NCBI RefSeq assembly: GCF_005577435.1
Contig: NZ_CP040396.1
Span: 4,357,001-4,421,000, forward strand
Origin: Paenibacillus algicola
GTDB taxonomy: Bacteria > Bacillota > Bacilli > Paenibacillales > Paenibacillaceae
DNA length: 64,000 nt
Reading direction: 5' to 3'
The notes below the pieces were generated by a model, which ran no database searches, was not told the origin of the DNA, and was given only the letters and a program-made list of their open reading frames with translations. Each line of letters opens with the position of its first letter. The first letter of the stretch is position 1. Below, one piece after another: positions 1-64,000 of the stretch. The position numbers and the translations under genes were made by a program.

Positions 1-182
1 TGCAGGATCGAGTCATCCTCCACCGACTCCAGATTGACTCTGCGAATCGCAAACGTCAGCACCTCGGCTCCCGAAGCCGCAATCGCTTCCTGCTGCACGA
101 ACGGACTCGGAAACAGCCCTGTTCCGAGAAAGAAGCGCGAGGTCATCTCGCACTCTCCAATACGCCATGTATCCTTGAGCAT
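1..182 (-). CDS. thiG: Thiazole synthase ThiG, N-terminal part (runs off window)
   Basis: Only the first 60 codons lie in the window. The reading begins MLKDTWRIGE and continues into FFLGTGLFPS and GAEVLTFAIRR, the conserved opening of ThiG. ThiG condenses 1-deoxy-D-xylulose 5-phosphate, dehydroglycine and the ThiS thiocarboxylate sulfur into the thiazole phosphate of thiamine. The RLLLGTG-like strand and the AIRRVN segment are family hallmarks. The gene begins 4 bases after thiS ends and is the fourth gene of the riboswitch-controlled operon. The catalytic lysine lies beyond the window edge, so integrity cannot be judged. Confidence 0.9.
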   Translation of the reverse strand, partial: MLKDTWRIGECEMTSRFFLGTGLFPSPFVQQEAIAASGAEVLTFAIRRVNLESVEDDSIL

Positions 183-186
183 ATCT

Positions 187-384
187 CTAGCCCCCTCCCA
201 CAAAATGAACCAGCTCAATCACCATGCCCGGCGAAACCGGAAAAGCTTCCCACTCCTCGGCCACCAGCACATGGCCGTCCACCTCGGCCACCACCGGCTT
301 GCCACTCAGGCCGAGCCGGTCGATCACCTCCGCCATCGTCCGGGCATCCACCTCACGCTCGCCGCCGTTAATTATCAGCTTCAT
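187..384 (-). CDS. thiS: Sulfur carrier protein ThiS
   Basis: A 65-residue ubiquitin-fold sulfur carrier. It starts MKLIINGGE and ends FVGGG; the C-terminal Gly-Gly is the site that ThiF adenylates and that carries the thiocarboxylate donated to ThiG. The ATG at 384 is preferred over an upstream in-frame start at 429 because it gives the usual family length and overlaps the thiE stop as ATGA, indicating translational coupling. It sits between thiE and thiG. The valine and glycine spacing (KPVVAEVDG, GMVIELVHFVGGG) matches ThiS rather than MoaD. Confidence 0.93.
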   Translation of the reverse strand: MKLIINGGEREVDARTMAEVIDRLGLSGKPVVAEVDGHVLVAEEWEAFPVSPGMVIELVHFVGGG

Positions 385-1016
385 ACTCCTTGGCCTCCTT
401 GATCCAGCTTGGCCAAAAATGCCCGGCACGTGCCCGCCACATTCTCACTGCCGACAATTTCACTGACGGCACAGATGCGCGTTGCGCCCGCACGGATCAC
501 CTCGTCCACATTGCTCAGCTTAATGCCCCCAATCGCTACAAACGGGACCCGGCTCTTCTCCGCCACCTCGCGAATATACGATAGTCCGACCGGAGCCACC
601 ACGTCCGCCTTAGTCTGTGTCGCGTACACCGGCCCCGCGCCGATGTAATCTGCTCCCTGCTGTCCCGCCAGCAGCGCTTCCTCCACCGCATGGGTAGAAA
701 TGCCGATAATCTTGTTCCCTACCCGCTGACGCGCCTGCAGGATCGGCATATCTCCCTGTCCCAGATGAATGCCATCGGCATCGGTTTCAAGAGCCAGCTC
801 CACATGATCATTCACGATAAACGGGATGCCGTATTTGCGCGTCAGTGCCCGCAGCGCCTTCGCTTTTTGCAGCAGCTCATCCTTATGACTTGTCTTGTCC
901 CGAAGCTGAATAATATCGGCTCCTCCCTGAATCGCTTCCTCCATGACCTCAAGAAGGCTCCGTCCAGGGTGAAAATTCTCGCCTGTAATAGCGTACAGCC
1001 TGAAATCTGGCATCAT
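381..1016 (-). CDS. thiE: Thiamine-phosphate synthase ThiE
   Basis: About 211 residues. ThiE joins HMP pyrophosphate to thiazole phosphate, giving thiamine phosphate. Visible family motifs are ADIIQLRDK near residue 35, GADYIGAGPVYATQTK near residue 125 (the TIM-barrel phosphate loop) and VAIGGI near residue 160. A GTG at 1037 is also in frame, but a strong GGGGAGAGG site sits seven bases before the ATG at 1016, inside the longer reading, so 1016 is the likelier start. The 3' end overlaps thiS by four bases and thiF lies just upstream. Confidence 0.92.
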   Translation of the reverse strand: MMPDFRLYAITGENFHPGRSLLEVMEEAIQGGADIIQLRDKTSHKDELLQKAKALRALTRKYGIPFIVNDHVELALETDADGIHLGQGDMPILQARQRVGNKIIGISTHAVEEALLAGQQGADYIGAGPVYATQTKADVVAPVGLSYIREVAEKSRVPFVAIGGIKLSNVDEVIRAGATRICAVSEIVGSENVAGTCRAFLAKLDQGGQGV

Positions 1017-1043
1017 TTGCTTCCTCTCCCCTGTCACGATTGT

Positions 1044-2060
1044 TTAATGGCCCACATAACGGGCATACAGACTCTTCGCCCGAACCAAATCATCGGTTCC
1101 CTGAATGAGCACCCGCCCATCGGCGAACAGCACCAGCCGCTCCCCATCGGCTAACGACGCCCGCAGCAAGTACTCATTCACCTTCAGCTCACGCACGGCA
1201 GGTCTTAGCCGCTCCTCCCACACCGACAGGGAGAACGGCTCGTGGCCCGAGATTTGTACCGACTCCCGGCCGCACAGGCTGAGCTCTGTATTGGCCTCCT
1301 GCGTAAGCGCAGGATATTCATGAAGTCCGCAGCATGGACATTGCTCCCTGGCCTTGCCCAGCTTCATGGCATGGTACTGGTTATGCCACACGTCCATCGT
1401 AATGAGGCTCTCTCGCCGCGCCCCGGTGTCCCCGACGAGATATTTCAGCGCCTCCACCGCCTGGTAGGAAGCCACAATATCAACGATGGGCGAGATGACC
1501 CCGATCGTATCGCAGGTCTGGCCGCCAGAGTCTGCGGACTGGATGAAGCAGCGCAGGCATGGCGTAACGCCCGGCACCAGAATGGCGCTCATGCCCCGCG
1601 AGCTGACCGCTCCCCCATATACAAAAGGAACGCCCTGCTTGAAGCAGGCATCGTTCAGCAGAAAGCGGGTCTGGAAGTTGTCCGTGCCGTCCAGCACCAG
1701 CTCCATTCCCTCCAGCAGCCCTTCCACATTATCAGGCGTTACGTCCGTGAATACGGCCTCAATCTGGATCTCGGAGTTGATGCGCGCCAGCTTATTTCGG
1801 GCCGCAATCACCTTGGGCAGCGCCTGCGCCGCATCCTCTTCATCAAACAGCATCTGCCGCTGCAGATTGCTGGGCTCTACATAATCCCGGTCCACCATAC
1901 GTACATGGCCTACCCCCGAGCGGACCATATGGTTCGCCAGTACCGTGCCCAGTGCCCCCATGCCGACAATCAACACCCTGCTGGCTTGCAGCTTCTCCTG
2001 ACCTGCAGCACCCACCTGCGGGAACAGCATCTGCCTGGAATAACGCTCATTCATACTCAT
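1044..2060 (-). CDS. thiF: ThiF/MoeB-family adenylyltransferase
   Basis: A 338-residue E1-like enzyme expected to adenylate the ThiS C-terminus. Seen in order: a nucleotide-binding loop VGMGALGTVLA near residue 33, the Arg of NLQRQ near 67, a DGTDNFQTR adenylate motif near 130, a zinc pair in PCLRCF near 168, the TCDTIGVISP segment near 182, and a second zinc pair CPCC near 242. About 90 further residues follow that are absent from the shortest ThiF proteins and look like the extended C-terminus of many Firmicute forms. An AAAGGA site precedes the ATG. First gene after the TPP riboswitch. MoeB-type dual use for molybdopterin cannot be excluded. Confidence 0.88.
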   Translation of the reverse strand: MSMNERYSRQMLFPQVGAAGQEKLQASRVLIVGMGALGTVLANHMVRSGVGHVRMVDRDYVEPSNLQRQMLFDEEDAAQALPKVIAARNKLARINSEIQIEAVFTDVTPDNVEGLLEGMELVLDGTDNFQTRFLLNDACFKQGVPFVYGGAVSSRGMSAILVPGVTPCLRCFIQSADSGGQTCDTIGVISPIVDIVASYQAVEALKYLVGDTGARRESLITMDVWHNQYHAMKLGKAREQCPCCGLHEYPALTQEANTELSLCGRESVQISGHEPFSLSVWEERLRPAVRELKVNEYLLRASLADGERLVLFADGRVLIQGTDDLVRAKSLYARYVGH

Positions 2061-2112
2061 GTTCCTTTCTGTGCTGGATATTCATGCAGCAGATCTACAC
2101 GCTGAAATATGC

Positions 2113-2145
2113 AAAAAAAGCCATTCGAGAATACACGAATGGCTT
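2113..2145 (-). terminator. Riboswitch expression-platform terminator
   Basis: On the minus strand an AAGCCATTCG arm, an eight-base loop and a CGAATGGCTT arm run directly into a T tract (A7 on the plus strand). It lies between the TPP aptamer and thiF, where a TPP-induced terminator is expected. A second CCATTCG copy occurs 13-20 bases upstream of the hairpin and could compete for the same 3' arm. Confidence 0.85.
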
Positions 2146-2161
2146 GAACAATTCGAATGGA

Positions 2162-2252
2162 CTTCTCTACGCCAGCATTACCTGGATCAGATGAACGGTC
2201 CGGAGCACAAGGCTTCCATCTCAGCCGGACTTCATCCAGCACCCGCGCTATT
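2162..2252 (-). promoter_or_regulatory. TPP (THI-box) riboswitch aptamer
   Basis: Read on the minus strand this interval has the THI-box landmarks in the right order: GGGTGC at the 5' side, CTGAGA (plus strand 2219-2224), then a long conserved block containing CTGATCC, GGTAATGCTGGCG and TAGAGAA near the 3' side (plus 2163-2190). It sits between a promoter and an intrinsic terminator directly ahead of thiF. TPP binding should favour termination and lower expression of the thi operon. Confidence 0.93.
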
Positions 2253-2265
2253 CAGCTCTAAATGT

Positions 2266-2294
2266 AGCATAACGAAACCGTGAGATTTTGGCAA
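2266..2294 (-). promoter_or_regulatory. Sigma-A-type promoter of the thi operon
   Basis: On the minus strand TTGCCA (plus 2289-2294) and TATGCT (plus 2266-2271) are separated by exactly 17 bases and lie just upstream of the TPP aptamer. The predicted transcript starts a few bases before the aptamer's first helix. Confidence 0.7.
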
Positions 2295-2427
2295 CCTTAT
2301 CCTCAGGATTGTGCTGCCGCCGCGGCCCAACCTTTGGCTCGCTACGTACAAGCGTCCATACAAGTGTGCGCTGATTCGAATAAAATGCTCATGTAACCGG
2401 TGTACTGGCGAGAAAGGAGGAAGTGTA

Positions 2428-2982
2428 GTGACGTACACAGCAGCAAAGCAGTGGATCGGGCAGCCGGTCTGTCTGCTATTGGACGATGGAAGCTACTGCA
2501 TCGGAACCCTGGAGACTCTAACCAAGAAGCATGTCACCTTATCTCAGGCCACGGGAAGCCCGCCGAGACACCCCAATCCCCGCAAACGCAAATCGAAGAA
2601 ACGCGCAAAGAAACGGGCATCCACCTCCGGCCTGTTCGGTCCGATGCCGGGCTTCACAGGAGGAGGGCCGATGTTTGGCGGCTATCCCGGCCTCACCCCG
2701 TTCGGATACGGCGGGCGCCCGCCAATGGGAAGCCCCGGCCCTGGCGGGCCGTCGTTCGGGGGCTACCCCGGTGGGCCAGTGTTCGGGCCTCCGGGACGCC
2801 CGCCGCAGGGCAATCCCGGTGGAACGCCGGAGAGCAGCGCAACGGCAAATCCATCTGGAGCAGGCGCGGCGGGCGGCATGGGCGGCCTGTTCAATACGGT
2901 CAACCGTTATATGCCGATGATCAAGATCGGAATGAACGTCGTCAAGAGCATCTGGCCTTTGGTCGGTATGCTCAGCATCTAG
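2428..2982 (+). CDS. Gly/Pro-rich protein with basic linker and hydrophobic tail (unknown function)
   Basis: 184 residues from a GTG at 2428, chosen because AAAGGAGG lies seven bases upstream; longer in-frame readings lack a ribosome site. Residues 1-40 form a compact segment (GQPVCLLLDDGSYCIGTLE) resembling a small beta-barrel or Sm-like strand pattern. Residues 50-70 are strongly basic (RKRKSKKRAKKR). A long Gly/Pro/Phe/Tyr-rich region follows with GGYPG and GPPGRPP repeats. The last 25 residues are hydrophobic and amphipathic (YMPMIKIGMNVVKSIWPLVG). The composition recalls spore-coat or exosporium proteins of Paenibacillus, but I do not recognise the family. Confidence 0.72.
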   Translation: MTYTAAKQWIGQPVCLLLDDGSYCIGTLETLTKKHVTLSQATGSPPRHPNPRKRKSKKRAKKRASTSGLFGPMPGFTGGGPMFGGYPGLTPFGYGGRPPMGSPGPGGPSFGGYPGGPVFGPPGRPPQGNPGGTPESSATANPSGAGAAGGMGGLFNTVNRYMPMIKIGMNVVKSIWPLVGMLSI

Positions 2983-3011
2983 TCACCCGCGACAGCGCCT
3001 TGAGAAGCATG

Positions 3012-3070
3012 AAAAAACCTCCCCTGCACCGGGTTTCACGCTCTGACCCGTCATCCGCAAGGGAGGTTCT
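3012..3070 (-). terminator. Intrinsic terminator of the DUF4352-type lipoprotein gene
   Basis: Minus strand: AACCTCCC and GGGAGGTT arms enclose a second inner hairpin (GGGT...ACCC) and end in a run of T (A6 on the plus strand, 3012-3017). It begins just downstream of the lipoprotein stop and also lies close to the end of the convergent gene at 2982. Confidence 0.7.
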
Positions 3071-3074
3071 TGTT

Positions 3075-3677
3075 CTATGGCAGCTGGACTTTGAACTTGC
3101 TGTTCTCGGCAAAGGTTCTGGCTTCGTATCGAAGCTCGGACGGCTGGTCGCCCTTTTGGATATGGAACGCGATCCATCCCGATTTCTTTCCGTTCGGTGC
3201 CAGATCGCCATGACCCAGCTCATCATGTTGATCTTTTGTATCGATGAAGAAATAATTGTCTTCTATTTCACCAGATGAGGTGACCACGCTAAAGCTGGCC
3301 TGGCTGTAAGCATAGTCCTCATTGCTTGTATTATGAATGTCTGCATTCACGATATAAAATTCCTTGCCGTCATCCGCGGGCACCTTATCGCTTAACTGCG
3401 ATTGGCGCTCACCTACCGTGAAGGTATATGTTACACCTTCAAATTCAAAAGGCTGTCCTGCCACGTATTCACCCTTTCCGGCTGGAGCTTTGGCTTCACT
3501 CTGGTCCCCGCTTCCCCCTGCGGACACAACCGGTGTGACGCCGAGGATGTCTCTGAGCGCCGCGACCTCCTGTTTCAGATCTTCCACTTCTTTCTCAAGG
3601 GAAGCCGTATCCCCGGACGAGCACCCTGCAAGCAGTACAGCAGACGCCATCATGGGCAGTATAAGCTTTTTCATCAT
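3075..3677 (-). CDS. DUF4352-type lipoprotein
   Basis: About 200 residues. The start MMKKLILPMMASAVLLAGC is a lipoprotein signal with a lipobox ending at Cys19, so the protein should sit on the outer face of the membrane. A short coiled coil (LEKEVEDLKQEVAALRDIL) follows, then a linker and an immunoglobulin-like beta domain with the DUF4352 pattern YIVNADIHNTSNEDYAYSQ near residue 115. A GGAGAGG site precedes the ATG pair at 3677/3674; the in-frame start at 3713 would place extra residues before the signal. Such domains are usually surface or ligand-binding accessories. No partner gene is adjacent. Confidence 0.8.
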   Translation of the reverse strand: MMKKLILPMMASAVLLAGCSSGDTASLEKEVEDLKQEVAALRDILGVTPVVSAGGSGDQSEAKAPAGKGEYVAGQPFEFEGVTYTFTVGERQSQLSDKVPADDGKEFYIVNADIHNTSNEDYAYSQASFSVVTSSGEIEDNYFFIDTKDQHDELGHGDLAPNGKKSGWIAFHIQKGDQPSELRYEARTFAENSKFKVQLP

Positions 3678-3892
3678 GTTGTCCTCTCCTCTAGCTAGCG
3701 ATTCAGCAAGCATTGTTCAAATTAACATTGGTAGTCTACTACAGAATTCGGCACTCCAACAGTAAATTTTTCCTATCTCGGTGAATTTCAAATCTTCTGT
3801 TTCGACTCCCCATTGAAAAACCTATGTATAGACAGTCACCCATTCCGCCCCTTCTTAATATCGTATCGGTATAAAGAAGGAGGGAATACTAA

Positions 3893-4654
3893 GTGGAAAT
3901 CCTCGTGGATAAAAAAGAGCTGGAGGCGCAGCTGGACACCCTGCCTCCCTGGAAGCGGGAAGCCTTCACATCCTTCGCCTCCATCATTGCGGACAGTGAC
4001 AATACGTATCCCTGCATTCCGGGAAGACAGGGCTTTCTGATGAATCATCTGCGGTACGCATTTATCGGCGATCCCCGGAATCCCGGCTCGGCCGAACAGC
4101 TGGCTCAGGCGCTCGGAGCCTACGGCGAAATATCCCGCAGCACCGGTAACTACGCTTCATTAGCGGTATTTGTGGAGACGCCAGAAGAGCTGCTGCAGGA
4201 TAGCACTGTCGAGGATTATCGGTCGCTGTTCTGGAAGCTTTTGAATGAGGTCACCTCACTGGATCCCCGGGAGTGGCCCGAAGGCATCCCGACCGATCCG
4301 ACCGACCCGGGCTGGGAGTTCTGTTTTCAGGGGGAGCCTTACTTTGCATTTTGCGCGACCCCGGCGCATGTGGAGCGGCGAAGCCGTCATTTTCCGGGCA
4401 TGCTGCTGGCGTTTCAGCCCCGCTGGGTGTTTGATGAGATGAACGCCTCCACCGTGCTGGGTCGCAAGATGAAGCAGCTGATCCGCAAGCGTCTGGTGGA
4501 ATACGACGGGTTCCCCGGTCATCCCGATCTGAAATGGTACGGCCAGGATGACAATCATGAATGGAAGCAATATTTTCTCAGCGATGATAACAGCAGCCCG
4601 TCCAAATGCCCGTTCAACCGGATGAAGCAAACCATATCCCGTATTCTCAAGTAG
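3893..4654 (+). CDS. YqcI/YcgG family protein
   Basis: 253 residues from a GTG at 3893 with AGAAGGAGGG eight bases upstream. The sequence matches the YqcI/YcgG family: FTSFASIIADSDNTYPC near residue 27, GRQGFLMNHLRYAF near 46, a central FCFQGEPYFAFCATPAH near 150, and the terminal SKCPF motif. Members are soluble proteins of about 250 residues; some are heme- or iron-associated oxygenase-like enzymes, but no reaction can be assigned from sequence. The 3' end overlaps the convergent amidinotransferase-like gene by eight bases, leaving no room for a separate terminator. Confidence 0.82.
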   Translation: MEILVDKKELEAQLDTLPPWKREAFTSFASIIADSDNTYPCIPGRQGFLMNHLRYAFIGDPRNPGSAEQLAQALGAYGEISRSTGNYASLAVFVETPEELLQDSTVEDYRSLFWKLLNEVTSLDPREWPEGIPTDPTDPGWEFCFQGEPYFAFCATPAHVERRSRHFPGMLLAFQPRWVFDEMNASTVLGRKMKQLIRKRLVEYDGFPGHPDLKWYGQDDNHEWKQYFLSDDNSSPSKCPFNRMKQTISRILK

Positions 4655-5600
4655 CTTTTCGCACCAGGGGCAGTGTCATGCAGCGGATGCCGCCGCCGCC
4701 TTTTTCGAGCTCTGTGACGTCCACTTCAATAATGTTTTTCTTGTGCAGCTTGTCATGGCGAGTCAGCATCTGCTTGTGTGCATCCTTACTGATCAGCAGC
4801 GTCTCGGGATTTACATTCAGGAAGTTAATATCCGGTACGGTCTTGCAGTCCTTGATCCAGTACACCTCAAAGCCGTGGCGCTTCAGGAATTGCTCCGGCA
4901 TTTCGTACCGCGCGCCGCTTCGGGTCAGCACATGAAGAGGAAAGTAGCGCACATAGCTTTTGGACAGAATGAGATCCTCATGAGCCACATTGCAGTTCAT
5001 ATCCAGGTGCAGGGTATCAGGACGGCGCGGCAGATCTATGATACCGATCTCGGAGAAGCCGGCCTGAAACAGGGTATCCTTGATCACGTCTACACTCGTG
5101 ACGTTGGATCTAAGGCCCACGTTAATCCAGACGGCATCCTGGTTCAGCACGAGGCAATCGCCAAACTCCAGGGCAGGCATATTATTGTTAGCCGTGATGT
5201 GAAACTGCTTCGGGAACCATGTCTCCAGCAGCCGGTGTGCATGGATATACTCCGGCCGGCGCATAGAGATGCCCGGCTCGCCTGGAAGGATGATCTCGCC
5301 GAATACACAGGCCAGATCCCGCACAAAAAACCGATTGATCAGCTGCCGGCTCAGCTGGCTCTCCTCCTCCGTCAGCTCGGTAGAATAATCAATAATATGG
5401 ACGCCTTCGGCCCGTAAGGTATCCCGCACGCTGGCAAAGCTTTCATGAGCCTTGGCTTGATCGACAGGCGCATTCCATTGTACATCCTCTGCCGTTTGTA
5501 AATCCGGAACATCCAGTACCGATGGCGAGCATAGCAGCACGGCCTCCAGTTCGCCGTGCTCGGACGTGCAGCTGGGCTGAATGGGCTTGGTGGGTAGCAT
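4647..5600 (-). CDS. Amidinotransferase / arginine deiminase-fold hydrolase
   Basis: 317 residues of the guanidino-group-modifying (pentein) superfamily, which includes arginine deiminases, dimethylarginine hydrolases and amidinotransferases. Catalytic elements are visible: acidic residues in ALEFGDCLVLN near residue 148, the His/Asp pair in DTLHLDMNCNV near 200, and a nucleophilic Cys in GGGGIRCMTLP near 307. EVD near the C-terminus and NVNPETLLIS also fit. Substrate is unknown; arginine or a methylated arginine is plausible. No arc operon genes are nearby, so the role may be scavenging rather than energy generation. Convergent with the YqcI/YcgG gene. Confidence 0.82.
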   Translation of the reverse strand: MLPTKPIQPSCTSEHGELEAVLLCSPSVLDVPDLQTAEDVQWNAPVDQAKAHESFASVRDTLRAEGVHIIDYSTELTEEESQLSRQLINRFFVRDLACVFGEIILPGEPGISMRRPEYIHAHRLLETWFPKQFHITANNNMPALEFGDCLVLNQDAVWINVGLRSNVTSVDVIKDTLFQAGFSEIGIIDLPRRPDTLHLDMNCNVAHEDLILSKSYVRYFPLHVLTRSGARYEMPEQFLKRHGFEVYWIKDCKTVPDINFLNVNPETLLISKDAHKQMLTRHDKLHKKNIIEVDVTELEKGGGGIRCMTLPLVRKAT

Positions 5601-5745
5601 GATTTGACCTGCCTTTCTTCAGTTGATCTGCTTTTATCGTGGCTCAAGAGCGTTATTTTATGTACACAATGTTCATGCATGGATATGTGAAACCGGGAGA
5701 GGATAGAGGGGAACATCACTCAACTCAAGGAGGAACACACCATCC

Positions 5746-6378
5746 ATGCATATGCAGAATAACAGCCCCCAGTCCGCCATGACACCGAACATGCAGCCCG
5801 GCACATCGCAGTTTAACAATCACGGGGGGCATGAGATTTTTGACGCTCATGAGGTGCTGGCCGGCATGATCAATATGCTGGATCAGTATCAAATGTACCA
5901 GCAGCACATCCAGGACCCTGAGCTGAAGGGAATCAACGAGCGGCAGCACAGCTTCGTCATTCAGGCGTACAACACTATGGTAGACTCCTTCTCCACAGGG
6001 CAGGACCCAAGAGTGCCCACGCAGCAGTATACAATGACGCAGAATAACGAGATCGTGTACGGCATCAAGCCCAGCCAGCCGAAGAAGCCGAATGCCTCGG
6101 TCAATCAGCTGTCTGATCAGGGGCTGTCGGCTTATATGCTAGGCAACACGAAAGCCATGTCTACCCTGCTCGCCATGACCGCGCTGGAGATGACTAACCC
6201 GGTATTGCGCCGCATTATGGCGGACAGTGTGCCGAACTTTATCGAGATGAGCTATGAGATCTTCCTGTATCAGAACAAGCATGGCTACTATCAGGTGCCG
6301 CAGCTGATGCAGCAGGATATGAACAGCATGCTGAACGGGTACACCAAGGCCCCGCAAACGGGACAAGGTATGCACTAG
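5746..6378 (+). CDS. CotF-like spore coat protein
   Basis: 210 residues, Met/Gln/Asn-rich at the N-terminus (MHMQNNSPQSAMTPNMQPG). A Coat_F domain covers roughly residues 125-195: LSDQGLSAYMLGNTKAMS, ALEMTNPVLRRIMADSVPNF and EIFLYQNKHGYYQVPQL are typical of CotF and its paralogues. It is expected in the spore coat made by the mother cell. A preceding helical region (HEVLAGMINMLDQYQMYQQH) matches the same family. AAGGAGG at 5727-5733 precedes the ATG with a rather long gap of 12 bases; the ATG at 5752 is the alternative start. Confidence 0.88.
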   Translation: MHMQNNSPQSAMTPNMQPGTSQFNNHGGHEIFDAHEVLAGMINMLDQYQMYQQHIQDPELKGINERQHSFVIQAYNTMVDSFSTGQDPRVPTQQYTMTQNNEIVYGIKPSQPKKPNASVNQLSDQGLSAYMLGNTKAMSTLLAMTALEMTNPVLRRIMADSVPNFIEMSYEIFLYQNKHGYYQVPQLMQQDMNSMLNGYTKAPQTGQGMH

Positions 6379-6410
6379 AGTCCGGGAACACCCGGACAGC
6401 TATAATAGAC

Positions 6411-6530
6411 AGGCGCGTTACGCAGGCCTGTAACGCTGCGGACTAGCGGTTCGTCACAGGCGCCGTGCCGGTTCTCTATAACAGCAGCCCCGCGAAGTGG
6501 AAGCACTTTTGGCGGGGCTGCTTGTTTGTT
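6411..6530 (+). ncRNA. Possible small structured RNA ending in a terminator
   Basis: The coat-gene/glycosyltransferase interval holds a TATAAT at 6401-6406, then nested inverted repeats: GGCGC (6412) with GCGCC (6460), and GCGTTAC (6414-6420) with GTAACGC (6430-6436). A strong terminator follows at 6483-6530. This layout fits a short independent transcript, but no good -35 is visible and it could equally be the 3' trailer of the coat gene. Confidence 0.25.
6483..6530. terminator. Intrinsic terminator between convergent genes
   Basis: AGCAGCCCCGC (6483-6493) pairs perfectly with GCGGGGCTGCT (6512-6522) and is followed by TGTTTGTTT. It serves the plus-strand coat gene and, with weaker A/T context, may also end the minus-strand glycosyltransferase operon that stops at 6541. 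Confidence 0.8.
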
Positions 6531-6540
6531 TAAATTTCTG

Positions 6541-7641
6541 TTATCGCCGGATAATCCAGCCGATCAGACCGCGCTTTATCGCCTTCTTTAACCATGCCCG
6601 CCGCTCCAGTCTCTTAACTCCTTCCAGACTTCGATGCTGGAAATAATATCTTCTGCGAAAATCCGTCAGAATCCATCCCGTCCGAGGCTCGCGCAGGTAT
6701 TTGTATTCCCTGGTGACTTCGGGGATTGGCGATCGGCCAAGCCGCTTGGAGCCCCTAGGCTCCGGGACCGATTTCTCTTGTAACACAGCGGCGGCGCGAG
6801 TCAGCAGGCTGGCATATTCCTGCAGAAGAGGCTGGATGACCTCCAGCAGCTCCGGACTCATGCGGTGCAGATGGTGTGTCAGCACCTTGGGTTGCTCTGG
6901 CTTGAACCCGCTGAGGTGAACAAATACGACCGGCTTTCCGTCCACCCAATACCGGCCATCCTCACGGTACAGCTCCCGCTGGAACATATTCCAGTGCGCA
7001 ATATTGTACTGGGGCGCATCCAGCCTCCTGAAATCCTCGGCGTAGTGGTGGACCAGCATAGGCAGCAGCTTCTGGTCGCAGAACATTCTCCGGCTCAAGT
7101 CATCGAAGCAGTAAATTTCAAACCGGCTGATGAGCCAGTCCAGCATTTCTAAAGAGCGTTCATGCTGCCTAAACATCCAGAAGCCGCTGTTATACAGCCC
7201 TACCTGCAGCAGCTGCAGATCATCCGGCTGCTGACCATCCAGCGGCAGCGGCTTCGTAATATGCGGTGTGAAGCTGAACAGGCAGGTATCCAGCAGGCTC
7301 AGCGCCTCGTCGAACGACGAGGTGACATAAATGTCGGAATCCAGATAGATGACCTTACTGCTGTTGTAATGCAGCATCAGGTGCTTTATCCATGATGGCC
7401 TTACCGCATTGCACAATTCAAATGCATTGTAGTAAATGACCATCTGGTCCAGATTGTGAATGTCCAGCTCCTCGAGCAGAATGACCGTATACGGCAAGTC
7501 CGCAGGGAGGTCGCTTACGGAATCGGCGTCAATCACCAGCGCAAAGCCTTGGTAGTCCTGCTGGTGCTTCGCCAGCGATTGAAACAGCACCGCAGCCTGG
7601 TCCATATAGTCCATTGTAATGACGGTACAAAAGGCGATCAT
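6541..7641 (-). CDS. GT8-like glycosyltransferase
   Basis: 366 residues with a GT-A fold of the type seen in GT8-like enzymes. The start MIAFCTVITMDYMDQAAVLF is a typical first beta strand. The metal-binding DxD motif is in VIYLDSDIYV near residue 100. NSGFWMFR near 155, DQKLLPML near 200 and FVHLSGFKP near 255 match the acceptor-side elements. The last 70 residues are basic and may bind membrane. It is the last gene of the glycan operon; its ATG overlaps the preceding gene's stop as ATGA. Sugar donor and acceptor are not predictable. Confidence 0.82.
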   Translation of the reverse strand: MIAFCTVITMDYMDQAAVLFQSLAKHQQDYQGFALVIDADSVSDLPADLPYTVILLEELDIHNLDQMVIYYNAFELCNAVRPSWIKHLMLHYNSSKVIYLDSDIYVTSSFDEALSLLDTCLFSFTPHITKPLPLDGQQPDDLQLLQVGLYNSGFWMFRQHERSLEMLDWLISRFEIYCFDDLSRRMFCDQKLLPMLVHHYAEDFRRLDAPQYNIAHWNMFQRELYREDGRYWVDGKPVVFVHLSGFKPEQPKVLTHHLHRMSPELLEVIQPLLQEYASLLTRAAAVLQEKSVPEPRGSKRLGRSPIPEVTREYKYLREPRTGWILTDFRRRYYFQHRSLEGVKRLERRAWLKKAIKRGLIGWIIRR

Positions 7642-8792
7642 GTCTGTTCCTCCTGCCCTGAACGCTCTACTCTGTCACCGCCTCGCAGCACTTCTTCCAT
7701 TTCCTGTTGAAAATGATCCGCCATGCGAGACAAGGTAAACCTGCGAGACTGCTCCAGCCCGGCCTTTATCCTCTGCTGCCGATGTTCATCCTGCATCAGC
7801 TGCTTCACGCCCTCCAGAATCGAGGCCGCATCGCAGGGATCTACATAGATCGGAGCCTCACCTCCGACCTCCAGCAGAGCGCCCTGACCGGAGGTAACCA
7901 CCGGACAGCCGAGAGACATGGCCTCCAGCACCGGCAGCCCAAACCCTTCATACAGGGAGGGGAATAATAATCCCTCCGCATGGCGGTACAAGTACACCAG
8001 CACCTCATCCGGCGCTTCCACGAAGGTCACTCGCTCCTGCAGGCCGAGACGTCCCAGCAGATCCTGCTCCCACGGATTGCTTGGTCCCGTACAGACCAGC
8101 TGCAGGTCTCTCTCCTCCTCCCGCAGCCAGCGGGAGAGAGAGTGCAGCAGGAAACGGAAATTTTTGCGGCCGGTACGGTCTCCTACAAACAGCAAATACC
8201 GGGAAGGCAGGCCCTCTACTGCTCTTTCTGCCTTCATGGACAGCAAATTCCCGGTATGGATCACCGTCATATGAGGCTGCTCTGTCCCCGTCAAAGACAC
8301 GATATCCTGCGCGGTCTGATGCGAAATGGCAAACACCTTACTCACCCGGTGGATCAGGCTTGCCAGCCGATCGGCATTACTGCCTGCAGGATCATACAAT
8401 CCGTCAGGACCCAGCACACAGCGCATCGTATCGTGGACGACCATGAAGGAAGGCTTGCCACCAGGCAGGTCGTTCAGAAAGGAATCCTCGAACACGGGCG
8501 ACGTCATGAACAGCGCATCGTAATGTCCCTGCTTCACCTTTTGGCGGTACCACGCCTTGGACATCTTGTTTACGAACGTATAGAGCTTGCCGCCATAAGG
8601 CAGTCGGTCCAGAAGCGGCTTGGCGCGATCCAGCCACTGAAGCCTGCCCGAGATAAAGTCGCTTTGTGACCGCAGCAGCGGCAGATCCATCTCTACCCCT
8701 CTTCGCTCCAGCTCTTGAAACAGCGCGCTATAGTAGCGGACCATGCCGCACCGGCCATAGAAAAAAATCTCCGGATCTATCAATACCTTCAT
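7638..8792 (-). CDS. GT4 family glycosyltransferase
   Basis: About 384 residues with GT-B architecture. The C-terminal half carries the GT4 pattern: YLLFVGDRTGRKNFRFLL near residue 195, and the E-x7-E region LLFPSLYEGFGLPVLEAMSLG near 285 that grips the nucleotide sugar. The start MKVLIDPEIFFYGRCGMVRYY suits the first strand; the ATG at 8792 has a GAGGTGGGAG-type site, while a GTG at 8813 with AGGAAA is the alternative. The four-base overlap with the next gene indicates coupling. Confidence 0.85.
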   Translation of the reverse strand: MKVLIDPEIFFYGRCGMVRYYSALFQELERRGVEMDLPLLRSQSDFISGRLQWLDRAKPLLDRLPYGGKLYTFVNKMSKAWYRQKVKQGHYDALFMTSPVFEDSFLNDLPGGKPSFMVVHDTMRCVLGPDGLYDPAGSNADRLASLIHRVSKVFAISHQTAQDIVSLTGTEQPHMTVIHTGNLLSMKAERAVEGLPSRYLLFVGDRTGRKNFRFLLHSLSRWLREEERDLQLVCTGPSNPWEQDLLGRLGLQERVTFVEAPDEVLVYLYRHAEGLLFPSLYEGFGLPVLEAMSLGCPVVTSGQGALLEVGGEAPIYVDPCDAASILEGVKQLMQDEHRQQRIKAGLEQSRRFTLSRMADHFQQEMEEVLRGGDRVERSGQEEQT

Positions 8793-8830
8793 GTTGTCCC
8801 ACTCCCACCTCACTTTCCTGCTGCGTAAGC

Positions 8831-10219
8831 TTACAGTGACGACTTCGACCCGCCCGGGTAGTCTGTCATCTCAAACGTATACTTCTCTATGAATACCTGC
8901 CGCGCCTGATCCGAGAGACGAAAGGCCAGCTCCGGCGATTCCGCCAGCCGCTCACAGGCCGCCGCGAACTCCTCGGCGGTCTCGGCCGGCACATAATGCT
9001 CCTGCGGCGTTAAGCCTAGCCCGTATACCGACTCCCCTGTAGCCACGATCGGACGCCCGAAGCCCATCGCTTCCAGAATCTTCAGCTTTGTGCCGCCGCC
9101 GGCATGAAGCGGAGAGACGACGATATAGCTTGGGCGGTATACCTCTTCAACCCGCTCAACCCGTCCATAGTAATGGACGCCCTCACTGTCATTCAGCCGT
9201 CTTCGCAGGTCCTCGCTGCTCGTATGTCCCGCTACATGAAGTGTCCAGGCCGAATTGACTCCTCTCAGGCGGGGCAGCACCTCCCGAAGCAGCCAGGAGA
9301 CCGCCTCTTCATTCGGGAAATAATCGAGCGAGCCGATAAACAGCAGGCTGCGAGGCGTATCCGGAAGCGGAAGGCGCACCGGCGTGCCGGCCAGACGGTT
9401 AGGCATGACATGAAGGCGCAGCTGCGGCAGCCTGTGCTGGAGCAGGGCCTGATCCTCCTCCGAGCAGACATACACGGCTTCAAAGTCGCGCCCCATGCGC
9501 TCCTCTTCCCGCTTGAAATGCATTCCCCGAAGCATATAGAGGAGAGATCTTGGCCATTGCCCTTCTTGCCGGTACAAGCGCGCGATTTTGTAATGCGTCG
9601 AGGATTCCATATCGTCCAGGTCCAGCTCCATCGCCGGACAGCTTGTCAAACGCTGCAGGTATACAGCGTACTCTCTCAGGTAGAGCCGGAAGCATACAAT
9701 CTTGTCCAGCTTCATACCGCTGTAATAGGGTCTTAGCTGCTCCTGCTCTTCCTCTCCCATTGTCGGCCAGCCGGACAGAGAGGCATGAGAGATTTGTCCA
9801 CTGCACAGAGACACGAGCGCTTGACATAGCTGCTTTCCCCTGGAGTGCTCTTTCGGGCTGGCATGGATATAGCGAAGCCGGGGGTGAAGCCTCAGCATGG
9901 CATGGTCAGGGGGAGCCTGACTGCCTGAGAGAACGACAAGCATATGAACCTCATAGCTCTCCTCCAGCTTCTGTGTCCACTGACAAGCCCGCTTCTCTCT
10001 GCCGGCTCCGTTCGGATCGGGAAACACCGGAGAGATCAGCAATAGCCGGGGACGCGGCGCGGCGCAGTCCGTCACGTTGTCCGGGCCTGCCAGAGGCAGG
10101 GCATTATGCGTTGTCTTGCGCCGGTATTGAGGTGGCAGAGGCACTCTCCTCCGGCCTTGTGAACAAGGCACCTCCGGCGGCCAAACTGCCAAGCTCGGCC
10201 GCGATGTCAGCAGATCCAT
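8831..10219 (-). CDS. Glycosyltransferase (group 1/GT4-like) with N-terminal extension
   Basis: 462 residues from the ATG at 10219, which is preceded by AGGAAGGGGAG; an in-frame start at 10321 would lie inside the ABC gene. Residues 1-65 form a basic, proline-rich extension. Then RLLLISPVFPDPNGAGREKR begins a GT-B fold, with RSLLFIGSLDYFPNEEAVSW near residue 295, YGRVERVEEVYRPSYIVVSP near 370 and GGGTKLKILEAMGFGRPIVA near 395, the typical donor site. Resembles PslH/sugar-transfer proteins. It begins 16 bases after the ABC gene. The extension has no recognised function. Confidence 0.83.
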   Translation of the reverse strand: MDLLTSRPSLAVWPPEVPCSQGRRRVPLPPQYRRKTTHNALPLAGPDNVTDCAAPRPRLLLISPVFPDPNGAGREKRACQWTQKLEESYEVHMLVVLSGSQAPPDHAMLRLHPRLRYIHASPKEHSRGKQLCQALVSLCSGQISHASLSGWPTMGEEEQEQLRPYYSGMKLDKIVCFRLYLREYAVYLQRLTSCPAMELDLDDMESSTHYKIARLYRQEGQWPRSLLYMLRGMHFKREEERMGRDFEAVYVCSEEDQALLQHRLPQLRLHVMPNRLAGTPVRLPLPDTPRSLLFIGSLDYFPNEEAVSWLLREVLPRLRGVNSAWTLHVAGHTSSEDLRRRLNDSEGVHYYGRVERVEEVYRPSYIVVSPLHAGGGTKLKILEAMGFGRPIVATGESVYGLGLTPQEHYVPAETAEEFAAACERLAESPELAFRLSDQARQVFIEKYTFEMTDYPGGSKSSL

Positions 10220-10235
10220 GGAAACTCCCCTTCCT

Positions 10236-11909
10236 CTATAGCTCAATGACCTGGGTGGCAAACGCTTTAGCATTTTCTTTTCGGTGCGAGATGAACACAA
10301 CCGCGCCCTTTCCCATGGCATGACAAATGCTGGACATCACCTGCCGCTCGGTCTCTTCATCCAGCGCGGAGGTCGCTTCATCCAGCAGCAGCAGACGCGG
10401 CTGATGATACAGCGCCCGCGCGATGCCTAGCCGCTGCCGTTGTCCGCCAGAGAGGAGGATGCCGTTGTCCCCGGCCAGCGTGTTGAGCCCCTGGGGCAAG
10501 CTTCGGACCAGGCTCTCCAGCTTCACCAGAGACAGCACCTTCATCATCCTCTGCTCATCCGCCCTCTCCTGCGTAAAGCTGATATTCTCCGCAATCGTCC
10601 CGCTCAGCAGCGCCGTTTCCTGCGGCACATACGCAATCCCCCCTGCACCCGGCTCTATACTCCGTGAGGTACGCACCTGCCCCCGAGAGGGCGGGATGAA
10701 GCCGGCGAGAATCATCATGAGCGTGCTTTTGCCCCGGCCGGAATCCCCGGAGATCGAAATGCGGTCACCCTCGCAGATGCTCACAGACAGCTGCTTCATC
10801 ATCGCCCTGTCGTCTTCGTAGGCAAAAGAAATTCCCTCCAGTCTCAGCAGCTCCGGCTCTTGAAGGGACACGCTGTGAGAAGGAGCGTCAGCTCCCTGCT
10901 CCCCTTGTGCAAGCTCCTGCTTCAGGATACTCAGCTGGCTGTGTGTCCCTTCCAGCTCGGCGTAGGAGGAAATGAGCAGGGACATGGACGGAATCAATCG
11001 GCGGGACAAAATGGTAAACGACGCCAGGCCGGCAATAAGCTGCGGTGTGCCAGCCTGATCGACCGAAATAACGTACAGAATGCCGAGTCCGATGGCGAGG
11101 GTGAACAGCGATTCCAGAGCGATTTTGGGGATATGCGGCAGCACCGACAGGGAGATCTTGGCCTGACTGAGCCGGTCCAGCTCCTTGACCGCCCGCTCCT
11201 CCATCACCTTTTCGGCTCCAAATACCCGAATCTCCCGAAACAAATTCAGATTCTCATGCAGGCGGTTATAATAGCTCTGCTCATGCACGTTATGCTCATG
11301 GGCAGCCCGGTTGATCCGGGGCTTCATCACCCGGCTCGTCAGCCGGCCGAACAGCAGCAGCACCGCGAGCCCCGCCAGCACCGCTCCCGGAGCCAGAACC
11401 AGCATCGTTCCCGCCAGCAGCACCAGATTCATGACCGAGCCGATAAAATTAAAAAACACCTGGTACGAAAATGCACTGTCCAGCGCCGTTGCGGTCAGAT
11501 GCTTTGCCTTCACGGCTCGGGTCCCGGCGGTGAAATCTTTCCAGGACATATTCATGTACATATGTAACAGCCGGCTCGAATACTCCCGGTACAAACGCTG
11601 GGTGAAGGTGCGGGACTGCCACACGGAAATATATTCAAGGATTTGCCTGAGGAGCGTTACCCCAATGAACAGCCCCATGAGTCCAGACAGATCCTCTTGC
11701 CCGAAGGACCATCCTCCCATCGCGGCAGGCTCTGCCTGCAGCGTCATAACGAGGACGTAGGTCACGTATACGATCAATAGATCCACAGCCGGCAGGACGC
11801 AGGCCAGTCCCAGTGCCAGCTGCAGCCTGGACTTCAGCGCCGCTGGAGCCGCTGCATAAATTTCCCGCAGCCGGTAGCATTGCGCCTTCAGCTTCAACAC
11901 CTCAGTCAT
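10236..11909 (-). CDS. ABC transporter, fused membrane and ATPase domains (PglK/MsbA-like)
   Basis: 557 residues: a type-IV exporter half-transporter. Residues 25-320 hold about six membrane segments (for example VDLLIVYVTYVLVMTL and GLFIGVTLLRQILEYI). The nucleotide-binding domain has Walker A GDSGRGKSTLM near residue 390, Q-loop YVPQETALLSG, signature LSGGQRQRLGIARAL near 490 and Walker B LLLLDEATSALDEET near 515, with the switch His in FISHRKE. All ATPase motifs look intact. Placed inside a glycosyltransferase operon, and similar in length to PglK, it may flip a lipid-linked oligosaccharide; that role is inferred from context. The ATG at 11909 overlaps the upstream gene by eight bases. Confidence 0.87.
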   Translation of the reverse strand: MTEVLKLKAQCYRLREIYAAAPAALKSRLQLALGLACVLPAVDLLIVYVTYVLVMTLQAEPAAMGGWSFGQEDLSGLMGLFIGVTLLRQILEYISVWQSRTFTQRLYREYSSRLLHMYMNMSWKDFTAGTRAVKAKHLTATALDSAFSYQVFFNFIGSVMNLVLLAGTMLVLAPGAVLAGLAVLLLFGRLTSRVMKPRINRAAHEHNVHEQSYYNRLHENLNLFREIRVFGAEKVMEERAVKELDRLSQAKISLSVLPHIPKIALESLFTLAIGLGILYVISVDQAGTPQLIAGLASFTILSRRLIPSMSLLISSYAELEGTHSQLSILKQELAQGEQGADAPSHSVSLQEPELLRLEGISFAYEDDRAMMKQLSVSICEGDRISISGDSGRGKSTLMMILAGFIPPSRGQVRTSRSIEPGAGGIAYVPQETALLSGTIAENISFTQERADEQRMMKVLSLVKLESLVRSLPQGLNTLAGDNGILLSGGQRQRLGIARALYHQPRLLLLDEATSALDEETERQVMSSICHAMGKGAVVFISHRKENAKAFATQVIEL

Positions 11910-12831
11910 GCCATGCCCTCTGTATGCGGCGGAAGAAAAGAGCCAGGTTCTCCACCCGATTTCTCCAGATCTCTCTCTGATACACGCTCCGTGCATAAAC
12001 CTCATCCTGCGGCAAAAAAGGACGTCCCAGCGCGCTGTAAGTGCTGCTGCCGTGCGCGATAAAATGCGGCGTCAATCGCCCTGCATGAAAATACGTGAAA
12101 TCATTGCGTTCCTTGTTCCACCACAGATGGCTCCATAAATGCAGACTGTATACATTCTCCGGCAGCTCCACCTGCTGGTGGAACAGACGGCGTATGCCCT
12201 CCCGGCTCCAGTCCAGATGGAAAAAGGACGACTCCGGCTCCACATGAACAAGCTCCGGAAAGCTGCGGCTGAGCCGGTACGGCAGAAACGTCGAGTGCGC
12301 ACTCCACGAGCCGTCAAATTCCTGCATGATGGAATCCAGCCAGTACTGAATAAAGCGCGAGCCCGGCTCCGCCATAATCAAAGCGTTGCACAGCGAGCCG
12401 CCGGCTTCCCGGGCAGCGGAAACGTTCAGATCCACTTTTTCATGGCCCATGACACAGGGATGGCGGTACAGCTCTTCCGGAATCGGCCTCACAAACATCG
12501 TATCAATATCTGCATACACCCCGCCGTATTCCAGCAGCATCTCCAGCCGGGAGATGTCAGACAGGTGCGCATAACGGTATTGCTCAAGCGAAGGGTCTTT
12601 ATAATCATAGGCGGCCATAGATTCATCCTGCTGAATGGGGTGTAGCACCAGGGAATCCTTGATACGGTCCCACCACTCCCCATACGGAAGGTGCTCATAG
12701 TGAAAATACACCCGTTCCGGCCGGTTCACCTCTATACAGGAGGCAATCGCCATATAGTGCGAGAGATGGAAGGGCTCGGTCTGCGGCTTCAAGCCGAACA
12801 CAAAGTGAAACACCTTGGGAATCATCGTCAT
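11902..12831 (-). CDS. GT32-like (OCH1/capsular) glycosyltransferase
   Basis: 309 residues. IPKVFHFVFGLKPQTEPFH opens the protein, and LSDISRLEMLLEYGGVYADI with DTMF follows near residues 90-118, the diagnostic DxD-containing block of the glycosyltransferase sugar-binding (DXD) family. HLWSHLWWNKERND near 235 gives the late His/Trp element. These enzymes transfer hexoses to membrane or surface acceptors. The ATG at 12831 overlaps the stop of the upstream gene as ATGA and has GAGGTG upstream; it sits directly before the ABC transporter. Confidence 0.84.
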   Translation of the reverse strand: MTMIPKVFHFVFGLKPQTEPFHLSHYMAIASCIEVNRPERVYFHYEHLPYGEWWDRIKDSLVLHPIQQDESMAAYDYKDPSLEQYRYAHLSDISRLEMLLEYGGVYADIDTMFVRPIPEELYRHPCVMGHEKVDLNVSAAREAGGSLCNALIMAEPGSRFIQYWLDSIMQEFDGSWSAHSTFLPYRLSRSFPELVHVEPESSFFHLDWSREGIRRLFHQQVELPENVYSLHLWSHLWWNKERNDFTYFHAGRLTPHFIAHGSSTYSALGRPFLPQDEVYARSVYQREIWRNRVENLALFFRRIQRAWHD

Positions 12832-13982
12832 GGAAAAAGCACCTCTATGCATGTATTGGCAATACGCTCAGGATGGAAGGCACGCGACACCTTGTCCCGA
12901 AGCTGCTCGCCTTTATGCTTCGCCCGGGACGGGTCCTGATAGATTGCCCGTAATACCTTGCGTACCTCCTGCTTGTCCACGGCCGCCCATTGCTGCTCCT
13001 GGGTATAGGAGCCTTTGCCGAACGCGGTGGCCACACGCTCCAGCTGGAACGGCAGCAGATAAGCATCCTCCGGAGACAAATAATCCAGCTGTCCGCCGTG
13101 GGAGGTCATCACAACGGCCTTGCCGTACCAGGCGGCTTCATACGCGCCCATACCCCAGCCTTCGCCGCGCGTGCAGGAGACGAAGCAGTCTCCCTGCTGA
13201 TGCAGCCAGGCGAGATCGCCGGCACACCATTCCTTCGTCACATGCAGTATACGTCCTCCTTCAGGCTGCGCTTCCGTCAGCTTCTTCAAGCTGGAGCTGC
13301 TGGAGTCAAAGGTCGGCCGGAGAAACAGCTTCTTCCAGCTGCGGCGGCAGGTCGTCCAGTCCAAGGCGTCTGTCTTCAAGAGAAGGACGGCCTTCTCATC
13401 TTGGTGAAACTCCTCCCGAAAAGCCTCGATCAGCAAAGGCTGGTTCTTTCGCTCATTCCACATGCCAATGCTATAAAAGAGAAAGCGGCCTTCCGCCTCT
13501 GCAAGCACCTTTTGCAGATCATGACTTGGCGCTGTGTGCGGGGTCGCCCCACCAAACTCTGACACATGCGGCAGCACAACCACCGGCACTTCCACGCCGC
13601 AAGCCAGCAGCACCTCCCGGTTCCACTGACTTGGCACAAACACGCCGTGCAGCCGGTTCAGCAGTCCCGCCCAGTGCGGCGGAATGCGATCGGTCTCCCA
13701 GGCGGTGTAGCCCCAGACCGGTGCGTGCGGGTGCGTGCGGCTTGTCTTCTCCAGCCAGTACGGATAATATTCCGGCACGGTGTGAATGATCACCGCCTCG
13801 GCGGAGGCTCGGGCAGGGAAGCGCTCCTCCCGCACCAGAATGCCGCCGCGGTTCACGCGTCCGGAGCGGATCAAGGTCTGCTCTACCCTGATGCCGGCGG
13901 CCTTCAGCGCAGTGATCAGACCGGCCGCGGCCGTTCCGTAACCGGTCTGTTCGTCGCAGGAAATATAACGAACGCTTCTCAA
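12828..13982 (-). CDS. GT4-like glycosyltransferase
   Basis: 384 residues from a TTG at 13982 that overlaps the previous stop as TTGA and has AGGAGG five bases upstream. GT-B features: YISCDEQTGYGTAAAGLI at the N-terminus, FVPSQWNREVLLACGV near residue 115, FLFYSIGMWNERKNQPLLIE near 170 and FVSCTRGEGWGMGAYEAAWYG near 265 (the E-x7-E donor loop, here ending in EAAW). The N-terminal pocket differs from standard GT4 enzymes and matches the family found in surface-polysaccharide clusters. Donor sugar unknown. Confidence 0.83.
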   Translation of the reverse strand: MRSVRYISCDEQTGYGTAAAGLITALKAAGIRVEQTLIRSGRVNRGGILVREERFPARASAEAVIIHTVPEYYPYWLEKTSRTHPHAPVWGYTAWETDRIPPHWAGLLNRLHGVFVPSQWNREVLLACGVEVPVVVLPHVSEFGGATPHTAPSHDLQKVLAEAEGRFLFYSIGMWNERKNQPLLIEAFREEFHQDEKAVLLLKTDALDWTTCRRSWKKLFLRPTFDSSSSSLKKLTEAQPEGGRILHVTKEWCAGDLAWLHQQGDCFVSCTRGEGWGMGAYEAAWYGKAVVMTSHGGQLDYLSPEDAYLLPFQLERVATAFGKGSYTQEQQWAAVDKQEVRKVLRAIYQDPSRAKHKGEQLRDKVSRAFHPERIANTCIEVLFP

Positions 13983-15028
13983 GACGTCCTCCTGCTGAGG
14001 TCCTGAAGCGAAAGCTTGTAATAGCGGTATAGCTTGCAGGTATAATACACGAACCGGGTACGCCTGGTTTGGAGCAGCGTCTTGTACAATTGAGGCAGAA
14101 GCCCCGGCTTGTATGCCTTATCGATCTTGTCCATCACCTTCTGGTCGTTCAGGATGCTGCGGATATATGCCAGCTTCTCGGACCGGGTCAGGGGGCAGTC
14201 TTTATAGAACAGATTAATGAAGCTGATGATCGTATTCGGCACGAAAATATAATACGCTTTCGGCTCCAGTTCCCCTTGAATGCCAACGCTCCCCAGCAAA
14301 TATTCCAGCGCCTTATCATGTGCCAGGTTGACAGAGTGAAACTGCTGAGGGCGGTAGCTGGTCGTGAGGGAGCCTTCTTTTTTCTTCGTGTAGTAGTACA
14401 GGGATTGATTCAGAATAAACACCGAGCGGCAGTATTTCAGATACTCTATATTAAAAATAAGGTCCTCCGCATAATGAACTCCATCCGGCATCTTGATATC
14501 ATGGTCCTGGATGATGCTAGCTTTATAGAGTCTCGCACAGGGACTGTTAATGAGTGCGGTTTCAAACAGAGAAAGAATTTCTGCAGCATGTTCTTTCGAG
14601 ATGCTGATCTTGCCGTCAAAGGCGAGCTCGGGGCGCAGCATTCTCTTGTTCTTGAAGTACACATACTCAACCGTCATTGGACTGATCACCAGATCACTCC
14701 CGCTCTCCTTCATTCCGTGAATAAGCTCCGCGAACATCGTCGGCATAATGTAATCGTCGGCATCAATAAAGGAAATATAATTCCCGCGCGCGTGGCGAAT
14801 ACCCAGATTACGGGCCGCGGACGGACCCTGATTATGCTGCTGAAATACAGAAATTCGGCTGTCCCGCTGCGCATATTCCTGACAGATGAAGAAGCTCTCG
14901 TCCTGCGAGCCATCATCCACCAGCAGTAATTCAAAATCCGCATAGGATTGCTGCTGGATCGAATCCAGACATTTACGAATATAACGTTCCACATTGTACA
15001 CCGGAATAATAATCGATAGTTCAGCCAT
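13979..15028 (-). CDS. GT2 family glycosyltransferase
   Basis: 349 residues from the ATG at 15028. A classical GT-A/GT2 domain: LSIIIPVYNVERYIRKCLDS at the start, LLLVDDGSQDES near residue 38, GPSAARNLGI near 67 and YISFIDADDYIMP near 84, the last holding the metal-binding DxD. The C-terminal 120 residues are helical and basic. An in-frame ATG at 15103 exists, but its bases form part of a TATAAT element (15102-15107), so it would lie upstream of the transcript start. First gene of the seven-gene glycan operon. Confidence 0.84.
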   Translation of the reverse strand: MAELSIIIPVYNVERYIRKCLDSIQQQSYADFELLLVDDGSQDESFFICQEYAQRDSRISVFQQHNQGPSAARNLGIRHARGNYISFIDADDYIMPTMFAELIHGMKESGSDLVISPMTVEYVYFKNKRMLRPELAFDGKISISKEHAAEILSLFETALINSPCARLYKASIIQDHDIKMPDGVHYAEDLIFNIEYLKYCRSVFILNQSLYYYTKKKEGSLTTSYRPQQFHSVNLAHDKALEYLLGSVGIQGELEPKAYYIFVPNTIISFINLFYKDCPLTRSEKLAYIRSILNDQKVMDKIDKAYKPGLLPQLYKTLLQTRRTRFVYYTCKLYRYYKLSLQDLSRRTS

Positions 15029-15101
15029 TGTGTTCAGCTCGCTTTTGTTAAATTTGACTTCATTCCACGGCAGGAGTAACTCTTCTTCTGATTTTAGTTC
15101 C

Positions 15102-15107
15102 ATTATA
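15102..15107 (-). promoter_or_regulatory. -10 element of the glycan operon promoter
   Basis: TATAAT on the minus strand (ATTATA at plus 15102-15107), about 75 bases upstream of the chosen GT2 start. The -35 region at the matching spacing is weak, so this call rests on the perfect -10, its position at the head of the operon, and the absence of a competing ribosome site at the overlapping ATG. Confidence 0.4.
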
Positions 15108-15197
15108 TAGCACTATTACGACAATAAACATCAGAATCATGTATATTTCGACAATTATACAGAGGCATACTCACAAAATACTCACAAGCAACGAAAA

Positions 15198-15237
15198 CAC
15201 AGCCCCCCTGCACGACTGAACGTGCAGAGGGGCTGTG
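15198..15237 (-). terminator. Intrinsic terminator after the SLH gene
   Basis: CACAGCCCC-CCTGCACG and CGTGCAG-AGGGGCTGTG form a long, GC-rich stem with a six-base loop. On the minus strand it is followed by TTTTCG (AAAA on the plus strand). It separates the SLH/choice-of-anchor transcription unit from the glycan operon. Confidence 0.72.
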
Positions 15238-15262
15238 AAATTTCGACCTATCATTTACTGTC

Positions 15263-16508
15263 TTACTTACTCATACCCTGCAGAAGCAGCGCCAGCAGCT
15301 TCGCAGCTTCCTCGCGGCTTGCAGCCGCCTTCGGCTGGAACAATCCACCCGGCGTGCCCTGAATCATACCTGCACGTTGAAGCTGCTCGACATCCGCCTG
15401 CGCCCAGGCACTGATCGCGCTGCGATCACGGAACGATTCGAGACTGCCCTCGGCGTCCGGCACAGGCAGCTCATATTCGATATGCCGGACATAGCGGCCC
15501 AGCATGACGGCCAGCTCTTCCCGGGTGATGAGATCATGAGGCTTGAAGGTATCCGGGCCTTTGCCCAAAGCAATACCTTCACGGGAAGCCCAGTGAATAA
15601 TGTCCGCATACCAGTGACTGGCAATCACATCTTTGAACGGCTGCTCCCCGGCAATGCTCAGGCTGTCCCCGGACATCCTCGCGAGCACGCTCAGGAACTC
15701 CGCTCGTGTCATGGAAGAACCAGGCTGAAAGCGGTCTGCTCCATAGCCCTGCACCAAACCACGCGCGGCCAGGTACGTAACATAACTCTGCGACCACCCG
15801 GAAACATCACGGAACTCCTGCTTGTTATACCCGATCCCATAAATGGAGAAATGCTTAACGGCAAAGGTATACATCCCGTTGGTTGAATCTAACCATCCAT
15901 TTGGTACGGCCGTCAGGGTGCCGTTCTCGGCAATATGATATACAACCAGAGCGTCACGAACTTCGCCCGCTGCAGCCGAATATGGAATGGACACCTTGAC
16001 GGTGCCGCCGCCAAAGTCGGCAACGGTGCCTCCTTCGTGACGGATGCTTAGATCAAGTACAGGCCGATTCCCTGTCACCGTCTTCACGAGGACTGGCATT
16101 GCAGCGGTTTCGATCTTGGACACCTCAATCTGCATGGCTCCGCGCACCTGGGTTTGGAAGGCCTGAATCACTTTCGTGTCCATCGACAGCTGTGCAAGAG
16201 GCGTGGTGATGGACAAATGGGGGATTCCGCTGCCGCTCAGCAAGGCGGCTGTACCTTCCGGCAGCTCCAGGGAGACCCGGTTAGCTGATGCCGCTCCTGC
16301 AGACAGCTGAAGCTCCAGCATTCTCTTCTTGGAAGAACTTCCGGCATCCTGCTTCCACAGCTCAATCAGCGACTTCATCTGATCTCCAGAGACGACGGCC
16401 TTCGTGACTCCGCTCACCTGGCTTCCAGGCACTTGAAGGAACACCTTCGCTCCATCCGGGCTAACTCCGGTCTGTCCCGGCAGGGACGGCGAAGGGGACG
16501 GCGATCCC
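15263..16508 (-). CDS. SLH-domain cell-surface protein, C-terminal part (frameshifted)
   Basis: Carries three S-layer homology domains at the C-terminus (FRDVSGWSQSYVTYLAARGL, FKDVIASHWYADIIHWASRE and FRDRSAISAWAQADVEQL start them), which bind pyruvylated secondary wall polysaccharide. Before them lies a beta-rich region of about 230 residues. The first Met in this frame is at 16444, but coding similarity continues upstream as a Gly/Ser/Pro linker (GSPSPSPSLPGQTG) to about 16508, where it meets the N-terminal fragment in another frame. No signal peptide exists in this frame. With the next feature it is one gene broken by one extra base or a two-base loss; real mutation and sequence error are both possible. 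Confidence 0.85.
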
Positions 16509-16970
16509 GGTTGGACCGGGACTGCCCGTGGACCCGCCCGGTGAGCCTGTATCTGGGTTGTTGGGATGTTGCGGGCTGGAGGCCAGGATCGTTAACGGCC
16601 GGGTCACCCGGCTGTCGCCAGAGGCAGCAGACACCTCGTATGAACCCGAAGCCCAAGCCGACGGGACGGTGATCGCGCTGCGATACTGGTTCAATGACGT
16701 CTTTACGGTATCGAAATAGAGTATTTCACCTGCCGTATTGCGCACAGTGAGAATAACATCGGAGGAATGGGACCCTCCGGAAAAGACAAGCTCCTTACCC
16801 GCTGCAGCTTGTGCCGGAGCCTCCAGCGTCAGCGTGGATGCCTGGCTCACGGCCTGTAAAGGGGCCGAAACCGCGCCTGCCTCAGGCAGAAGTGCTGAAC
16901 TGTGGGCGGCAGGCGGCAGGCAAGCTGCGCCGAATGTAACCATCACCAAGGCAGCGACCCAATTGCGCAT
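16461..16970 (-). CDS. SLH-domain surface protein, N-terminal part with signal peptide
   Basis: Begins MRNWVAALVMVTFGAACLPP, a secretion signal, from the ATG at 16970 with AAGAGGA seven bases upstream (an ATG at 17000 is in frame but has a poorer site). A small beta domain follows (TLTLEAPAQAAAGKELVFSG, SYEVSAASGDSRVTRPLTIL), then a linker with SPGGSTGSPGPTG. The frame then leaves the repetitive linker and stops at 16461. Removing one base from the GGG at 16506-16508 joins it smoothly to the downstream SLH reading. It starts just after the choice-of-anchor gene, so the two are probably co-transcribed. Confidence 0.75.
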   Translation of the reverse strand: MRNWVAALVMVTFGAACLPPAAHSSALLPEAGAVSAPLQAVSQASTLTLEAPAQAAAGKELVFSGGSHSSDVILTVRNTAGEILYFDTVKTSLNQYRSAITVPSAWASGSYEVSAASGDSRVTRPLTILASSPQHPNNPDTGSPGGSTGSPGPTGIAVPFAVPAGTDRS

Positions 16971-17002
16971 GCCTGTTCCTCTTCGTTGTAGATTTCTCAT
17001 CT

Positions 17003-19573
17003 TTATTGCACCCCGTAAGCATCGGCAAGCACCTGAATGTTTTCGCCGTCCACGGCAGATACCACCATAATCTTGACCTTCTTGTTCTGGCCGATACGAA
17101 TTTCTTCAGAAACCATGTCTGTTCCGTTCTGGACATGCTTGATCAGCGTCAGGCCCGGCGTTGTGTAGTCTGCACCCTCATACACCTGAACAACAAGATC
17201 ATAGCCTGAGCTGTAGACAGGCGCGCCCGGAGTCTGTGATACCGAATACTGATAGACCGACATGCCGGATGCGGTGGACTTCTGCACGTCCAGCTTCAGC
17301 GGACGCACATCGTTGTCCGGCTCCACATAGCCCTGATGAAGCTGATACACGGCGACCGTTCCGCTGACCTCATGAGCAGCCAGCAGCAGCGGATATCCGG
17401 TCGGGCTGTCGGCCGCTTTAATGACCGCCAGGCCTTCCGGCGCGACATCTCCTTTAATCTTGGCGCTATAGTCCCGGGTGTTCATGTAATCGAAAAATTT
17501 AGCCTCAGCCGGATTCGTAATATCATAGACCATAATTCCACCGATCCGCTCCAGCCCGATAAAGGCATACACCTTGCCTTCTACCTCCAGCACCTTAATA
17601 TCCTCGGGCTCCGGCCCTTTTTTGGAGCTGCGGTGATCCAGCGTCAGATTGTCATTGGATACGTTGAACTGATGCGGATAGCGCTCCGCTGTGATTTTTT
17701 CAAAATCACTCCCGCTGTCATACACCAGCTCCAGCGTCTCTGCATTCCAGATGGAGAAGGAGCGACCGCCCAGAATGTACGTCTTGTCATTCTCTAATCC
17801 GTCATGTTCTTCATTCTTCAGTGTATCTATGGAACCGCCGCTTACCGAAGTGCTGCCGATGTTCGCATACTCTGCCCACTCTCTCGCATCTCCTTCATTC
17901 GGGGTCAGCAGGTAGGTCACGCCGCCAATGTTTGCCGTAGCGGCTCCATCCGGCATGTACGCACCGAATACGCTGTAATTATGGATTTCAATCTGGCCGT
18001 TCCGGTGGATGTCCAGCTCGTTGCCAGGAAGACTGTGATCCTTGAATCCGAGTCCCTTGATGCTCGTAAACTTCATGCTCCCGATATCCAGCACCGCAAC
18101 GGCATTGGCTTCCTGAAGGGTCACATAGGCCGTTTTGCTGTTATCTGCGACCGCAATGTACTCCGGCTCCAGATCGACAGAAGGCAGGGTGTTCTTTTTC
18201 AAAATAACCTGATGATTCACCAGCTCAGCTCGGGCTGCATCCCAAGCTTCAAAGGTAACTTGAACCGCCTTGGCGCTGTTGATGCCGTCACGCAGGTCGA
18301 TGATGGACACCGAGCCCTTAGGATCTACGGCTCCCGGTCCGTAGCCGCTGCGCGGCTCCCCTTCGTCGGCAGTCAGAACATACTGCCCGTCCGGCGTAAA
18401 GGTAATCATATCCGGCTGTACGCCTACCTCCAGATGGGTCACGTAATCTCCATCATAATTTAGCAGCAGCACAGCACCATTCTTCGCGTAATCCTGTTCC
18501 TGAACAGCGACTGCAATGAGCTGGTGCCCGGTGTGGATATCAACGCTCGTCACATCTCCGAAGGTGAAGCCGGGAATCATGCTGCTCAGGCTCACCTGCT
18601 TCTTCAGTGAAAAGGACGCGCTGCCAGCACTCCAATCTCCGAGGCTGATGATGTCGATCGTCTGAGCATTACCGTTGACTAGATACATATTTCCGTTATC
18701 CGGGTTGTACTTGACGATTTCGGCCGCGCCGCCGTCCTCATTCTGGCTGCCCGTGAAGAAGCTGCCCCAGTAAGATAGGCCACCAGGGACCGCCGGCTCT
18801 CCGCCCACGGCTGGCACTGCAGGGATTTGCGGAGTTGGCGCCGGGTTGGGTACCGGATTCGGAGTTGGCTCGGTCGGCGCCGTCAGCCCCCAAGCTCCGT
18901 CAGCCAGGCTGCGGGGACGGTGTAACGCTATGAATTCCGGCGTCTGGCTTTTGTATTCCAGAACCTCGAAATCGGTGTTGTTCTGATTTGTATCGTTAAA
19001 ATTAATGCGCCGGATTGATTTTTGCTTGGAGATAGACGGGATTACCTGGCCTTCGACCCCGTCCTTACCCGCTTCCTTCACAGTCACTTGATCCACGACG
19101 CCACCGCTGCCGTTCACAAGACGCACATTATATTGGTCATTGTCGATATAACGGCCTGTCCAATCTAGATCAAAGGAATCCATCTGAAGCAGGCTGACAC
19201 TGGTCGTTTCAGCCGCCCCCCGAATTAGATAAGAAGCATGTGATGGAATGATGCCGCTAAGCTCCAGCGCCACCCATTCCCCAGCCGTGGTGCCGGGGTT
19301 CCCCGCGCTGCGTAGAGATGAATATTCTATCTTCCAGCCCTCCAGGCTGATCGGCGCTTCCGTCGGATTGTACAGCTCAATAAAGCTATGGCTGATCGGT
19401 GTATCGCTCTTGCCGCCACCTCCGTACACCTGGTGAATCAAAATCGTATCGGGACCGACAGCACTCTCCTCTGCTGCATGCACGCCCCCAAAGCTGACTA
19501 CAAGCTGGACAAACACAAGCAGCCCGGCGATGAAGCCGAGTTTTCTTTTTCTGGGCAGCCTTGAATTTATCAT
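17003..19573 (-). CDS. Secreted choice-of-anchor I family protein with lamin-tail domain
   Basis: About 856 residues. The start MINSRLPRKRKLGFIAGLLV at 19573 gives a signal peptide and follows GGGGAAGG; an earlier start at 19627 adds an unlikely leader. A lamin-tail-type domain spans about residues 45-200 (ILIHQVYGGGGKSDTPISHS, FIELYNPTEAPISLEGWKIE). A Pro-rich linker leads to a large beta-propeller-like region of the choice-of-anchor I family (EIVKYNPDNGNMYLVNGNAQ, LTPNEGDAREW, GPEPEDIKVLEVEGKVYAFI). These proteins are extracellular, and some carry their own anchor domain. Here no SLH domain is present, but an SLH protein is encoded immediately downstream and may serve as its cell-wall partner; that pairing is inference. 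Confidence 0.82.
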   Translation of the reverse strand: MINSRLPRKRKLGFIAGLLVFVQLVVSFGGVHAAEESAVGPDTILIHQVYGGGGKSDTPISHSFIELYNPTEAPISLEGWKIEYSSLRSAGNPGTTAGEWVALELSGIIPSHASYLIRGAAETTSVSLLQMDSFDLDWTGRYIDNDQYNVRLVNGSGGVVDQVTVKEAGKDGVEGQVIPSISKQKSIRRINFNDTNQNNTDFEVLEYKSQTPEFIALHRPRSLADGAWGLTAPTEPTPNPVPNPAPTPQIPAVPAVGGEPAVPGGLSYWGSFFTGSQNEDGGAAEIVKYNPDNGNMYLVNGNAQTIDIISLGDWSAGSASFSLKKQVSLSSMIPGFTFGDVTSVDIHTGHQLIAVAVQEQDYAKNGAVLLLNYDGDYVTHLEVGVQPDMITFTPDGQYVLTADEGEPRSGYGPGAVDPKGSVSIIDLRDGINSAKAVQVTFEAWDAARAELVNHQVILKKNTLPSVDLEPEYIAVADNSKTAYVTLQEANAVAVLDIGSMKFTSIKGLGFKDHSLPGNELDIHRNGQIEIHNYSVFGAYMPDGAATANIGGVTYLLTPNEGDAREWAEYANIGSTSVSGGSIDTLKNEEHDGLENDKTYILGGRSFSIWNAETLELVYDSGSDFEKITAERYPHQFNVSNDNLTLDHRSSKKGPEPEDIKVLEVEGKVYAFIGLERIGGIMVYDITNPAEAKFFDYMNTRDYSAKIKGDVAPEGLAVIKAADSPTGYPLLLAAHEVSGTVAVYQLHQGYVEPDNDVRPLKLDVQKSTASGMSVYQYSVSQTPGAPVYSSGYDLVVQVYEGADYTTPGLTLIKHVQNGTDMVSEEIRIGQNKKVKIMVVSAVDGENIQVLADAYGVQ

Positions 19574-19739
19574 TTTGCACACCTTCCCCTTTGCTTGATC
19601 TGGTCTGCCCACAACTGCAACGATCATGGCGATTTCAAAGATTCCATGTGAGCGTTCACTTCATCTATCATAGTGAAAAAAAGCTAGGCTCAGGTCATAG
19701 CGATGTTAAATATGAGGCCGGTTTCTGTAAAAAGCGCAT

Positions 19740-19772
19740 CAAAAAGCCCCATTCATCTCTGAATGGAGCTTC
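19740..19772 (-). terminator. Intrinsic terminator of the metallo-hydrolase gene
   Basis: Minus strand: AGCTCCATTC and GAATGGGGCT pair with one G-T, loop of about four bases, followed by TTTTT (A5 at plus 19741-19745). It lies 36 bases beyond the stop at 19808. Confidence 0.75.
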
Positions 19773-19807
19773 CTGCTAGTGCTGCTGTATCCGATCGGAT
19801 TGTTTGT

Positions 19808-20920
19808 TTATGGCTTCTCTACAACGTCTCTCCACCACCCGGACGCCTCGCCTCTATCCTGCTGAATGAGAGGAATGGTCTCGCCCAGCCGGGGAGTAAC
19901 CAGCTTCATGTTCAGCTGCTCCGCAGCTGGCAGCGCACGCTCGATCGGCTCGGTCCAGCCGTGATAAGCCAGGGTAAATGCCCCCCAGTGGATTAGCATC
20001 ATTTGCGCGCCCTGCACATCCCTTGCTGCCTGCACGGCCTCCTCGGGAGTCATGTGAACCCAAGACCAGCGATGATCATATTGACCGCCTTCGATCAGCG
20101 CCAGGTCAAAGGGGCCGTATGTCTCCCCGATCTTTTTAAAGTGAGCCCCGTATCCGCCATCCCCGCTCGTGAATACGCGCGTCCGTTGTCCCAGGATGAC
20201 CCAGCCTCCCCAAAGAGTCGTGTCCTTATTCAGCAATCCCCTGCCCGAGAAATGCTTCGACGGTGTCAGCACAAGGCGCAGGCCCTCAAACTCCCGCTCC
20301 TCCCACCAGTTCAATTCCGTAATGGCATCCTCCGGAACCCCCCAGCGGATTAGGTGTGCGCTGACACCGCAGGGCACGAAGAAATGACGGACCTTATGCC
20401 GCAGCTTGGAGATCGACGGATAGTCCAGATGATCGTAATGGTCATGCGTAATCAGAACCGCATCAATCGGCGGAAGCTCGTGTATCATCTGCAGCACATC
20501 CTGACTGTACCGCTTACTTCCTGCGAAGGAGACCGGCGAAGCCATCATACCGAGCATGGGGTCAACGAGAATATGCTTGGAATCCATCTGAAGTAAAAAA
20601 GCGGAGTGCCCAAACCATGTCACATGATCCTCTGCACGATCTATACGGCTCCAATCCGTCTTAACCATGGGCAGGGCAGCCTTGGGCGTACGCTCCTTCC
20701 TCCCGATCATTGAATCCCTCGTCATGGACAATAAATCCGAGACATTCATGCTCATGCGGGTCGTCTCCAGGTTTCTGAACCGGTTACCGGTATAGTTCTT
20801 CATCTCGCTGTACCGGGCCACCTGTCCCCGAGTTGGACTGCCCCCAAACACAGGATGCAGGCTCATAAACAACACCGCTCCCAAAATAACTGCTGCAAGA
20901 ACGATCCATATATAAATCAT
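19808..20920 (-). CDS. Membrane-anchored metallo-beta-lactamase-fold hydrolase (NAPE-PLD/UlaG-like)
   Basis: 370 residues. One N-terminal membrane helix (IYIWIVLAAVILGAVLFMSL) is followed by a metallo-beta-lactamase domain: TWFGHSAFLLQMDSKHILVD near residue 100, the metal motif THDHYDHLDYPS near 158, TPSKHFSGRG near 218, TSGDGGYG near 250 and MLIHWGAFTLAYHG near 312. The HxHxDH set plus downstream His and Asp look complete, so two metal ions should bind. The pattern is closest to the NAPE-phospholipase D-like branch, suggesting a phosphodiester or lipid-related substrate; this is not proven. Single-gene unit with its own terminator. Confidence 0.85.
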   Translation of the reverse strand: MIYIWIVLAAVILGAVLFMSLHPVFGGSPTRGQVARYSEMKNYTGNRFRNLETTRMSMNVSDLLSMTRDSMIGRKERTPKAALPMVKTDWSRIDRAEDHVTWFGHSAFLLQMDSKHILVDPMLGMMASPVSFAGSKRYSQDVLQMIHELPPIDAVLITHDHYDHLDYPSISKLRHKVRHFFVPCGVSAHLIRWGVPEDAITELNWWEEREFEGLRLVLTPSKHFSGRGLLNKDTTLWGGWVILGQRTRVFTSGDGGYGAHFKKIGETYGPFDLALIEGGQYDHRWSWVHMTPEEAVQAARDVQGAQMMLIHWGAFTLAYHGWTEPIERALPAAEQLNMKLVTPRLGETIPLIQQDRGEASGWWRDVVEKP

Positions 20921-21509
20921 GCCTTTCGTTCCTTTCCTGATAAAATCGACGCTTGCCTATGTCTATACTATCATAAAGAAAGCTTCTCATGAAACTAAAG
21001 CACAGCGGCTGCCGACCCACCTTTCAGCCATGGACACTCCGATTTGCCCCTCCACCACTGTATCACTCGAGTATTAAAGAAATGTTTTCTTGAAGTGAAA
21101 TGTAGTACATCATGCAACAAAGCCACTGCTGAGATCAAGGATTCATCACTTCCCCAAGCTAAATAGTCTCCGTCCTTGCTCTAAAGATTTATGTATTCCT
21201 ATTTACAGCACTTCATATATAATGAGGCTGTACCTAGCAACCCAAAGCACAAATTTACCGTATTGCAGGCCAAAGAGAGCCTGGATACGTTGGAATATGT
21301 CCAGCGAATTCTAAAGGAAGAACGTCAGCTGGAATTTGCGGCGACACCGCTTCAAACGTCACGATTTCAGGTTCGAAGGGATGAAGATCCCGGCAGAGCT
21401 GGAAGGACGATTCAAGTTTGCGAGGCAAAAGTCCAAGCTGGCTGGAACGATCCGGGGATCTTTTTTAGTTATTAAAGGAGAATACTAGTCATTAGAGAGG
21501 AGCAGCAGC
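20921..21509. other. Gene-poor interval
   Basis: No convincing gene. A plus-strand reading at 21191-21475 (94 codons, MYSYLQHFIYNEAV) has no ribosome site, and after about 55 codons another frame becomes more protein-like (MKIPAELEGRF at about 21380, ending 21475), as in a decayed coding sequence. A minus-strand reading at 21003-21173 lacks a start codon. I recognise no family in either. Confidence 0.4.
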
Positions 21510-21746
21510 ATGGAAGCAACCGCTCAAGAGGTCGCAGCATGGATGGTGCAGGAGATCAGATCTACGGGGCAGCTGCATCAAAGCGATGCCATTGCCTATG
21601 TGAAGGCGCATTTCGGGGAAAGCTTTGTCTTTGTCAATGAGAACGGCAATGCCTCACTGTCCAAGGAGGTCAAAAAGGCTTTTCGCAAGCTTCATGGCGG
21701 CCGCATCGCCTGGGATCGTGATGGATTTTTATGGGCGTGGACTTAA
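21510..21746 (+). CDS. Small conserved protein (DUF6953-like)
   Basis: 78 residues, MEATAQEVAAWMVQEIRSTG at the N-terminus and KAFRKLHGGRIAWDRDGFLW near the end. GAGAGG lies nine bases before the ATG. The compact mix of helices and the closing WDRDG-FLWAW pattern recur in many Bacillus and Paenibacillus genomes as a conserved hypothetical protein, which I recall as DUF6953. It looks like a small winged-helix-type fold (an AIAYVKAHFG helix, then a basic recognition-like helix), but no function is known. Single gene, convergent with the siderophore transporter operon. Confidence 0.7.
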   Translation: MEATAQEVAAWMVQEIRSTGQLHQSDAIAYVKAHFGESFVFVNENGNASLSKEVKKAFRKLHGGRIAWDRDGFLWAWT

Positions 21747-21829
21747 CGCTTCTGAAGCTTCAGAGGCTCACCTCTCCGGGGTCAGGCCACCCCTCTCAAG
21801 GGATGGCTGTGGAGAGCCTCGCTGTACAT

Positions 21830-22582
21830 TCAGTACACCGCGATCGGCCCGTACGGACCTTGAATAATCTCAATCCTCGTCTCAAAAATATCCGTCAGCA
21901 GCTCCGGCTTCATGATCTCCGCTACCGTACCAAACGCCGCAATCTGCCCATGCTTCATCGCACAGATGCTATCGGAGTATTTAGCCGCAAAATTAATATC
22001 GTGCATTACGGTCAGTATGGTTCGGCCGAATTCATCCGCTACATGCCTTAAATACTGCATCATCTGCACGGACCGGGCAATATCCAGATTGTTCAGCGGC
22101 TCGTCCAGCAGCACGTATTCCGTTTCCTGACACAGCACCATGGCGACATAGGCCCGCTGCCGTTGACCGCCTGAGAGCTCATCCAGATAGCGGTCCTCCA
22201 GCTCGGTCAGGTCCAGAAAATCAATATATTTGGAGATAATCCGCTCATCCTCCTTCGTCAGCCGCCCGTTGGAGTACGGGAAGCGTCCGAAGCCGGCAAG
22301 CTGCCTTACAGTAAGCCGCGTCACAAAGTGATTTTCCTGCCGCAAAATTGTAATGATCTTCGCCAGGTCCTTGGATTTGGATGTGGACACATCCATATTC
22401 GCCACCTGGATCTGGCCTTCATCCATATTCAGAAGCCGACCGATCATCAGCAGCGTGGTTGACTTTCCGGCACCGTTAGGACCGATTAAAGAGGTCAGGC
22501 CCGCCTTGGGAATCTCAAGGTTCAAAGGACCAATGTGGACCTGAGCGGTGTATGATTTTTTAACCTGATTGATTTGGATCAT
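21830..22582 (-). CDS. Siderophore ABC transporter ATP-binding protein (YclP-like)
   Basis: 250 residues. Walker A GPNGAGKSTTLLMIG near residue 36, Q-loop ILRQENHFVTRLTV, signature ELSGGQRQRAYVAM near 138, Walker B EYVLLDEPLNNLD near 160 and switch His in VMHDINFAAKYSD. GFGRFPYSNGRLTKED and LDEPLNNLD are very like Bacillus subtilis YclP, the ATPase of the petrobactin importer. It drives uptake of a ferric siderophore through the two permeases encoded upstream. Its ATG overlaps the permease stop by four bases. Last gene of the Fur-controlled operon. Confidence 0.9.
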   Translation of the reverse strand: MIQINQVKKSYTAQVHIGPLNLEIPKAGLTSLIGPNGAGKSTTLLMIGRLLNMDEGQIQVANMDVSTSKSKDLAKIITILRQENHFVTRLTVRQLAGFGRFPYSNGRLTKEDERIISKYIDFLDLTELEDRYLDELSGGQRQRAYVAMVLCQETEYVLLDEPLNNLDIARSVQMMQYLRHVADEFGRTILTVMHDINFAAKYSDSICAMKHGQIAAFGTVAEIMKPELLTDIFETRIEIIQGPYGPIAVY

Positions 22583-23625
22583 AGCGCCCTCTTCCTTAAA
22601 AGTACGATTAAGAATAGTATGCCGCCGAACAGCTCGATAATGACCGAGACGACAGCCTGCGAATCAAACACATGATACATCAAGAAATATGCGGTTGTCA
22701 GGACGAAGAAGCCTACCGCCAGCGCCATCGAAAAAATATATCGGTGATCATACGTTGGCGCCGCTTGATAGCTAAGCATGGCCACCAGAAAGCCGTAAAA
22801 GGTTAAGGGGCCGATCAGCGCCGTAGAGATGGACATCAGAATAGCGACCAGGATCAGAATATAGATGATGCTCGGCTGATATTTGACGCCCACAGAAACG
22901 GCGGCATCCTTCCCGAGCGATAACACATTCAGCTTTTTTGCACTGACAAACAGCAGCACGGCAATGAGAAGAACCATTGGAATGACTATAGAGAAATATG
23001 CAGCATCCGCATGGTTGACCGAGCCGAACAGCCTTGCCTGCAGCACATCGAATTCCGATGGCGTCAGCACTCTTCTCATGAACGTGGAGACAGATCTGAG
23101 ACCCACCCCGATGATAATCCCGACCAGAAGCATAAGCTGCAGGTTGCCGTATTTACCGGAGAGCAGCCACCCGTACAGGATCAAGCTCATCAAGACCATG
23201 ATGCCCACCTGAAGCAGAAACGGACCGGTACCGGTAAAGCTGACCAGGGTTCCCGCGCCAAATAAGAAGATCGTGCTCGTCTGAATCGTAGAGTACAGGG
23301 TTTCGAAGCCAAGCAGCGAAGGCGTAATAATCCGATTGTTCGTAATGGACTGAAAAGCTACTGTCGATAGCCCTTGGCATACGGCCGCGATCAGCATGGC
23401 CACGACAGCGACAATTCTTCTCTCGACGACCGGAATGAACGATGGCGAGTCTACCGGCACCGGATTGTTATATACGAGAAGTCCGTAAGTGGACAGCAGA
23501 CCTAGCATCATCAGGCTGGTAAGCAGCAGCCAGTAGCGCTTTTGTTCCTTGGGGGAGCGAAAGGCGCTCACGGATCGGGCAGCCTTGACGCTGCGAGAGG
23601 CCGAAGTGTTTACATGGGTGTTCAT
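22579..23625 (-). CDS. Siderophore ABC permease (FecCD family, YclO-like)
   Basis: 348 residues with about nine to ten membrane helices, e.g. LLLTSLMMLGLLSTYGLLVY, VVAMLIAAVCQGLSTVAFQS and MLLVGIIIGVGLRSVSTFMR. FecCD hallmarks include NRIITPSLLGFETLY near residue 118, LSLGKDAAVSVGVKY near 235 and LIGPLTFYGFLVAMLSYQAA near 270, the coupling region that meets the ATPase. It pairs with the next permease to form the channel. Overlaps both neighbours by four bases (ATGA), so translation of the set is coupled. Confidence 0.9.
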   Translation of the reverse strand: MNTHVNTSASRSVKAARSVSAFRSPKEQKRYWLLLTSLMMLGLLSTYGLLVYNNPVPVDSPSFIPVVERRIVAVVAMLIAAVCQGLSTVAFQSITNNRIITPSLLGFETLYSTIQTSTIFLFGAGTLVSFTGTGPFLLQVGIMVLMSLILYGWLLSGKYGNLQLMLLVGIIIGVGLRSVSTFMRRVLTPSEFDVLQARLFGSVNHADAAYFSIVIPMVLLIAVLLFVSAKKLNVLSLGKDAAVSVGVKYQPSIIYILILVAILMSISTALIGPLTFYGFLVAMLSYQAAPTYDHRYIFSMALAVGFFVLTTAYFLMYHVFDSQAVVSVIIELFGGILFLIVLLRKRAL

Positions 23626-24641
23626 CGTGGCCTCCTCCTCGGTTTGCGGCGCCGCAGTAAAATCGCAATAAATACAACCGCACCTAATGTTCCCAGAATT
23701 AAGGACACCGGTACCTCGAACGGCATGATAATCGTGCGCGAAATAATGTCACACAGCATAATGGTGCCCATGCCCAGCACACATACCCACGGCAGATTGC
23801 TTCTGAGATCATCCCCCCGGAACATCGAGACGATGTTCGGCACAATTAATCCCAGGAAGGGCAGATTACCGATCACCGCAGCCACAATGCCCACCGCCGC
23901 CGCAATCAACGCATTCGCTAGTATAATAAGCCGGTTATAATTCAGCCCGAGACTCGTCGCCACATCCTCTCCCAAGCCTGCCAGCGTCAGCCGGTTAGCA
24001 AAGATAAAGATCAGGATCGTAATGATGACAATAATCCATAGATACTCATATCTTCCCGCCTGTACCGCTGCGAAAGAGCCGACGAACCATCCTTCAATGA
24101 CCTGCAGCATCTGAAAAAACAGACCCATAAACGTAGAGACCGCCGAGATGACGGCGCCCAGCATAAGCCCGATAATAGGCACAATCAAGGACGAACGCAG
24201 CCGCACCCGCCTCAAGAATAGAAAGAAAACCATCGTGCCGACGAAGGAGAACAAAATGGCACCGGTCATCCGCTCAACCAAAGTTGGCGCAGGAATCAGC
24301 ACATATACGACCAGAAGGCCCAGACCCGCCCATTCGATCGTTCCGGTTGTTGTGGGCTCTACCAGGCGATTCTGAGTCACCAGCTGCATGACCAGCCCAG
24401 ACATCGCCATGGCGGCACCGGTCAGCATGAGCGCAATCGTCCGCGGAACCCGGGTAATCCAGAACATTTCCCAGCCGTCCTCCTGACCCCAAATATCGTA
24501 GACGCCCGTAAATAGAGAGATTACGCCCAGGATGAGGACCGTAATGACCGCCAGGACAAAAGGCGTGCTCCATATTTTATTATGGTTAGAAAGATGGGGC
24601 TGAGATGTTCTCTCAGCCCCCATGACGATATGGTTAGACAC
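23622..24641 (-). CDS. Siderophore ABC permease (FecCD family, YclN-like)
   Basis: 339 residues from a GTG at 24641 with AAAGGAG upstream. Multiple membrane helices; FecCD signatures are RVPRTIALMLTGAAMAMSGL near residue 64, QNRLVEPTTTGTIEWAGLGL near 90, LGEDVATSLGLNYNR near 222 and IGNLPFLGLIVPNIV near 262. It forms a heterodimeric channel with the neighbouring permease. It starts 19 bases after the binding-protein gene. Transcribed in the order binding protein, permease, permease, ATPase; in B. subtilis yclNOPQ the binding protein is last. Confidence 0.9.
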   Translation of the reverse strand: MSNHIVMGAERTSQPHLSNHNKIWSTPFVLAVITVLILGVISLFTGVYDIWGQEDGWEMFWITRVPRTIALMLTGAAMAMSGLVMQLVTQNRLVEPTTTGTIEWAGLGLLVVYVLIPAPTLVERMTGAILFSFVGTMVFFLFLRRVRLRSSLIVPIIGLMLGAVISAVSTFMGLFFQMLQVIEGWFVGSFAAVQAGRYEYLWIIVIITILIFIFANRLTLAGLGEDVATSLGLNYNRLIILANALIAAAVGIVAAVIGNLPFLGLIVPNIVSMFRGDDLRSNLPWVCVLGMGTIMLCDIISRTIIMPFEVPVSLILGTLGAVVFIAILLRRRKPRRRPR

Positions 24642-24660
24642 GATAGCGTGCTCCTTTATA

Positions 24661-25719
24661 CTACTCGGCTAGCTTATTAGCAAGATTGTTAAACAGCTCG
24701 ATGTACGTTTGAATGGACTCATTCGTGTACGTATCATTCGGTGCATAGACGATATTTCCTTCAGTGACCGCGGTTGTATTTTGAAGCGCCGGGGCGTTAT
24801 CAATAACATCCTGAGCCGGAACCTTTGGATCGGTTGAATTAATAGCAGCATCACGGTCCAGGACAAAAATCCAATCCGGATTGCTCTGCGCGATCGCTTC
24901 TACAGAAATTTCATCCCCTTGGTGATCCGACGAGGTGTTGTCGATGTCCAGGGACGATGTCCATCCGAAGATTTCGTACATCGGGCCCCAGACGCGTCCA
25001 GAGACCGGAGCCGAGAAGCCGATGTTGCCGCCGGAAACAATGACGCTCATTACCGTTTCGGTATCCTGGTAGGCTGCTTTTGCATCTGCAATAGCTTGAT
25101 CGAATTCAGCATTCAGCTGCTCTGCCTCTGCATTTTTGTCAAAAATCTGTCCCAGCTTCAGCGTCGCATCCTTCAGTCCGTTGACCAGGTTGTCACCCGG
25201 GGCGCCGGATTCGGCAGAGACGTCGAAGTTCAGATCGATGACGACTGCATTCGGCACCAGCTTCTTGATATCTTCATAGTAATCAGCAAACCGCTGCCCT
25301 ACAATGACTAGCTCCGGATTGGCAGCCGCCAGAATCTCCAGGTTGGGCTCACTGTGATTGCCAATGTCCTGAACACCCTCATCTGCTACATAGGGGGAGT
25401 CCGCAGGCATAACGCCTTTAGGAACCGCAGCCAGCTCGATCTCCCAGTTCGCAAGCGTTTCAAACGTCCGGTTGTCCAGCGCGACAACGTTCTCGGGATT
25501 TACAGGCACGGTAACCTTGCCATGAGCATCAGTAATTTCAACGGTCGTTGGCTGAGCCGGCTCTGTGGCGGCTGGCGTCGTTTCGGTGGTCGTGGTGGTG
25601 CTTGTATTCTCACTGGCGCTGTTGCTTTCTGTACTGCCTGTCGTATCGTTCCCGGTGGAGCATGCCGCCAGCACCAGTACGAACACCAGCATTACAATAC
25701 TAAATTTGAACTTTTTCAT
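24661..25719 (-). CDS. Siderophore-binding lipoprotein (YclQ/CeuA-like)
   Basis: 352 residues from the ATG at 25719 (AAGGAGAGGG upstream). The signal MKKFKFSIVMLVFVLVLAAC ends in a lipobox Cys. A Thr/Ser-rich linker (residues 22-60) precedes a periplasmic-binding-protein TroA-like fold: VVALDNRTFETLANWEIELA near residue 88, GNHSEPNLEILAAANPELVI near 125 and ISVEAIAQSNPDWIFVLDRD near 255. The spacing matches YclQ and other catecholate or petrobactin binders. Exact siderophore not predictable. Preceded by a strong promoter and Fur box, so induced under iron limitation. Confidence 0.9.
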   Translation of the reverse strand: MKKFKFSIVMLVFVLVLAACSTGNDTTGSTESNSASENTSTTTTTETTPAATEPAQPTTVEITDAHGKVTVPVNPENVVALDNRTFETLANWEIELAAVPKGVMPADSPYVADEGVQDIGNHSEPNLEILAAANPELVIVGQRFADYYEDIKKLVPNAVVIDLNFDVSAESGAPGDNLVNGLKDATLKLGQIFDKNAEAEQLNAEFDQAIADAKAAYQDTETVMSVIVSGGNIGFSAPVSGRVWGPMYEIFGWTSSLDIDNTSSDHQGDEISVEAIAQSNPDWIFVLDRDAAINSTDPKVPAQDVIDNAPALQNTTAVTEGNIVYAPNDTYTNESIQTYIELFNNLANKLAE

Positions 25720-25782
25720 TTCTCTTTCCCTCTCCTTCGTATGTATACTTTCGAAACTCATCGCGATGTCCCGGTTATCAGT

Positions 25783-25801
25783 GATAATGATAATTATTAT
25801 C
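25783..25801. promoter_or_regulatory. Fur box
   Basis: GATAATGATAATTATTATC, a 19-base near-perfect palindrome equal to the Fur consensus at almost every position. It lies about 20 bases downstream of the -10 element and 64 bases upstream of the binding-protein start, so Fe-Fur would block early transcription of the siderophore operon. Confidence 0.92.
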
Positions 25802-25820
25802 AATGACAATTTCTTTTTAA

Positions 25821-25848
25821 AGTATAGCAGGATCCAAAATAATAGCAA
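25821..25848 (-). promoter_or_regulatory. Sigma-A-type promoter of the siderophore operon
   Basis: Minus strand TTGCTA (plus 25843-25848) and TATACT (plus 25821-25826) with a 16-base spacer. The predicted start falls between this element and the Fur box. Confidence 0.7.
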
Positions 25849-25900
25849 CCTCTTTTTTTTATCACATTACCTGTACTGTGGTTTGGATAGAGAAACTATA

Positions 25901-25937
25901 AAGGTCCCGGAGAGTTATCATCGCTCCCGGGACCTTC
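25901..25937 (-). terminator. Hairpin terminator downstream of dbpA
   Basis: AAGGTCCCGG(G)AG and CTC(C)CGGGACCTT arms around an 11-base loop, 22 bases beyond the helicase stop. The T tract on the minus strand is short (TTTATAGTTT), so efficiency may be moderate. Confidence 0.55.
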
Positions 25938-25958
25938 TCTTGCTGCCTCATTTAAATG

Positions 25959-27407
25959 TTAGCTTCTGTTCGCTTCCTGCACCTTGAGAAGCTTCCCTTT
26001 AACGGTCGTATCCTTCATCATATGAAGCACTATTCGGCCTTTGCCATTAAGAATATCCACATAGGAAGCATGATCTTCTATGGTAATAATCCCAATGTCC
26101 GCTGCCGACACACCTTCGATTTTGGCTATAGTACCTACAAAGTCCACAGCTCTGATCTTCTTTTTCTTTCCGCCATTAAAATACAATTTCATTACATCCT
26201 GCCCCAGGCGAGAGCCGCGGCCTTTTGTAATCGATGGCTGCTTCCCTGACTTCGCTTCAAAAGCCGCCTTTCCCCGTGTCACTGCTTCTGCGGATGGATT
26301 TGATTTCCTAGGGATGTCAAACCCGATATAGGCTTCAATATTCAGAATGAATTTCTCTTCATTCGGCTTGGCAAAGGAGATCGCTTTCCCGGATTGCCCG
26401 GCTCTTCCCGTTCGACCCGTGCGGTGTACGTAGCTCTCGTTCTCCAATGGAAGATCATAGTTCATGACGTGACTGATGTTCTCGATATCAATCCCTCTTG
26501 CGGCTACATCCGTAGCAATCAGATAGCGGAAGTGTCCTAACTTAAACTTGTTCATCACTTGAGTGCGTTCGTCCTGCTCCATGCCTCCATGGATTCTGTT
26601 ACAGGGATATCCCTGTTTTTCCAACTCTTTATAAACGACCTCGACTCTAGTCTGCGTTCGGCAAAAAATAATACAACGATCCGGATTCTCGATCACGGTG
26701 ATTGCCCGGAGTAACTGAAGCTTGTCCTCATCCTTTACCATATATAACGAATGCTCAATCTGATTTGTCGCTTCGGAGCCTGCCTTCACCTCAATATCCA
26801 ACGGATGGTTCATATATCGGTGGCATAAATTCTCGACATCCTTTGGCAGTGTGGCGGAGAACAGCATAGTCAACCGATTCTTGGGCAGCTCGCGGATAAT
26901 TTTCTCCACCTGCTCAATAAATCCCATGTTTAGCATCTCATCGGCTTCGTCAATCACGAGAAATCTCACTTGCTCCAGATCGATCGTTTGCTTCTCGATA
27001 TGGTCCATAATCCGTCCTGGCGTGCCCACAACCACATGATTTCTGTATGTCAGTTGCGTCTTCTGTCTAGCAAATGGCTGCTTGCCGTAAATCGCAATTG
27101 CTTTGATTCGTTTGTATTTCCCGATATTCATCATATCCTGCTTAACCTGATCGGCAAGCTCTCGCGTCGGCGTCAAAATCAAGGCCTGCGGCCGATTCTG
27201 ATCCCACTCTACCATTTGGCAGATTGGAATGCCGTAAGCTGCCGTTTTCCCACTTCCTGTGCGGGATTTCACGGTCATATCCTTCTGCTTAAGCGCAGAG
27301 GGAATTACACTGCTTTGAACCTCTGTCGGCATTTGATATCCCAAATTATCCAAGGCGCGGAGAATATCCTCGCTTAATTGGTAATCCTGAAAACTTCGTT
27401 CATTCAT
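25959..27407 (-). CDS. dbpA: DEAD-box ATP-dependent RNA helicase DbpA
   Basis: 482 residues from the ATG at 27407 (AGAGGTG upstream; an in-frame start at 27431 is less likely). Helicase motifs in order: Q-motif region [19 protein letters not shown], motif [13 protein letters not shown] near residue 45, [20 protein letters not shown] in [13 protein letters not shown] near 150, SAT, and [18 protein letters not shown] near 335. The C-terminal 75 residues match the DbpA RNA-binding domain ([35 protein letters not shown]), which targets hairpin 92 of 23S rRNA. It therefore probably assists large-subunit assembly (YxiN type). Confidence 0.92.
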
Positions 27408-27501
27408 AAACACACCTCTTTGTGTAGACAACGTTTTTCATAGCTTAGCATTACCGGCTTGGAGCGCTCCGTTCATTGATTATACCATGATTTACTCAAG
27501 C

Positions 27502-27539
27502 AAAAAGAAAGGAGTCGAGCCCTAAGCAGGCCGACTCCA
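27502..27539 (-). terminator. Intrinsic terminator of the sigma/AHSA1/VOC unit
   Basis: Minus strand GGAGTCGGCC(T) and GGGCTCGACTCC form the stem, followed by TTTCTTTTT (plus 27502-27510). It starts 9 bases after the VOC stop. Confidence 0.75.
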
Positions 27540-27547
27540 GAACTTAT

Positions 27548-27976
27548 TTAGAAGGTTTCAATTTCCGTATAAATCTGGAAAGTTACGCCGAATGGATCTG
27601 TGACATCACCGAACCCAGGACTGAAAGCTTCTTCGCTGAAAGGCATATTGACTTGCCCGCCTTGCCGCAGAGCTTCATAAATATCCCTAGCATGCTCGAC
27701 AGCGTGCGTCGTAATACAAATAGTAACCCGGTTTCCCGTTCCAAGTGACAGTGATCCGGCTGGCGCATCAGAAAGCATAAGCTCTGTATCACCGATTTTT
27801 AATTTGGCATGCGCCACCAGATCCTTTAATTCTTCTGTAAATGTATTAGACATGCCCGGCATTTCACCGTACGTGATGCTGGAGAGCACCTCGGCGTGAA
27901 ATACCTCTTTGTAGAACTGGATCGCTTCCTTCGCTCGCCCCTCTAATGTGATGTATGGAACCAGCTTCATCTTCAT
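27548..27976 (-). CDS. VOC family protein (PhnB/YjdN-like)
   Basis: 142 residues. A glyoxalase/bleomycin-resistance-type fold of the PhnB branch: LVPYITLEGRAKEAIQFYKE at the start, AEVLSSITYGEMPGM near residue 30, LMLSDAPAGSLSLGTGNRVT near 68 and FGDVTDPFGVTFQIYTEIET at the end. Members are small dimeric proteins of unclear reaction, often annotated as 3-demethylubiquinone methyltransferase-like. Its ATG overlaps the AHSA1 gene's stop by four bases, so the two are coupled, and both follow a SigX5-like sigma factor. Confidence 0.85.
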   Translation of the reverse strand: MKMKLVPYITLEGRAKEAIQFYKEVFHAEVLSSITYGEMPGMSNTFTEELKDLVAHAKLKIGDTELMLSDAPAGSLSLGTGNRVTICITTHAVEHARDIYEALRQGGQVNMPFSEEAFSPGFGDVTDPFGVTFQIYTEIETF

Positions 27977-28398
27977 GCCTGCTCCGTATATTGCTTGAAA
28001 TGGTTCATGATCGCCTGCCAGCCCTGCTGCTGCATCTCCACAGCGTGCGTGGCTTCTGCTTCAAAGGTCTGAACGACCTTCGTCACGCCACCTTGATCCT
28101 CAAAGAGAATTTCAACCTTTCTGCCGTCTCCCAGCGTGTAGGTGATCTCCTGATGAGGCTTCACAGTGTCGTATACACCATCAAAATCGAAGCCCATGCT
28201 GCCGTCCTTCGCCTCCATCCGATTGAGGAAAGCCCCGCCTTCCCGCAGGTCATTCTCCGCTTTCGGCACATGCCACTCTTCCGTCGCATAGCTCCATTTC
28301 ATAATGTGGACCGGCTCGGTCCAATACGTCCATACCTTCTCAATCGGAGCCTGAACCGTCGCTTCTACCGTTACTTTAGGAGCAGATGGATTGTTCAT
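27973..28398 (-). CDS. SRPBCC/AHSA1 family protein
   Basis: 141 residues of the START-like fold: VTVEATVQAPIEKVWTYWTE near the N-terminus, WHVPKAENDLREGGAFLNRM near residue 43, DFDGVYDTVKPHQEITYTLG near 70 and QQQGWQAIMNHFKQYTEQ at the end. The TEP-x-H-I-x-x-W element is typical of activator-of-Hsp90 homologue 1-like proteins. The cavity usually binds a hydrophobic small molecule. Located between the sigma factor and a VOC gene, an arrangement common near SnoaL-containing ECF sigma factors; it is probably part of their regulon. Confidence 0.87.
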   Translation of the reverse strand: MNNPSAPKVTVEATVQAPIEKVWTYWTEPVHIMKWSYATEEWHVPKAENDLREGGAFLNRMEAKDGSMGFDFDGVYDTVKPHQEITYTLGDGRKVEILFEDQGGVTKVVQTFEAEATHAVEMQQQGWQAIMNHFKQYTEQA

Positions 28399-28472
28399 GG
28401 ATCAACACCTCTTTCATCAAATTGTTGGTTTATACAGCTCTCACTCCTATAGACGTATGGTGTGGTGAAAAT

Positions 28473-29429
28473 TCATCGCTGTATTTCGAGTGGAAGACCA
28501 AATATTCTAAATAAAGGCGTATGAATAAAATTCTGAACATGATCAATATGCCCCTCCCGCACCTCCAGCATATGAATGCCCCAGGGAACGAGAACGTCTG
28601 GGATACGGCCGGGTACATACTGCGCCAATACAGGAACGCCACCATTGGCCGTGGTCCGGATAAACCGGGACCCTTCACAATGCCACCGCGTAAGGGAGAA
28701 AAATTGACGCAGATCTTCTCTGCCCTTGATCCACATATTGAACGGCGGCATCGACATGCGGCCCTCCTCATGGAATAACGCCACCAGAGTATCTATATCA
28801 AACTGCTCAAATGCGTCTACATATCTGTTAAGCAGCTCTTGATCCGGCTCCATGCCGGTCCTGGCATATTCATCCGAGCGGAGCTGCTCCTGATCCAGCG
28901 CCGCTCTTGCTCGCTGAAGTGCGCTGTTTACCGCAGCGGGAGACATGTCCAGAGCCTCAGCAATGTGCTTGGTGGGCCACTCAAAGACGTCCTTGAAGAT
29001 CCATACTGCCCGCTGACGGGGAGGCAGGACCTGCAGCAGCGCAATAAAGCAGATCTGCAGCGTATCCTTTCGAATCATCCGGTCCTCCGGATTCTCCGCC
29101 AAATCCGGGGCTGGCCATACCCACTGGGAAGGCGGCAGCGTATCGCGGGGCTCTACAATGTCGGCAGCGGGATCGAAATGATCCACGGGACGAATCCGGC
29201 GCTTCGCCTGCCTGAGCTTATCCAGGCACAGGTTAGAGGCGATCCGGTAAACCCAGGTCTTGAAGGAGGCTTCCCCTCGAAATGAGCTCCGGTGCTGCCA
29301 TACCCGAATATGCGTCTCCTGCACGGCATCGTCGGCATCCTCCATGGATCCGAGCATTCTGTAGCAGTAGTAAGTGAGCTCCTGCTTGATCTCTTGAAAA
29401 TATTCCAGCTCTGCTGTCGTATCGTTCAT
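28473..29429 (-). CDS. ECF-type sigma factor with C-terminal SnoaL-like domain (SigX5-like)
   Basis: 318 residues. Region 2 is in YYCYRMLGSMEDADDAVQET and FKTWVYRIASNLCLDKLR; region 4 is in LPPRQRAVWIFKDVFEWPTK and EALDMSPAAVNSALQRARAA. After about residue 195 comes a SnoaL/NTF2-like domain (LLNRYVDAFEQFDIDTLVAL, FNMWIKGREDLRQFF) as in the TIGR02960/SigX5 group, where it modulates activity in place of a separate anti-sigma factor. An AGGAGG lies five bases before the second ATG (29429), which I prefer over 29432. It probably directs its own unit with the AHSA1 and VOC genes. Confidence 0.88.
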   Translation of the reverse strand: MNDTTAELEYFQEIKQELTYYCYRMLGSMEDADDAVQETHIRVWQHRSSFRGEASFKTWVYRIASNLCLDKLRQAKRRIRPVDHFDPAADIVEPRDTLPPSQWVWPAPDLAENPEDRMIRKDTLQICFIALLQVLPPRQRAVWIFKDVFEWPTKHIAEALDMSPAAVNSALQRARAALDQEQLRSDEYARTGMEPDQELLNRYVDAFEQFDIDTLVALFHEEGRMSMPPFNMWIKGREDLRQFFSLTRWHCEGSRFIRTTANGGVPVLAQYVPGRIPDVLVPWGIHMLEVREGHIDHVQNFIHTPLFRIFGLPLEIQR

Positions 29430-29506
29430 CATTTCCTCCTATACATTGGATGGTATGGAGATTGATCTATGTAGTATCTTTATCATAATAGATTCATATG
29501 TAAAGT

Positions 29507-29540
29507 GGAAAGAGGCACTCTGTTGAGAGTGCCTCTTTCC
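29507..29540 (-). terminator. Intrinsic terminator of the ECF sigma / DUF3600-type unit
   Basis: GGAAAGAGGCACTC and GAGTGCCTCTTTCC are perfectly complementary across a six-base loop. It stands 14 bases after the stop at 29554; T-rich sequence follows on the minus strand, though without a long tract. Confidence 0.7.
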
Positions 29541-29553
29541 TGAATGATAGCTT

Positions 29554-30255
29554 TTATTTTCCCTTGTTCATGCTCTCTTCCAGCTCGAAAATCGTCTGCT
29601 GAGCCTCCTTATACGCAGGCTGCAGCTCGACCGGCAGCTCACCGAGCTCCACCGGTCCATCGCTCGGATTGACCCCCGACTGAGCCAGGATTGATTCCCT
29701 CTGCAGCTGTGCTTCCATGTAGCGATCATACTGTTCAGCACTAAGCACCTCTTGAGCAATCGGCTGGCCATTCAGCTGGTCAAGATAGGGCTGTATTTCT
29801 GCATACAGCATCTTTAATTCCGTATAGGTCTCGGGCGGCAGAGCCAGAAAGTCGATCTGATAATGCTTGTTGGCATACTCCACCTTGGCAGCGACCACTT
29901 GCTTTAACTGCTGCTCGAAGGCAGGGTAATCCTCACCCAGTGTTTTTTTCGCGCCGCCGAGCTTCATACCCAGCTTCTGGTACTCCTGCATGGTCACCGT
30001 CACGACCGTCTTCTTCAGCTCTGCAAATGAACCATAAATCCGATCAGCCAGCTCTGGGCTGGCCGCAAAGGCTGTGGCCGTCACTGCAAAAACACTGATC
30101 AGCGCCACAAGGACCGCACGCCGGAAGGGTGTGGTTCTTCGGCCTCTATATCTTTTGTTAAGATGCCTGGCAACGGCTGCATCGAGCTCTGATGGAACGT
30201 CGATGCTGTGCGCATAATGCCCAAGGGACTTACGAATGTGTTGCTCGATAGTCAT
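29554..30255 (-). CDS. Membrane protein of DUF3600/anti-sigma type
   Basis: 233 residues from the ATG at 30255, with AAGGTGGAG upstream; the coding start lies inside the end of the sigma gene (26-base overlap). Residues 1-50 are cytoplasmic and basic, a single membrane helix follows (AVLVALISVFAVTATAFAA), then an extracytoplasmic helical domain (PELADRIYGSFAELKKTVVT, ALPPETYTELKMLYAEIQPY) of the DUF3600 type. This topology and the overlap with an ECF sigma gene indicate an anti-sigma factor sensing an envelope signal. The short N-terminus lacks a zinc-binding (ZAS) motif, so the binding mode is unclear. Confidence 0.75.
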   Translation of the reverse strand: MTIEQHIRKSLGHYAHSIDVPSELDAAVARHLNKRYRGRRTTPFRRAVLVALISVFAVTATAFAASPELADRIYGSFAELKKTVVTVTMQEYQKLGMKLGGAKKTLGEDYPAFEQQLKQVVAAKVEYANKHYQIDFLALPPETYTELKMLYAEIQPYLDQLNGQPIAQEVLSAEQYDRYMEAQLQRESILAQSGVNPSDGPVELGELPVELQPAYKEAQQTIFELEESMNKGK

Positions 30256-30817
30256 GTGTACTCTCCACCTTTTCATCTGAAATGTGATTCCACTCTTGAC
30301 GCAGCTTCATAATTGCAGCGTGGTAACGCGATTTGACGGTCCCGACCGGAACCTGCAGCAGCGAGGCCGTCTCCTCCAAACTGTAATCGTGATAGCAGCG
30401 CAGCACTACTACGGTGCGCAGTTTACTTGACAGCTTCATAACATGCTCCAGCAGCTCATCCTTCGTCTCCAGACGGCTTATGGGCTCGTCCTGTGCCGGG
30501 GCTGTGGACATCGCCCGCTTCAGCACATCATATCGGCGAAAGCTGCGCCACAGGCTTCTCCGGTGTTGATTACTCACTCGAATCACAATGCCGTGGAGCC
30601 AGAAGCGAAACGGCCGAGTGTGATCATAGTCACGATAAGACCTCCATAATTGGACATATACCTCATTGGCAACTTCCACCGCATCCTGACGGTTCGGAAT
30701 CAAGCATGCCACCATCCGGTAGACATCCTCTCGGGTTTCCCTGTATAACTCCTCGAACGCAGAGTCTTCCTCTTGCAGCATCCGCGTTAACAACTCTTGG
30801 ATCTTCACTTCCTTCAT
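30230..30817 (-). CDS. ECF RNA polymerase sigma factor
   Basis: 195 residues. Region 2: FEELYRETREDVYRMVACLI, VEVANEVYVQLWRSYRDYDH and FRFWLHGIVIRVSNQHRR (core binding and -10 recognition). Region 4: LSSKLRTVVVLRCYHDYSLE and ETASLLQVPVGTVKSRYHAA (the -35 helix-turn-helix). GGGAGGG precedes the ATG. The 3' end overlaps the putative anti-sigma gene by 26 bases, which fixes their stoichiometry. A possible ECF-type promoter lies just upstream (30849-30879). Target genes outside this unit are unknown. Confidence 0.9.
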   Translation of the reverse strand: MKEVKIQELLTRMLQEEDSAFEELYRETREDVYRMVACLIPNRQDAVEVANEVYVQLWRSYRDYDHTRPFRFWLHGIVIRVSNQHRRSLWRSFRRYDVLKRAMSTAPAQDEPISRLETKDELLEHVMKLSSKLRTVVVLRCYHDYSLEETASLLQVPVGTVKSRYHAAIMKLRQEWNHISDEKVESTHDYRATHS

Positions 30818-30848
30818 GGGGGGCCCTCCCTATATACTGAACTTCACC

Positions 30849-30879
30849 TTATATTGGCCGGATGCCGGGAAAAGGTTCG
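30849..30879 (-). promoter_or_regulatory. Possible ECF-type autoregulatory promoter
   Basis: On the minus strand CGAACCTTTT (plus 30870-30879) resembles the AAC-containing -35 of ECF promoters, with CAATATAA (plus 30849-30856) at a compatible distance. It stands 32-62 bases ahead of the sigma gene. The match is partial. Confidence 0.3.
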
Positions 30880-30944
30880 GTTTACTTTTCCTCCGTTTGA
30901 ACGTTTCTTCCACAATATCACAGATAAAGCGAGGCAACCCGCAC

Positions 30945-30992
30945 AAAAACAGGATGTCTCCGACCGCGTTAGCGGCAGGAGGACATCCTGGT
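30945..30992 (-). terminator. Intrinsic terminator of the giant SLH gene
   Basis: Minus strand CAGGATGTCC and (A)GACATCCTG pair around a loop that itself holds a GCGG/CCGC-like stem, followed by TTTTTGTG (plus 30945-30949). It begins about 17 bases beyond the stop at 31009. Confidence 0.72.
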
Positions 30993-31008
30993 TGTGTTGG
31001 GGTGAAGC

Positions 31009-34000
31009 CTATGTCTCTGGTGTATTGCCGTTTATAGAGCCATTGTTGACGATCGTACCCTGGGTTGAATTCAGTGTTCCATGATTCGTGATGGTGCCAT
31101 CGTTCGTCAGTGTCCCCTGGTTAACCATAAGGGCGCCGGCATCAATGGTCAGCGTGCGGCCGCTCACAATCCGAAGGGCTGAAGTGCTTGCGATCAAGTA
31201 TTTTTGGTCAGGCTTTATGCTAAAGTTAACCATTACGGTCGCATTGCCGTTCAACGTATACTCGGCTACACCGTTTACATACGTTAAGGTCACACCTGCA
31301 CCTGTAGACAGCGTCAGATAAGAAGGATCTTTGCTGATGACAGAAAAGCCGTTTACGACATGCAGCGCAGATGAGGTAAACTCTACCGGGCCCGTCAGAT
31401 TAACATTGGCAAAGTCAAACTCTAATCTGCCGGACACATCCATGCGGCCTGATCCATTCAGCGTGGAGCTGTATTCCGACCGCATGGTCCCGCCCTGTCC
31501 CGCTGGAATTTGAATCGTGCCGTTGTTGGTCCAGGTCCCGCTATTGCTGACGCCAGAATTGATGACGACTGTACCGCTGCTTTCGACGAGAACCGTGCCT
31601 GAATTTCTAAGCTCGCCCAAATTGCCGTAAACGTGAACCGTTCCATCAATGGCAAGGGTAGTACCGGCAAGCACTCGCAGATTACCGTTGACGTTCATCG
31701 TAATGCCTGCAGGCACCCGCAGACTGGCACTCAAGCTATGGTCGCTGGCAACAACCGTTTCAGTGCTGGACAGCTTGGTGATGCTGGTAAGCCCTGCTGC
31801 CTTCGCATTCGAAATAAACTCATCCGCTGGGGACGTCGTAGCTGCATTCGTCGCAGCGCTAATGACCGTACCGACTCCGGGATGGATGCCTGTTACGACA
31901 ACCTGCAACCTCTTACCGCCATCTGCTGCGGCAACCATGTAGGCTGACGTACTGCTTCCCTGACCGGATGCATCCTGATAGACTCCACTTCCAGGGGCCG
32001 TTTCCACCTGCCACTGATAGGCAGCCCGGCTGCCTGCCGGAAGTCCGTCTGCCATGGTCACATCGGCATGAATGGTGGTGCCCACCCATGGATCTGAGGG
32101 TTGAATGACTGCACCTAGTACACGTACCGTAACCGCGCTCGTGACGGCAGTCTCCGTGCCGATTGCCGGATCTACACCTCGAACAGTCACTTGAAGCCTC
32201 TTGCCCGAATCAGCGGCAGCCACTGTATAGCTTGCCGTATTGCTGCCTGCCCCGTGCGCTTGCTGATAGATGCTACTGCCTGCTGTCGTTTCAACCTCCC
32301 ACTGGTAAGACACCTGGCTGCCTGCGATGCTGCTGTCGCTCATCACGACATCAGCCGTTAGGATGTCCCCAAGTGATGGGGTCGTATTATCGATCGTAAC
32401 CCGGGATACCTTTGCGGCTACTGCCCGGGTTGCTGTACTTGTGTGTGATCCCGCCACGGGACTCACTCCCGACACGACTACGCGCAGTTTCTTTCCTACA
32501 TCGTCAGCCGCTGCCGTGTAAACCGGACTCTCGTTCCCTGTCCCGGCAGCTGCGGTATAGCTCCCGCTTCCTGCAGTCGTCTCCACCTGCCACTGATAGC
32601 TGATACGCCCGCCCGCAGGCTGACCGTCATTCATCGTAACAAGGGCGGTCACAGCCTCCCCGGCGGCAGGCTGTACGTGATCTGTCGTAACACCGGTAAC
32701 GAGAACAAGTACGGGCTCGGTCGCGGCACTAATCTGTTCTCCCACAGCCTGACCGACACCGGTCACAACGACGCGCAGCCTCTTGTGTGACTCTGCGGCG
32801 GTGACGGTGTAGCTTGCTGCTGTGCTGCCAGAACCGACAGCATTCTGATACACTCCGCTGCCGACGGCCGTCTCTACCTGCCATTGATAGATCACCTGAC
32901 CGTCTGGCGAGCTGCTGTCACTCATACGAACCGTAACCGCAAGGGTATCTCCAATTGCCGGAGCCGTATTGTTGATATCGGCCGTAGCGACCTGAGCAGC
33001 CAGACTCCAATCGGCGATGAATGTGACATCCTGAGCCGGCATAATCGCTGGCGGATCAGGATGAATCCAGCCCCGGAACAAATACCCTTCCCGGGTAACC
33101 ACAGGTCTTGGAATGTCTGATGCAAGGATTGACGCTCCGTATTTCACCGGGATGACCGAGCCGCCTGTCCCTCCGTTCGCATCAAAGGTCAGATTGTAGC
33201 TGTTCCGCTTGTAATAGAGCTTCAAGCGAAGCGGGTTGGTGCTGTCCAGATTGACCGTGCCGCTGGACACACTTTCCGGCACGCTGGTGTCATAGGTGAA
33301 GCCCACGTACTCTTTTGGCGCTGCCGTTACGGTTGAGCCTGCCTGAGCGTACAGCTTCTCCGGATTGTCCAGCGGCTCATACGCCCCGCCCTGCAGCGTC
33401 TCCTTCGAGTGATAGGCGAGGTAAAGTCCGTCGGCAAATGTCCACACCGCCTGGAAGGTCATATCTCTCATCGGCATGACAGCCGGAATCTCCGGCGACC
33501 AGCCTTCGAACTGCGCATACTGGCGGTAAGCCGACGGGGTCCGTATACTGGCTCCATGTGGAATCATGGATGGATAGCTGGACAGGGCACCGCCGTTCCC
33601 ATCGAATGTAACCTGATATCGGTTCCGTTTGTAATACAGCCTTAACACACTGCTGCCGTCCCCGTTAATTGTACTTGCAGTCAAGGTGTTCGGGGCACTG
33701 CTGTCATACGTAAAGCCATCGAAGCTTTTCGGGGCTGCCTGAATGGCCGCATTCGTCGTCCCCTTAAACGAATTGGATTCCGCGACGCTGTAAGTCAGAG
33801 CATCGGTATAGCTTACCTGACCCGCAGCATTAGCACTAAGAATTGGCAGATCCTGAAGCAGATGCACCACCTTATAAGGGGTATCCTCATTCTCTCGCCA
33901 GGTCGCCGTGAACGTCATGTCTTTCGTCGGCATCACCGCTGGCACTGCTGACGACCAGCCTGTAAATGTGTATCCCGCTCTGAACGCCCCCGGGATTTGC

Positions 34001-37000
34001 GTCGAAATGTTCTTCCCGTTTCTCGCGGTGATCGACCTTGTGAACAACTCATTGCCGCGGGAATCCCGGTAGCCCAGGCTGAAGGTAAGCGTTGCATAAT
34101 GGCGCTCATAATAGATTTTGGCTACCGTCGAGCCGTCTCCCTTGATGTATACACCTCCAACATATCCGGACAAATACCCTTCACTTTGATATTTATTGGA
34201 GGAAATGCGGAGCTCCGTCCCTGAGGTCCCCTTCAAATTCTCTGTAGCTGCAAGGGAAGCTTCATTCGTATTGGGATCGATCAAATAATGCTCGACCTTA
34301 TACGGTGTATCGGTTCTCGGCTCCCACTTGGCGTACAGCCACTCCGGATTTTCGGGCATCCGGTCAGGGACAATAAACTCTTTGCCATCCTCTGTGTACC
34401 AGCCCTTGAACGTATAACCAGCCCTCACCGGAGGCGCCGGAGGCACTATCTTCTCATTATACTGACCTCTCAGCAGGAGCGAAGAATCTCCATTCCCCGG
34501 GTAAAATTGCAGAAACTTCGTATAATCATTGTTAATCCAGCTCAATTCAACGACCCGCTTGATGGGCGCGGAGGTGAACGCTAACGGCGCCTGCTTCCAG
34601 GTGAGCACCATTTCTCCATGCGTAGCCCCTTTGTTCGTCGTCACCGTAATTACATTTTTGGCCGCATCATACTTAAATTCAGGGTTTGTCATCTCGATGG
34701 TGAACTGGGATGCATCATAGACCTTCTCGATCACCTCTCCCGACTTCAAATCCATCGCACTCATGGTAAACAGCCGGGATGGCAGGCTCTCACTTTCCAG
34801 CCGCTTGACCATTTGGATCACAGGCGTATCCTCCTGCACATATACAAAATCATCCACACTCAGCTGCGATCCTGCAGAGTAGAGCGGCCACTCATTGGAA
34901 TAGAGCGGAACCTGCGCTGAAAGAGCTCCATTTCCGAGCTGAGCTGCAAAAATAGACTCCAGGTAAATCCCGATCTCCATATACATGGCTCCCGCGGATT
35001 GGGTCTGTGTCCCGGCTGCCGCTGTATACACCAGCTGATAGTAAAAATACCCCATAAGCTTCAAATAAGGCCCTGCTTCTACTTCAAACCCGACGCTGTT
35101 CAAATCGACACTGAACAGGCCAGCCTTCAGCTGCATCTGGATGCCTGCCCGCAGCCCCAGCGTTCCCAGTACATACAGCTTGATATGATATTCGCCATCT
35201 CCGGACAAGCTGACCGTATTGCTGGCACCCGTTCTGCTCAGTACACGTACAGTAACGGAATACCGCTTCGCACTTTTATAGCCGAAATCACTGCCGAGCG
35301 TAATATTGGGATTCAGACTGATGACGAAATTGACCGTGAACTCGATTTCGATCACGCCATAGCAGATTCTCTTTTTCTGCTGCAGAAGCTCCTGGCTCAA
35401 GAGCGGTACCCACTCGGTCTCGTTCTGGAGCAGCTCCTGATACATCTGCTTCAGGGTTGACGCGTTTAATGTCTCCTTCATCTGCACGCCATCCATCAGC
35501 GCCTGCATTTGCTGCGCTATGTTCGTGATGTCGCTGGCTTGTGACCAGTCCGGGCCTTTATCTTTTTCGATGGTGCCCATCTCTGCTGTAATATTGATGC
35601 CTGTATACGTATAAGCATCCAGATTGGCGGTAATGGTGTAGTCTTGAATGATCGGAATGAACCAGTACCATTTCACCTGAGTATCGCCGTTGATCCCGAG
35701 CTCAAAGCGGATCTCTTCCTCAAATGTGCTCGTCATGTGGATGATAAAGCTGTCATCATTGCCCTCATCGGTATCAATGATAATATCGCATTGTACCTGA
35801 AGTGTTACACTAGCACCGGTATGTCCGGGGAAGTGCTTCAGCTTCGTGCCGATGGAAGGCACAACGGTCAGATTCTCCACACTAACCTCAATATCTGAGC
35901 CTTTGGATGCCGCGATGCTGCGCTCATCATACCGCTGCTTGAACCCGTCGGTCTGCAGAGCCATGGTTGACAGATAATCAGCGGCCTCCTGTACAAATCC
36001 GCTTTCGATCGCTTGCTGCTTGATCTGCGCCTCAAGCCTCTCCTCCTGGGCATCCTCTAACAGCTCATCGCCATCTATACGCTGCTTCTGATAGAAATCC
36101 AGCGCACTCGCAATGTCCTCAGAGGTCACTTCAGTATAGGTAATAATATCCTCTGAACCTGCTGAGGTGACAGAGGTAATTCTGGCGTAGCCCGCAGAGC
36201 TGGACTGACTTCCGAATTCTCCCTCGTAAAAGGCGATGTAATCCCCTTCTTGTACGGTAGTCAGCTCACTGAGTCCCAGCGGTGCATACTTGCTGTCCTG
36301 AAAATTGAGCGCAGCGTGATCTACCGTAATAGAGTTATTGTCAGGATCGCCGTCTATATCCGAAGCACTGCTGACAGGCAGCACATCCGGTTTAAGCAGC
36401 ACCTCCTCCGCATCAGCGCTGGTGTATGTATAGGTCGTTCCATTCTTTGCTGTAATTTCTACATACGCGACTTCACCGTTATCGGCCTCGGTCGTGTTAA
36501 CCGTACGCTGATCGGGCCGAGTCCCTTCGTAAATGGACACTGTATCTCCCACGTCAATGCTCATGCTGCCGGCATAGTTAAACGTCCCGTTCGTAACATC
36601 TGCCGCTGACAGCGCCGCCCCACCGTTCGTCACGCTGGCGCGCATCACCGGTACCGAATGTAATGACATGGGTGTCCCCTCCCGGGACATGCCTTGCACT
36701 TCGGAGGCCGGGACATAGATCAGCTTAGGATTCAGAGGCAGCTGCGCAACCTCCTGCTTGCTAATGCTAAAGACATAAACCCGCGTCGAGGGATCCTGTC
36801 CGGTAAAAGAAAGCTTGTCGTCCGTTAGCGTAACCTGATATGTATTCCCTTCTTCAAAAGCCCCTTCCTGGGCCGCTGCCGTAAATGTGCCCTGCGAGCC
36901 GGTCACCTGAATACCGGCAAAGCCTGGATTCGCCGGGGCTTCAAACGTCATGCCTGCCCTCACCTGCTCGGCCGTCAGGGACCCGGTAGCTTCCTGGATC

Positions 37001-38151
37001 CCCAGCGTGAAACGGGGGGACTGATCCAGCACCGTGACACTTGGAATACTCTGCACCGCTTCATGAACGCTGTCGATATACTTGGCATACAGCATCATAC
37101 TGCCTGTCACCGGCTCTCCATCCCGGAGCAGCTGAGTCAGCGCGGCATCTTTGAACCAGCCTTGAAAGATAGCCCCGGCCTTCACAGGAACCGGAAGCTG
37201 ACTTACCGGTGCACCTGCTGCATAGGACAGGCTCTGGATTGCAGTGCCTCCATTCGTTTCAAATGAAATGATGTATGTCGATGCCGAAGGGCTGCCGCCA
37301 CCGGGATTGCCCGGGCTTTCAACGATTGGCGATGGCGCCGCAGGAATAGCCGGAGCTTCCGGTACTGCGGGCGGCGCTGCAGCTTCCTCCTGCTCTTTGA
37401 AGGCCAGAATCACCTCATGGCTCGTCATGCTGAGAACCGCAGCTTCTGCTCTGGTTGCTTTGGCTTTGGGATTGAATCGGCCTTGGGTATCGCCCTTAAG
37501 CACGCCAGCCTGCCAAAGCTTGATGACAGCATCGACGGCCCATGGAGAAATCGCAGCGATATCCTTCGGCTTCGTCTCGATCCTGCCGTTTTTCTCATAA
37601 TGCACGTTGACTGTTTCAAAATACCGCAGCGTCAACACAGCAATCTGTTCCCTGGACACGATCCCCTCCGGGGAAAACCTGCCGCCGCCTGTCCCGGTCG
37701 TTATTTCTTTCTCCACGGCCCAGGCCACATAAGGTCCATACCAGGAGTCCGGCGGTACATCCTCAAACACCGGAGCCGTATAGCCGCTGATATCAACCCC
37801 GGCAATCCGCCCCAGCACGGTGATGTACATGGCCCTTGTCATTGTGCCTTGAGGGGTGAAGTTCCCGTTGCCTGTCCCGCTGAAAATACCGTGCTGCTGC
37901 ACATACTGAACGGCAGGATAATACCAGTCTGCCGCCTTCACATCCTGAAACGATGGTTTGATCTCTGAGCTCAAACTCGAAGGAGCCAAAGAGACATCAT
38001 GCCAGTTGATGTGCGGCTCCGGCACCCCCTGTGCTGAGCCGGATGAATTCACCGTGCCTATGGAGGCGGACATTGCCTCGGCCGGCAGCAGCGATACCGT
38101 CATGCAAATGAGCAATAATAGACTAATATAGCGCGTATACCATGTTTTCAA
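31009..38151 (-). CDS. Giant SLH-domain surface protein with InlB-type and Ig-like repeats
   Basis: 2380 residues from a TTG at 38151 with GGGAGG seven bases upstream. Order: signal peptide (YISLLLLICMTVSLLPAEA); three SLH domains at about residues 65-245 (FQDVKAADWYYPAVQYVQQH, FEDVPPDSWYGPYVAWAVEK, AISPWAVDAVIKLWQAGVL); a Pro-rich linker; an InlB/flg_new-type beta-grasp repeat near 295; a 900-residue unassigned beta-rich middle; further InlB-type and MucBP-like repeats (YTFKGWYTEDGKEF, YKVEHYLIDPNTNEAS, YTFTGWSSAVPAVMP); four Ig-like repeats of about 97 residues; and an N/G/T-rich tail resembling a beta-helix. SLH domains should bind wall polysaccharide. Adhesion is the likely role. A large HTH regulator gene lies directly upstream. 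Confidence 0.88.
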   Translation of the reverse strand: MKTWYTRYISLLLLICMTVSLLPAEAMSASIGTVNSSGSAQGVPEPHINWHDVSLAPSSLSSEIKPSFQDVKAADWYYPAVQYVQQHGIFSGTGNGNFTPQGTMTRAMYITVLGRIAGVDISGYTAPVFEDVPPDSWYGPYVAWAVEKEITTGTGGGRFSPEGIVSREQIAVLTLRYFETVNVHYEKNGRIETKPKDIAAISPWAVDAVIKLWQAGVLKGDTQGRFNPKAKATRAEAAVLSMTSHEVILAFKEQEEAAAPPAVPEAPAIPAAPSPIVESPGNPGGGSPSASTYIISFETNGGTAIQSLSYAAGAPVSQLPVPVKAGAIFQGWFKDAALTQLLRDGEPVTGSMMLYAKYIDSVHEAVQSIPSVTVLDQSPRFTLGIQEATGSLTAEQVRAGMTFEAPANPGFAGIQVTGSQGTFTAAAQEGAFEEGNTYQVTLTDDKLSFTGQDPSTRVYVFSISKQEVAQLPLNPKLIYVPASEVQGMSREGTPMSLHSVPVMRASVTNGGAALSAADVTNGTFNYAGSMSIDVGDTVSIYEGTRPDQRTVNTTEADNGEVAYVEITAKNGTTYTYTSADAEEVLLKPDVLPVSSASDIDGDPDNNSITVDHAALNFQDSKYAPLGLSELTTVQEGDYIAFYEGEFGSQSSSAGYARITSVTSAGSEDIITYTEVTSEDIASALDFYQKQRIDGDELLEDAQEERLEAQIKQQAIESGFVQEAADYLSTMALQTDGFKQRYDERSIAASKGSDIEVSVENLTVVPSIGTKLKHFPGHTGASVTLQVQCDIIIDTDEGNDDSFIIHMTSTFEEEIRFELGINGDTQVKWYWFIPIIQDYTITANLDAYTYTGINITAEMGTIEKDKGPDWSQASDITNIAQQMQALMDGVQMKETLNASTLKQMYQELLQNETEWVPLLSQELLQQKKRICYGVIEIEFTVNFVISLNPNITLGSDFGYKSAKRYSVTVRVLSRTGASNTVSLSGDGEYHIKLYVLGTLGLRAGIQMQLKAGLFSVDLNSVGFEVEAGPYLKLMGYFYYQLVYTAAAGTQTQSAGAMYMEIGIYLESIFAAQLGNGALSAQVPLYSNEWPLYSAGSQLSVDDFVYVQEDTPVIQMVKRLESESLPSRLFTMSAMDLKSGEVIEKVYDASQFTIEMTNPEFKYDAAKNVITVTTNKGATHGEMVLTWKQAPLAFTSAPIKRVVELSWINNDYTKFLQFYPGNGDSSLLLRGQYNEKIVPPAPPVRAGYTFKGWYTEDGKEFIVPDRMPENPEWLYAKWEPRTDTPYKVEHYLIDPNTNEASLAATENLKGTSGTELRISSNKYQSEGYLSGYVGGVYIKGDGSTVAKIYYERHYATLTFSLGYRDSRGNELFTRSITARNGKNISTQIPGAFRAGYTFTGWSSAVPAVMPTKDMTFTATWRENEDTPYKVVHLLQDLPILSANAAGQVSYTDALTYSVAESNSFKGTTNAAIQAAPKSFDGFTYDSSAPNTLTASTINGDGSSVLRLYYKRNRYQVTFDGNGGALSSYPSMIPHGASIRTPSAYRQYAQFEGWSPEIPAVMPMRDMTFQAVWTFADGLYLAYHSKETLQGGAYEPLDNPEKLYAQAGSTVTAAPKEYVGFTYDTSVPESVSSGTVNLDSTNPLRLKLYYKRNSYNLTFDANGGTGGSVIPVKYGASILASDIPRPVVTREGYLFRGWIHPDPPAIMPAQDVTFIADWSLAAQVATADINNTAPAIGDTLAVTVRMSDSSSPDGQVIYQWQVETAVGSGVYQNAVGSGSTAASYTVTAAESHKRLRVVVTGVGQAVGEQISAATEPVLVLVTGVTTDHVQPAAGEAVTALVTMNDGQPAGGRISYQWQVETTAGSGSYTAAAGTGNESPVYTAAADDVGKKLRVVVSGVSPVAGSHTSTATRAVAAKVSRVTIDNTTPSLGDILTADVVMSDSSIAGSQVSYQWEVETTAGSSIYQQAHGAGSNTASYTVAAADSGKRLQVTVRGVDPAIGTETAVTSAVTVRVLGAVIQPSDPWVGTTIHADVTMADGLPAGSRAAYQWQVETAPGSGVYQDASGQGSSTSAYMVAAADGGKRLQVVVTGIHPGVGTVISAATNAATTSPADEFISNAKAAGLTSITKLSSTETVVASDHSLSASLRVPAGITMNVNGNLRVLAGTTLAIDGTVHVYGNLGELRNSGTVLVESSGTVVINSGVSNSGTWTNNGTIQIPAGQGGTMRSEYSSTLNGSGRMDVSGRLEFDFANVNLTGPVEFTSSALHVVNGFSVISKDPSYLTLSTGAGVTLTYVNGVAEYTLNGNATVMVNFSIKPDQKYLIASTSALRIVSGRTLTIDAGALMVNQGTLTNDGTITNHGTLNSTQGTIVNNGSINGNTPET
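31838..32995 (-). repeat. Four tandem Ig-like coding repeats in the giant SLH gene
   Basis: Four units of roughly 290 bases encode diverged copies of a 95-100-residue beta domain. Each contains a core like YQWQVET-x-GSG-x-Y followed by an S/A-x-YTV or YMV strand and a GKRL(R/Q)V(V/T)V strand. Copies start near plus 32995, 32710, 32420 and 32115. The DNA copies differ enough that slippage is unlikely now, but recombination between units could change protein length. Confidence 0.8.
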
Positions 38152-38290
38152 ATTGAATCCTCCCGCTAGACGATATTGTAGGCTGCCTGCTTCTGTTCCT
38201 ACCTACATCGTAGAGTTCGAGAGGGTTTACCGCATCTACCGAAAGTTATAGTTTCGACAAAAAAACACCTGCTTGCATGACCCTATGCAT

Positions 38291-41200
38291 TTATTCTATG
38301 AGCTGAAGCTCTCTTGCTTTTTGAATGGCTTGCACACGCCTGTTCACCTGCAGCTTGCCATAGATTCGGTTCACATGAGATTTTACCGTCCCTTCCGTGA
38401 TATGGAGAGAGGCCGCGACCTGCTTGTTGGACAAGCCTTCTGCAAGCAGCTGAACAATCTCCATCTCCCGGCGGGTCAACGGATCGACCAATACGGCTGG
38501 CTCAGACGTCTGTGCCTTCATGGCCTGCGGCTTCTGAACGTCACGTTCCAGACGCCCCAGCTGCTTCAGCTCTCCGTACACCATTCGCGAAAATACAAGC
38601 TCCAGCATATCCACCCGCTCATTGGTAAAAGCACCCGCCGTTAAATTGTTCTCCAGATACAGAATGCCCTCCTGATGGTTAGCATCCCGAATCGCCATGC
38701 ACAGCATGGAGCGCGGCTTCTGCTGCACAATGTAGTCATCCTTCGCAAATATGCTGCTCCTGGCATCGCTCACGACGACCGGTTCTTTTGTCTGCTGAAC
38801 GAACTGAACCACACTGGATGCGTAGCAGTCCTGGATCTCGCAGCCATGCCCTCCTCCGTTCAGCTCCAGTCTCGCTTCAACCGTCATCCTCCCGGACTCG
38901 CATAACAAGACTACTCCCCGCTCGGCGCCGGTAGTATGCAGCGCCAGCTGCAGGAATTTCTCCGGCAGGCGCCGCTCGGAGTGATCGTGATGCGAAAGAC
39001 CCGCCATCTGCCGCAGCAGCTCCAAATCGAGCTCCCTGCCGAGATTAGCACTATGAAGAGCTGCTGATGCCAAAGCGAGCTTCAGGCTTGGCTGTAAGTC
39101 CGGGGCTTCGCCTTGCTCCGCTTCGCCGGATGCTTGAACCGTCAGCGCAGGGTGTGAAGCCTGCAGCAGCCTCACCTTTCCCAATGCGCCCCAAGCCGCA
39201 TAGGCTTCGCAAGCTTTTTGCAGATAGGCTGCTTCCGAGGTTAGATCCCCCATTCGCCGACAGAGGCACGCAGCCAATTCCGCCGCAATGGCTGCTTCCC
39301 GAGCATCGCCGGCCTGCCGGGCATGCTCGATCGCCAGGTCGTAAAGGCGTAATGCCTTCTCGTTCTTGCGGCTCACTCTCGCGTACTCGGCCTGCATGAT
39401 CTCGTATTTGACCAGTGTCGTGTCTGGCGAGGACTTGCTCCATGCTCGCATCCGGTTCATCAATCGGCGCAGGGTCGTTCGCTGATCCGGCTGCAGTCTG
39501 GATAATGGCGCAGCTTCGGCCATGAGGGCAAGGGCATGATAAAAGCTATATTTTTGATGAATCGTCACCATAATTTCTCTCTTGAAGCGCCCGGCCTTTT
39601 CGGCCAGAGTCACCGCCTCGGGATACCGGGAGTAAATAAAGGCGACCTCCAGCCTGCATGTATAATAATAGAACCAATTGCCCTTCTCTTGACGGCCGAC
39701 CTCTGCTCCGGGGTGAAGCTTCTCCTCCGCCATATAAGGGATACGGAATTGCAGCGCCTGTCCTTCAATGCCATGCTGCAGCAGCTCGACGTAGCGTTTA
39801 GAGATATACAGCACTCGTAATGTGATTTGATCCAGCACTTGTCCGTACTGCTCCTCATAGGCATGCACGAGACGGTCCAGGTGCTTGAGCTCCCCATCAC
39901 AAACCATCACGTGACAAGACATTGCATGGCCCGCACTCACGAGATCTCCGCATTCGAGGCTCAGCTGTACAGCCTGCTGAAAAAGAGGTGCAATCTGCTC
40001 GGCCTGGGCATGCTGCTTTACCAGCGCAGTAATCAGCCGAATCTTGCCCTTCAGCAGCAGGCTGTCCGACTGCTCGGCATAATGCCAGGCGGTCTCGGCA
40101 AGATGCAGCGCCTGCTTGTCATTTCTAAGGCCGAAGGCCAGCGCAATAGCATAGGAGCCCAGTGCAATAGCGAATGCATCCCCAAGACCCTGCTGCAAGG
40201 AACGCCGTACGTATTTGGCGAACATGACGACTGCGAGCTCCGGGTTCACGACATAAATCACAGTGCTCGAGACCATCACAATATCAGACAGCGCTTGATG
40301 CGCGGCATCATTCTGGCTCGGCAGGGTGCTCAGCTCCATGCGTTTATGCGTAAGCGCGAGCTGGGTGCGGGCGACTTCCAGGAGAATGGAGGCGCGGGAT
40401 GTGGAGGAGGGGATGGAGAAGCCGAATTCCTGCATGGCATGGAGCGCGGTGTCTGCCGCCTTCTCCAGGCTCCGATGGAAGGCATACATCATAATCATAA
40501 TCGTGTAAATCCGTGCTCGTACCTCTACAGCCTCAGTATGTAGAAGCAGCTGATGCAGATCCTCTTCAGCCTGCTTCCATTGTCCGCAGAAATACAGGCA
40601 TTCACTACGCTCCAGCAGAAGCTGAACATACAGCCAGTCCGGCTCTGCCAAGCCTCCTGCCTCTGCCAGCTGCACCCCTGCTGTCAAGAGCTCCAGCGCT
40701 TGTCCATAGGCAGCTGCAGCTTTAGCAGCTATCCCGGATCTCAGATTCAGGACCGCCAGCTGCTCCGCTTCTGCCTGCTCTGCAATATGCTCCCGGCCCA
40801 GGTTCATATGATGCACGACCTCAAACAGCCGCTCCTCATCCCCTTCGGCGTGAAGTGATTCCCGCAGTGAGCGGCCGATGTCCAGATGAGCCTGCGCCTT
40901 CAGCTCTTCCGGATTCAGCTCATAGGCCGCCATCTGCACCTGATCATGGAGAAATCTCATTCGGCCCGGCTCCGGCATAAGCCATCCCTCGCTTACCGCG
41001 GGCGACAGAGCCTGGATCAGCTGCTCCAGACTGTCTTTTGTCACGAGCGCGAGTTTGTCCAGCTCGAACGACGCACCAAGGCAACCCGCTACACGCAAAA
41101 CCTTGTGAGTAGGTGCGGGAAGATCCTGCACCCGGCTGCGGATCAGATCCGCTACCTGTCCATAGCCGGCCATTTCAGTCATCGCCTGAAGGTCCCATCT

Positions 41201-42673
41201 CCAGCACATCTCATCCGCATGGAACCACAGCCACTGCTTCTCATGGCAGGTCTCTACCATCTTGTGGATATACAGCGGGTTACCAGCCGTCTGCCGGTAC
41301 AGTACATCCGCAAACGGCTGGAGTGCATCGCCCTCTTCCTGGAGCAAGTCGGAGAGGTAGTGCAGAACCTCGTGATAGGTGAGGCCGTGAACGTTCATGA
41401 CCGAAACCCCGGCTGCGTCTGCTTCCGAGGTCTTCAAGAGCAGCTCCTGGAGCTTGTGCCCCTGACTTACCTCATGTTCCCGATACGTACCGATGATGAC
41501 AACATGCTTCAGGGAAGAGTGCTGCCACAGCTCGGACAGCAGATGAAGCGTGCCGGAGTCCGCCCACTGCAGATCATCCAGCCCCAGCACCAGCGGGTGC
41601 TTCTCATCCGCAAATGCCTGAATCACCTTGCCGAACAGACTTCGGAAACGGTTCGTCGCCTCCAGGGGAGACAAGGGCTCCAGGGGCTGATGCTTTCCCA
41701 GCAGCCAGGATAGCTCAGGAATGACCTGAACCAGAACGCTTCCGCTTTTTCCTACGGCGTCCAGAAGCCTTCTTCTCCATGGCTCCCGCTGCGCTTCACC
41801 TGCAGCCATCCTCTGCCGGATCAGCTTCGTCACGGCCGCTATAAACGGAGCATAGGGCTTCGATTCCAGCAGCGGCTCACACTTGCCTGACGCGCTGTAG
41901 CCCCCCTGTTGCGATGCATCGTTCTGAAACGCTCTCAGAAGTGCAGATTTGCCGCTTCCTGTATGGCCGCCGATGAGCAGCAATTCCTTGGCGCCGCGAA
42001 TGGAGCGGCCGTATATCTTTTGCCACGCCTGCCATTCCGAATCCCGGCCATAGAGCTTGGAAGGCAGACGCAGCACACTCCGATCATCAAGAGCCCCCAG
42101 TGAAAAAGAAGCAATCGTTCCCTCTGTAACCCAGGCATCAGCACAGATCCGGAGATCATCTTGGAGCCCGCGCGCGCTCTGATACCGCTCCTCCGGCGAC
42201 TTGGCGAGCAGCTTCATTACGAGATCATTCAGCATCTTCGGGACCTGTCTCTGCCTGGACACCACCGGAACGGGCAGCATCGCCATATGAGCATGGGTCC
42301 ATTCATGCATCGTGGCGGCCTGAAATGGCGTCTCTCCGGTCAGCCACTCGTAGAACAGAACGCCGAGCCCGTACAGATCGCTCCGATGGTCCGGCTGCCT
42401 GAACATGCGTCCGGTCTGCTCTGGAGACATATAAGCATATCTCCGCTCCGAGATCTCCGGCGGTGAATTTAGCCAATAGAGCTTCGCTTCGCTCAAGTCC
42501 CTTTGCAAGCCGATCTGTTCGGGGTCAATCCCGCAAGGGCCTGCAGACCACTGGTGCCGCTCATGGATGAGGTCTGCCATCTGCAGTGCCATTGAAAAAA
42601 AGAGGGTAGGCTCCATGACCTTCACATGCTGGTCCATGAAATCTCTCAGGGTCATATCCACAATTTCATTCAT
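38291..42673 (-). CDS. PknK-like regulator: degenerate kinase, AAA ATPase, TPR-type repeats, GAF, LuxR HTH
   Basis: 1460 residues. Residues 1-170 resemble only the C-lobe of a Ser/Thr kinase: YMSPEQTGRMFRQPDHRSDL and YGLGVLFYEWLTGETPFQA remain, but the glycine loop, catalytic Lys and HRD motif are absent, so it should not phosphorylate. An AAA/STAND-type ATPase follows (Walker A GGHTGSGKSALLRAF near 235, LVLGLDDLQWADSGTLHLLS near 345). About 600 residues of helical repeats come next, a GAF domain (ERGVVLLCESGRMTVEARLE near 1250) and a C-terminal LuxR HTH (LTRREMEIVQLLAEGLSNKQ). The design matches signal-integrating transcription activators. The giant SLH gene 140 bases downstream is the natural candidate target. 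Confidence 0.87.
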   Translation of the reverse strand: MNEIVDMTLRDFMDQHVKVMEPTLFFSMALQMADLIHERHQWSAGPCGIDPEQIGLQRDLSEAKLYWLNSPPEISERRYAYMSPEQTGRMFRQPDHRSDLYGLGVLFYEWLTGETPFQAATMHEWTHAHMAMLPVPVVSRQRQVPKMLNDLVMKLLAKSPEERYQSARGLQDDLRICADAWVTEGTIASFSLGALDDRSVLRLPSKLYGRDSEWQAWQKIYGRSIRGAKELLLIGGHTGSGKSALLRAFQNDASQQGGYSASGKCEPLLESKPYAPFIAAVTKLIRQRMAAGEAQREPWRRRLLDAVGKSGSVLVQVIPELSWLLGKHQPLEPLSPLEATNRFRSLFGKVIQAFADEKHPLVLGLDDLQWADSGTLHLLSELWQHSSLKHVVIIGTYREHEVSQGHKLQELLLKTSEADAAGVSVMNVHGLTYHEVLHYLSDLLQEEGDALQPFADVLYRQTAGNPLYIHKMVETCHEKQWLWFHADEMCWRWDLQAMTEMAGYGQVADLIRSRVQDLPAPTHKVLRVAGCLGASFELDKLALVTKDSLEQLIQALSPAVSEGWLMPEPGRMRFLHDQVQMAAYELNPEELKAQAHLDIGRSLRESLHAEGDEERLFEVVHHMNLGREHIAEQAEAEQLAVLNLRSGIAAKAAAAYGQALELLTAGVQLAEAGGLAEPDWLYVQLLLERSECLYFCGQWKQAEEDLHQLLLHTEAVEVRARIYTIMIMMYAFHRSLEKAADTALHAMQEFGFSIPSSTSRASILLEVARTQLALTHKRMELSTLPSQNDAAHQALSDIVMVSSTVIYVVNPELAVVMFAKYVRRSLQQGLGDAFAIALGSYAIALAFGLRNDKQALHLAETAWHYAEQSDSLLLKGKIRLITALVKQHAQAEQIAPLFQQAVQLSLECGDLVSAGHAMSCHVMVCDGELKHLDRLVHAYEEQYGQVLDQITLRVLYISKRYVELLQHGIEGQALQFRIPYMAEEKLHPGAEVGRQEKGNWFYYYTCRLEVAFIYSRYPEAVTLAEKAGRFKREIMVTIHQKYSFYHALALMAEAAPLSRLQPDQRTTLRRLMNRMRAWSKSSPDTTLVKYEIMQAEYARVSRKNEKALRLYDLAIEHARQAGDAREAAIAAELAACLCRRMGDLTSEAAYLQKACEAYAAWGALGKVRLLQASHPALTVQASGEAEQGEAPDLQPSLKLALASAALHSANLGRELDLELLRQMAGLSHHDHSERRLPEKFLQLALHTTGAERGVVLLCESGRMTVEARLELNGGGHGCEIQDCYASSVVQFVQQTKEPVVVSDARSSIFAKDDYIVQQKPRSMLCMAIRDANHQEGILYLENNLTAGAFTNERVDMLELVFSRMVYGELKQLGRLERDVQKPQAMKAQTSEPAVLVDPLTRREMEIVQLLAEGLSNKQVAASLHITEGTVKSHVNRIYGKLQVNRRVQAIQKARELQLIE

Positions 42674-42728
42674 CGTTGTGCAGACCTCCTGTTGCCATTT
42701 CTTTTTCTACATACTTCTGGTTTCGCAA

Positions 42729-43844
42729 TTATTTCCCCTCATAACTCCCGCACACCCGGTTGCGCCCTGCGCGCTTGGCTTCATACAAGCACTCGTCCGC
42801 GCTGTCGACCATCTGGTTGGGATCGCCCACGGTTTCCGGGTACGTGGCCACGCCGATGGAGATGGTGATGTTGATCCTTTCTTTGGATGAGACTGGAAAA
42901 GAGTGCGCCTCTACCGTCTGCCGAACCCGCTCTGCAATGTCCAGGGCTTGTGGATGAGGACAGTCCGGCAGAATGACCGAAAATTCCTCGCCGCCGTTTC
43001 GGGAGACGACATCGAAGGAGCGCGTGGTGCTCTTCAGGATTTTTCCCAGCTCGACCAAGATCTTATCGCCGATCGGATGGCCGTATGTATCGTTCACATG
43101 CTTGAAGTGATCAATATCGATGATAAATAGCGACAGCCGCTCCTTCTTATCCATCGCCTGGTGCATCAGCTCATTCCAGATTGCATCGAATTGACGCACA
43201 TTATTGAGACCCGTCAAGAAATCGGTCGTGGATTCTTTTTCATATTTCAGGAGCAGGTATTGGGTTTTCAGAATATACTCCACAAAGAACACGGAGGTCA
43301 GGCCGCCGATCATCGAAATAACCCAGTAGGTAGGAATTAAAGAGGCCAGAATTGTGGCGTCCTGCACCAAATAAGTAATAATTACACTAAATACGACGTT
43401 GGAAAAAATAATCATCAGCAAGCCTTGCTTGTATTGATTCAGGTCGGGATATTTTTTTCGATGTACTTGCTGAACCCATATAAATCCGATCACCAGAATA
43501 GCCATCAGAACCATCGCCGCTACCGCCGAGGTTGTAAATCCGAATTCAAATCGACCCGCGATGATGAGGACGGCGCTGACCACCGCTGACATCACGCCTC
43601 CGAACAAAATGAGCAGCATCGGTGGGATAAACCGCAGATCAACGATCGTTTCTGCCGTGACTTGGATGGAAAAGCTCATCAACACGTACCCGAGAACCCC
43701 TCCCGCGACCCCATCGACAACAGCCGGGTAGAGTTGAAAATGCTGCCCCAGCGGAACAAACCTCCATCTGATTTGTAAGTAAATAAAGATCAACGCAATA
43801 AGAACACAAAGATTGATAAACAGATCATTGATTAACGACAGCAA
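42729..43844 (-). CDS. Diguanylate cyclase with 5TM-type sensor
   Basis: 371 residues. About six membrane helices fill residues 1-185, with the 5TMR-LYT-like stretch FIPPMLLILFGGVMSAVVSA near 75. The GGDEF domain begins ESTTDFLTGLNNVRQFDAIW near 203; the active site is RNGGEEF near 293 and the preceding RSFD is the RxxD inhibitory site, both intact. LFIIDIDHFKHVNDTYGHPI near 240 holds the metal and GTP ligands. It should make cyclic di-GMP and be product-inhibited. No EAL domain. It may link surface attachment signals to the neighbouring adhesin system, which is an inference from proximity. Confidence 0.92.
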   Translation of the reverse strand: MLSLINDLFINLCVLIALIFIYLQIRWRFVPLGQHFQLYPAVVDGVAGGVLGYVLMSFSIQVTAETIVDLRFIPPMLLILFGGVMSAVVSAVLIIAGRFEFGFTTSAVAAMVLMAILVIGFIWVQQVHRKKYPDLNQYKQGLLMIIFSNVVFSVIITYLVQDATILASLIPTYWVISMIGGLTSVFFVEYILKTQYLLLKYEKESTTDFLTGLNNVRQFDAIWNELMHQAMDKKERLSLFIIDIDHFKHVNDTYGHPIGDKILVELGKILKSTTRSFDVVSRNGGEEFSVILPDCPHPQALDIAERVRQTVEAHSFPVSSKERINITISIGVATYPETVGDPNQMVDSADECLYEAKRAGRNRVCGSYEGK

Positions 43845-44092
43845 CCCAACCCATCTCCCTCTACAAAACGCGAATGTTGTCAGTTTGTGTTACATATATC
43901 ATATTCGTGCCCTAGCGGCAACCGTTGTTCTCGCTGGTGCGGGGTAAGATGAAGGGACTCTAAGCCCCTTTGGCCGGTGCTTATACGATCTGGGGAGTGG
44001 TTAATGATGCACAAGGCAACACTCGGTGAAGGTAAAAAGGAACAAACCCGCGTCTAGTTACAGCTTATAATAGAAGAAAGGGGATGAGAAGC

Positions 44093-44842
44093 ATGAACAG
44101 ATACGGATATATGGCTGTGTTTGCCGGGGCACTGCTGCTCAGTGGCTGCAGTGAAGCGCAAAGCCCCCAAGGAGCGCCGCCTCCCCCGCAGCAAGAAAGT
44201 CCATCCGACCCGCCGGCGGAAAGCCCCGACGCAGTGCCGGATGAGGAAGTCGCCGCGGAGGAAGAGCGGGATCAGGAGTCCGATCAGCCATCGGCTGAGA
44301 AACCGGATGAGGAAAAAGCACCTGACGAGGGCATGCCCCCGACAGCCAAAGAGGCTGCTGTCACCGTAATGCGAGCCTTGAAGTCAGGCGATATGGAAGC
44401 TGTGGCGGCCTGGGCTCACCCGGAGAAGGGCGTGCGCTTCTCTCCTTATGCGCACGTCGATCTCGAGAACGACCAGACGCTGAGCCGGGAGGAGCTGACT
44501 GAGGCCCTGTCCAGAGATACAGCCCGGGTGTGGGGGCATTTCGCGGGAAGCGGACATGTCATTGAGCTGCCCTACGCGGAATACCACAAACAATTTGTGT
44601 ATGATGCCCGCTTCCTGGAGGATGCGGAGGTCCATGTCAACCAGTCCATCGGCAAGGGGACGACCGTGAACAATCTGAACGAGGTGTACCCTGAAGAAAC
44701 GCATGATTATGTAGAGTTCTATATTGATGGGGTTGATCCCCAATACGAGGGTATCGACTGGCGCAGCCTTCGCCTTGTGTTCGAGAAGAACGATATGGAC
44801 CGCTCCCTCGTCGGGATCGTGCATGATGAGTGGACACCGTAA
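44093..44842 (+). CDS. Lipoprotein with acidic linker (unknown function)
   Basis: About 249 residues from the ATG at 44093, which has AAAGGGG nine bases upstream (an ATG at 44084 would touch that site). Signal MNRYGYMAVFAGALLLSGC ends in a lipobox. Residues 22-85 are a Pro/Glu/Asp-rich spacer reaching out from the membrane. The rest is a soluble domain (EAAVTVMRALKSGDMEAVAA, YVEFYIDGVDPQYEGIDWRS, LRLVFEKNDMDRSLVGIVHD) with an NTF2-like outline often seen in Paenibacillus lipoproteins. No catalytic motif recognised. The next gene, 109 bases on, has its own ribosome site. Confidence 0.78.
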   Translation: MNRYGYMAVFAGALLLSGCSEAQSPQGAPPPPQQESPSDPPAESPDAVPDEEVAAEEERDQESDQPSAEKPDEEKAPDEGMPPTAKEAAVTVMRALKSGDMEAVAAWAHPEKGVRFSPYAHVDLENDQTLSREELTEALSRDTARVWGHFAGSGHVIELPYAEYHKQFVYDARFLEDAEVHVNQSIGKGTTVNNLNEVYPEETHDYVEFYIDGVDPQYEGIDWRSLRLVFEKNDMDRSLVGIVHDEWTP

Positions 44843-44950
44843 ACAGGTCATAGGAATTATTCCACCGCCGCCGTTTGACGGCAAGCCCGAGCGTATATAC
44901 TATGGAGGTTTAGGCCAATCAACAACCGCTAAAGATAAAGGAGATGAACC

Positions 44951-45448
44951 ATGACTTATCCAAGAGCATTTTCACACATCGGTTTATCCGTGAGCGATGT
45001 AGAGCAAGCCGTCACCTTTTATCGTGACGTGATGGGCTGGTATGTCGTTATGCCGCCGTCAGACATTGTGGAGGACAACGATACCGCGATCGGAATCATG
45101 TGCTCCGACGTATTCGGCAAGGGCTGGGGGTCATTCCGTATTGCACATATGGTGACCTCCGATGGGATTGGAATCGAGATATTCCAATTTCCGAATCACG
45201 AGAAGCCGGACCATAACTTTCAGTACTGGAAGTCGGGCGTATTCCATTTCTGTGTTCAGGATCCAGATATTGAAGGGCTGGTACAAAAGATCGTGGACCA
45301 TGGCGGCAAGCAAAGAATGCCTATCCGAGAATATTATCCGAATGAGAAGCCGTACAGAATGTGTTATGTGGAGGATCCCTTCGGGATTATCTTCGAGGTC
45401 TACAGCCACAGCTATGAGGTAACCTACTCTTCAGGAGCCTATCAATAA
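44951..45448 (+). CDS. VOC family glyoxalase/lactoylglutathione-lyase-like protein
   Basis: 165 residues. AAAGGAG precedes the ATG by seven bases. The fold has two beta-alpha-beta-beta-beta modules: FSHIGLSVSDVEQAVTFYRD at the start (metal His) and GVFHFCVQDPDIEGLVQKIV near residue 97, with GIGIEIFQF (Glu ligand) near 78 and CYVEDPFGIIFEVYSHSYE (second Glu) near 140. The H/E/H/E metal site therefore appears complete. Substrate unknown; members include glyoxalase I, dioxygenases and fosfomycin-type enzymes. Followed by a long terminator. Confidence 0.85.
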   Translation: MTYPRAFSHIGLSVSDVEQAVTFYRDVMGWYVVMPPSDIVEDNDTAIGIMCSDVFGKGWGSFRIAHMVTSDGIGIEIFQFPNHEKPDHNFQYWKSGVFHFCVQDPDIEGLVQKIVDHGGKQRMPIREYYPNEKPYRMCYVEDPFGIIFEVYSHSYEVTYSSGAYQ

Positions 45449-45465
45449 ATCTTGACGCCGTAAAA

Positions 45466-45531
45466 AAGGGGATGCTCCCCAAGTGCTTGCTGGTCTCATC
45501 AGACTCGCACTTGGGAGAAGCATCCCCTTTA
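45466..45531. terminator. Bidirectional intrinsic terminator
   Basis: AAAGGGGATGCT(CC)CCCAAGTGC and GCACTTGGG(AGA)AGCATCCCCTTT form a long stem of about 20 pairs, with A-rich sequence on the left and T-rich on the right. It suits both the plus-strand VOC gene and the minus-strand deacetylase gene ending at 45633. Confidence 0.8.
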
Positions 45532-45632
45532 TTCTCATGGGAGCGCACAGGGCGCTATTGATTTCTAGCCCAGGCCATGTCGTTCATATCATGGCTGATA
45601 TTGCATAAGCTCCGTGTTACTTGATCTCCGTA

Positions 45633-46814
45633 TTATTTGAATTCCTTATTCATCAATCGTACGCCATCCCGGGTGCTTACCGGCATAATCTTGTCTTTTC
45701 CTTGATCGTTAATATACTGCATCACTTGCCCCAGAATTTGCGGAGTCGTCTCATATTCCCCTAAACGCTCTTCTGTAATACCGTGCAGCATAATAATGAC
45801 CCAGGATTTCTCTTCAATCGCCCGATCGATCCAGCCCTGAATCGTGGAGAACTCTGTCGTATTCACAACAGCAAAGGATTTCAGCCAGTGCGGATCGTAG
45901 TTGTCCGCGCGGTTGGTATCCCTGTTATAGACACGAACACCATCAAAGTATTCTACCGCGATGGCTCTCACCGCATCATTATAGTCAGAGTTCGGGATCG
46001 CAATGGTGGACACCTCTCCAACTAAATCTTCTAATATAAATTTGCTGGTCTTAAACTCTTCGCGGATCTCCGCTTCCGTGCTGCTCGTCAAAAACGGATG
46101 GGTCTGTGTATGTGATGCAATCTCAATCCCGAGATCATGCGCGGCCCAGATTTGGGAGCTGTTCATAAATCTCTGTTCGCCGGAGTAAACCTTACCCCCG
46201 ATAATATTAAACGTCCCCGCCATGTTATACTTCGAGTGCAATGGCAGTGCATTGTTATACGAACTCAGAAAACCGTCATCGTATGAAAACGTAACCAGGG
46301 CTTGGCCTTTGTACAGCTTTTCATTCAATGGATCAATTTTGCTCATGTCTTCGATTGGAACGGCAGCCGGTGGTACAGGCTCCGGGGTTGCTTGCGCAGC
46401 TCCGCGGCTGGATACAGATACCATACGGTCGGCACTGCTCCACTTCACCTCTGCACCGAGCGCTTCGCTGACGAAGCGGATCGGGACGAGGGTTCGACCG
46501 TTCATCACGACTGCTTTTTGCGCCAGCTTGACCCCTGCACCATTGATCGTGGCCGCAGCGGAGCCGATGGTCAGATGGACGACGGTGTCCTTATGAACGG
46601 CTTTAATATTTTTACCGGTTACACTCAAGCTTGCGCCAAGGGACTCAAATATCCCTCTCAAGGGAACCAGGACACTTCCATTAATCATCTCCGGCGGCTG
46701 GTCATAGGATTGCAGGGCTCCGTTCACCTTCACTCGAATCGGGCTGGCTGCAGATGCAGGCATCGAAACGAATAAGAAGGAAACCGACAGTAGTAACAGC
46801 AATAGCTTCTTCAT
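45633..46814 (-). CDS. Secreted polysaccharide deacetylase with copper-amine-oxidase-type N-domain
   Basis: 393 residues from the ATG at 46814 (GAGGAA upstream; a GTG at 46826 is in frame). Signal MKKLLLLLLSVSFLFVSMPA. Residues 28-140 form the Cu_amine_oxidN1-type domain (INGSVLVPLRGIFESLGASL, VVMNGRTLVPIRFVSEALGA), a wall-associated module common in Paenibacillus. The NodB domain has VTFSYDDGFLSSYNNAL near 178 (catalytic Asp pair), the zinc HxxxH in SHTQTHPF near 238 and IIMLHGITEE near 345. It probably removes acetyl groups from a cell-wall or extracellular glycan. Confidence 0.88.
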   Translation of the reverse strand: MKKLLLLLLSVSFLFVSMPASAASPIRVKVNGALQSYDQPPEMINGSVLVPLRGIFESLGASLSVTGKNIKAVHKDTVVHLTIGSAAATINGAGVKLAQKAVVMNGRTLVPIRFVSEALGAEVKWSSADRMVSVSSRGAAQATPEPVPPAAVPIEDMSKIDPLNEKLYKGQALVTFSYDDGFLSSYNNALPLHSKYNMAGTFNIIGGKVYSGEQRFMNSSQIWAAHDLGIEIASHTQTHPFLTSSTEAEIREEFKTSKFILEDLVGEVSTIAIPNSDYNDAVRAIAVEYFDGVRVYNRDTNRADNYDPHWLKSFAVVNTTEFSTIQGWIDRAIEEKSWVIIMLHGITEERLGEYETTPQILGQVMQYINDQGKDKIMPVSTRDGVRLMNKEFK

Positions 46815-46923
46815 GTACTTCCTCACTTTACCAAGTATTAGGTACTAATGTACCACTATATGGTAGTGTAGCACTATATGGAAGGATGAACAATAGTTTC
46901 AGCTGCTTCCATATTCTTTTTCC

Positions 46924-47061
46924 TTATCCCTCTGATGAAGGCCATGCGTACTTACGCAAGTGCTGCCCCATATGCATAAGCTGCCATTCATGATACTCCT
47001 CTGTCATGACGTGAAATCCGAGACGCTCCCAGAAGGAAAAGGCTCGGCGCTCCTGCTTGAA
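46924..47061 (-). pseudogene. Remnant of a GNAT acetyltransferase C-terminus
   Basis: Minus-strand translation over about 45 codons gives RRAFSFWERLGFHVMTEEYH followed by EWQLMHM and a TAA at 46924. AFSFWERLGF is typical of the last strand and helix of GNAT N-acetyltransferases. An in-frame TGA just upstream (47062-47064) and the absence of a start or acetyl-CoA loop show that only the tail survives. It ends next to the Zur-type promoter region. Confidence 0.65.
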
Positions 47062-47097
47062 TCATATTCACTGAACCTTCCCCTTCTATGGATTACA

Positions 47098-47126
47098 TTG
47101 ATTAATCGTAATGATTACATTATAAT
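47098..47126 (+). promoter_or_regulatory. Sigma-A promoter of the Zur-type ABC operon
   Basis: TTGATT (47098-47103) and TATAAT (47121-47126) with exactly 17 bases between. The spacer contains a complete Zur-like palindrome. Transcription should begin near 47133, 35 bases before the TTG start of the binding-protein gene. Confidence 0.82.
47106..47120. promoter_or_regulatory. Zur box 1 (in promoter spacer)
   Basis: TCGTAATGATTACAT matches the Bacillus-type Zur consensus TCGTAATNATTACGA at 12 of its 14 fixed positions. It fills the space between the -35 and -10 elements, so bound repressor would exclude RNA polymerase. Confidence 0.75.
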
Positions 47127-47136
47127 CAAATCCTAA

Positions 47137-47151
47137 TCGTAACCATTACTT
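47137..47151. promoter_or_regulatory. Zur box 2 (at transcript start)
   Basis: TCGTAACCATTACTT matches the same consensus at 11 of 14 fixed positions. It lies 31 bases from box 1 centre to centre, about three helical turns, placing both on the same face of the DNA. Confidence 0.65.
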
Positions 47152-47167
47152 CTAGGAGGCAACAATC

Positions 47168-48733
47168 TTGAACATCTTGAACATGAAGAACCCCCGTAAG
47201 ATTTTACTCACCCTTATCTTTACGCTTTCCCTTTCGTTGCTAAGCGCATGCGGACAAGCCCGTACCTCTGAGCCCGGTTCTTCAGAAGATAAGAAGCATA
47301 TTCGCTTCCTTTATAATTTCTCTACAAGTTCGTTAGACCCCCACCTCGGCTCCAGCTATGTCCCGCTCAACGCAGGCATCACGGAAACTCTGGTCAAGCT
47401 GGACGAGGAGCAGCTTACGGTAGCGCCGTGGCTCGCTCAGTCTTGGGACAGCGAGGACGGACAGCATTGGAGCATTGAGCTGCGCCCGGACGTCACCTTC
47501 CAGAACGGTAAACCGATGACGGCAGAAGCCGTCAAAGCTTCGCTGGATCGGGCGCTGAAGGAAAGTGTGGCGATCAAGAATGCCCTGAAGATTGATACCA
47601 TTGAAGCGGACGGACAGAAGCTGAGCATCAAGACGGTGCAGCCTTTTCCTGAATTTATATCCGAGCTGGTCCACCCGAACACTTCTATTATAGATGTAAC
47701 AGAAACCGACTTCGTGAATCGTCCCGTAGGTACAGGACCCTTCCAGCTGAAATCCTTCTCCCCCGGAAGCAAGCTGGAGCTCGTCCGCTATGATCAATAT
47801 TGGGACGGCGCATCTCCGCTGGATACTGTCGATTTTATGTTCAATGAAGATGCCAATGCCCGCTCGCTGGCACTGCAGTCGGGACAAGTCGATATTGTCT
47901 ATCGTCCTGAGGTCAATGGACTGGAGATGCTGGATCAAGCAAAAGGCATTGCGGTACATTCCACAGCTACCTTCCGGGTGCACCAGATGACTATGAACCT
48001 GGAACGCAGCACCATGCAGGATATTGATGTCCGGCGCGCCGTTGATGCTTTGATTAACCGGGAGGAGATTGTAGCGTCGATCCTGCTGGGTTACGGCGAG
48101 ACCGCCGTGGGCCCGTTCCTGCCTTCACTTCCGTTCGCGCCGTCCTATAGCAGCAACAGCCTGGAATCAGGTAAAGACGCCGCGGTACACTATTTGAGCC
48201 AGGCAGGCTATACGCTTCAGAACGGCAGTATGCAAAAAGAGGGCCAGCCTCTCGAGCTCACCCTGCTGACGTATTCTGCTAGAGCGGATCTGCCGCTGAT
48301 TGCTCAGGTATTCCAATCCGATGCTAAAGAGATCGGCATTCAGGTGAATATTCGCCAGATTGATACCCCTGAAGAGTATATGGCTTCCAATCGGGATTGG
48401 GACATTGCCACATACAGTAACCTGACAGCTCCCCGCGGAGATGCGGGCTATTATTTGAATGCCACCTATCATCCTACGGGAGCGCTGAACTTCAGCGGGA
48501 CTGAAGATAAGGCGCTGACTGCCTTGATTGATGAGCTGAACGTTACCGTGGATACAGAGAAGCGGGCTGAACTAGCTGAAGCGGCCGCTAATTATGTCCG
48601 GGATCAGGTGTACAACGCATTTGTCCTCCATCCGGCCACCATTGTAGCTTATAACGAAGACAAAGTTATGAACTGGGTGACGTCCAAAAGTGAATACTAC
48701 ATGATCACGAACAAGCTGGATGTGAATCTATGA
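47168..48733 (+). CDS. Opp/Nik-type substrate-binding lipoprotein (putative metal or metallophore uptake)
   Basis: 521 residues from a TTG at 47168 with AGGAGG eight bases upstream. Lipobox in LSLSLLSACGQ. SBP family 5 signatures: ITETLVKLDEEQLTVAPWLA near residue 75, WSIELRPDVTFQNGKPMTAE near 103, RPVGTGPFQLKSFSPGSKLE near 178 and DVRRAVDALINREEIVASIL near 287. The cluster includes peptide, nickel (NikA) and opine-metallophore (CntA) binders, which are hard to separate by sequence. Control by Zur-like boxes points to zinc or a zinc-binding metallophore. First gene of a five-gene operon; its stop overlaps the next ATG. Confidence 0.85.
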   Translation: MNILNMKNPRKILLTLIFTLSLSLLSACGQARTSEPGSSEDKKHIRFLYNFSTSSLDPHLGSSYVPLNAGITETLVKLDEEQLTVAPWLAQSWDSEDGQHWSIELRPDVTFQNGKPMTAEAVKASLDRALKESVAIKNALKIDTIEADGQKLSIKTVQPFPEFISELVHPNTSIIDVTETDFVNRPVGTGPFQLKSFSPGSKLELVRYDQYWDGASPLDTVDFMFNEDANARSLALQSGQVDIVYRPEVNGLEMLDQAKGIAVHSTATFRVHQMTMNLERSTMQDIDVRRAVDALINREEIVASILLGYGETAVGPFLPSLPFAPSYSSNSLESGKDAAVHYLSQAGYTLQNGSMQKEGQPLELTLLTYSARADLPLIAQVFQSDAKEIGIQVNIRQIDTPEEYMASNRDWDIATYSNLTAPRGDAGYYLNATYHPTGALNFSGTEDKALTALIDELNVTVDTEKRAELAEAAANYVRDQVYNAFVLHPATIVAYNEDKVMNWVTSKSEYYMITNKLDVNL

Positions 48734-49689
48734 TTTCTTTGCTTTTTCGTAAATTCTCAGAAATGCTGATGCTGCTCCTCTTCATTACCTTCATCAGCTT
48801 TCTAATCCTTCGCCTTGCTCCGGGCGATCCGGTCCTTCAGCTATTGAAGGTGGATGAGCTGGCCGTAAGCCAGGAGCAGCTGGAGGCGCTTCGCGAGGAC
48901 ATGGGGTTCAATGAACCGCTGCTCGTTCAATACGGCCAGTGGCTGCTGAACTTCATCAGGCTGGATTTCGGGGAATCCTATGCTACTGGGCAGCCGGTCA
49001 TGGAGATGATCCTTACAGGGCTGCCCGCCACGCTGGAATTAACCTTCAGCTCGCTGCTCGTCATGCTGCTTCTGTCTATTCCGCTGGGGTCACTGGCTGC
49101 GTTATACCGGAACAGCTGGCTGGATCATGCAAGCAGAGCTTTGTCCATTCTAGGAGCAGCGATCCCCAGCTTCTGGCTCGGCCTGCTGCTCGTCGATCTG
49201 TTTGGTGTCCGGCTCGGGTGGCTGCCCACGATGGGGAGAGATGGCTTCACCTCACTGCTGCTGCCCTCCTTCACGCTGGGCATCGCCATGTCCGGCGTCT
49301 ACGTCCGGCTGCTGCGCTCCAGTCTGCTGGATTCGTTAAGCCGGGAATTCATCACTGCAGCAAGGTCGCGCGGGCTGTCTCCTTCCCGCGTGTTTGTCGT
49401 TCATGCACTGCGCCATAGCCTGCCTCCGGTCATTACTGTATTTGGTGTCAGCCTTGGCGGCCTGATTGGCGGCGTCGTTGTCATTGAGGTGATATTCGCT
49501 TATCCGGGCATCGGCAAGCTGGCTCTAGACGCGATTAAACAGCGTGATTACCCGCTGATCCAAGGATATATTCTCGTGATGGGGATCGTTGTGTTCATCG
49601 TGAATACTGCAGTGGACCTGTCGTATCGCTTCTTGAATCCGGAACTGACATCGAAGCTGACATTGAAAGCAAAGGACATTTCACCATGA
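48730..49689 (+). CDS. Opp/Nik-type ABC permease (NikB-like)
   Basis: 319 residues, about six membrane helices. The opening FRKFSEMLMLLLFITFISFL and LRLAPGDPV near residue 28 are typical of DppB/NikB proteins, as is FNEPLLVQYGQWLLNFIRLD near 60. The ATPase-coupling EAA loop is in REFITAARSRGLSPSRVFVV near 215, and GGVVVIEVIFAYPGIGKLAL near 245 is the conserved late loop. It forms half of the channel with the next gene product. Four-base overlaps on both sides show tight translational coupling. Confidence 0.9.
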   Translation: MISLLFRKFSEMLMLLLFITFISFLILRLAPGDPVLQLLKVDELAVSQEQLEALREDMGFNEPLLVQYGQWLLNFIRLDFGESYATGQPVMEMILTGLPATLELTFSSLLVMLLLSIPLGSLAALYRNSWLDHASRALSILGAAIPSFWLGLLLVDLFGVRLGWLPTMGRDGFTSLLLPSFTLGIAMSGVYVRLLRSSLLDSLSREFITAARSRGLSPSRVFVVHALRHSLPPVITVFGVSLGGLIGGVVVIEVIFAYPGIGKLALDAIKQRDYPLIQGYILVMGIVVFIVNTAVDLSYRFLNPELTSKLTLKAKDISP

Positions 49690-50522
49690 TCAGGATCAAA
49701 AGCTTCCATAAGCACACTTGGCGCTTCATTGTATTAGGAATTGTAATCTTTGCGATGATGTCCGCAGCCCTTTACACATTCCTGTACCTGCAGCATGACC
49801 CGAATCAGACCGATTTAAGCCAAAAACTGTCAGCCCCTAATTGGTTTCATCCGCTGGGCACCGATCACTTGGGACGGGATGTACTAACCCGGCTCTTGCT
49901 GGGCGGGATGCAGACTGTCGGCTACAGTTTGCTCGCGTTAGCAGCCTCCCTGCTGATCGGCATTCCCATCGGTTTGCTGTCCGGCTATCGGCGGGGGCTT
50001 ACCGATCGCATCCTCATGAGGATTGCCGATGCTTTTCTGTCATTCCCGGATACCCTGGTGGCGATTCTGCTCGCCGGTTTGCTTGGTGCCAGCATCCATA
50101 ACCTGATTCTTGCCGTCGTCATTATTAAATGGGTTAAATACGCCCGCCTGGTGCGCAGCACCATCCTGACAGAATCACAGAAGGACTATGTTCTCATGGC
50201 GAGAAGCCACGGCTTATCGGATGTTCGCATCATGTACAAGCACCTGCTTCCGCATATCATGGGCAACGTTCTCGTCATGGCCAGCCTGGATCTGGGCAAA
50301 ATCATACTGCTCATCTCCGCCTTCTCCTATATTGGCCTGGGCGTTCAGCCGCCATCCCCGGAGTGGGGAGCTATGCTGAATGATTCCCGCCCTTATTTTC
50401 AATCCAGGCCCGAGCTTATGCTTTACCCCGGACTGGCGATAGTTACCGTGGTGCTGGCGGCGAACCTCGCTGGTGATTTTTTCAGAGATTATTTTGATGT
50501 TAAAAAGGAGGTGCAGCCGTGA
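49686..50522 (+). CDS. Opp/Nik-type ABC permease (NikC-like)
   Basis: 278 residues. APNWFHPLGTDHLGRDVLTR near residue 47 is the DppC/NikC signature. Membrane helices follow (LLALAASLLIGIPIGLLSGY and LVAILLAGLLGASIHNLILA). The coupling loop reads DYVLMARSHGLSDVRIMYKH near 180 and IGLGVQPPSPEWGAMLNDSR near 238 closes the family pattern. Partner of the NikB-like permease. Its stop overlaps the GTG start of the first ATPase gene (GTGA). Confidence 0.9.
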   Translation: MIRIKSFHKHTWRFIVLGIVIFAMMSAALYTFLYLQHDPNQTDLSQKLSAPNWFHPLGTDHLGRDVLTRLLLGGMQTVGYSLLALAASLLIGIPIGLLSGYRRGLTDRILMRIADAFLSFPDTLVAILLAGLLGASIHNLILAVVIIKWVKYARLVRSTILTESQKDYVLMARSHGLSDVRIMYKHLLPHIMGNVLVMASLDLGKIILLISAFSYIGLGVQPPSPEWGAMLNDSRPYFQSRPELMLYPGLAIVTVVLAANLAGDFFRDYFDVKKEVQP

Positions 50523-51328
50523 TTCTGTCCATAGACCAGCTCACCGTACGCAGCGGACAGCAGAATATCATTCAGCAGGCCTCCCTCTCAATTCCGAAGG
50601 GCGCGTGGTATGCCCTGGTGGGACAAAGCGGCAGCGGCAAAACCTTGCTCGCACAGGCTCTCGGACAGATGCTTCCTCCGAATCTGACCGCCAGCGGCCG
50701 CATTCAGTTCAAAGGTGAGGAGCTGCTGGGCATGGCCCCAGAGCGTATTCGCGCCCTGCGCGGACGCTCCATCTCTTATGTGTTCCAGGATTACCATGGC
50801 TCCTTTACGCCGTTTCGCCGGATTGGGCAGCATTTTGACGAGGTGCTGAAGACGCATACGACAGCCTCCCCTGGAGACCGGAAGCGTCAGGCGCTGGAGG
50901 CCCTGGTCTCTATAGGGTTAGGAGAAGAGCTCTATAGCAGCTATCCCTCTCAGCTAAGTGGAGGGCAGCTGCAGCGGGTGTCCATTGCGCTGGCCCTTCT
51001 GCTCTCACCGGATCTGCTGATTGCCGATGAGATTACGACCGCGCTGGATAGCGTATCCGGCCATACCATCCTGCAGCTACTGGCCAGCAGGCAGCAGCAA
51101 ACCGGCTGCACCATTCTGTTCATTACGCATGACTGGCGTCATGTGAAGCGGTATGCCGACCGCATTGCCGTCATGAAGTCAGGGGAGATCGTGGAGTCGG
51201 GCAGCAAGCATGTGCTTCTTGACCACCCCAAGCATCCTTATACGAGAATGCTGATTCAAAGCTCGCCTACATTACCGACCCCGAAGGGCTACCTTCTTTC
51301 CGGTCTGAAGGAAGTGAATCCGGAATGA
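50519..51328 (+). CDS. Opp/Nik-type ABC ATPase 1 (NikD-like)
   Basis: 269 residues from a GTG at 50519 that overlaps the previous stop; AAAGGAGG lies shortly upstream. Walker A VGQSGSGKTLLAQALG near residue 36, Q-loop SYVFQDYHGSFTPFRRIG near 88, signature QLSGGQLQRVSIALAL near 147, Walker B DLLIADEITTALD near 170 and switch His in FITHDWRHVKRYAD. The C-terminal HPKHPYTRMLIQSSPTLP is the short oligopeptide-type tail. Works as a heterodimer with the following ATPase. Confidence 0.9.
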   Translation: MILSIDQLTVRSGQQNIIQQASLSIPKGAWYALVGQSGSGKTLLAQALGQMLPPNLTASGRIQFKGEELLGMAPERIRALRGRSISYVFQDYHGSFTPFRRIGQHFDEVLKTHTTASPGDRKRQALEALVSIGLGEELYSSYPSQLSGGQLQRVSIALALLLSPDLLIADEITTALDSVSGHTILQLLASRQQQTGCTILFITHDWRHVKRYADRIAVMKSGEIVESGSKHVLLDHPKHPYTRMLIQSSPTLPTPKGYLLSGLKEVNPE

Positions 51329-52086
51329 GCTTGTTAACAGTGAACCAGTTAACCAAGTCTTATCAGCAGGGCCAGCCTGCGGTGCATAACATGTCCTTTG
51401 AACTGCAGCGCGGGGAAAGTCTGGGACTGGTCGGGGAAAGCGGCTGCGGCAAAAGCACCTTGGCCCGCTGCTTGCTGCGTTTAGAGGACATCGACCGTGG
51501 TGAGATCCTGCTGAACGGCGTTCATATGGAAAAGCTGCACGGCCGCAAGCTGCGGCCGCTGCGCCGGCATATCCAGATCGTGCTGCAGAATCCGGCCGCC
51601 GCACTCAATCCCAAGCTGACCGTCAGGGATAGCTTAGTCGATCCCTATGAACAGTTTAAGCAGGAGCTTGCTCTGAAGCATTTTACAGTACCGTCCCTGG
51701 ACCGTTATGTGCAGCAGCTGCTGGAAGCCGTTGAACTCCCGGCCTCGCTTGGCAGCCGGTACCCGCATGAATTAAGCGGCGGTCAACGCCAGCGGGTCAC
51801 CATCGCCCGGGCCATCAGCATCGAGCCGGAATTAATGATCCTCGATGAGCCGACCGCCAGCCTCGATGTCTTATCCCAAGGTGCTGTACTTAAGCTGCTA
51901 TCCTCCCTGCAGGAAAGCTTGGGGCTGTCGTATCTGTTCATCTCGCATGATCTCGCGGCCGTCTATCAAATGTGCCCGCGCATCCTCGTGATGAAGGACG
52001 GCCGCCTGATCGATCAATGTTCACGGGAGCAGTTATTTCATGAGGAGCGCCATGCCTATACGAAGGAATTGGTTTCGATGTATTGA
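51325..52086 (+). CDS. Opp/Nik-type ABC ATPase 2 (NikE-like)
   Basis: 253 residues. Walker A VGESGCGKSTLARCLLRLED near residue 37, Q-loop IQIVLQNPAAALNPKLTVRD near 82, signature ELSGGQRQRVTIARAI near 148, Walker B LMILDEPTASLDVLSQGAVL near 172 and switch His in FISHDLAAVYQM. LQNPAAALNP is the typical NikE/DppF form. The ATG overlaps the preceding stop by four bases. Last gene of the Zur-type operon; no clear terminator hairpin was seen in the 40 bases before the convergent methyltransferase gene. Confidence 0.9.
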   Translation: MSLLTVNQLTKSYQQGQPAVHNMSFELQRGESLGLVGESGCGKSTLARCLLRLEDIDRGEILLNGVHMEKLHGRKLRPLRRHIQIVLQNPAAALNPKLTVRDSLVDPYEQFKQELALKHFTVPSLDRYVQQLLEAVELPASLGSRYPHELSGGQRQRVTIARAISIEPELMILDEPTASLDVLSQGAVLKLLSSLQESLGLSYLFISHDLAAVYQMCPRILVMKDGRLIDQCSREQLFHEERHAYTKELVSMY

Positions 52087-52125
52087 AGAAGGCGTAATAA
52101 TGCGGAGGATACGCTACGCTCTATC

Positions 52126-52860
52126 CTAGCTCTTCACTGCTGAAATTAATAAGAACATGGGGCGGCGGAATTCTTCTTGCCAGGCAGGATTGTTATCCAG
52201 CATCTCTTGGCTCGGTTGAAGCTCGGAAAGCCTTGTCAGTCTAAAACCGGAATCTATTAATGCATTGACTTGGGTGGCAACACTACGATGGTATTTGACT
52301 ACATTCTTTTCCAAGAAATTGGACTGCCGTAATCCTTCCTTGTGGTAGTTATCGACAGGCCAATGAACTTTCTCACCATCCGGGCTGTAGCACCAGTCTT
52401 GGGCAGCTAACGCGGTAAAGATCGGATGTTCAACCGAGAAAACGAAAGTCCCTCCAGGTGCAAGGCAGTGATACACTTTACGGCAGATCGTGTCGAAGCA
52501 CTCCACATAATGAAGCGCTAACGAACTGATGACTACGTCGAATTCCTCTTCCGCAAAATCAATGTCTTCAATGGCGAGATGCCGATACTCAATCTGAGGA
52601 TCGACGGTCATTGCTTTAGCGCGCTCTAACATGTTCTCCGAGATCTCCACACCAATGACGGACCTGGCCTGACGTTCGCGCACATAGCGACAATGCCAGC
52701 CAAAGCCGCAGCCAAGATCAAGTACTCTTTGATCACGCAGTTCCGGAAGCAGTCCGCGGAAGGTGCTCCATTCTCCAGCAGCATCCAGCCCGCCAAGCGA
52801 GCGAGGCAGCTGACTATATTTTTCGAAAAATTCTGAATCATCGTATTTATTCTGTTTCAC
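52126..52860 (-). CDS. Class I SAM-dependent methyltransferase
   Basis: 244 residues. Motif I RVLDLGCGFGWHCRYV near residue 45 binds AdoMet; SVIGVEISENMLERAKAM (acidic ribose-binding residue) near 68 and FDVVISSLALHYVECFDTIC near 108 are motifs II and IV. GGTFVFSVEHPIFTA near 138 is typical of the methyltransferase type-11 branch. The acceptor is unknown; small-molecule methylation is likeliest. Convergent with the ABC operon and divergent from the DinB-like gene, so it has its own promoter. Confidence 0.86.
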   Translation of the reverse strand: MKQNKYDDSEFFEKYSQLPRSLGGLDAAGEWSTFRGLLPELRDQRVLDLGCGFGWHCRYVRERQARSVIGVEISENMLERAKAMTVDPQIEYRHLAIEDIDFAEEEFDVVISSLALHYVECFDTICRKVYHCLAPGGTFVFSVEHPIFTALAAQDWCYSPDGEKVHWPVDNYHKEGLRQSNFLEKNVVKYHRSVATQVNALIDSGFRLTRLSELQPSQEMLDNNPAWQEEFRRPMFLLISAVKS

Positions 52861-52990
52861 AGTAACCGAAGCCTCCTATCTTCAAATAGCAATGACCATC
52901 TATTTATTTAGCGGATTTTATTACATAATATTACCGTAGGTTAGGCTTGAAATAAAAACGGACTACATGGTTACCAAAGGAGCATACGAG

Positions 52991-53464
52991 ATGAACGTTT
53001 ATTGTATGGGTGTTTTGAAAGAGATGGATTTGGCAATACACTCTATCGTCAAATTGATCGACATGCTCAGCGAAGAAGACCTGAACTTTAGGCCGACGGA
53101 AGGAAAATGGTCGATGGGTGAGTTACTCTCGCATATGTCGGTAATATGTAAAGCTGATTTCCTGATCGGTGCAGGAGCTTCAGAGGAGGAGATGGATCAA
53201 TTCTACGAAGAAGCTGAGCCCGAAGTCAATCGGAAAGCCATCACTGAGGCCTTGCTTCACAATTATGCTTATCTAAAAGAAGGCATAGCCAAGTTAAGCG
53301 AAGAAGAGCTGCTTCAGGAAAGAACTTCGTACTTTGGAGTGGTTCATTCGCGCTACGAATGGCTGCTGGATACTCAGGCACACCTGTTTCATCACCGGGG
53401 GCAGCTGCATTCCATGATCGTTCATAACCTTAAGCTCGAGCCAAACGTTCCGTTGTTCGAGTAA
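52991..53464 (+). CDS. DinB-like four-helix metal-binding protein
   Basis: 157 residues from the ATG at 52991 with AAAGGAG eight bases upstream (52967 is a longer in-frame start). Four-helix DinB fold: MGVLKEMDLAIHSIVKLIDM, then WSMGELLSHMSVICKADFLI near residue 48 with the first metal His, and LLDTQAHLFHHRGQLHSMIV near 128 with the His pair. Members bind a divalent metal; in Firmicutes some act as bacillithiol-linked transferases (BstA-type), but the substrate here is not evident. Ends at a strong terminator. Confidence 0.83.
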   Translation: MNVYCMGVLKEMDLAIHSIVKLIDMLSEEDLNFRPTEGKWSMGELLSHMSVICKADFLIGAGASEEEMDQFYEEAEPEVNRKAITEALLHNYAYLKEGIAKLSEEELLQERTSYFGVVHSRYEWLLDTQAHLFHHRGQLHSMIVHNLKLEPNVPLFE

Positions 53465-53469
53465 GTTTA

Positions 53470-53507
53470 ACAAGAGGAGCTTCGCTTATAGCGGAGCTCC
53501 TCTTGTC
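53470..53507 (+). terminator. Intrinsic terminator after the DinB gene
   Basis: ACAAGAGGAGCTTCGC and GCGGAGCTCCTCTTGT pair almost fully around a five-base loop; a short T/A-rich tail follows. It stands 5 bases past the stop. Confidence 0.75.
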
Positions 53508-53569
53508 CAATATTCTATGATTCTTGCCGGAATGTTCCAAGCTTGTGGCGCACACTAGAGCGAGAGCGA

Positions 53570-55318
53570 TTAGAGCGCAGACAGCCGCTTGATCCATCCC
53601 TCCAGCTCGTCGACCAATCCCTTGGCTAGCTCAAAATCCATCTCTTTCAAGGCCAATTCGATTTGCATTTCAACGGACTTTTTCTTTTGCTCCGTTTCTA
53701 GGTAGTCTTTATTAAAATGACTCGCGTAAATCATCTGTCTGAATTTTCGCATACTCATTTTACGGATGGTCTGATGCTCCACGATCAGCACATAGTCCAT
53801 CCCGTTGACGACGGAATAGAAATCATGCGAGACCATTAGAATCGCACCTTTATAGTTAAGGATGGCTTTTTCGAGCGCGATCTGTGTGTAGACGTCCAGA
53901 TGGCTTGTGGGTTCATCGAGCAGCAGCAGATTGGCTTGACTGGCCGCGACCTTGGCCAACTGGAGTATATTTTTTTCTCCGCCGGACAGCGATTCGATCT
54001 TTTGCTCAAGAATCTCTCCCTCAAAGCCGTAGCTCGCTAAATACGCTCTGACCTCGTCATACGTGTTGAATCCGGCGTCGATGAATTCATGCAGGATCGT
54101 GTTGGCATCTTCCAGTGTTTCGCCTTGAAGCTGAGATAAGTACGCCACTTTGGCATCCTTGTGGACTTGAATCGACGGATGCTGGTTTCGGAAAATATCC
54201 CGCAGCAACGTCGTCTTCCCGGTCCCGTTTGGACCGATGATCGCGACCTTATCCGTGGATTTGATCTCGAAGTGCACGTTATCCAGCAGCAGCTCGTCAA
54301 AGGCCACGCTATAGTGATCTACTTTTACGAGTACATCGTCTTCCATTTCATGCTCCAGCCCGAAGTGGATATCACGCTGCTTGATCTCGACGAACGGCGC
54401 TTTGATCCTGCGCACTTCCAGTCTCTCCTGGAACCTCACTCTGGCCTTTAACGCCCGGCCTCGGGATGCTTCTGAATTGTAAGTCGCGATCGCTCTGAGG
54501 TTGTCAATGATGTGATCATATCGCTCGATCTCTTCGGCTTCAGCGGCGGCGATCTCCTGCAGCTCGATTTTGGTCTGAAGCAGCGAGAAATGGTATTCGA
54601 TATAGCTTCCGTCGAACTCTTGAATTTCTGTATTCTCCAGGTGAATGATTTTGTTGAAGCAATGATTTAAAAGATAGCGGTTATGCGTAACGACGAGCAG
54701 CATGCCTTTGTGGGAGTTGATTAATTTTTTGAGCGCATTCAAATTTTCGAAGTCCAAGAACACATCAGGCTCGTCCATAATCATCAGGTCCGGGTTTGTA
54801 AGCATCTCCTTCATGACCTGAATCAGCTTGAACTCTCCGCCGCTTAACGAGGTTACGCTAACGTCTTTGAGCTTCGCCAGATTGGCTAGATTCAGCTTCT
54901 TATGAATCCGGCTCTCCGCATCGTCCCCGCCCATGGATTCAAGCGCGTCCAGCGTGAGCTGGTATCTCTCCATCAGGGAATCCATATCATGAGTGGTCGC
55001 CATTTCAGCATAAATTGCGTTAAGCTGCTCCTGGAGCCTTGTAAATGCTTCACTCATATATTCAAAAACGGTCATGTCCGTTGCCGGGTCCACCTGCGAG
55101 AACTGACTAACGTACCCGATTCGACAGCTGGGATCGATCTCCAGCTTGCCGTCAAACACATGCTTGTCCGGGTCCATCAGAATTTCGATCAGGGTGCTTT
55201 TGCCGCTGCCGCTGGTTCCGATAAAGGCGCAATGCTGCCCTTCCTCGAGCGTGAACGAAATGTCGGTATACAGTTCCTTTTGCGGGAACGAGAAGGATAA
55301 ATGTTCAACTTTAATCAT
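53570..55318 (-). CDS. ABC-F family ATPase
   Basis: 582 residues with two ABC domains and no membrane segment. Domain 1: Walker A GTSGSGKSTLIEILM near residue 34, signature SLSGGEFKLIQVM near 158, Walker B DLMIMDEPDVFLDFENL near 178. A charged helical linker (residues 235-315) corresponds to the P-site tRNA-interaction motif. Domain 2: Walker A GPNGTGKTTLLRDIF near 368, signature SLSGGEKNILQLAK near 445, Walker B LLLLDEPTSHLDV near 465. A C-terminal helix follows. ABC-F proteins act on ribosomes, either as translation factors or by protecting them from antibiotics. Domain 1 ends its Walker B in EPD rather than the usual EPT/EPS. Confidence 0.87.
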   Translation of the reverse strand: MIKVEHLSFSFPQKELYTDISFTLEEGQHCAFIGTSGSGKSTLIEILMDPDKHVFDGKLEIDPSCRIGYVSQFSQVDPATDMTVFEYMSEAFTRLQEQLNAIYAEMATTHDMDSLMERYQLTLDALESMGGDDAESRIHKKLNLANLAKLKDVSVTSLSGGEFKLIQVMKEMLTNPDLMIMDEPDVFLDFENLNALKKLINSHKGMLLVVTHNRYLLNHCFNKIIHLENTEIQEFDGSYIEYHFSLLQTKIELQEIAAAEAEEIERYDHIIDNLRAIATYNSEASRGRALKARVRFQERLEVRRIKAPFVEIKQRDIHFGLEHEMEDDVLVKVDHYSVAFDELLLDNVHFEIKSTDKVAIIGPNGTGKTTLLRDIFRNQHPSIQVHKDAKVAYLSQLQGETLEDANTILHEFIDAGFNTYDEVRAYLASYGFEGEILEQKIESLSGGEKNILQLAKVAASQANLLLLDEPTSHLDVYTQIALEKAILNYKGAILMVSHDFYSVVNGMDYVLIVEHQTIRKMSMRKFRQMIYASHFNKDYLETEQKKKSVEMQIELALKEMDFELAKGLVDELEGWIKRLSAL

Positions 55319-55582
55319 GGTCTTACCTTTCCTGGTAGCTGAAATGGGGTTGATTAGAAGTGCTGCAGCCTCTCCACTGTGGGGGTCTGCCGCACCTCAG
55401 ATTAACACTGTTTGCTGCTAAATTCAATGCTTGAGACTGCGGGTTTGATAAGGGTTATGCATGCTGCTTTCATGTATGACTGCATGGGTGCCGCTTATTT
55501 TTTCAAGACCTAGCGCAGACTATTCTGTAAGAGACGAATGAGGGGGATTGTGGTACGATAACATTCTATACGGAAAGAGGAC

Positions 55583-55942
55583 GTGATAAAGCTGATAACG
55601 ATTACGATTCCAACCCCAGAAGTAACGATCTACAAGCAAGAATATCCGGAGTTGAGCCATATTTACGGATTTACGGACTTCCACCTCATCACCAGGGAAA
55701 AAGGCGGCATCTTCATGTTCTATAACGACCAGGATGAGCTGCTCTTTGTCGGAAAGGCCCGGAAGCTGCGGCAGCGGATTAAGAAGCACTTTGAGGATAC
55801 CGTCTCGCCCATCAAGAATCACCGAAATGAAGTCGTGAAGATCGAAGTGTATATCGTAGATGATCCTGTTGAGCGAGAGATTTATGAAACGTATGTGGCG
55901 AACAAGCTTGATGCTAAGTACAATGAGGACAAATTAATCTGA
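55583..55942 (+). CDS. GIY-YIG domain protein (UvrC-N/excision-repair-like)
   Basis: 119 residues from a GTG at 55583 preceded closely by AAGAGG. GGIFMFYNDQDELLFVGKAR near residue 42 is a GIY-YIG-type core in which the two classical motifs read GIF and LLFVGKA; KLRQRIKKHFED continues with the basic helix carrying catalytic Arg, and EREIYETYVANKL supplies the metal Glu. This layout is that of the UvrC N-terminal nuclease and related stand-alone proteins. The tyrosines of the motif are replaced by Phe, so catalytic activity is uncertain. Confidence 0.8.
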   Translation: MIKLITITIPTPEVTIYKQEYPELSHIYGFTDFHLITREKGGIFMFYNDQDELLFVGKARKLRQRIKKHFEDTVSPIKNHRNEVVKIEVYIVDDPVEREIYETYVANKLDAKYNEDKLI

Positions 55943-55964
55943 TGTATCCATATTGATGCGCAGG

Positions 55965-56008
55965 AGCAATGTGCTGGTCCTAAATAGGGCAGGCACGTTG
56001 CTTTTTTT
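55965..56008 (+). terminator. Intrinsic terminator of the GIY-YIG gene
   Basis: AGCAATGTGC (55965-55974) and GCACGTTGCT (55993-56002) pair with one G-T and run into seven T. It lies 23 bases beyond the stop. Confidence 0.85.
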
Positions 56009-56133
56009 AGTATAGGGTGGCTTGAGGTTAGAGGGAAGTGGGCTCGATTTTTGATCCAAGATTATGCTAAGCATACCATGTCAATTGTCAGTGCATCGCT
56101 GTTAGACCATTTACTTATCCTCTTCTACACCAG

Positions 56134-57030
56134 TCACACTTTTTGAATTGCGAACCAGAGCTCAAAATAGTTGAGTCCGTCCTTCGCACCGTACATTTCA
56201 AATTGAATCCCATCCACTTGTTCATATCCAGCGGTTGGAAGCCACTCGGTATAAATACGCTTATAGAGTAATTTGATCGTCTCGCCGAACTGCTCCCAAG
56301 GATGTGGATCTGACGGGAAGATCACCCATGTATACGTGGGAATAGTAACTGAGGTGTACCCGTCCGTATTGCTGTCTTCGTCTTTGAAGGCGCAAAGCAT
56401 GTACGGGAACGTGTCCTGTCCGGTCTTCCGGTAGCCGCATATCGCATTTACAGAATATAACTCTTGTCTGACAAACGATGGCAAATTCCCTGCATTCGCT
56501 TCAAGCCGTTTCACTTCTCCATTTGCATGGCTCTGCTCCCACAACTTCGCGGGAGTCTGCGGAACTTCACCGCCACCATCTAAGCGAAATACACCTTCAA
56601 TGCCGAACACTTCAAAGCTATCCTTTGTTTCAATCCGATAATTCATCGCCTCTGCCCCTTTAACTGTGATAAGGAAGGACAGACGAGGATAGGCTTTAAG
56701 CGCAATCCCTTCGTGACGGGCCATTGTTGGAGTGATTCCATGCAGCGCATGGAACGCCCGCGCGAACGACACTGGAGATTCGTAACCATACCTAAGCGCG
56801 ACATCAACCACCTTAGCCAGACCATCGTGCTGTAGATCCAGCGCAGCTAGCGTCAGCCGTCTCCGTCGAATGTATTCCGCCAGTGTCACATCTGTAATGA
56901 ACGAAAACATTCGTTGAAACTGATAGGAAGAACAGCAGGCCATGTGGGCGGCTTCCTTCAGCTCAATCTCCGCAGTCAGGTTTGTTTCAATATAGTCTAT
57001 TGCCCGATTCATCCGCTCCAGCCACTCCAT
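56134..57030 (-). CDS. AraC family regulator with GyrI-like effector domain
   Basis: 298 residues from the ATG at 57030, preceded by AAAGGAAGGG (57087 is a longer in-frame start). Two AraC helix-turn-helix motifs fill residues 1-105: LTAEIELKEAAHMACCSSYQ with FQRMFSFITDVTLAEYIRRR, and VVDVALRYGYESPVSFARAF with HALHGITPT. A GyrI-like/effector-binding domain covers about residues 130-298 (YRIETKDSFEVFGIEGVFRL, GYTSVTIPTYTWVIFPSDPH, GLNYFELWFAIQK). It probably senses a cationic or hydrophobic small molecule. Targets unknown. Confidence 0.88.
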   Translation of the reverse strand: MEWLERMNRAIDYIETNLTAEIELKEAAHMACCSSYQFQRMFSFITDVTLAEYIRRRRLTLAALDLQHDGLAKVVDVALRYGYESPVSFARAFHALHGITPTMARHEGIALKAYPRLSFLITVKGAEAMNYRIETKDSFEVFGIEGVFRLDGGGEVPQTPAKLWEQSHANGEVKRLEANAGNLPSFVRQELYSVNAICGYRKTGQDTFPYMLCAFKDEDSNTDGYTSVTIPTYTWVIFPSDPHPWEQFGETIKLLYKRIYTEWLPTAGYEQVDGIQFEMYGAKDGLNYFELWFAIQKV

Positions 57031-57158
57031 CTCAACCCTTCCTTTCAAATATAAGTATAGACAGAATGGAGCAGAGCTTCGCAACAACTTGTGCCCAAAA
57101 AAGTTGCTTTTCTTTAGACGTTCTAAGTCGAGGTGAGGTCGTATTCACGGCATGGTTT

Positions 57159-57476
57159 TCACTTAGGTACAGAAATGACTTTAATCCCTTGAGATCTAAA
57201 ATAGCTAAAGTCCTGGGTGTTGAAGTTAATGGTAGCGTAATTCTTAAATTCCTTGCCATAGTAGCTTACCACCTTCTTTGAAATTTCAGATATAACCATT
57301 AGACAGACTTTCTTGTACGAATCAATCTCCTTGACAATTCTTCGTTCCTTTTTTTGAAAAGAACAACTCTTAATCGTTATCCTAAACTCCCTCTCCATCA
57401 CACGAAAATTTCGCCTTGGTTGTGATACGGTTCGGCAGATCATCTCTAAGGCTAAATCATCATGAATAAAAAACAT
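57159..57476 (-). CDS. Possible small AT-rich protein (unknown)
   Basis: 105 codons, MFFIHDDLALEMICRTVSQP at the start and FNTQDFSYFRSQGIKVISVP at the end, with a basic middle (IKSCSFQKKERRIVKEIDSY). I recognise no family. No clear ribosome site precedes the first ATG (57476) or the internal ATG at 57398. Together with the 130 bases on its right-hand side of the AraC gene it fills the 57031-57561 interval, where nothing else is evident; composition is AT-rich, marking the start of the acquired region. Confidence 0.3.
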   Translation of the reverse strand: MFFIHDDLALEMICRTVSQPRRNFRVMEREFRITIKSCSFQKKERRIVKEIDSYKKVCLMVISEISKKVVSYYGKEFKNYATINFNTQDFSYFRSQGIKVISVPK

Positions 57477-57561
57477 ACGTATTTGCTATTTCTTGCGTTT
57501 ATCGATACAATTTATAAGAACACATATTCCCATTTTCCGTATTTATAGGAGGTGATAAATT

Positions 57562-57762
57562 ATGGCAATCGGAGATCGCTATAAAACAGGACAACGTTCT
57601 CCCGCAAATGCATACTACGCATGGGATGGTTACACCGATGGAACAAACTCTCCTAGGCCAACAGCCGAAGAAATGAAAATTAGGCTGGAGAACGGCGAAG
57701 TATTTCCACCTATTAACTCTTGTGACAAAGGTGCCTTTTGGAAAATGACATCTTATGCATGA
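57562..57762 (+). CDS. YjzC-like small protein
   Basis: 66 residues, MAIGDRYKTGQRSPANAYYA at the start, then TAEEMKIRLENGEVFPPINS and KGAFWKMTSYA. The pattern of an initial RYKTGQ-x-(A/S)P, a central lysine/glutamate segment, GE-x-FPP and a final aromatic W-K corresponds to the YjzC family of short soluble proteins of unknown role. An ideal AGGAGGTGAT site precedes the ATG. It has its own terminator and separates the chromosomal genes from the AbiL-type pair. Confidence 0.72.
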   Translation: MAIGDRYKTGQRSPANAYYAWDGYTDGTNSPRPTAEEMKIRLENGEVFPPINSCDKGAFWKMTSYA

Positions 57763-57770
57763 TCTTGAGT

Positions 57771-57805
57771 ATAAGCAAGACTTCTATAGAGAAGTCTTGC
57801 TTATT
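57771..57805 (+). terminator. Intrinsic terminator of the YjzC-like gene
   Basis: ATAAGCAAGACTTC and GAAGTCTTGCTTAT are perfectly complementary around a TATAGA loop, followed by TTATTGATATT. Confidence 0.8.
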
Positions 57806-57928
57806 TATTGATATTACATATCCCGGTTTAGATTTTTTCGTAATTTTAGGTTTATTTTTCGGACATATCATATATAATAACTGATAACAGAGATTTTTTC
57901 GAAGTTAGTTTGTTTTGGAGGTGGTATT

Positions 57929-59200
57929 ATGCTAGTTATGTTTCGATGTAAAAACTTTTCTTCGTTTCGTGACGAGGTCGTTTTAGATATGCGCGCTACT
58001 TCATATACCCAACACCCTTCACACATAATAAAGCATGATTCAGTAAACTTATTGAAAACGTTAGCGATTTATGGAGCTAATGCGAGCGGCAAATCAAACC
58101 TTATTAGTGCTATGCACTGGTACGAGCGGATAATTTTTAGCCACCTATTTCAAGGAAATCAGTCTGAGCACATGAATGAAGAATTAGACTCAAGAAAATT
58201 GACATCAATACAACCTTTCTTGCTAAGCGAAAATAATGATTCCTGTATTGAGTTAGAAATGGTTTTCCTTCATCAAAATAAATTATTTCAATACGGTTTC
58301 TCCATTCAAGAATCACTTATCTTATCAGAATGGCTTACTGTGGATAATACTAATGTATTTGACCGTGATAATAAGGGGATTTCTTTTGGTAAAAAATACG
58401 AGGCTCAATTAAAAAACTTTAAAAAATATCGCGAAGATCGTCTTTATCTTTCTGTACTTGATTATTTTGCAACTGATGAGATGAAAGAAACAGTTGATTG
58501 TTTCAAAGACTATTTTCGTAACCGATTTAATGTCCACTTTGAATTAATTCTCGAATCCAGTATCAAAGGCACAGTAGATTCATGGTCACATTCCAAGCGT
58601 CTTGTTCAAGATGACATGTTTCGTTCAAAGGTAGCTGAATATATAAGAAAAATCGATGTAGGAATTGACGATATAAAAATTGAAAAAGAGTGGGTCTTAA
58701 ATAAGAAAACGGGACAAAAAGAACAAGAACCTTTAATTAAAACGATACATTCTGTGTATAATGAAGCAGGCCTAAGGGTAGGCAGCAAAGCTTTTGACCT
58801 TCCTCAAGAATCATCTGGGACATTGCGGTTTCTTTCATTCATACAGGAGATCTTAACACTAATTGAAAAAGGGGGGGTCTTTGTTATTGATGAATTGTCA
58901 GCCAGACTCCACCCGTTACTTACAAAATTCATTGTTGATATATTCCAATCTGATAAGAATCAAAATCAAGCTCAACTAATCTTTACTACTCATGATACAT
59001 CTATCTTGAATAAAGACCAGTTCCGTCGAGATGAAATTCTGTTTGTTGACAAGAATGAATTCGGTGCCTCCACGATATATTCTTTAGCTGACTTGAAAAC
59101 GGTCCGGCAAGATGCCACTTACAACAAGGACTACTTCAGCGGGAAATACGGAGCAATCCCTATTTTCCAATCAGCAGAGAATGGAAATGGTGGTGACTGA
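57929..59200 (+). CDS. AbiLi/RloA-like AAA ATPase (anti-phage defence)
   Basis: 423 residues; GGAGGTGG lies six bases before the ATG. An SMC/OLD-like ATPase: FRCKNFSSFRDEVVLDMRAT at the N-terminus, Walker A YGANASGKSNLISAM near residue 48, a long insertion, then the late signature SSGTLRFLSFIQEILTLIEK near 288, Walker B GGVFVIDELSARLHP near 311 and FTTHDTSILN near 352. This layout matches AbiLi/RloA. With the RloB partner it makes a two-gene abortive-infection system. It encodes the upstream half of a 14-base overlapping pair and is markedly AT-rich compared with the chromosome. All ATPase motifs look intact. Confidence 0.85.
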   Translation: MLVMFRCKNFSSFRDEVVLDMRATSYTQHPSHIIKHDSVNLLKTLAIYGANASGKSNLISAMHWYERIIFSHLFQGNQSEHMNEELDSRKLTSIQPFLLSENNDSCIELEMVFLHQNKLFQYGFSIQESLILSEWLTVDNTNVFDRDNKGISFGKKYEAQLKNFKKYREDRLYLSVLDYFATDEMKETVDCFKDYFRNRFNVHFELILESSIKGTVDSWSHSKRLVQDDMFRSKVAEYIRKIDVGIDDIKIEKEWVLNKKTGQKEQEPLIKTIHSVYNEAGLRVGSKAFDLPQESSGTLRFLSFIQEILTLIEKGGVFVIDELSARLHPLLTKFIVDIFQSDKNQNQAQLIFTTHDTSILNKDQFRRDEILFVDKNEFGASTIYSLADLKTVRQDATYNKDYFSGKYGAIPIFQSAENGNGGD

Positions 59201-59879
59201 CATCGCCCGGTTAAATCCTTCCGTTCCAAGACAAATCGAAACTCGTCCTAGCAACTTAGGTAAGGTGCTTCTTATCTGCGAAGGCCCTACCGAGGTCTTA
59301 TATTTTGAGCATTTTGCTGACATCATTCGCAGGAATCAAAATAAGTTTGCACATCTAGATATAGAATCCATCCCAGCAAAAGGTAACGCCCAAAGAGTAT
59401 TGAATTTCGCTGAGGAGTTTTTGCAAGAGGAGACTAACCTTCGTAAGTATGCACTGTATGAAAAGCATCTTGTTTTCGATTGCGATGCTCCAACTGATAT
59501 TGAGCGGGTTATCATTGATATGCTCTCGTCAACTAATAATTATATACTGTCTCTAACGAATCTGTTATTTGAAACCTGGTTACTTATGCATTTTGAACAG
59601 GTCGAACCCATCTACTCAGATACAAAAACAAAAGTTGGGAATCGGCTAGAGGCTGCATTAGGTAAAGAGTATACAAAAGCTGACTCTGGTCTTATTCGAC
59701 AGATCATTGGAAATGGCGATAACTTAAGAAATGCGATTTCGCATGCATACGCTCTCGAAGAACGTTTCAAGAATCAAAATCTTAGTTTGGAAAAAGACAT
59801 CCAGAAAATGAATCCTTTCACAACGGTTCATTCTCTTATGGAAAGAATGTTATATGAGATGGAAAGGTCAGAAACGTAG
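59187..59879 (+). CDS. AbiLii/RloB-like TOPRIM-type effector
   Basis: 230 residues from the ATG at 59187 (59181 also possible; the open frame extends back to 59112 inside the ATPase gene). RloB features: KVLLICEGPTEVLYFEHFAD near residue 25 with the TOPRIM-type Glu, a second acidic site in HLVFDCDAPTDIER near 88, and LLFETWLLMHFEQVEPIYSD near 122. These acidic residues fit a metal-dependent nuclease. Translation is coupled to the ATPase gene by overlap. The toxic or effector activity would be released on phage infection; that behaviour is known for AbiL and PARIS relatives, not shown here. Confidence 0.83.
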   Translation: MVVTDIARLNPSVPRQIETRPSNLGKVLLICEGPTEVLYFEHFADIIRRNQNKFAHLDIESIPAKGNAQRVLNFAEEFLQEETNLRKYALYEKHLVFDCDAPTDIERVIIDMLSSTNNYILSLTNLLFETWLLMHFEQVEPIYSDTKTKVGNRLEAALGKEYTKADSGLIRQIIGNGDNLRNAISHAYALEERFKNQNLSLEKDIQKMNPFTTVHSLMERMLYEMERSET

Positions 59880-60077
59880 TTGTCGTCCTCTCAACTACAT
59901 CTGTAATGGCGAATCATAGTACTTTCTTGTGCGTTACTATGATTCGCCTTTAATATGATATGTCCCCACCTATCATAAGTCAGGCTAATTCACTTTTGGT
60001 ATTATTGGGCGTATCATTCTAAAGGCGAAATTAACAAACAGACATTCACAAAAGATAAATAAAAATAGAGCAGGTAG

Positions 60078-60392
60078 AAGCTGCAGCTGGAGCTCCGATA
60101 CGACCAGGCCGAGCCCGTCTCCTACGAGCTCGTTCGCTCACTGATGGGCCGGTTCCACGTCCTCCTCCGCCACTCGCCGTTCCCGCAGCGTAAGACCCTG
60201 CTGCACCTGATAGTGAAAAGGATCACGCTGGACGACAGGAAGCGCGTCGGCAGCGTCGAGCTCGCCTTCAACGAGGAGACCGAGAAGCATTTTTTAAGCG
60301 TAGCCCCTTCTACTGACAACATGGCGGAAGGGGCTTTTCCTTTGTCCGGAAAAGCCCCTTTACTTGAGCACAGACTTCATATAATTATCTAA
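60078..60392 (+). pseudogene. Tail of a large serine recombinase
   Basis: Translation gives LRYDQAEPVSYELVRSLMGR, then QRKTLLHLIVKRITLDDRKR and VGSVELAFNEETEKHFL, resembling the C-terminal end of large serine integrases. A TAG stands immediately before (60075-60077), no start codon or catalytic domain is present, and the segment is far more GC-rich than the AT-rich DNA on both sides. It is a leftover of a phage- or transposon-type integrase. Confidence 0.6.
60328..60364. terminator. Intrinsic terminator-like hairpin
   Basis: AAGGGGCTTTTCC (60328-60340) and GGAAAAGCCCCTT (60348-60360) are perfect arms with a seven-base loop. Another AGCCCCTTC copy at 60302-60310 can pair with the left arm instead. 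It separates the recombinase tail from the convergent kinase fragment. Confidence 0.6.
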
Positions 60393-60399
60393 CGAGCAG

Positions 60400-60993
60400 T
60401 TAAATCAACAGTTCATGCTTCAGTCTACTAAATGCAGCAGCCATTTCCTTAACAGAACTAAAGCGTGCATCGATATCTGCTGCCAGTCCTTTAAGAAGGA
60501 ATTCCTTAACCGCCTCGCTCTTATTGTAAATCCCGTTTCCATGCTTTTTCCCACAAAGTATAAAATTTACAACTTGAGTGAGAGCGTAAATTTCATGTCG
60601 CACTTCGTAGTTTGCGAATCCCACTTTTGTTAAATCAGGGTCGTTTAATGAGCCCTTAACACTGGAATCCTTACTTGTTAAAGAGCTTTCTGGGATTTTG
60701 ACTAAACCGAAGTCCGATACTTTAAGTACTGTCCACATCTCATCAAAGTGATGGATCAGAACGTTATGATAGCTAATATCGCGATGCAGCATTTCCTTTT
60801 CATGAATATAGATGAAAGCACTAAAAAGCTGACCAATAAGCTTAAGCCGCTCCTTCATCGCCAATTTAGTGTTATTGTCACGTATATAATCAGCCAGCGT
60901 TCCCCCATTGGCATACTCGAGGGTGTATTCGTTCTTTTCGTCGTTATAGTTATAGGCTTCTATAATATAAGGCGAGTTCAGCTTACGAGTGAT
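60400..60993 (-). pseudogene. Protein kinase fragment lacking the N-lobe start
   Basis: In frame from just after a TAA (60994-60996) the reading goes LNSPYIIEAYNYNDEKNEYT, LEYANGGTLADYI, then the catalytic loop MLHRDISYHNVLI and KVSDFGLVKI. HRD, Asn and DFG are therefore intact, but the glycine loop, catalytic Lys and the start are missing. The first Met is at 60864, well inside the domain. Genes of this type are common in defence islands. The break coincides with the stop of the HEPN fragment, so it looks like a deletion junction. Confidence 0.7.
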
Positions 60994-61289
60994 TTATACC
61001 GTTTTTAAGTAATGCTTTTTTTCAATATAATTTTGGAACACCAGAATAATATAAGAACAATATTCATTAATATTTTCAAACCTTTTCTGAAGATCATCTG
61101 GAGTGAATCTTCTACCAACTTCCGAGGATGATTCATTTCCATGAGCGATGGAGTTCCTTAAATCCACTAACTCATGTATTCTACCACCTATTTCAGGTCT
61201 TGGTAGAACGTCCTCTTGAATGGAAAAAGATTCCCATATGCTCTGAAGTTGTTTGTGCCTTAGATTCTTTCCATCAGTTGGAATTATGA
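60994..61289 (-). pseudogene. HEPN-type nuclease fragment cut by IS256-family element
   Basis: About 98 codons between the IS end and a TAA at 60994. IHELVDLRNSIAHGNESSSE contains the R-x4-H signature of HEPN RNases (RNSIAH), and FENINEYCSYIILVFQNYIE is a typical closing helix of MAE_28990/MAE_18760-like HEPN proteins. The N-terminal half is missing: the reading enters the IS left end at 61289. It directly abuts the truncated kinase. Confidence 0.68.
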
Positions 61290-62645
61290 GTCTGTAAAAT
61301 AGATTGTGTAAACTCCCAAAACTATTAAAATGAAACATAGTAGAAAGGTTGGGAGCACACATGGGACTTTGGGATAAACAACAGCTGCGGGCTTTCATTA
61401 AGGAGAATAATCTGGTGACCGCGCAGGATGCACAAAACGCCTTGAAAGAGCTGTTTGCAGAAACACTTCAGGAGATGCTGGAGGCCGAAATGGACCAGCA
61501 TATGGGTTACGAAAAGCATGTCGTGAAGAACAAGCAAACCACAAACAGCCGAAACGGCAAGAGTAAAAAGAAGATCACCAGTGAATATGGTGAGCAGGAA
61601 ATCTTGGTTCCTCGAGACCGTGAAGGCGAGTTTGAGCCGTTAGTGGTCAAGAAGCATCAGTCCAATGTGACCGGTATTGAGGACCAGATTATCGCCCTCT
61701 ATGCTAAAGGCATCAGCACTCGTGAGATTCAGGACCATCTGCAGCAGCTGTACGGCCTCGATGTCTCTCCGACCTTCATCTCTAACGTGACCAACAAGAT
61801 TATCCCTCTCGTGAAAGAGTGGCAGAATCGGCCTTTGCAGGGCGTGTACGCTGTGGTATTTCTGGACGCCATTCATTTCAAGGTGAAACAGGATGGGGCT
61901 ATTGTCAACAAGGTTGCTTACATGGTCATTGGCATTGATTTGGATGGAAACAAAGACGTCCTTGGCATGTGGATTGGTGAGAATGAGTCTGCAAAGTTCT
62001 GGCTCAGTGTGCTCAATGAATTGAAAAATCGCGGCGTTCAGGACATTCTTATTACTTGTGTAGATAACCTTACGGGCTTCTCACAAGCGATTTCAGCATG
62101 CTATCCCAGCACGGAAATCCAAAAATGTATCATCCACCAGATCCGCAACTCCACCCGTTATGTATCCTACAAAGATCTCAAGAAGGTGACCTCGGATTTA
62201 AAGCCCATCTACAAGGCCACAACAGAGGAGATGGCTCTGCTGGAATTGGATCGGTTTGAGGAGATCTGGGGCGCCAAATATCCACTCATTGTCCGTTCCT
62301 GGCGCAACAACTGGGAAGAACTTGCCACGTTCTTTAAGTACCCGCCTGAGCTTCGCAAGCTTATTTATACGACCAATATGATTGAGAGCTACCACCGCCA
62401 ACTCCATAAAGTGACGAAAGGGAAAAGCATCTTCCCTACGGATGAATCTCTTCTCAAAATGCTCTATTTAGTGACGGTCGATGTGACTCGCAAGTGGACA
62501 GGTCGTGTCCAAAACTGGGGCCAGATCCTGCTTCAACGATCCGTGTTTTATCCTGAACGGATTGGCCAGCACTTGCCTTAAAGAGCCACCTTCTCTTAAC
62601 AGGGGGTACTCTTGATTTGGAGTTTACACAAACATATTGACAGAC
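61290..62645 (+). mobile_element. IS256-family insertion sequence
   Basis: About 1356 bases bounded by imperfect 27-base inverted repeats: the left end starts GTCTGTAAAATAG and continues to GTGTAAACTCC (61290-61316), the right end is its diverged complement ending at 62645; 22 of 27 positions agree. One full-length DDE transposase is inside. No 8-9 base direct repeat flanks the element, and different truncated genes lie on the two sides, suggesting an IS-linked deletion after insertion. Confidence 0.88.
61361..62581 (+). CDS. IS256-family transposase
   Basis: 406 residues from the ATG at 61361; an upstream TTG at 61349 is in frame. A Mutator/IS256 DDE transposase: MLEAEMDQHMGYEKH near residue 40, the first Asp in VVFLDAIHFKV near 165, the second in ITCVDNLTGFSQAI near 230, the CIIHQIRNS element near 252 and the Glu in TTNMIESYHRQLHKVTKGKS near 340. 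Length is normal and no stop or frameshift is seen, so it is probably active. Confidence 0.95.
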   Translation: MGLWDKQQLRAFIKENNLVTAQDAQNALKELFAETLQEMLEAEMDQHMGYEKHVVKNKQTTNSRNGKSKKKITSEYGEQEILVPRDREGEFEPLVVKKHQSNVTGIEDQIIALYAKGISTREIQDHLQQLYGLDVSPTFISNVTNKIIPLVKEWQNRPLQGVYAVVFLDAIHFKVKQDGAIVNKVAYMVIGIDLDGNKDVLGMWIGENESAKFWLSVLNELKNRGVQDILITCVDNLTGFSQAISACYPSTEIQKCIIHQIRNSTRYVSYKDLKKVTSDLKPIYKATTEEMALLELDRFEEIWGAKYPLIVRSWRNNWEELATFFKYPPELRKLIYTTNMIESYHRQLHKVTKGKSIFPTDESLLKMLYLVTVDVTRKWTGRVQNWGQILLQRSVFYPERIGQHLP

Positions 62646-62987
62646 CCTAGGCACCCTACGGATATGACGTTGATTAATATATGAAGGAACATCAAGCCTT
62701 CCTTTGATAAAACCAACTGCATTTTCACGTTTTGTTACTCGATGGCTCGAAGCCCTGTGCTCAATCTGTTTAAACAATGTGCATAGTTTCTCGGATTGAC
62801 TTAGTAGAAATCTTATTCGAATAATACATCTTATTGTCTCTAAATCCATTGCCAATTCCGAACCTGACTCTCTTAGAGTCATCATCTCTTTTAGAGCACC
62901 GGAACCAGACATTAGCCACTGACCTACGAAAGGTAGTCCCTCAATTGCGATTGTCTTCAGCTCGTCTTCAGTAAATCTGCGATTCAT
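62646..62987 (-). pseudogene. DUF2357/McrC-like restriction gene, 5' fragment
   Basis: About 114 codons from the ATG at 62987 (overlapping the McrB-like stop as ATGA) to the IS right end. MNRRFTEDELKTIAIEGLPF starts the protein; RVTKRENAVGFIKGRLDVPS near residue 85 has the RG-(R)-(I/L)-D pattern of DUF2357/McrC-type partners of McrB AAA+ proteins. The nuclease half is gone. The open frame runs on into the IS to 62454 but that part is IS sequence. Confidence 0.65.
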
Positions 62988-63784
62988 ATTAATTCGTTTT
63001 CCTTAACTAGGCGACGTAGCTCCGTTAAAGTTGGTCCTGTAGTTTTGAATTTAATCGCCGATGTACTTAACCGCTTCATTAGTTCATTAAGACCAGCTAT
63101 AGAATTGGAATCGAACTGTTTTACTAGAGATTCGGCTATTGACTGATCTAAAGCTTCCAGCACAGCCTCTTGTGCTGATACTTTTTCCGCATCATCTCTC
63201 GGAGTAGTAACGAGCGCTGCTTTATCGAAAATAAATAGTTGTGTAACTAATCCAACAAGCACTTCCATTACTTGCGAAGAACCTATAGGAACTCCCACAT
63301 CCTGACTCCACCGAATATAATCAATTAGTGCTTCATATTCATTCCAGTAATTCACCCCATTAACACTTTCCAGAGCAGTTCTAAGGTCATTAAGAGCTGT
63401 TTCAGTCACTCCCCATTCTGCAATTCGGCGTAGAATCGTACCTTTTGCTTTATCCCAAAGTAACTCCAACTCTTTACTTATGTTAACTTTTGCTGGGATA
63501 TCAATCGGGAAGAAACGAAACCGTCTCGAAAGTGCCACAGAAAAATCTTGTATGAAATCTTTATCATATGTATTAATTGTCCCAATTAGGCGAAATCTAC
63601 CTGGGACATATAAGTGCTTTTCATTATCAAGTTGCATAAACGGTAAGTTAATTCGTTTATTCTCAATATCACCAGAACTTAAGGCAGTAAATAAATCCCC
63701 AAAAGCTTTATCAATATCACAACGATTCATTTCGTCGATGACACACCAAGCTGCTTGAAAATTATCTTTATTATTTTTCATCAT
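62984..63784 (-). CDS. McrB-like AAA+ GTPase/ATPase, C-terminal part
   Basis: 266 codons. The Walker B WCVIDEMNRCDIDKAFGDLF near residue 10, sensor GTINTYDKDF near 68 and arginine-finger SVALSRRFRFF near 83 are those of McrB-type AAA+ motors that drive a type IV (modified-DNA) restriction nuclease. The first codons (MMKNNKDN) are unlikely to be a true start: they lie inside the domain, and the Walker A part continues in the next frame (63771-64000). A one-base change in an A5 run would join the two. It overlaps the McrC-like fragment by four bases. Confidence 0.78.
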   Translation of the reverse strand: MMKNNKDNFQAAWCVIDEMNRCDIDKAFGDLFTALSSGDIENKRINLPFMQLDNEKHLYVPGRFRLIGTINTYDKDFIQDFSVALSRRFRFFPIDIPAKVNISKELELLWDKAKGTILRRIAEWGVTETALNDLRTALESVNGVNYWNEYEALIDYIRWSQDVGVPIGSSQVMEVLVGLVTQLFIFDKAALVTTPRDDAEKVSAQEAVLEALDQSIAESLVKQFDSNSIAGLNELMKRLSTSAIKFKTTGPTLTELRRLVKENELI

Positions 63785-64000
63785 AATTTTTTATATTTTC
63801 AATGCAACGAACCATATCCCCGGTAACTTCACCTAGCTTCCCCATTATTACTTCTTTGCCGCCGATAATAGCAGGAGATAACCCTCCTATTACATCAAAA
63901 GTTGTCCACTCAGGATTGGCCGTCCAAATTTGAGGTATATTAGTACGAAACAATTTGGCTAGCACACGTACTAAACTGGTTTTTCCTGTACCAGGTGGCC
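63771..64000 (-). CDS. McrB-like AAA+ protein, N-terminal part (frameshifted, runs off window)
   Basis: Read from the window end, the sequence gives PPGTGKTSLVRVLAKLF (Walker A), IWTANPEWTTFDVIGGLS and GDMVRCIENIKNYDEK, then a TAA at 63771. This is the first half of the AAA+ domain of the following fragment. Deleting one base in the A5 run (plus 63774-63778) gives DENNKDNFQAAWCVIDEMN and restores one reading. The true start and any DNA-recognition domain lie outside the window. Confidence 0.75.
   Translation of the reverse strand, partial: PPGTGKTSLVRVLAKLFRTNIPQIWTANPEWTTFDVIGGLSPAIIGGKEVIMGKLGEVTGDMVRCIENIKNYDEK

Follow-up and report, generated by a model that had tools for sequence, protein, structure and literature searches.

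An Opp/Nik-type operon of Paenibacillus algicola with a conserved Zur-like promoter probably imports chelated zinc

Introduction

The CntABCDF (Opp1) importers of staphylopine and bacillopaline belong to the five-gene Opp/NikA family, show Zur-linked zinc control and were earlier read as nickel/cobalt systems (PMC5666155). According to the same source, CntABCDF of Staphylococcus aureus acts in zinc supply and is expressed more strongly when Zur or Fur is lost. The staphylococcal Cnt system is a precedent for a nickel label turning into a zinc label. Opine-like zincophore clusters combine a NAS-type synthase, an Opp-type importer and an exporter, with MatE exporters in fusobacteria (PMC7438024); because this survey, in the part available, was anchored on CntM, CntM-less MATE-NAS-ABC loci would fall outside it. 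Another five-gene system is NikABCDE (Opp5A-Opp2BCDF) of S. aureus and its relatives, and in lactic acid bacteria control of nikABCDE by MntR has been predicted in streptococci (PMC3616900).

In Bacillus subtilis, repression is mediated by Zur boxes that overlap elements of sigma-A promoters (PMC4324032), and expression of Zur targets tracks operator occupancy (PMC5007448). High affinity needs a 9-1-9 motif, and 40 of 167 predicted Zur boxes were bound (PMC4324032). Among the Firmicutes rows listed in the available part of a PMC6103462 table, there was no Opp/Nik-type operon. Among the open-access matches listed, in the portions of text available, no description was found of a Zur-controlled operon of the Opp5A/NikA type from Bacillales or of a MATE-NAS zincophore.

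Here, a five-gene Opp/Nik-type operon of P. algicola is described, which lies in a 64-kb stretch of DNA analysed as a whole (the window). The operon shares its gene organization with CntABCDF, but its binding protein is not of the CntA type, cntKLM is not adjacent, and the same genome carries a separate cnt cluster whose CntA passes the cut-off of its model. It shares its palindrome and the overlap of this palindrome with the promoter with the B. subtilis-type Zur regulon (znu, yciC, folE2, rpsN2) (PMC4324032).

Results

The operon (47168-52086, plus strand) consists of five genes, neighbouring members of which overlap by a few bases. It begins with a TTG-initiated gene for a solute-binding lipoprotein of the Opp5A/NikA type (47168..48733), followed by genes for an Opp2B/NikB-type permease (48730..49689; NF045470, 432 bits, cut-off 350) and an Opp2C/NikC-type permease (49686..50522; NF045474, 345 bits, cut-off 300). 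Two ABC ATPases of the Opp/Nik type (50519..51328 and 51325..52086) were named from profile matches; for neither was an NCBIfam equivalog above cut-off found among the matches listed. The second ATPase gene, the last of the operon, is faced by a convergent methyltransferase-like gene (52126-52860).

The binding protein passed the curated nickel NikA model NF045468 (710 bits, cut-off 600), so that the window proteins, like NikABCDE of S. aureus, pass the NCBIfam models Opp5A_nikA, Opp2B and Opp2C. However, the relationship to S. aureus NikA is distant: the proteins of the set that are most similar to the latter share 34-36% identity with it. The best PDB match was 3t66 (764 bits), titled a nickel ABC transporter. 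The 3t66 protein, known here by title and alignment, is 76% identical to the homologue at locus L091, and a quick tree put it within the clade of Zur-boxed homologues. S. aureus NikA and the CntA of P. algicola itself had long branches in this tree, and the points at which these two attach are used for no conclusion; L050 was excluded as too short. Against the CntA model NF047575 the binding protein reached 121.6 bits, far below the cut-off of 800, and neither CntL nor CntM was found among the flanking genes scanned. Unlike ZnuABC and AdcABC zinc importers, the operon encodes a binding protein with PF00496 as the only match, and the ZnuA-type domain PF01297 was not found in it.

On direct reading, the coordinates given in an earlier note on this DNA were all correct. 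On the plus strand, the promoter scan located a -35 element, TTGATT (47098..47103), and a -10 element, TATAAT (47121..47126), separated by a spacer of 17 bp. Zur-like box 1, TCGTAATGATTACAT (47106..47120), called from sequence, matrix and orthologue positions, lies in this spacer, with its final base directly preceding TATAAT. Zur-like box 2, TCGTAACCATTACTT (47137..47151), lies just 3' of the predicted transcript start. The start-to-start distance of the boxes is 31, and a 16-nt direct repeat with the same spacing of 31 was also detected. A predicted ribosome-binding site, AGGAGG (47154..47159), was read directly 8 bp 5' of the TTG start at 47168. This was the sole plus-strand promoter in the interval 46800-47300 (match 10/12); the two strands of the interval together gave 2 promoters against a shuffle mean of 1.1, and the promoter call is weak by itself.

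The B. subtilis-type Zur consensus is TCGTAATNATTACGA, from which box 1 deviated at 2 of 14 positions and box 2 at 3 of 14. Mismatches to the PerR consensus numbered 4 and 6, and those to the Fur consensus 5 and 6, for boxes 1 and 2, respectively. The 9-1-9 form of the Zur consensus gave 3/18 and 4/18 mismatches, a weaker match than that to the 7-1-7 form. In the 64-kb window, 7 places had at most 3 mismatches, compared with an expected 1.71 ± 1.33, and none of 100 shuffles reached 7. A site with 2 mismatches was also seen at 24017-24031, inside a coding frame of the minus strand (23622-24641); for B. subtilis, Zur boxes within genes have been reported (PMC4324032).

A matrix was trained on 8 other Zur-like sites of the P. 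algicola genome and 15 sites near weak NAS/CntL matches of relatives, the latter being the best place at no more than 2 mismatches per locus in L180-L196. Boxes 1 and 2 ranked first and second over the window, which bears out the earlier claim of two Zur-like boxes in the promoter of an Opp/Nik-type operon. Their scores (14.7 and 14.4 bits) were lower than those of all 8 own-genome sites (16.6-26.0 bits), a gap that is overstated because those sites were members of the training set. Counting boxes in a single genome was rejected as a decisive test, since 26 places with at most 2 mismatches were found genome-wide against 21 for a reversed-pattern control. One site alone is therefore no proof, and conservation is the stronger evidence. 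Overlap of a Zur-like box with the promoter, here a 7-1-7 match in the spacer, places the operon in the predicted Zur regulon.

Conservation was studied in a first sample of 28 loci from the genome collection, and a Zur-like box (at most 3 mismatches, no more than 350 bp upstream) was present in all 28. At no more than 2 mismatches, 32 places occurred in 7,885 upstream positions versus 18 in the 353,891 others, and the 300-bp upstream regions held such places at approximately 80 times the density of the rest of those loci. A homologue at E ≤ 1e-60 was detected in 124 of 392 genomes of the order, and 128 loci (137 minus 9 duplicates) were examined, with identity measured to the window protein. 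The tier with at least 59% identity covered 52 of the 70 further genomes with a homologue at 62% identity or more, and all of its 75 loci had a box with at most 3 mismatches in the 300 bp before the operon. At most 2 mismatches were found in 71 of these, and two or more boxes in 63. The earlier note had named the absence of both boxes from close relatives as grounds for refutation; such absence was not seen in any of these 75 orthologous loci. When 200 scrambled palindromes were applied to the same loci, the mean was 1.9 (maximum 30) at up to 3 mismatches and 0.09 (maximum 2) at up to 2. Boxes were found at 8 of 17 loci with 44-50% identity, at 11 of 22 with 36-43% identity and at none of 14 with identity below 35%.

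Among the nearer members of the clade, the spacer box recurred (TTGTCA-box-TATGAT and similar arrangements), with a second box 26-40 bp downstream. The spacing between boxes was 38 in 27 promoters, 26 or 27 in 12, 40 in 5 and 31 in 2, the window included. The best promoter-like match (at least 9/12) overlapped a box in 39 of 76 promoters, again counting the window, and was located elsewhere or absent in the remainder. Most of the relatives' boxes were nearer to the Zur consensus, and a few second boxes were equally near to that of Fur.

The genes adjoining the operon in relatives were also compared. Among the 48 loci of the top tier longer than 9 kb, a MATE exporter gene followed the ABC genes in 21 and a NAS gene was present in 8 (7 with MATE), while 24 had none of the searched neighbours. 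In the 44-50% tier, a box was found in 6 of 6 loci with MATE versus 1 of 9 without any searched neighbour, and in the 36-43% tier CntL and CntM adjoined 9 of 22 homologues. When neighbour and box were compared in 10 independent tree pairs, the box differed in about 2, split evenly; the association figures between genomes ignore kinship.

A NAS gene lay downstream of the operon in eight loci, seven from Peribacillus and one from Bacillus sp. (L038, L039, L040, L043, L044, L045, L046 and L048, of which L045 is shorter than 9 kb and outside the 48 long-flank loci), and upstream on the same strand in L036. MATE was present in all of the eight except L043. Each of the eight had a separate Zur-like box (at most 3 mismatches) 33-154 bp before the MATE-NAS unit, and such a second-unit box was found in none of 23 other MATE loci, L142 with its broken MATE frame being left out. 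Three NAS proteins scored 75-101 bits against PF03059, compared with 31 bits for the CntL of P. algicola, and for one NAS the solved structures of thermonicotianamine synthase (57 bits) and of CntL (52 bits) were similarly good matches. The opine dehydrogenase domain PF10100 was not found in seven of the eight downstream-NAS genomes, which are mostly drafts, nor in the genome with L036 (G398); the eighth genome (G405) carries one elsewhere. The NAS evidence was restricted to loci with adjacent NAS. The strong NAS genes of genus g7 were rejected as operon partners, since such NAS also occurred in genomes without an operon match; in the 3.7-kb strong-NAS loci L176, L178 and L179 there was no Zur-like place at up to 3 mismatches.

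In the genome of P. algicola, five Zur-like places with 1 mismatch were located before rpsN2, a His-rich znuA, folE2 and an AAA-ATPase gene and in the gap between cobW and an S-layer gene. The boxed znuA is the second of the genome. The folE2/znuC gap, with one 1-mismatch and two 2-mismatch places, opens a znuCBA-zur-cobW run, in which znu and cobW were named by sequence reading. Of the five Fur-family genes of the genome, the one in this run was assigned as the putative Zur by its location.

Three boxed sites of this genome, two of them among the five 1-mismatch places above, have the following contexts. At L012:1501 (G000:C1:4302547), a 1-mismatch box separates the cobW run from the gene for an S-layer-homology protein, an arrangement that would fit control of a surface protein by zinc; these names were read by eye. 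At L083:1520-3771 (G000:C1:2322219-2324470), a 1-mismatch box precedes the gene for an IteA-related AAA ATPase (263 bits, cut-off 510), and an ATP-grasp-like gene comes next. At L084:1727-5224 (G000:C1:1145726-1149223), a Zur-like box precedes genes for a flavin oxidoreductase, a FeoB-like membrane protein, which has a Gate domain and is shorter than FeoB, and a ZigA-like cobW protein; this set is possibly a further operon for zinc uptake or handling.

A search of the genome for opine-metallophore genes, proposed in the earlier note, revealed a complete cntKLM-cntABCDF-cntE cluster (G000:C1:2368304-2377716; L082:1305-10717) with a Zur-like box, TAGTAATCTTTACGA, 54 bp before cntK. CntA and CntE passed the NCBIfam cut-offs; CntK, CntL and CntM were below theirs yet were good matches (CntM, PF10100, 599 bits). 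CntB, CntC, CntD and CntF were named by position, CntB (a single 310-aa frame) and CntC also resembling the window permeases (37% and 35% identity). The single NAS/CntL match and the single PF10100 match of the genome are both at 2.37 Mb. With a CntA importer already encoded in the cnt cluster, the operon in the window represents a second system. Urease, [NiFe] hydrogenase and an orthologue of the MATE pump (best identity 22%) were not found in this genome.

Discussion

From the boxes, their conservation and the zinc-linked neighbourhoods of relatives, we infer that the product of the window operon imports zinc in chelated form under repression by Zur and has been mis-named for nickel, with a probability of about 0.77. 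Box conservation thus supports the earlier suggestion of a zinc or zinc-metallophore importer, in which zinc as the metal is the inferred part. When zinc is sufficient, zinc-loaded Zur dimers would occupy both boxes, the one in the spacer and the one at the start site, and the two dimers would block RNA polymerase and keep the promoter shut. As zinc falls, the boxes would become empty, and the cell would produce the importer together with ZnuABC and the separate Cnt system. Uptake would involve a binding protein of family 5 with a pair of permeases and a pair of ATPases, and zinc would presumably enter as a small-molecule chelate, since Opp/NikA-type binding proteins take metal chelates (PMC5666155). 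Several observations count against this reading, namely the box scores below those of the own-genome sites, the 9-1-9 mismatches, the low share of predicted boxes bound in B. subtilis (40 of 167), the NCBI nickel model, the title of 3t66 and the enrichment of urease described below.

The importer stands alone here, so the chelate might come from outside, from the cell's own pathways encoded elsewhere, or be a simple amino-acid complex. No NAS/CntL match was found in 33 of 71 operon genomes, PF03059 being a weak probe for CntL, and neither NAS/CntL nor urease in 20 of 71; these numbers favour an outside or simple ligand in those genomes.

The nickel model and the title of 3t66 would be taken at face value if the operon encoded a true nickel (or nickel/cobalt) importer, whose Zur control would then reflect broad chelate uptake in zinc starvation or promiscuity of Opp/Nik systems. 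Urease was indeed present in 46 of 71 operon genomes versus 158 of 321 others (p 0.018, kinship ignored; 32 weak matches with E above 1e-20 were dropped beforehand), and with this slight enrichment urease failed as a clean negative marker. However, 25 of the 71 operon genomes had no urease at E < 1e-20, neither nickel enzyme searched for was found in P. algicola itself, and S. aureus NikA is only a distant relative of the window protein. Zur-like boxes were present in 75 of 75 loci examined, and relatives have adjoining MATE, NAS or CntLM genes. A nickel importer is considered unlikely. It is less probable still that a different member of the Fur family, be it Fur, PerR or another of the five in the genome, binds the palindromes. 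These regulators have related 7-1-7 motifs, and a few second boxes of relatives match Fur and Zur equally closely, but the two window boxes and most of those in relatives are closest to the Zur consensus, and the identical motif occurs at znu/folE2, rpsN2 and cobW.

Within the preferred reading of a zinc importer, a narrower version is that the system imports a self-made zincophore of the nicotianamine type: the ancestral set would have comprised NAS or CntLM, MATE and the importer, and in P. algicola the importer alone would remain, fed by cnt. The MATE-NAS units beside the operon in eight loci (L043 without MATE), with their own Zur-like boxes, the upstream NAS of L036, the CntKLM of P. algicola and the occurrence of any NAS/CntL match in 38 of 71 operon genomes versus 94 of 321 others point in this direction. 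However, strong NAS was not enriched (3/71 versus 23/321), 33 of 71 operon genomes had no NAS/CntL match, as judged with a probe weak for CntL, the cnt cluster carries its own CntA importer, and the MATE orthologue was not found in P. algicola. This version is regarded as tentative. Somewhat more doubtful is the proposal that the importer clade provides the uptake side of a zincophore family not recognised before, with a NAS product, no opine dehydrogenase and dedicated MATE export, the solo members of which might take up zinc complexes of nicotianamine-type molecules from neighbours or plants.

The mechanism, Zur repression and ABC uptake, is ordinary; the sequence evidence provides good support for reassigning the metal in one branch of a curated family. 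The Zur-like promoters in every orthologue examined suggest that the cell treats the importer as a zinc supply, and annotations in Paenibacillus, Saccharibacillus, Peribacillus, Planococcus and their kin may name an incorrect metal. An opine-free route to a zincophore is suggested by the MATE-NAS loci; a survey built around opine dehydrogenase would overlook it, and the gene set behind this lead is small and directly testable.
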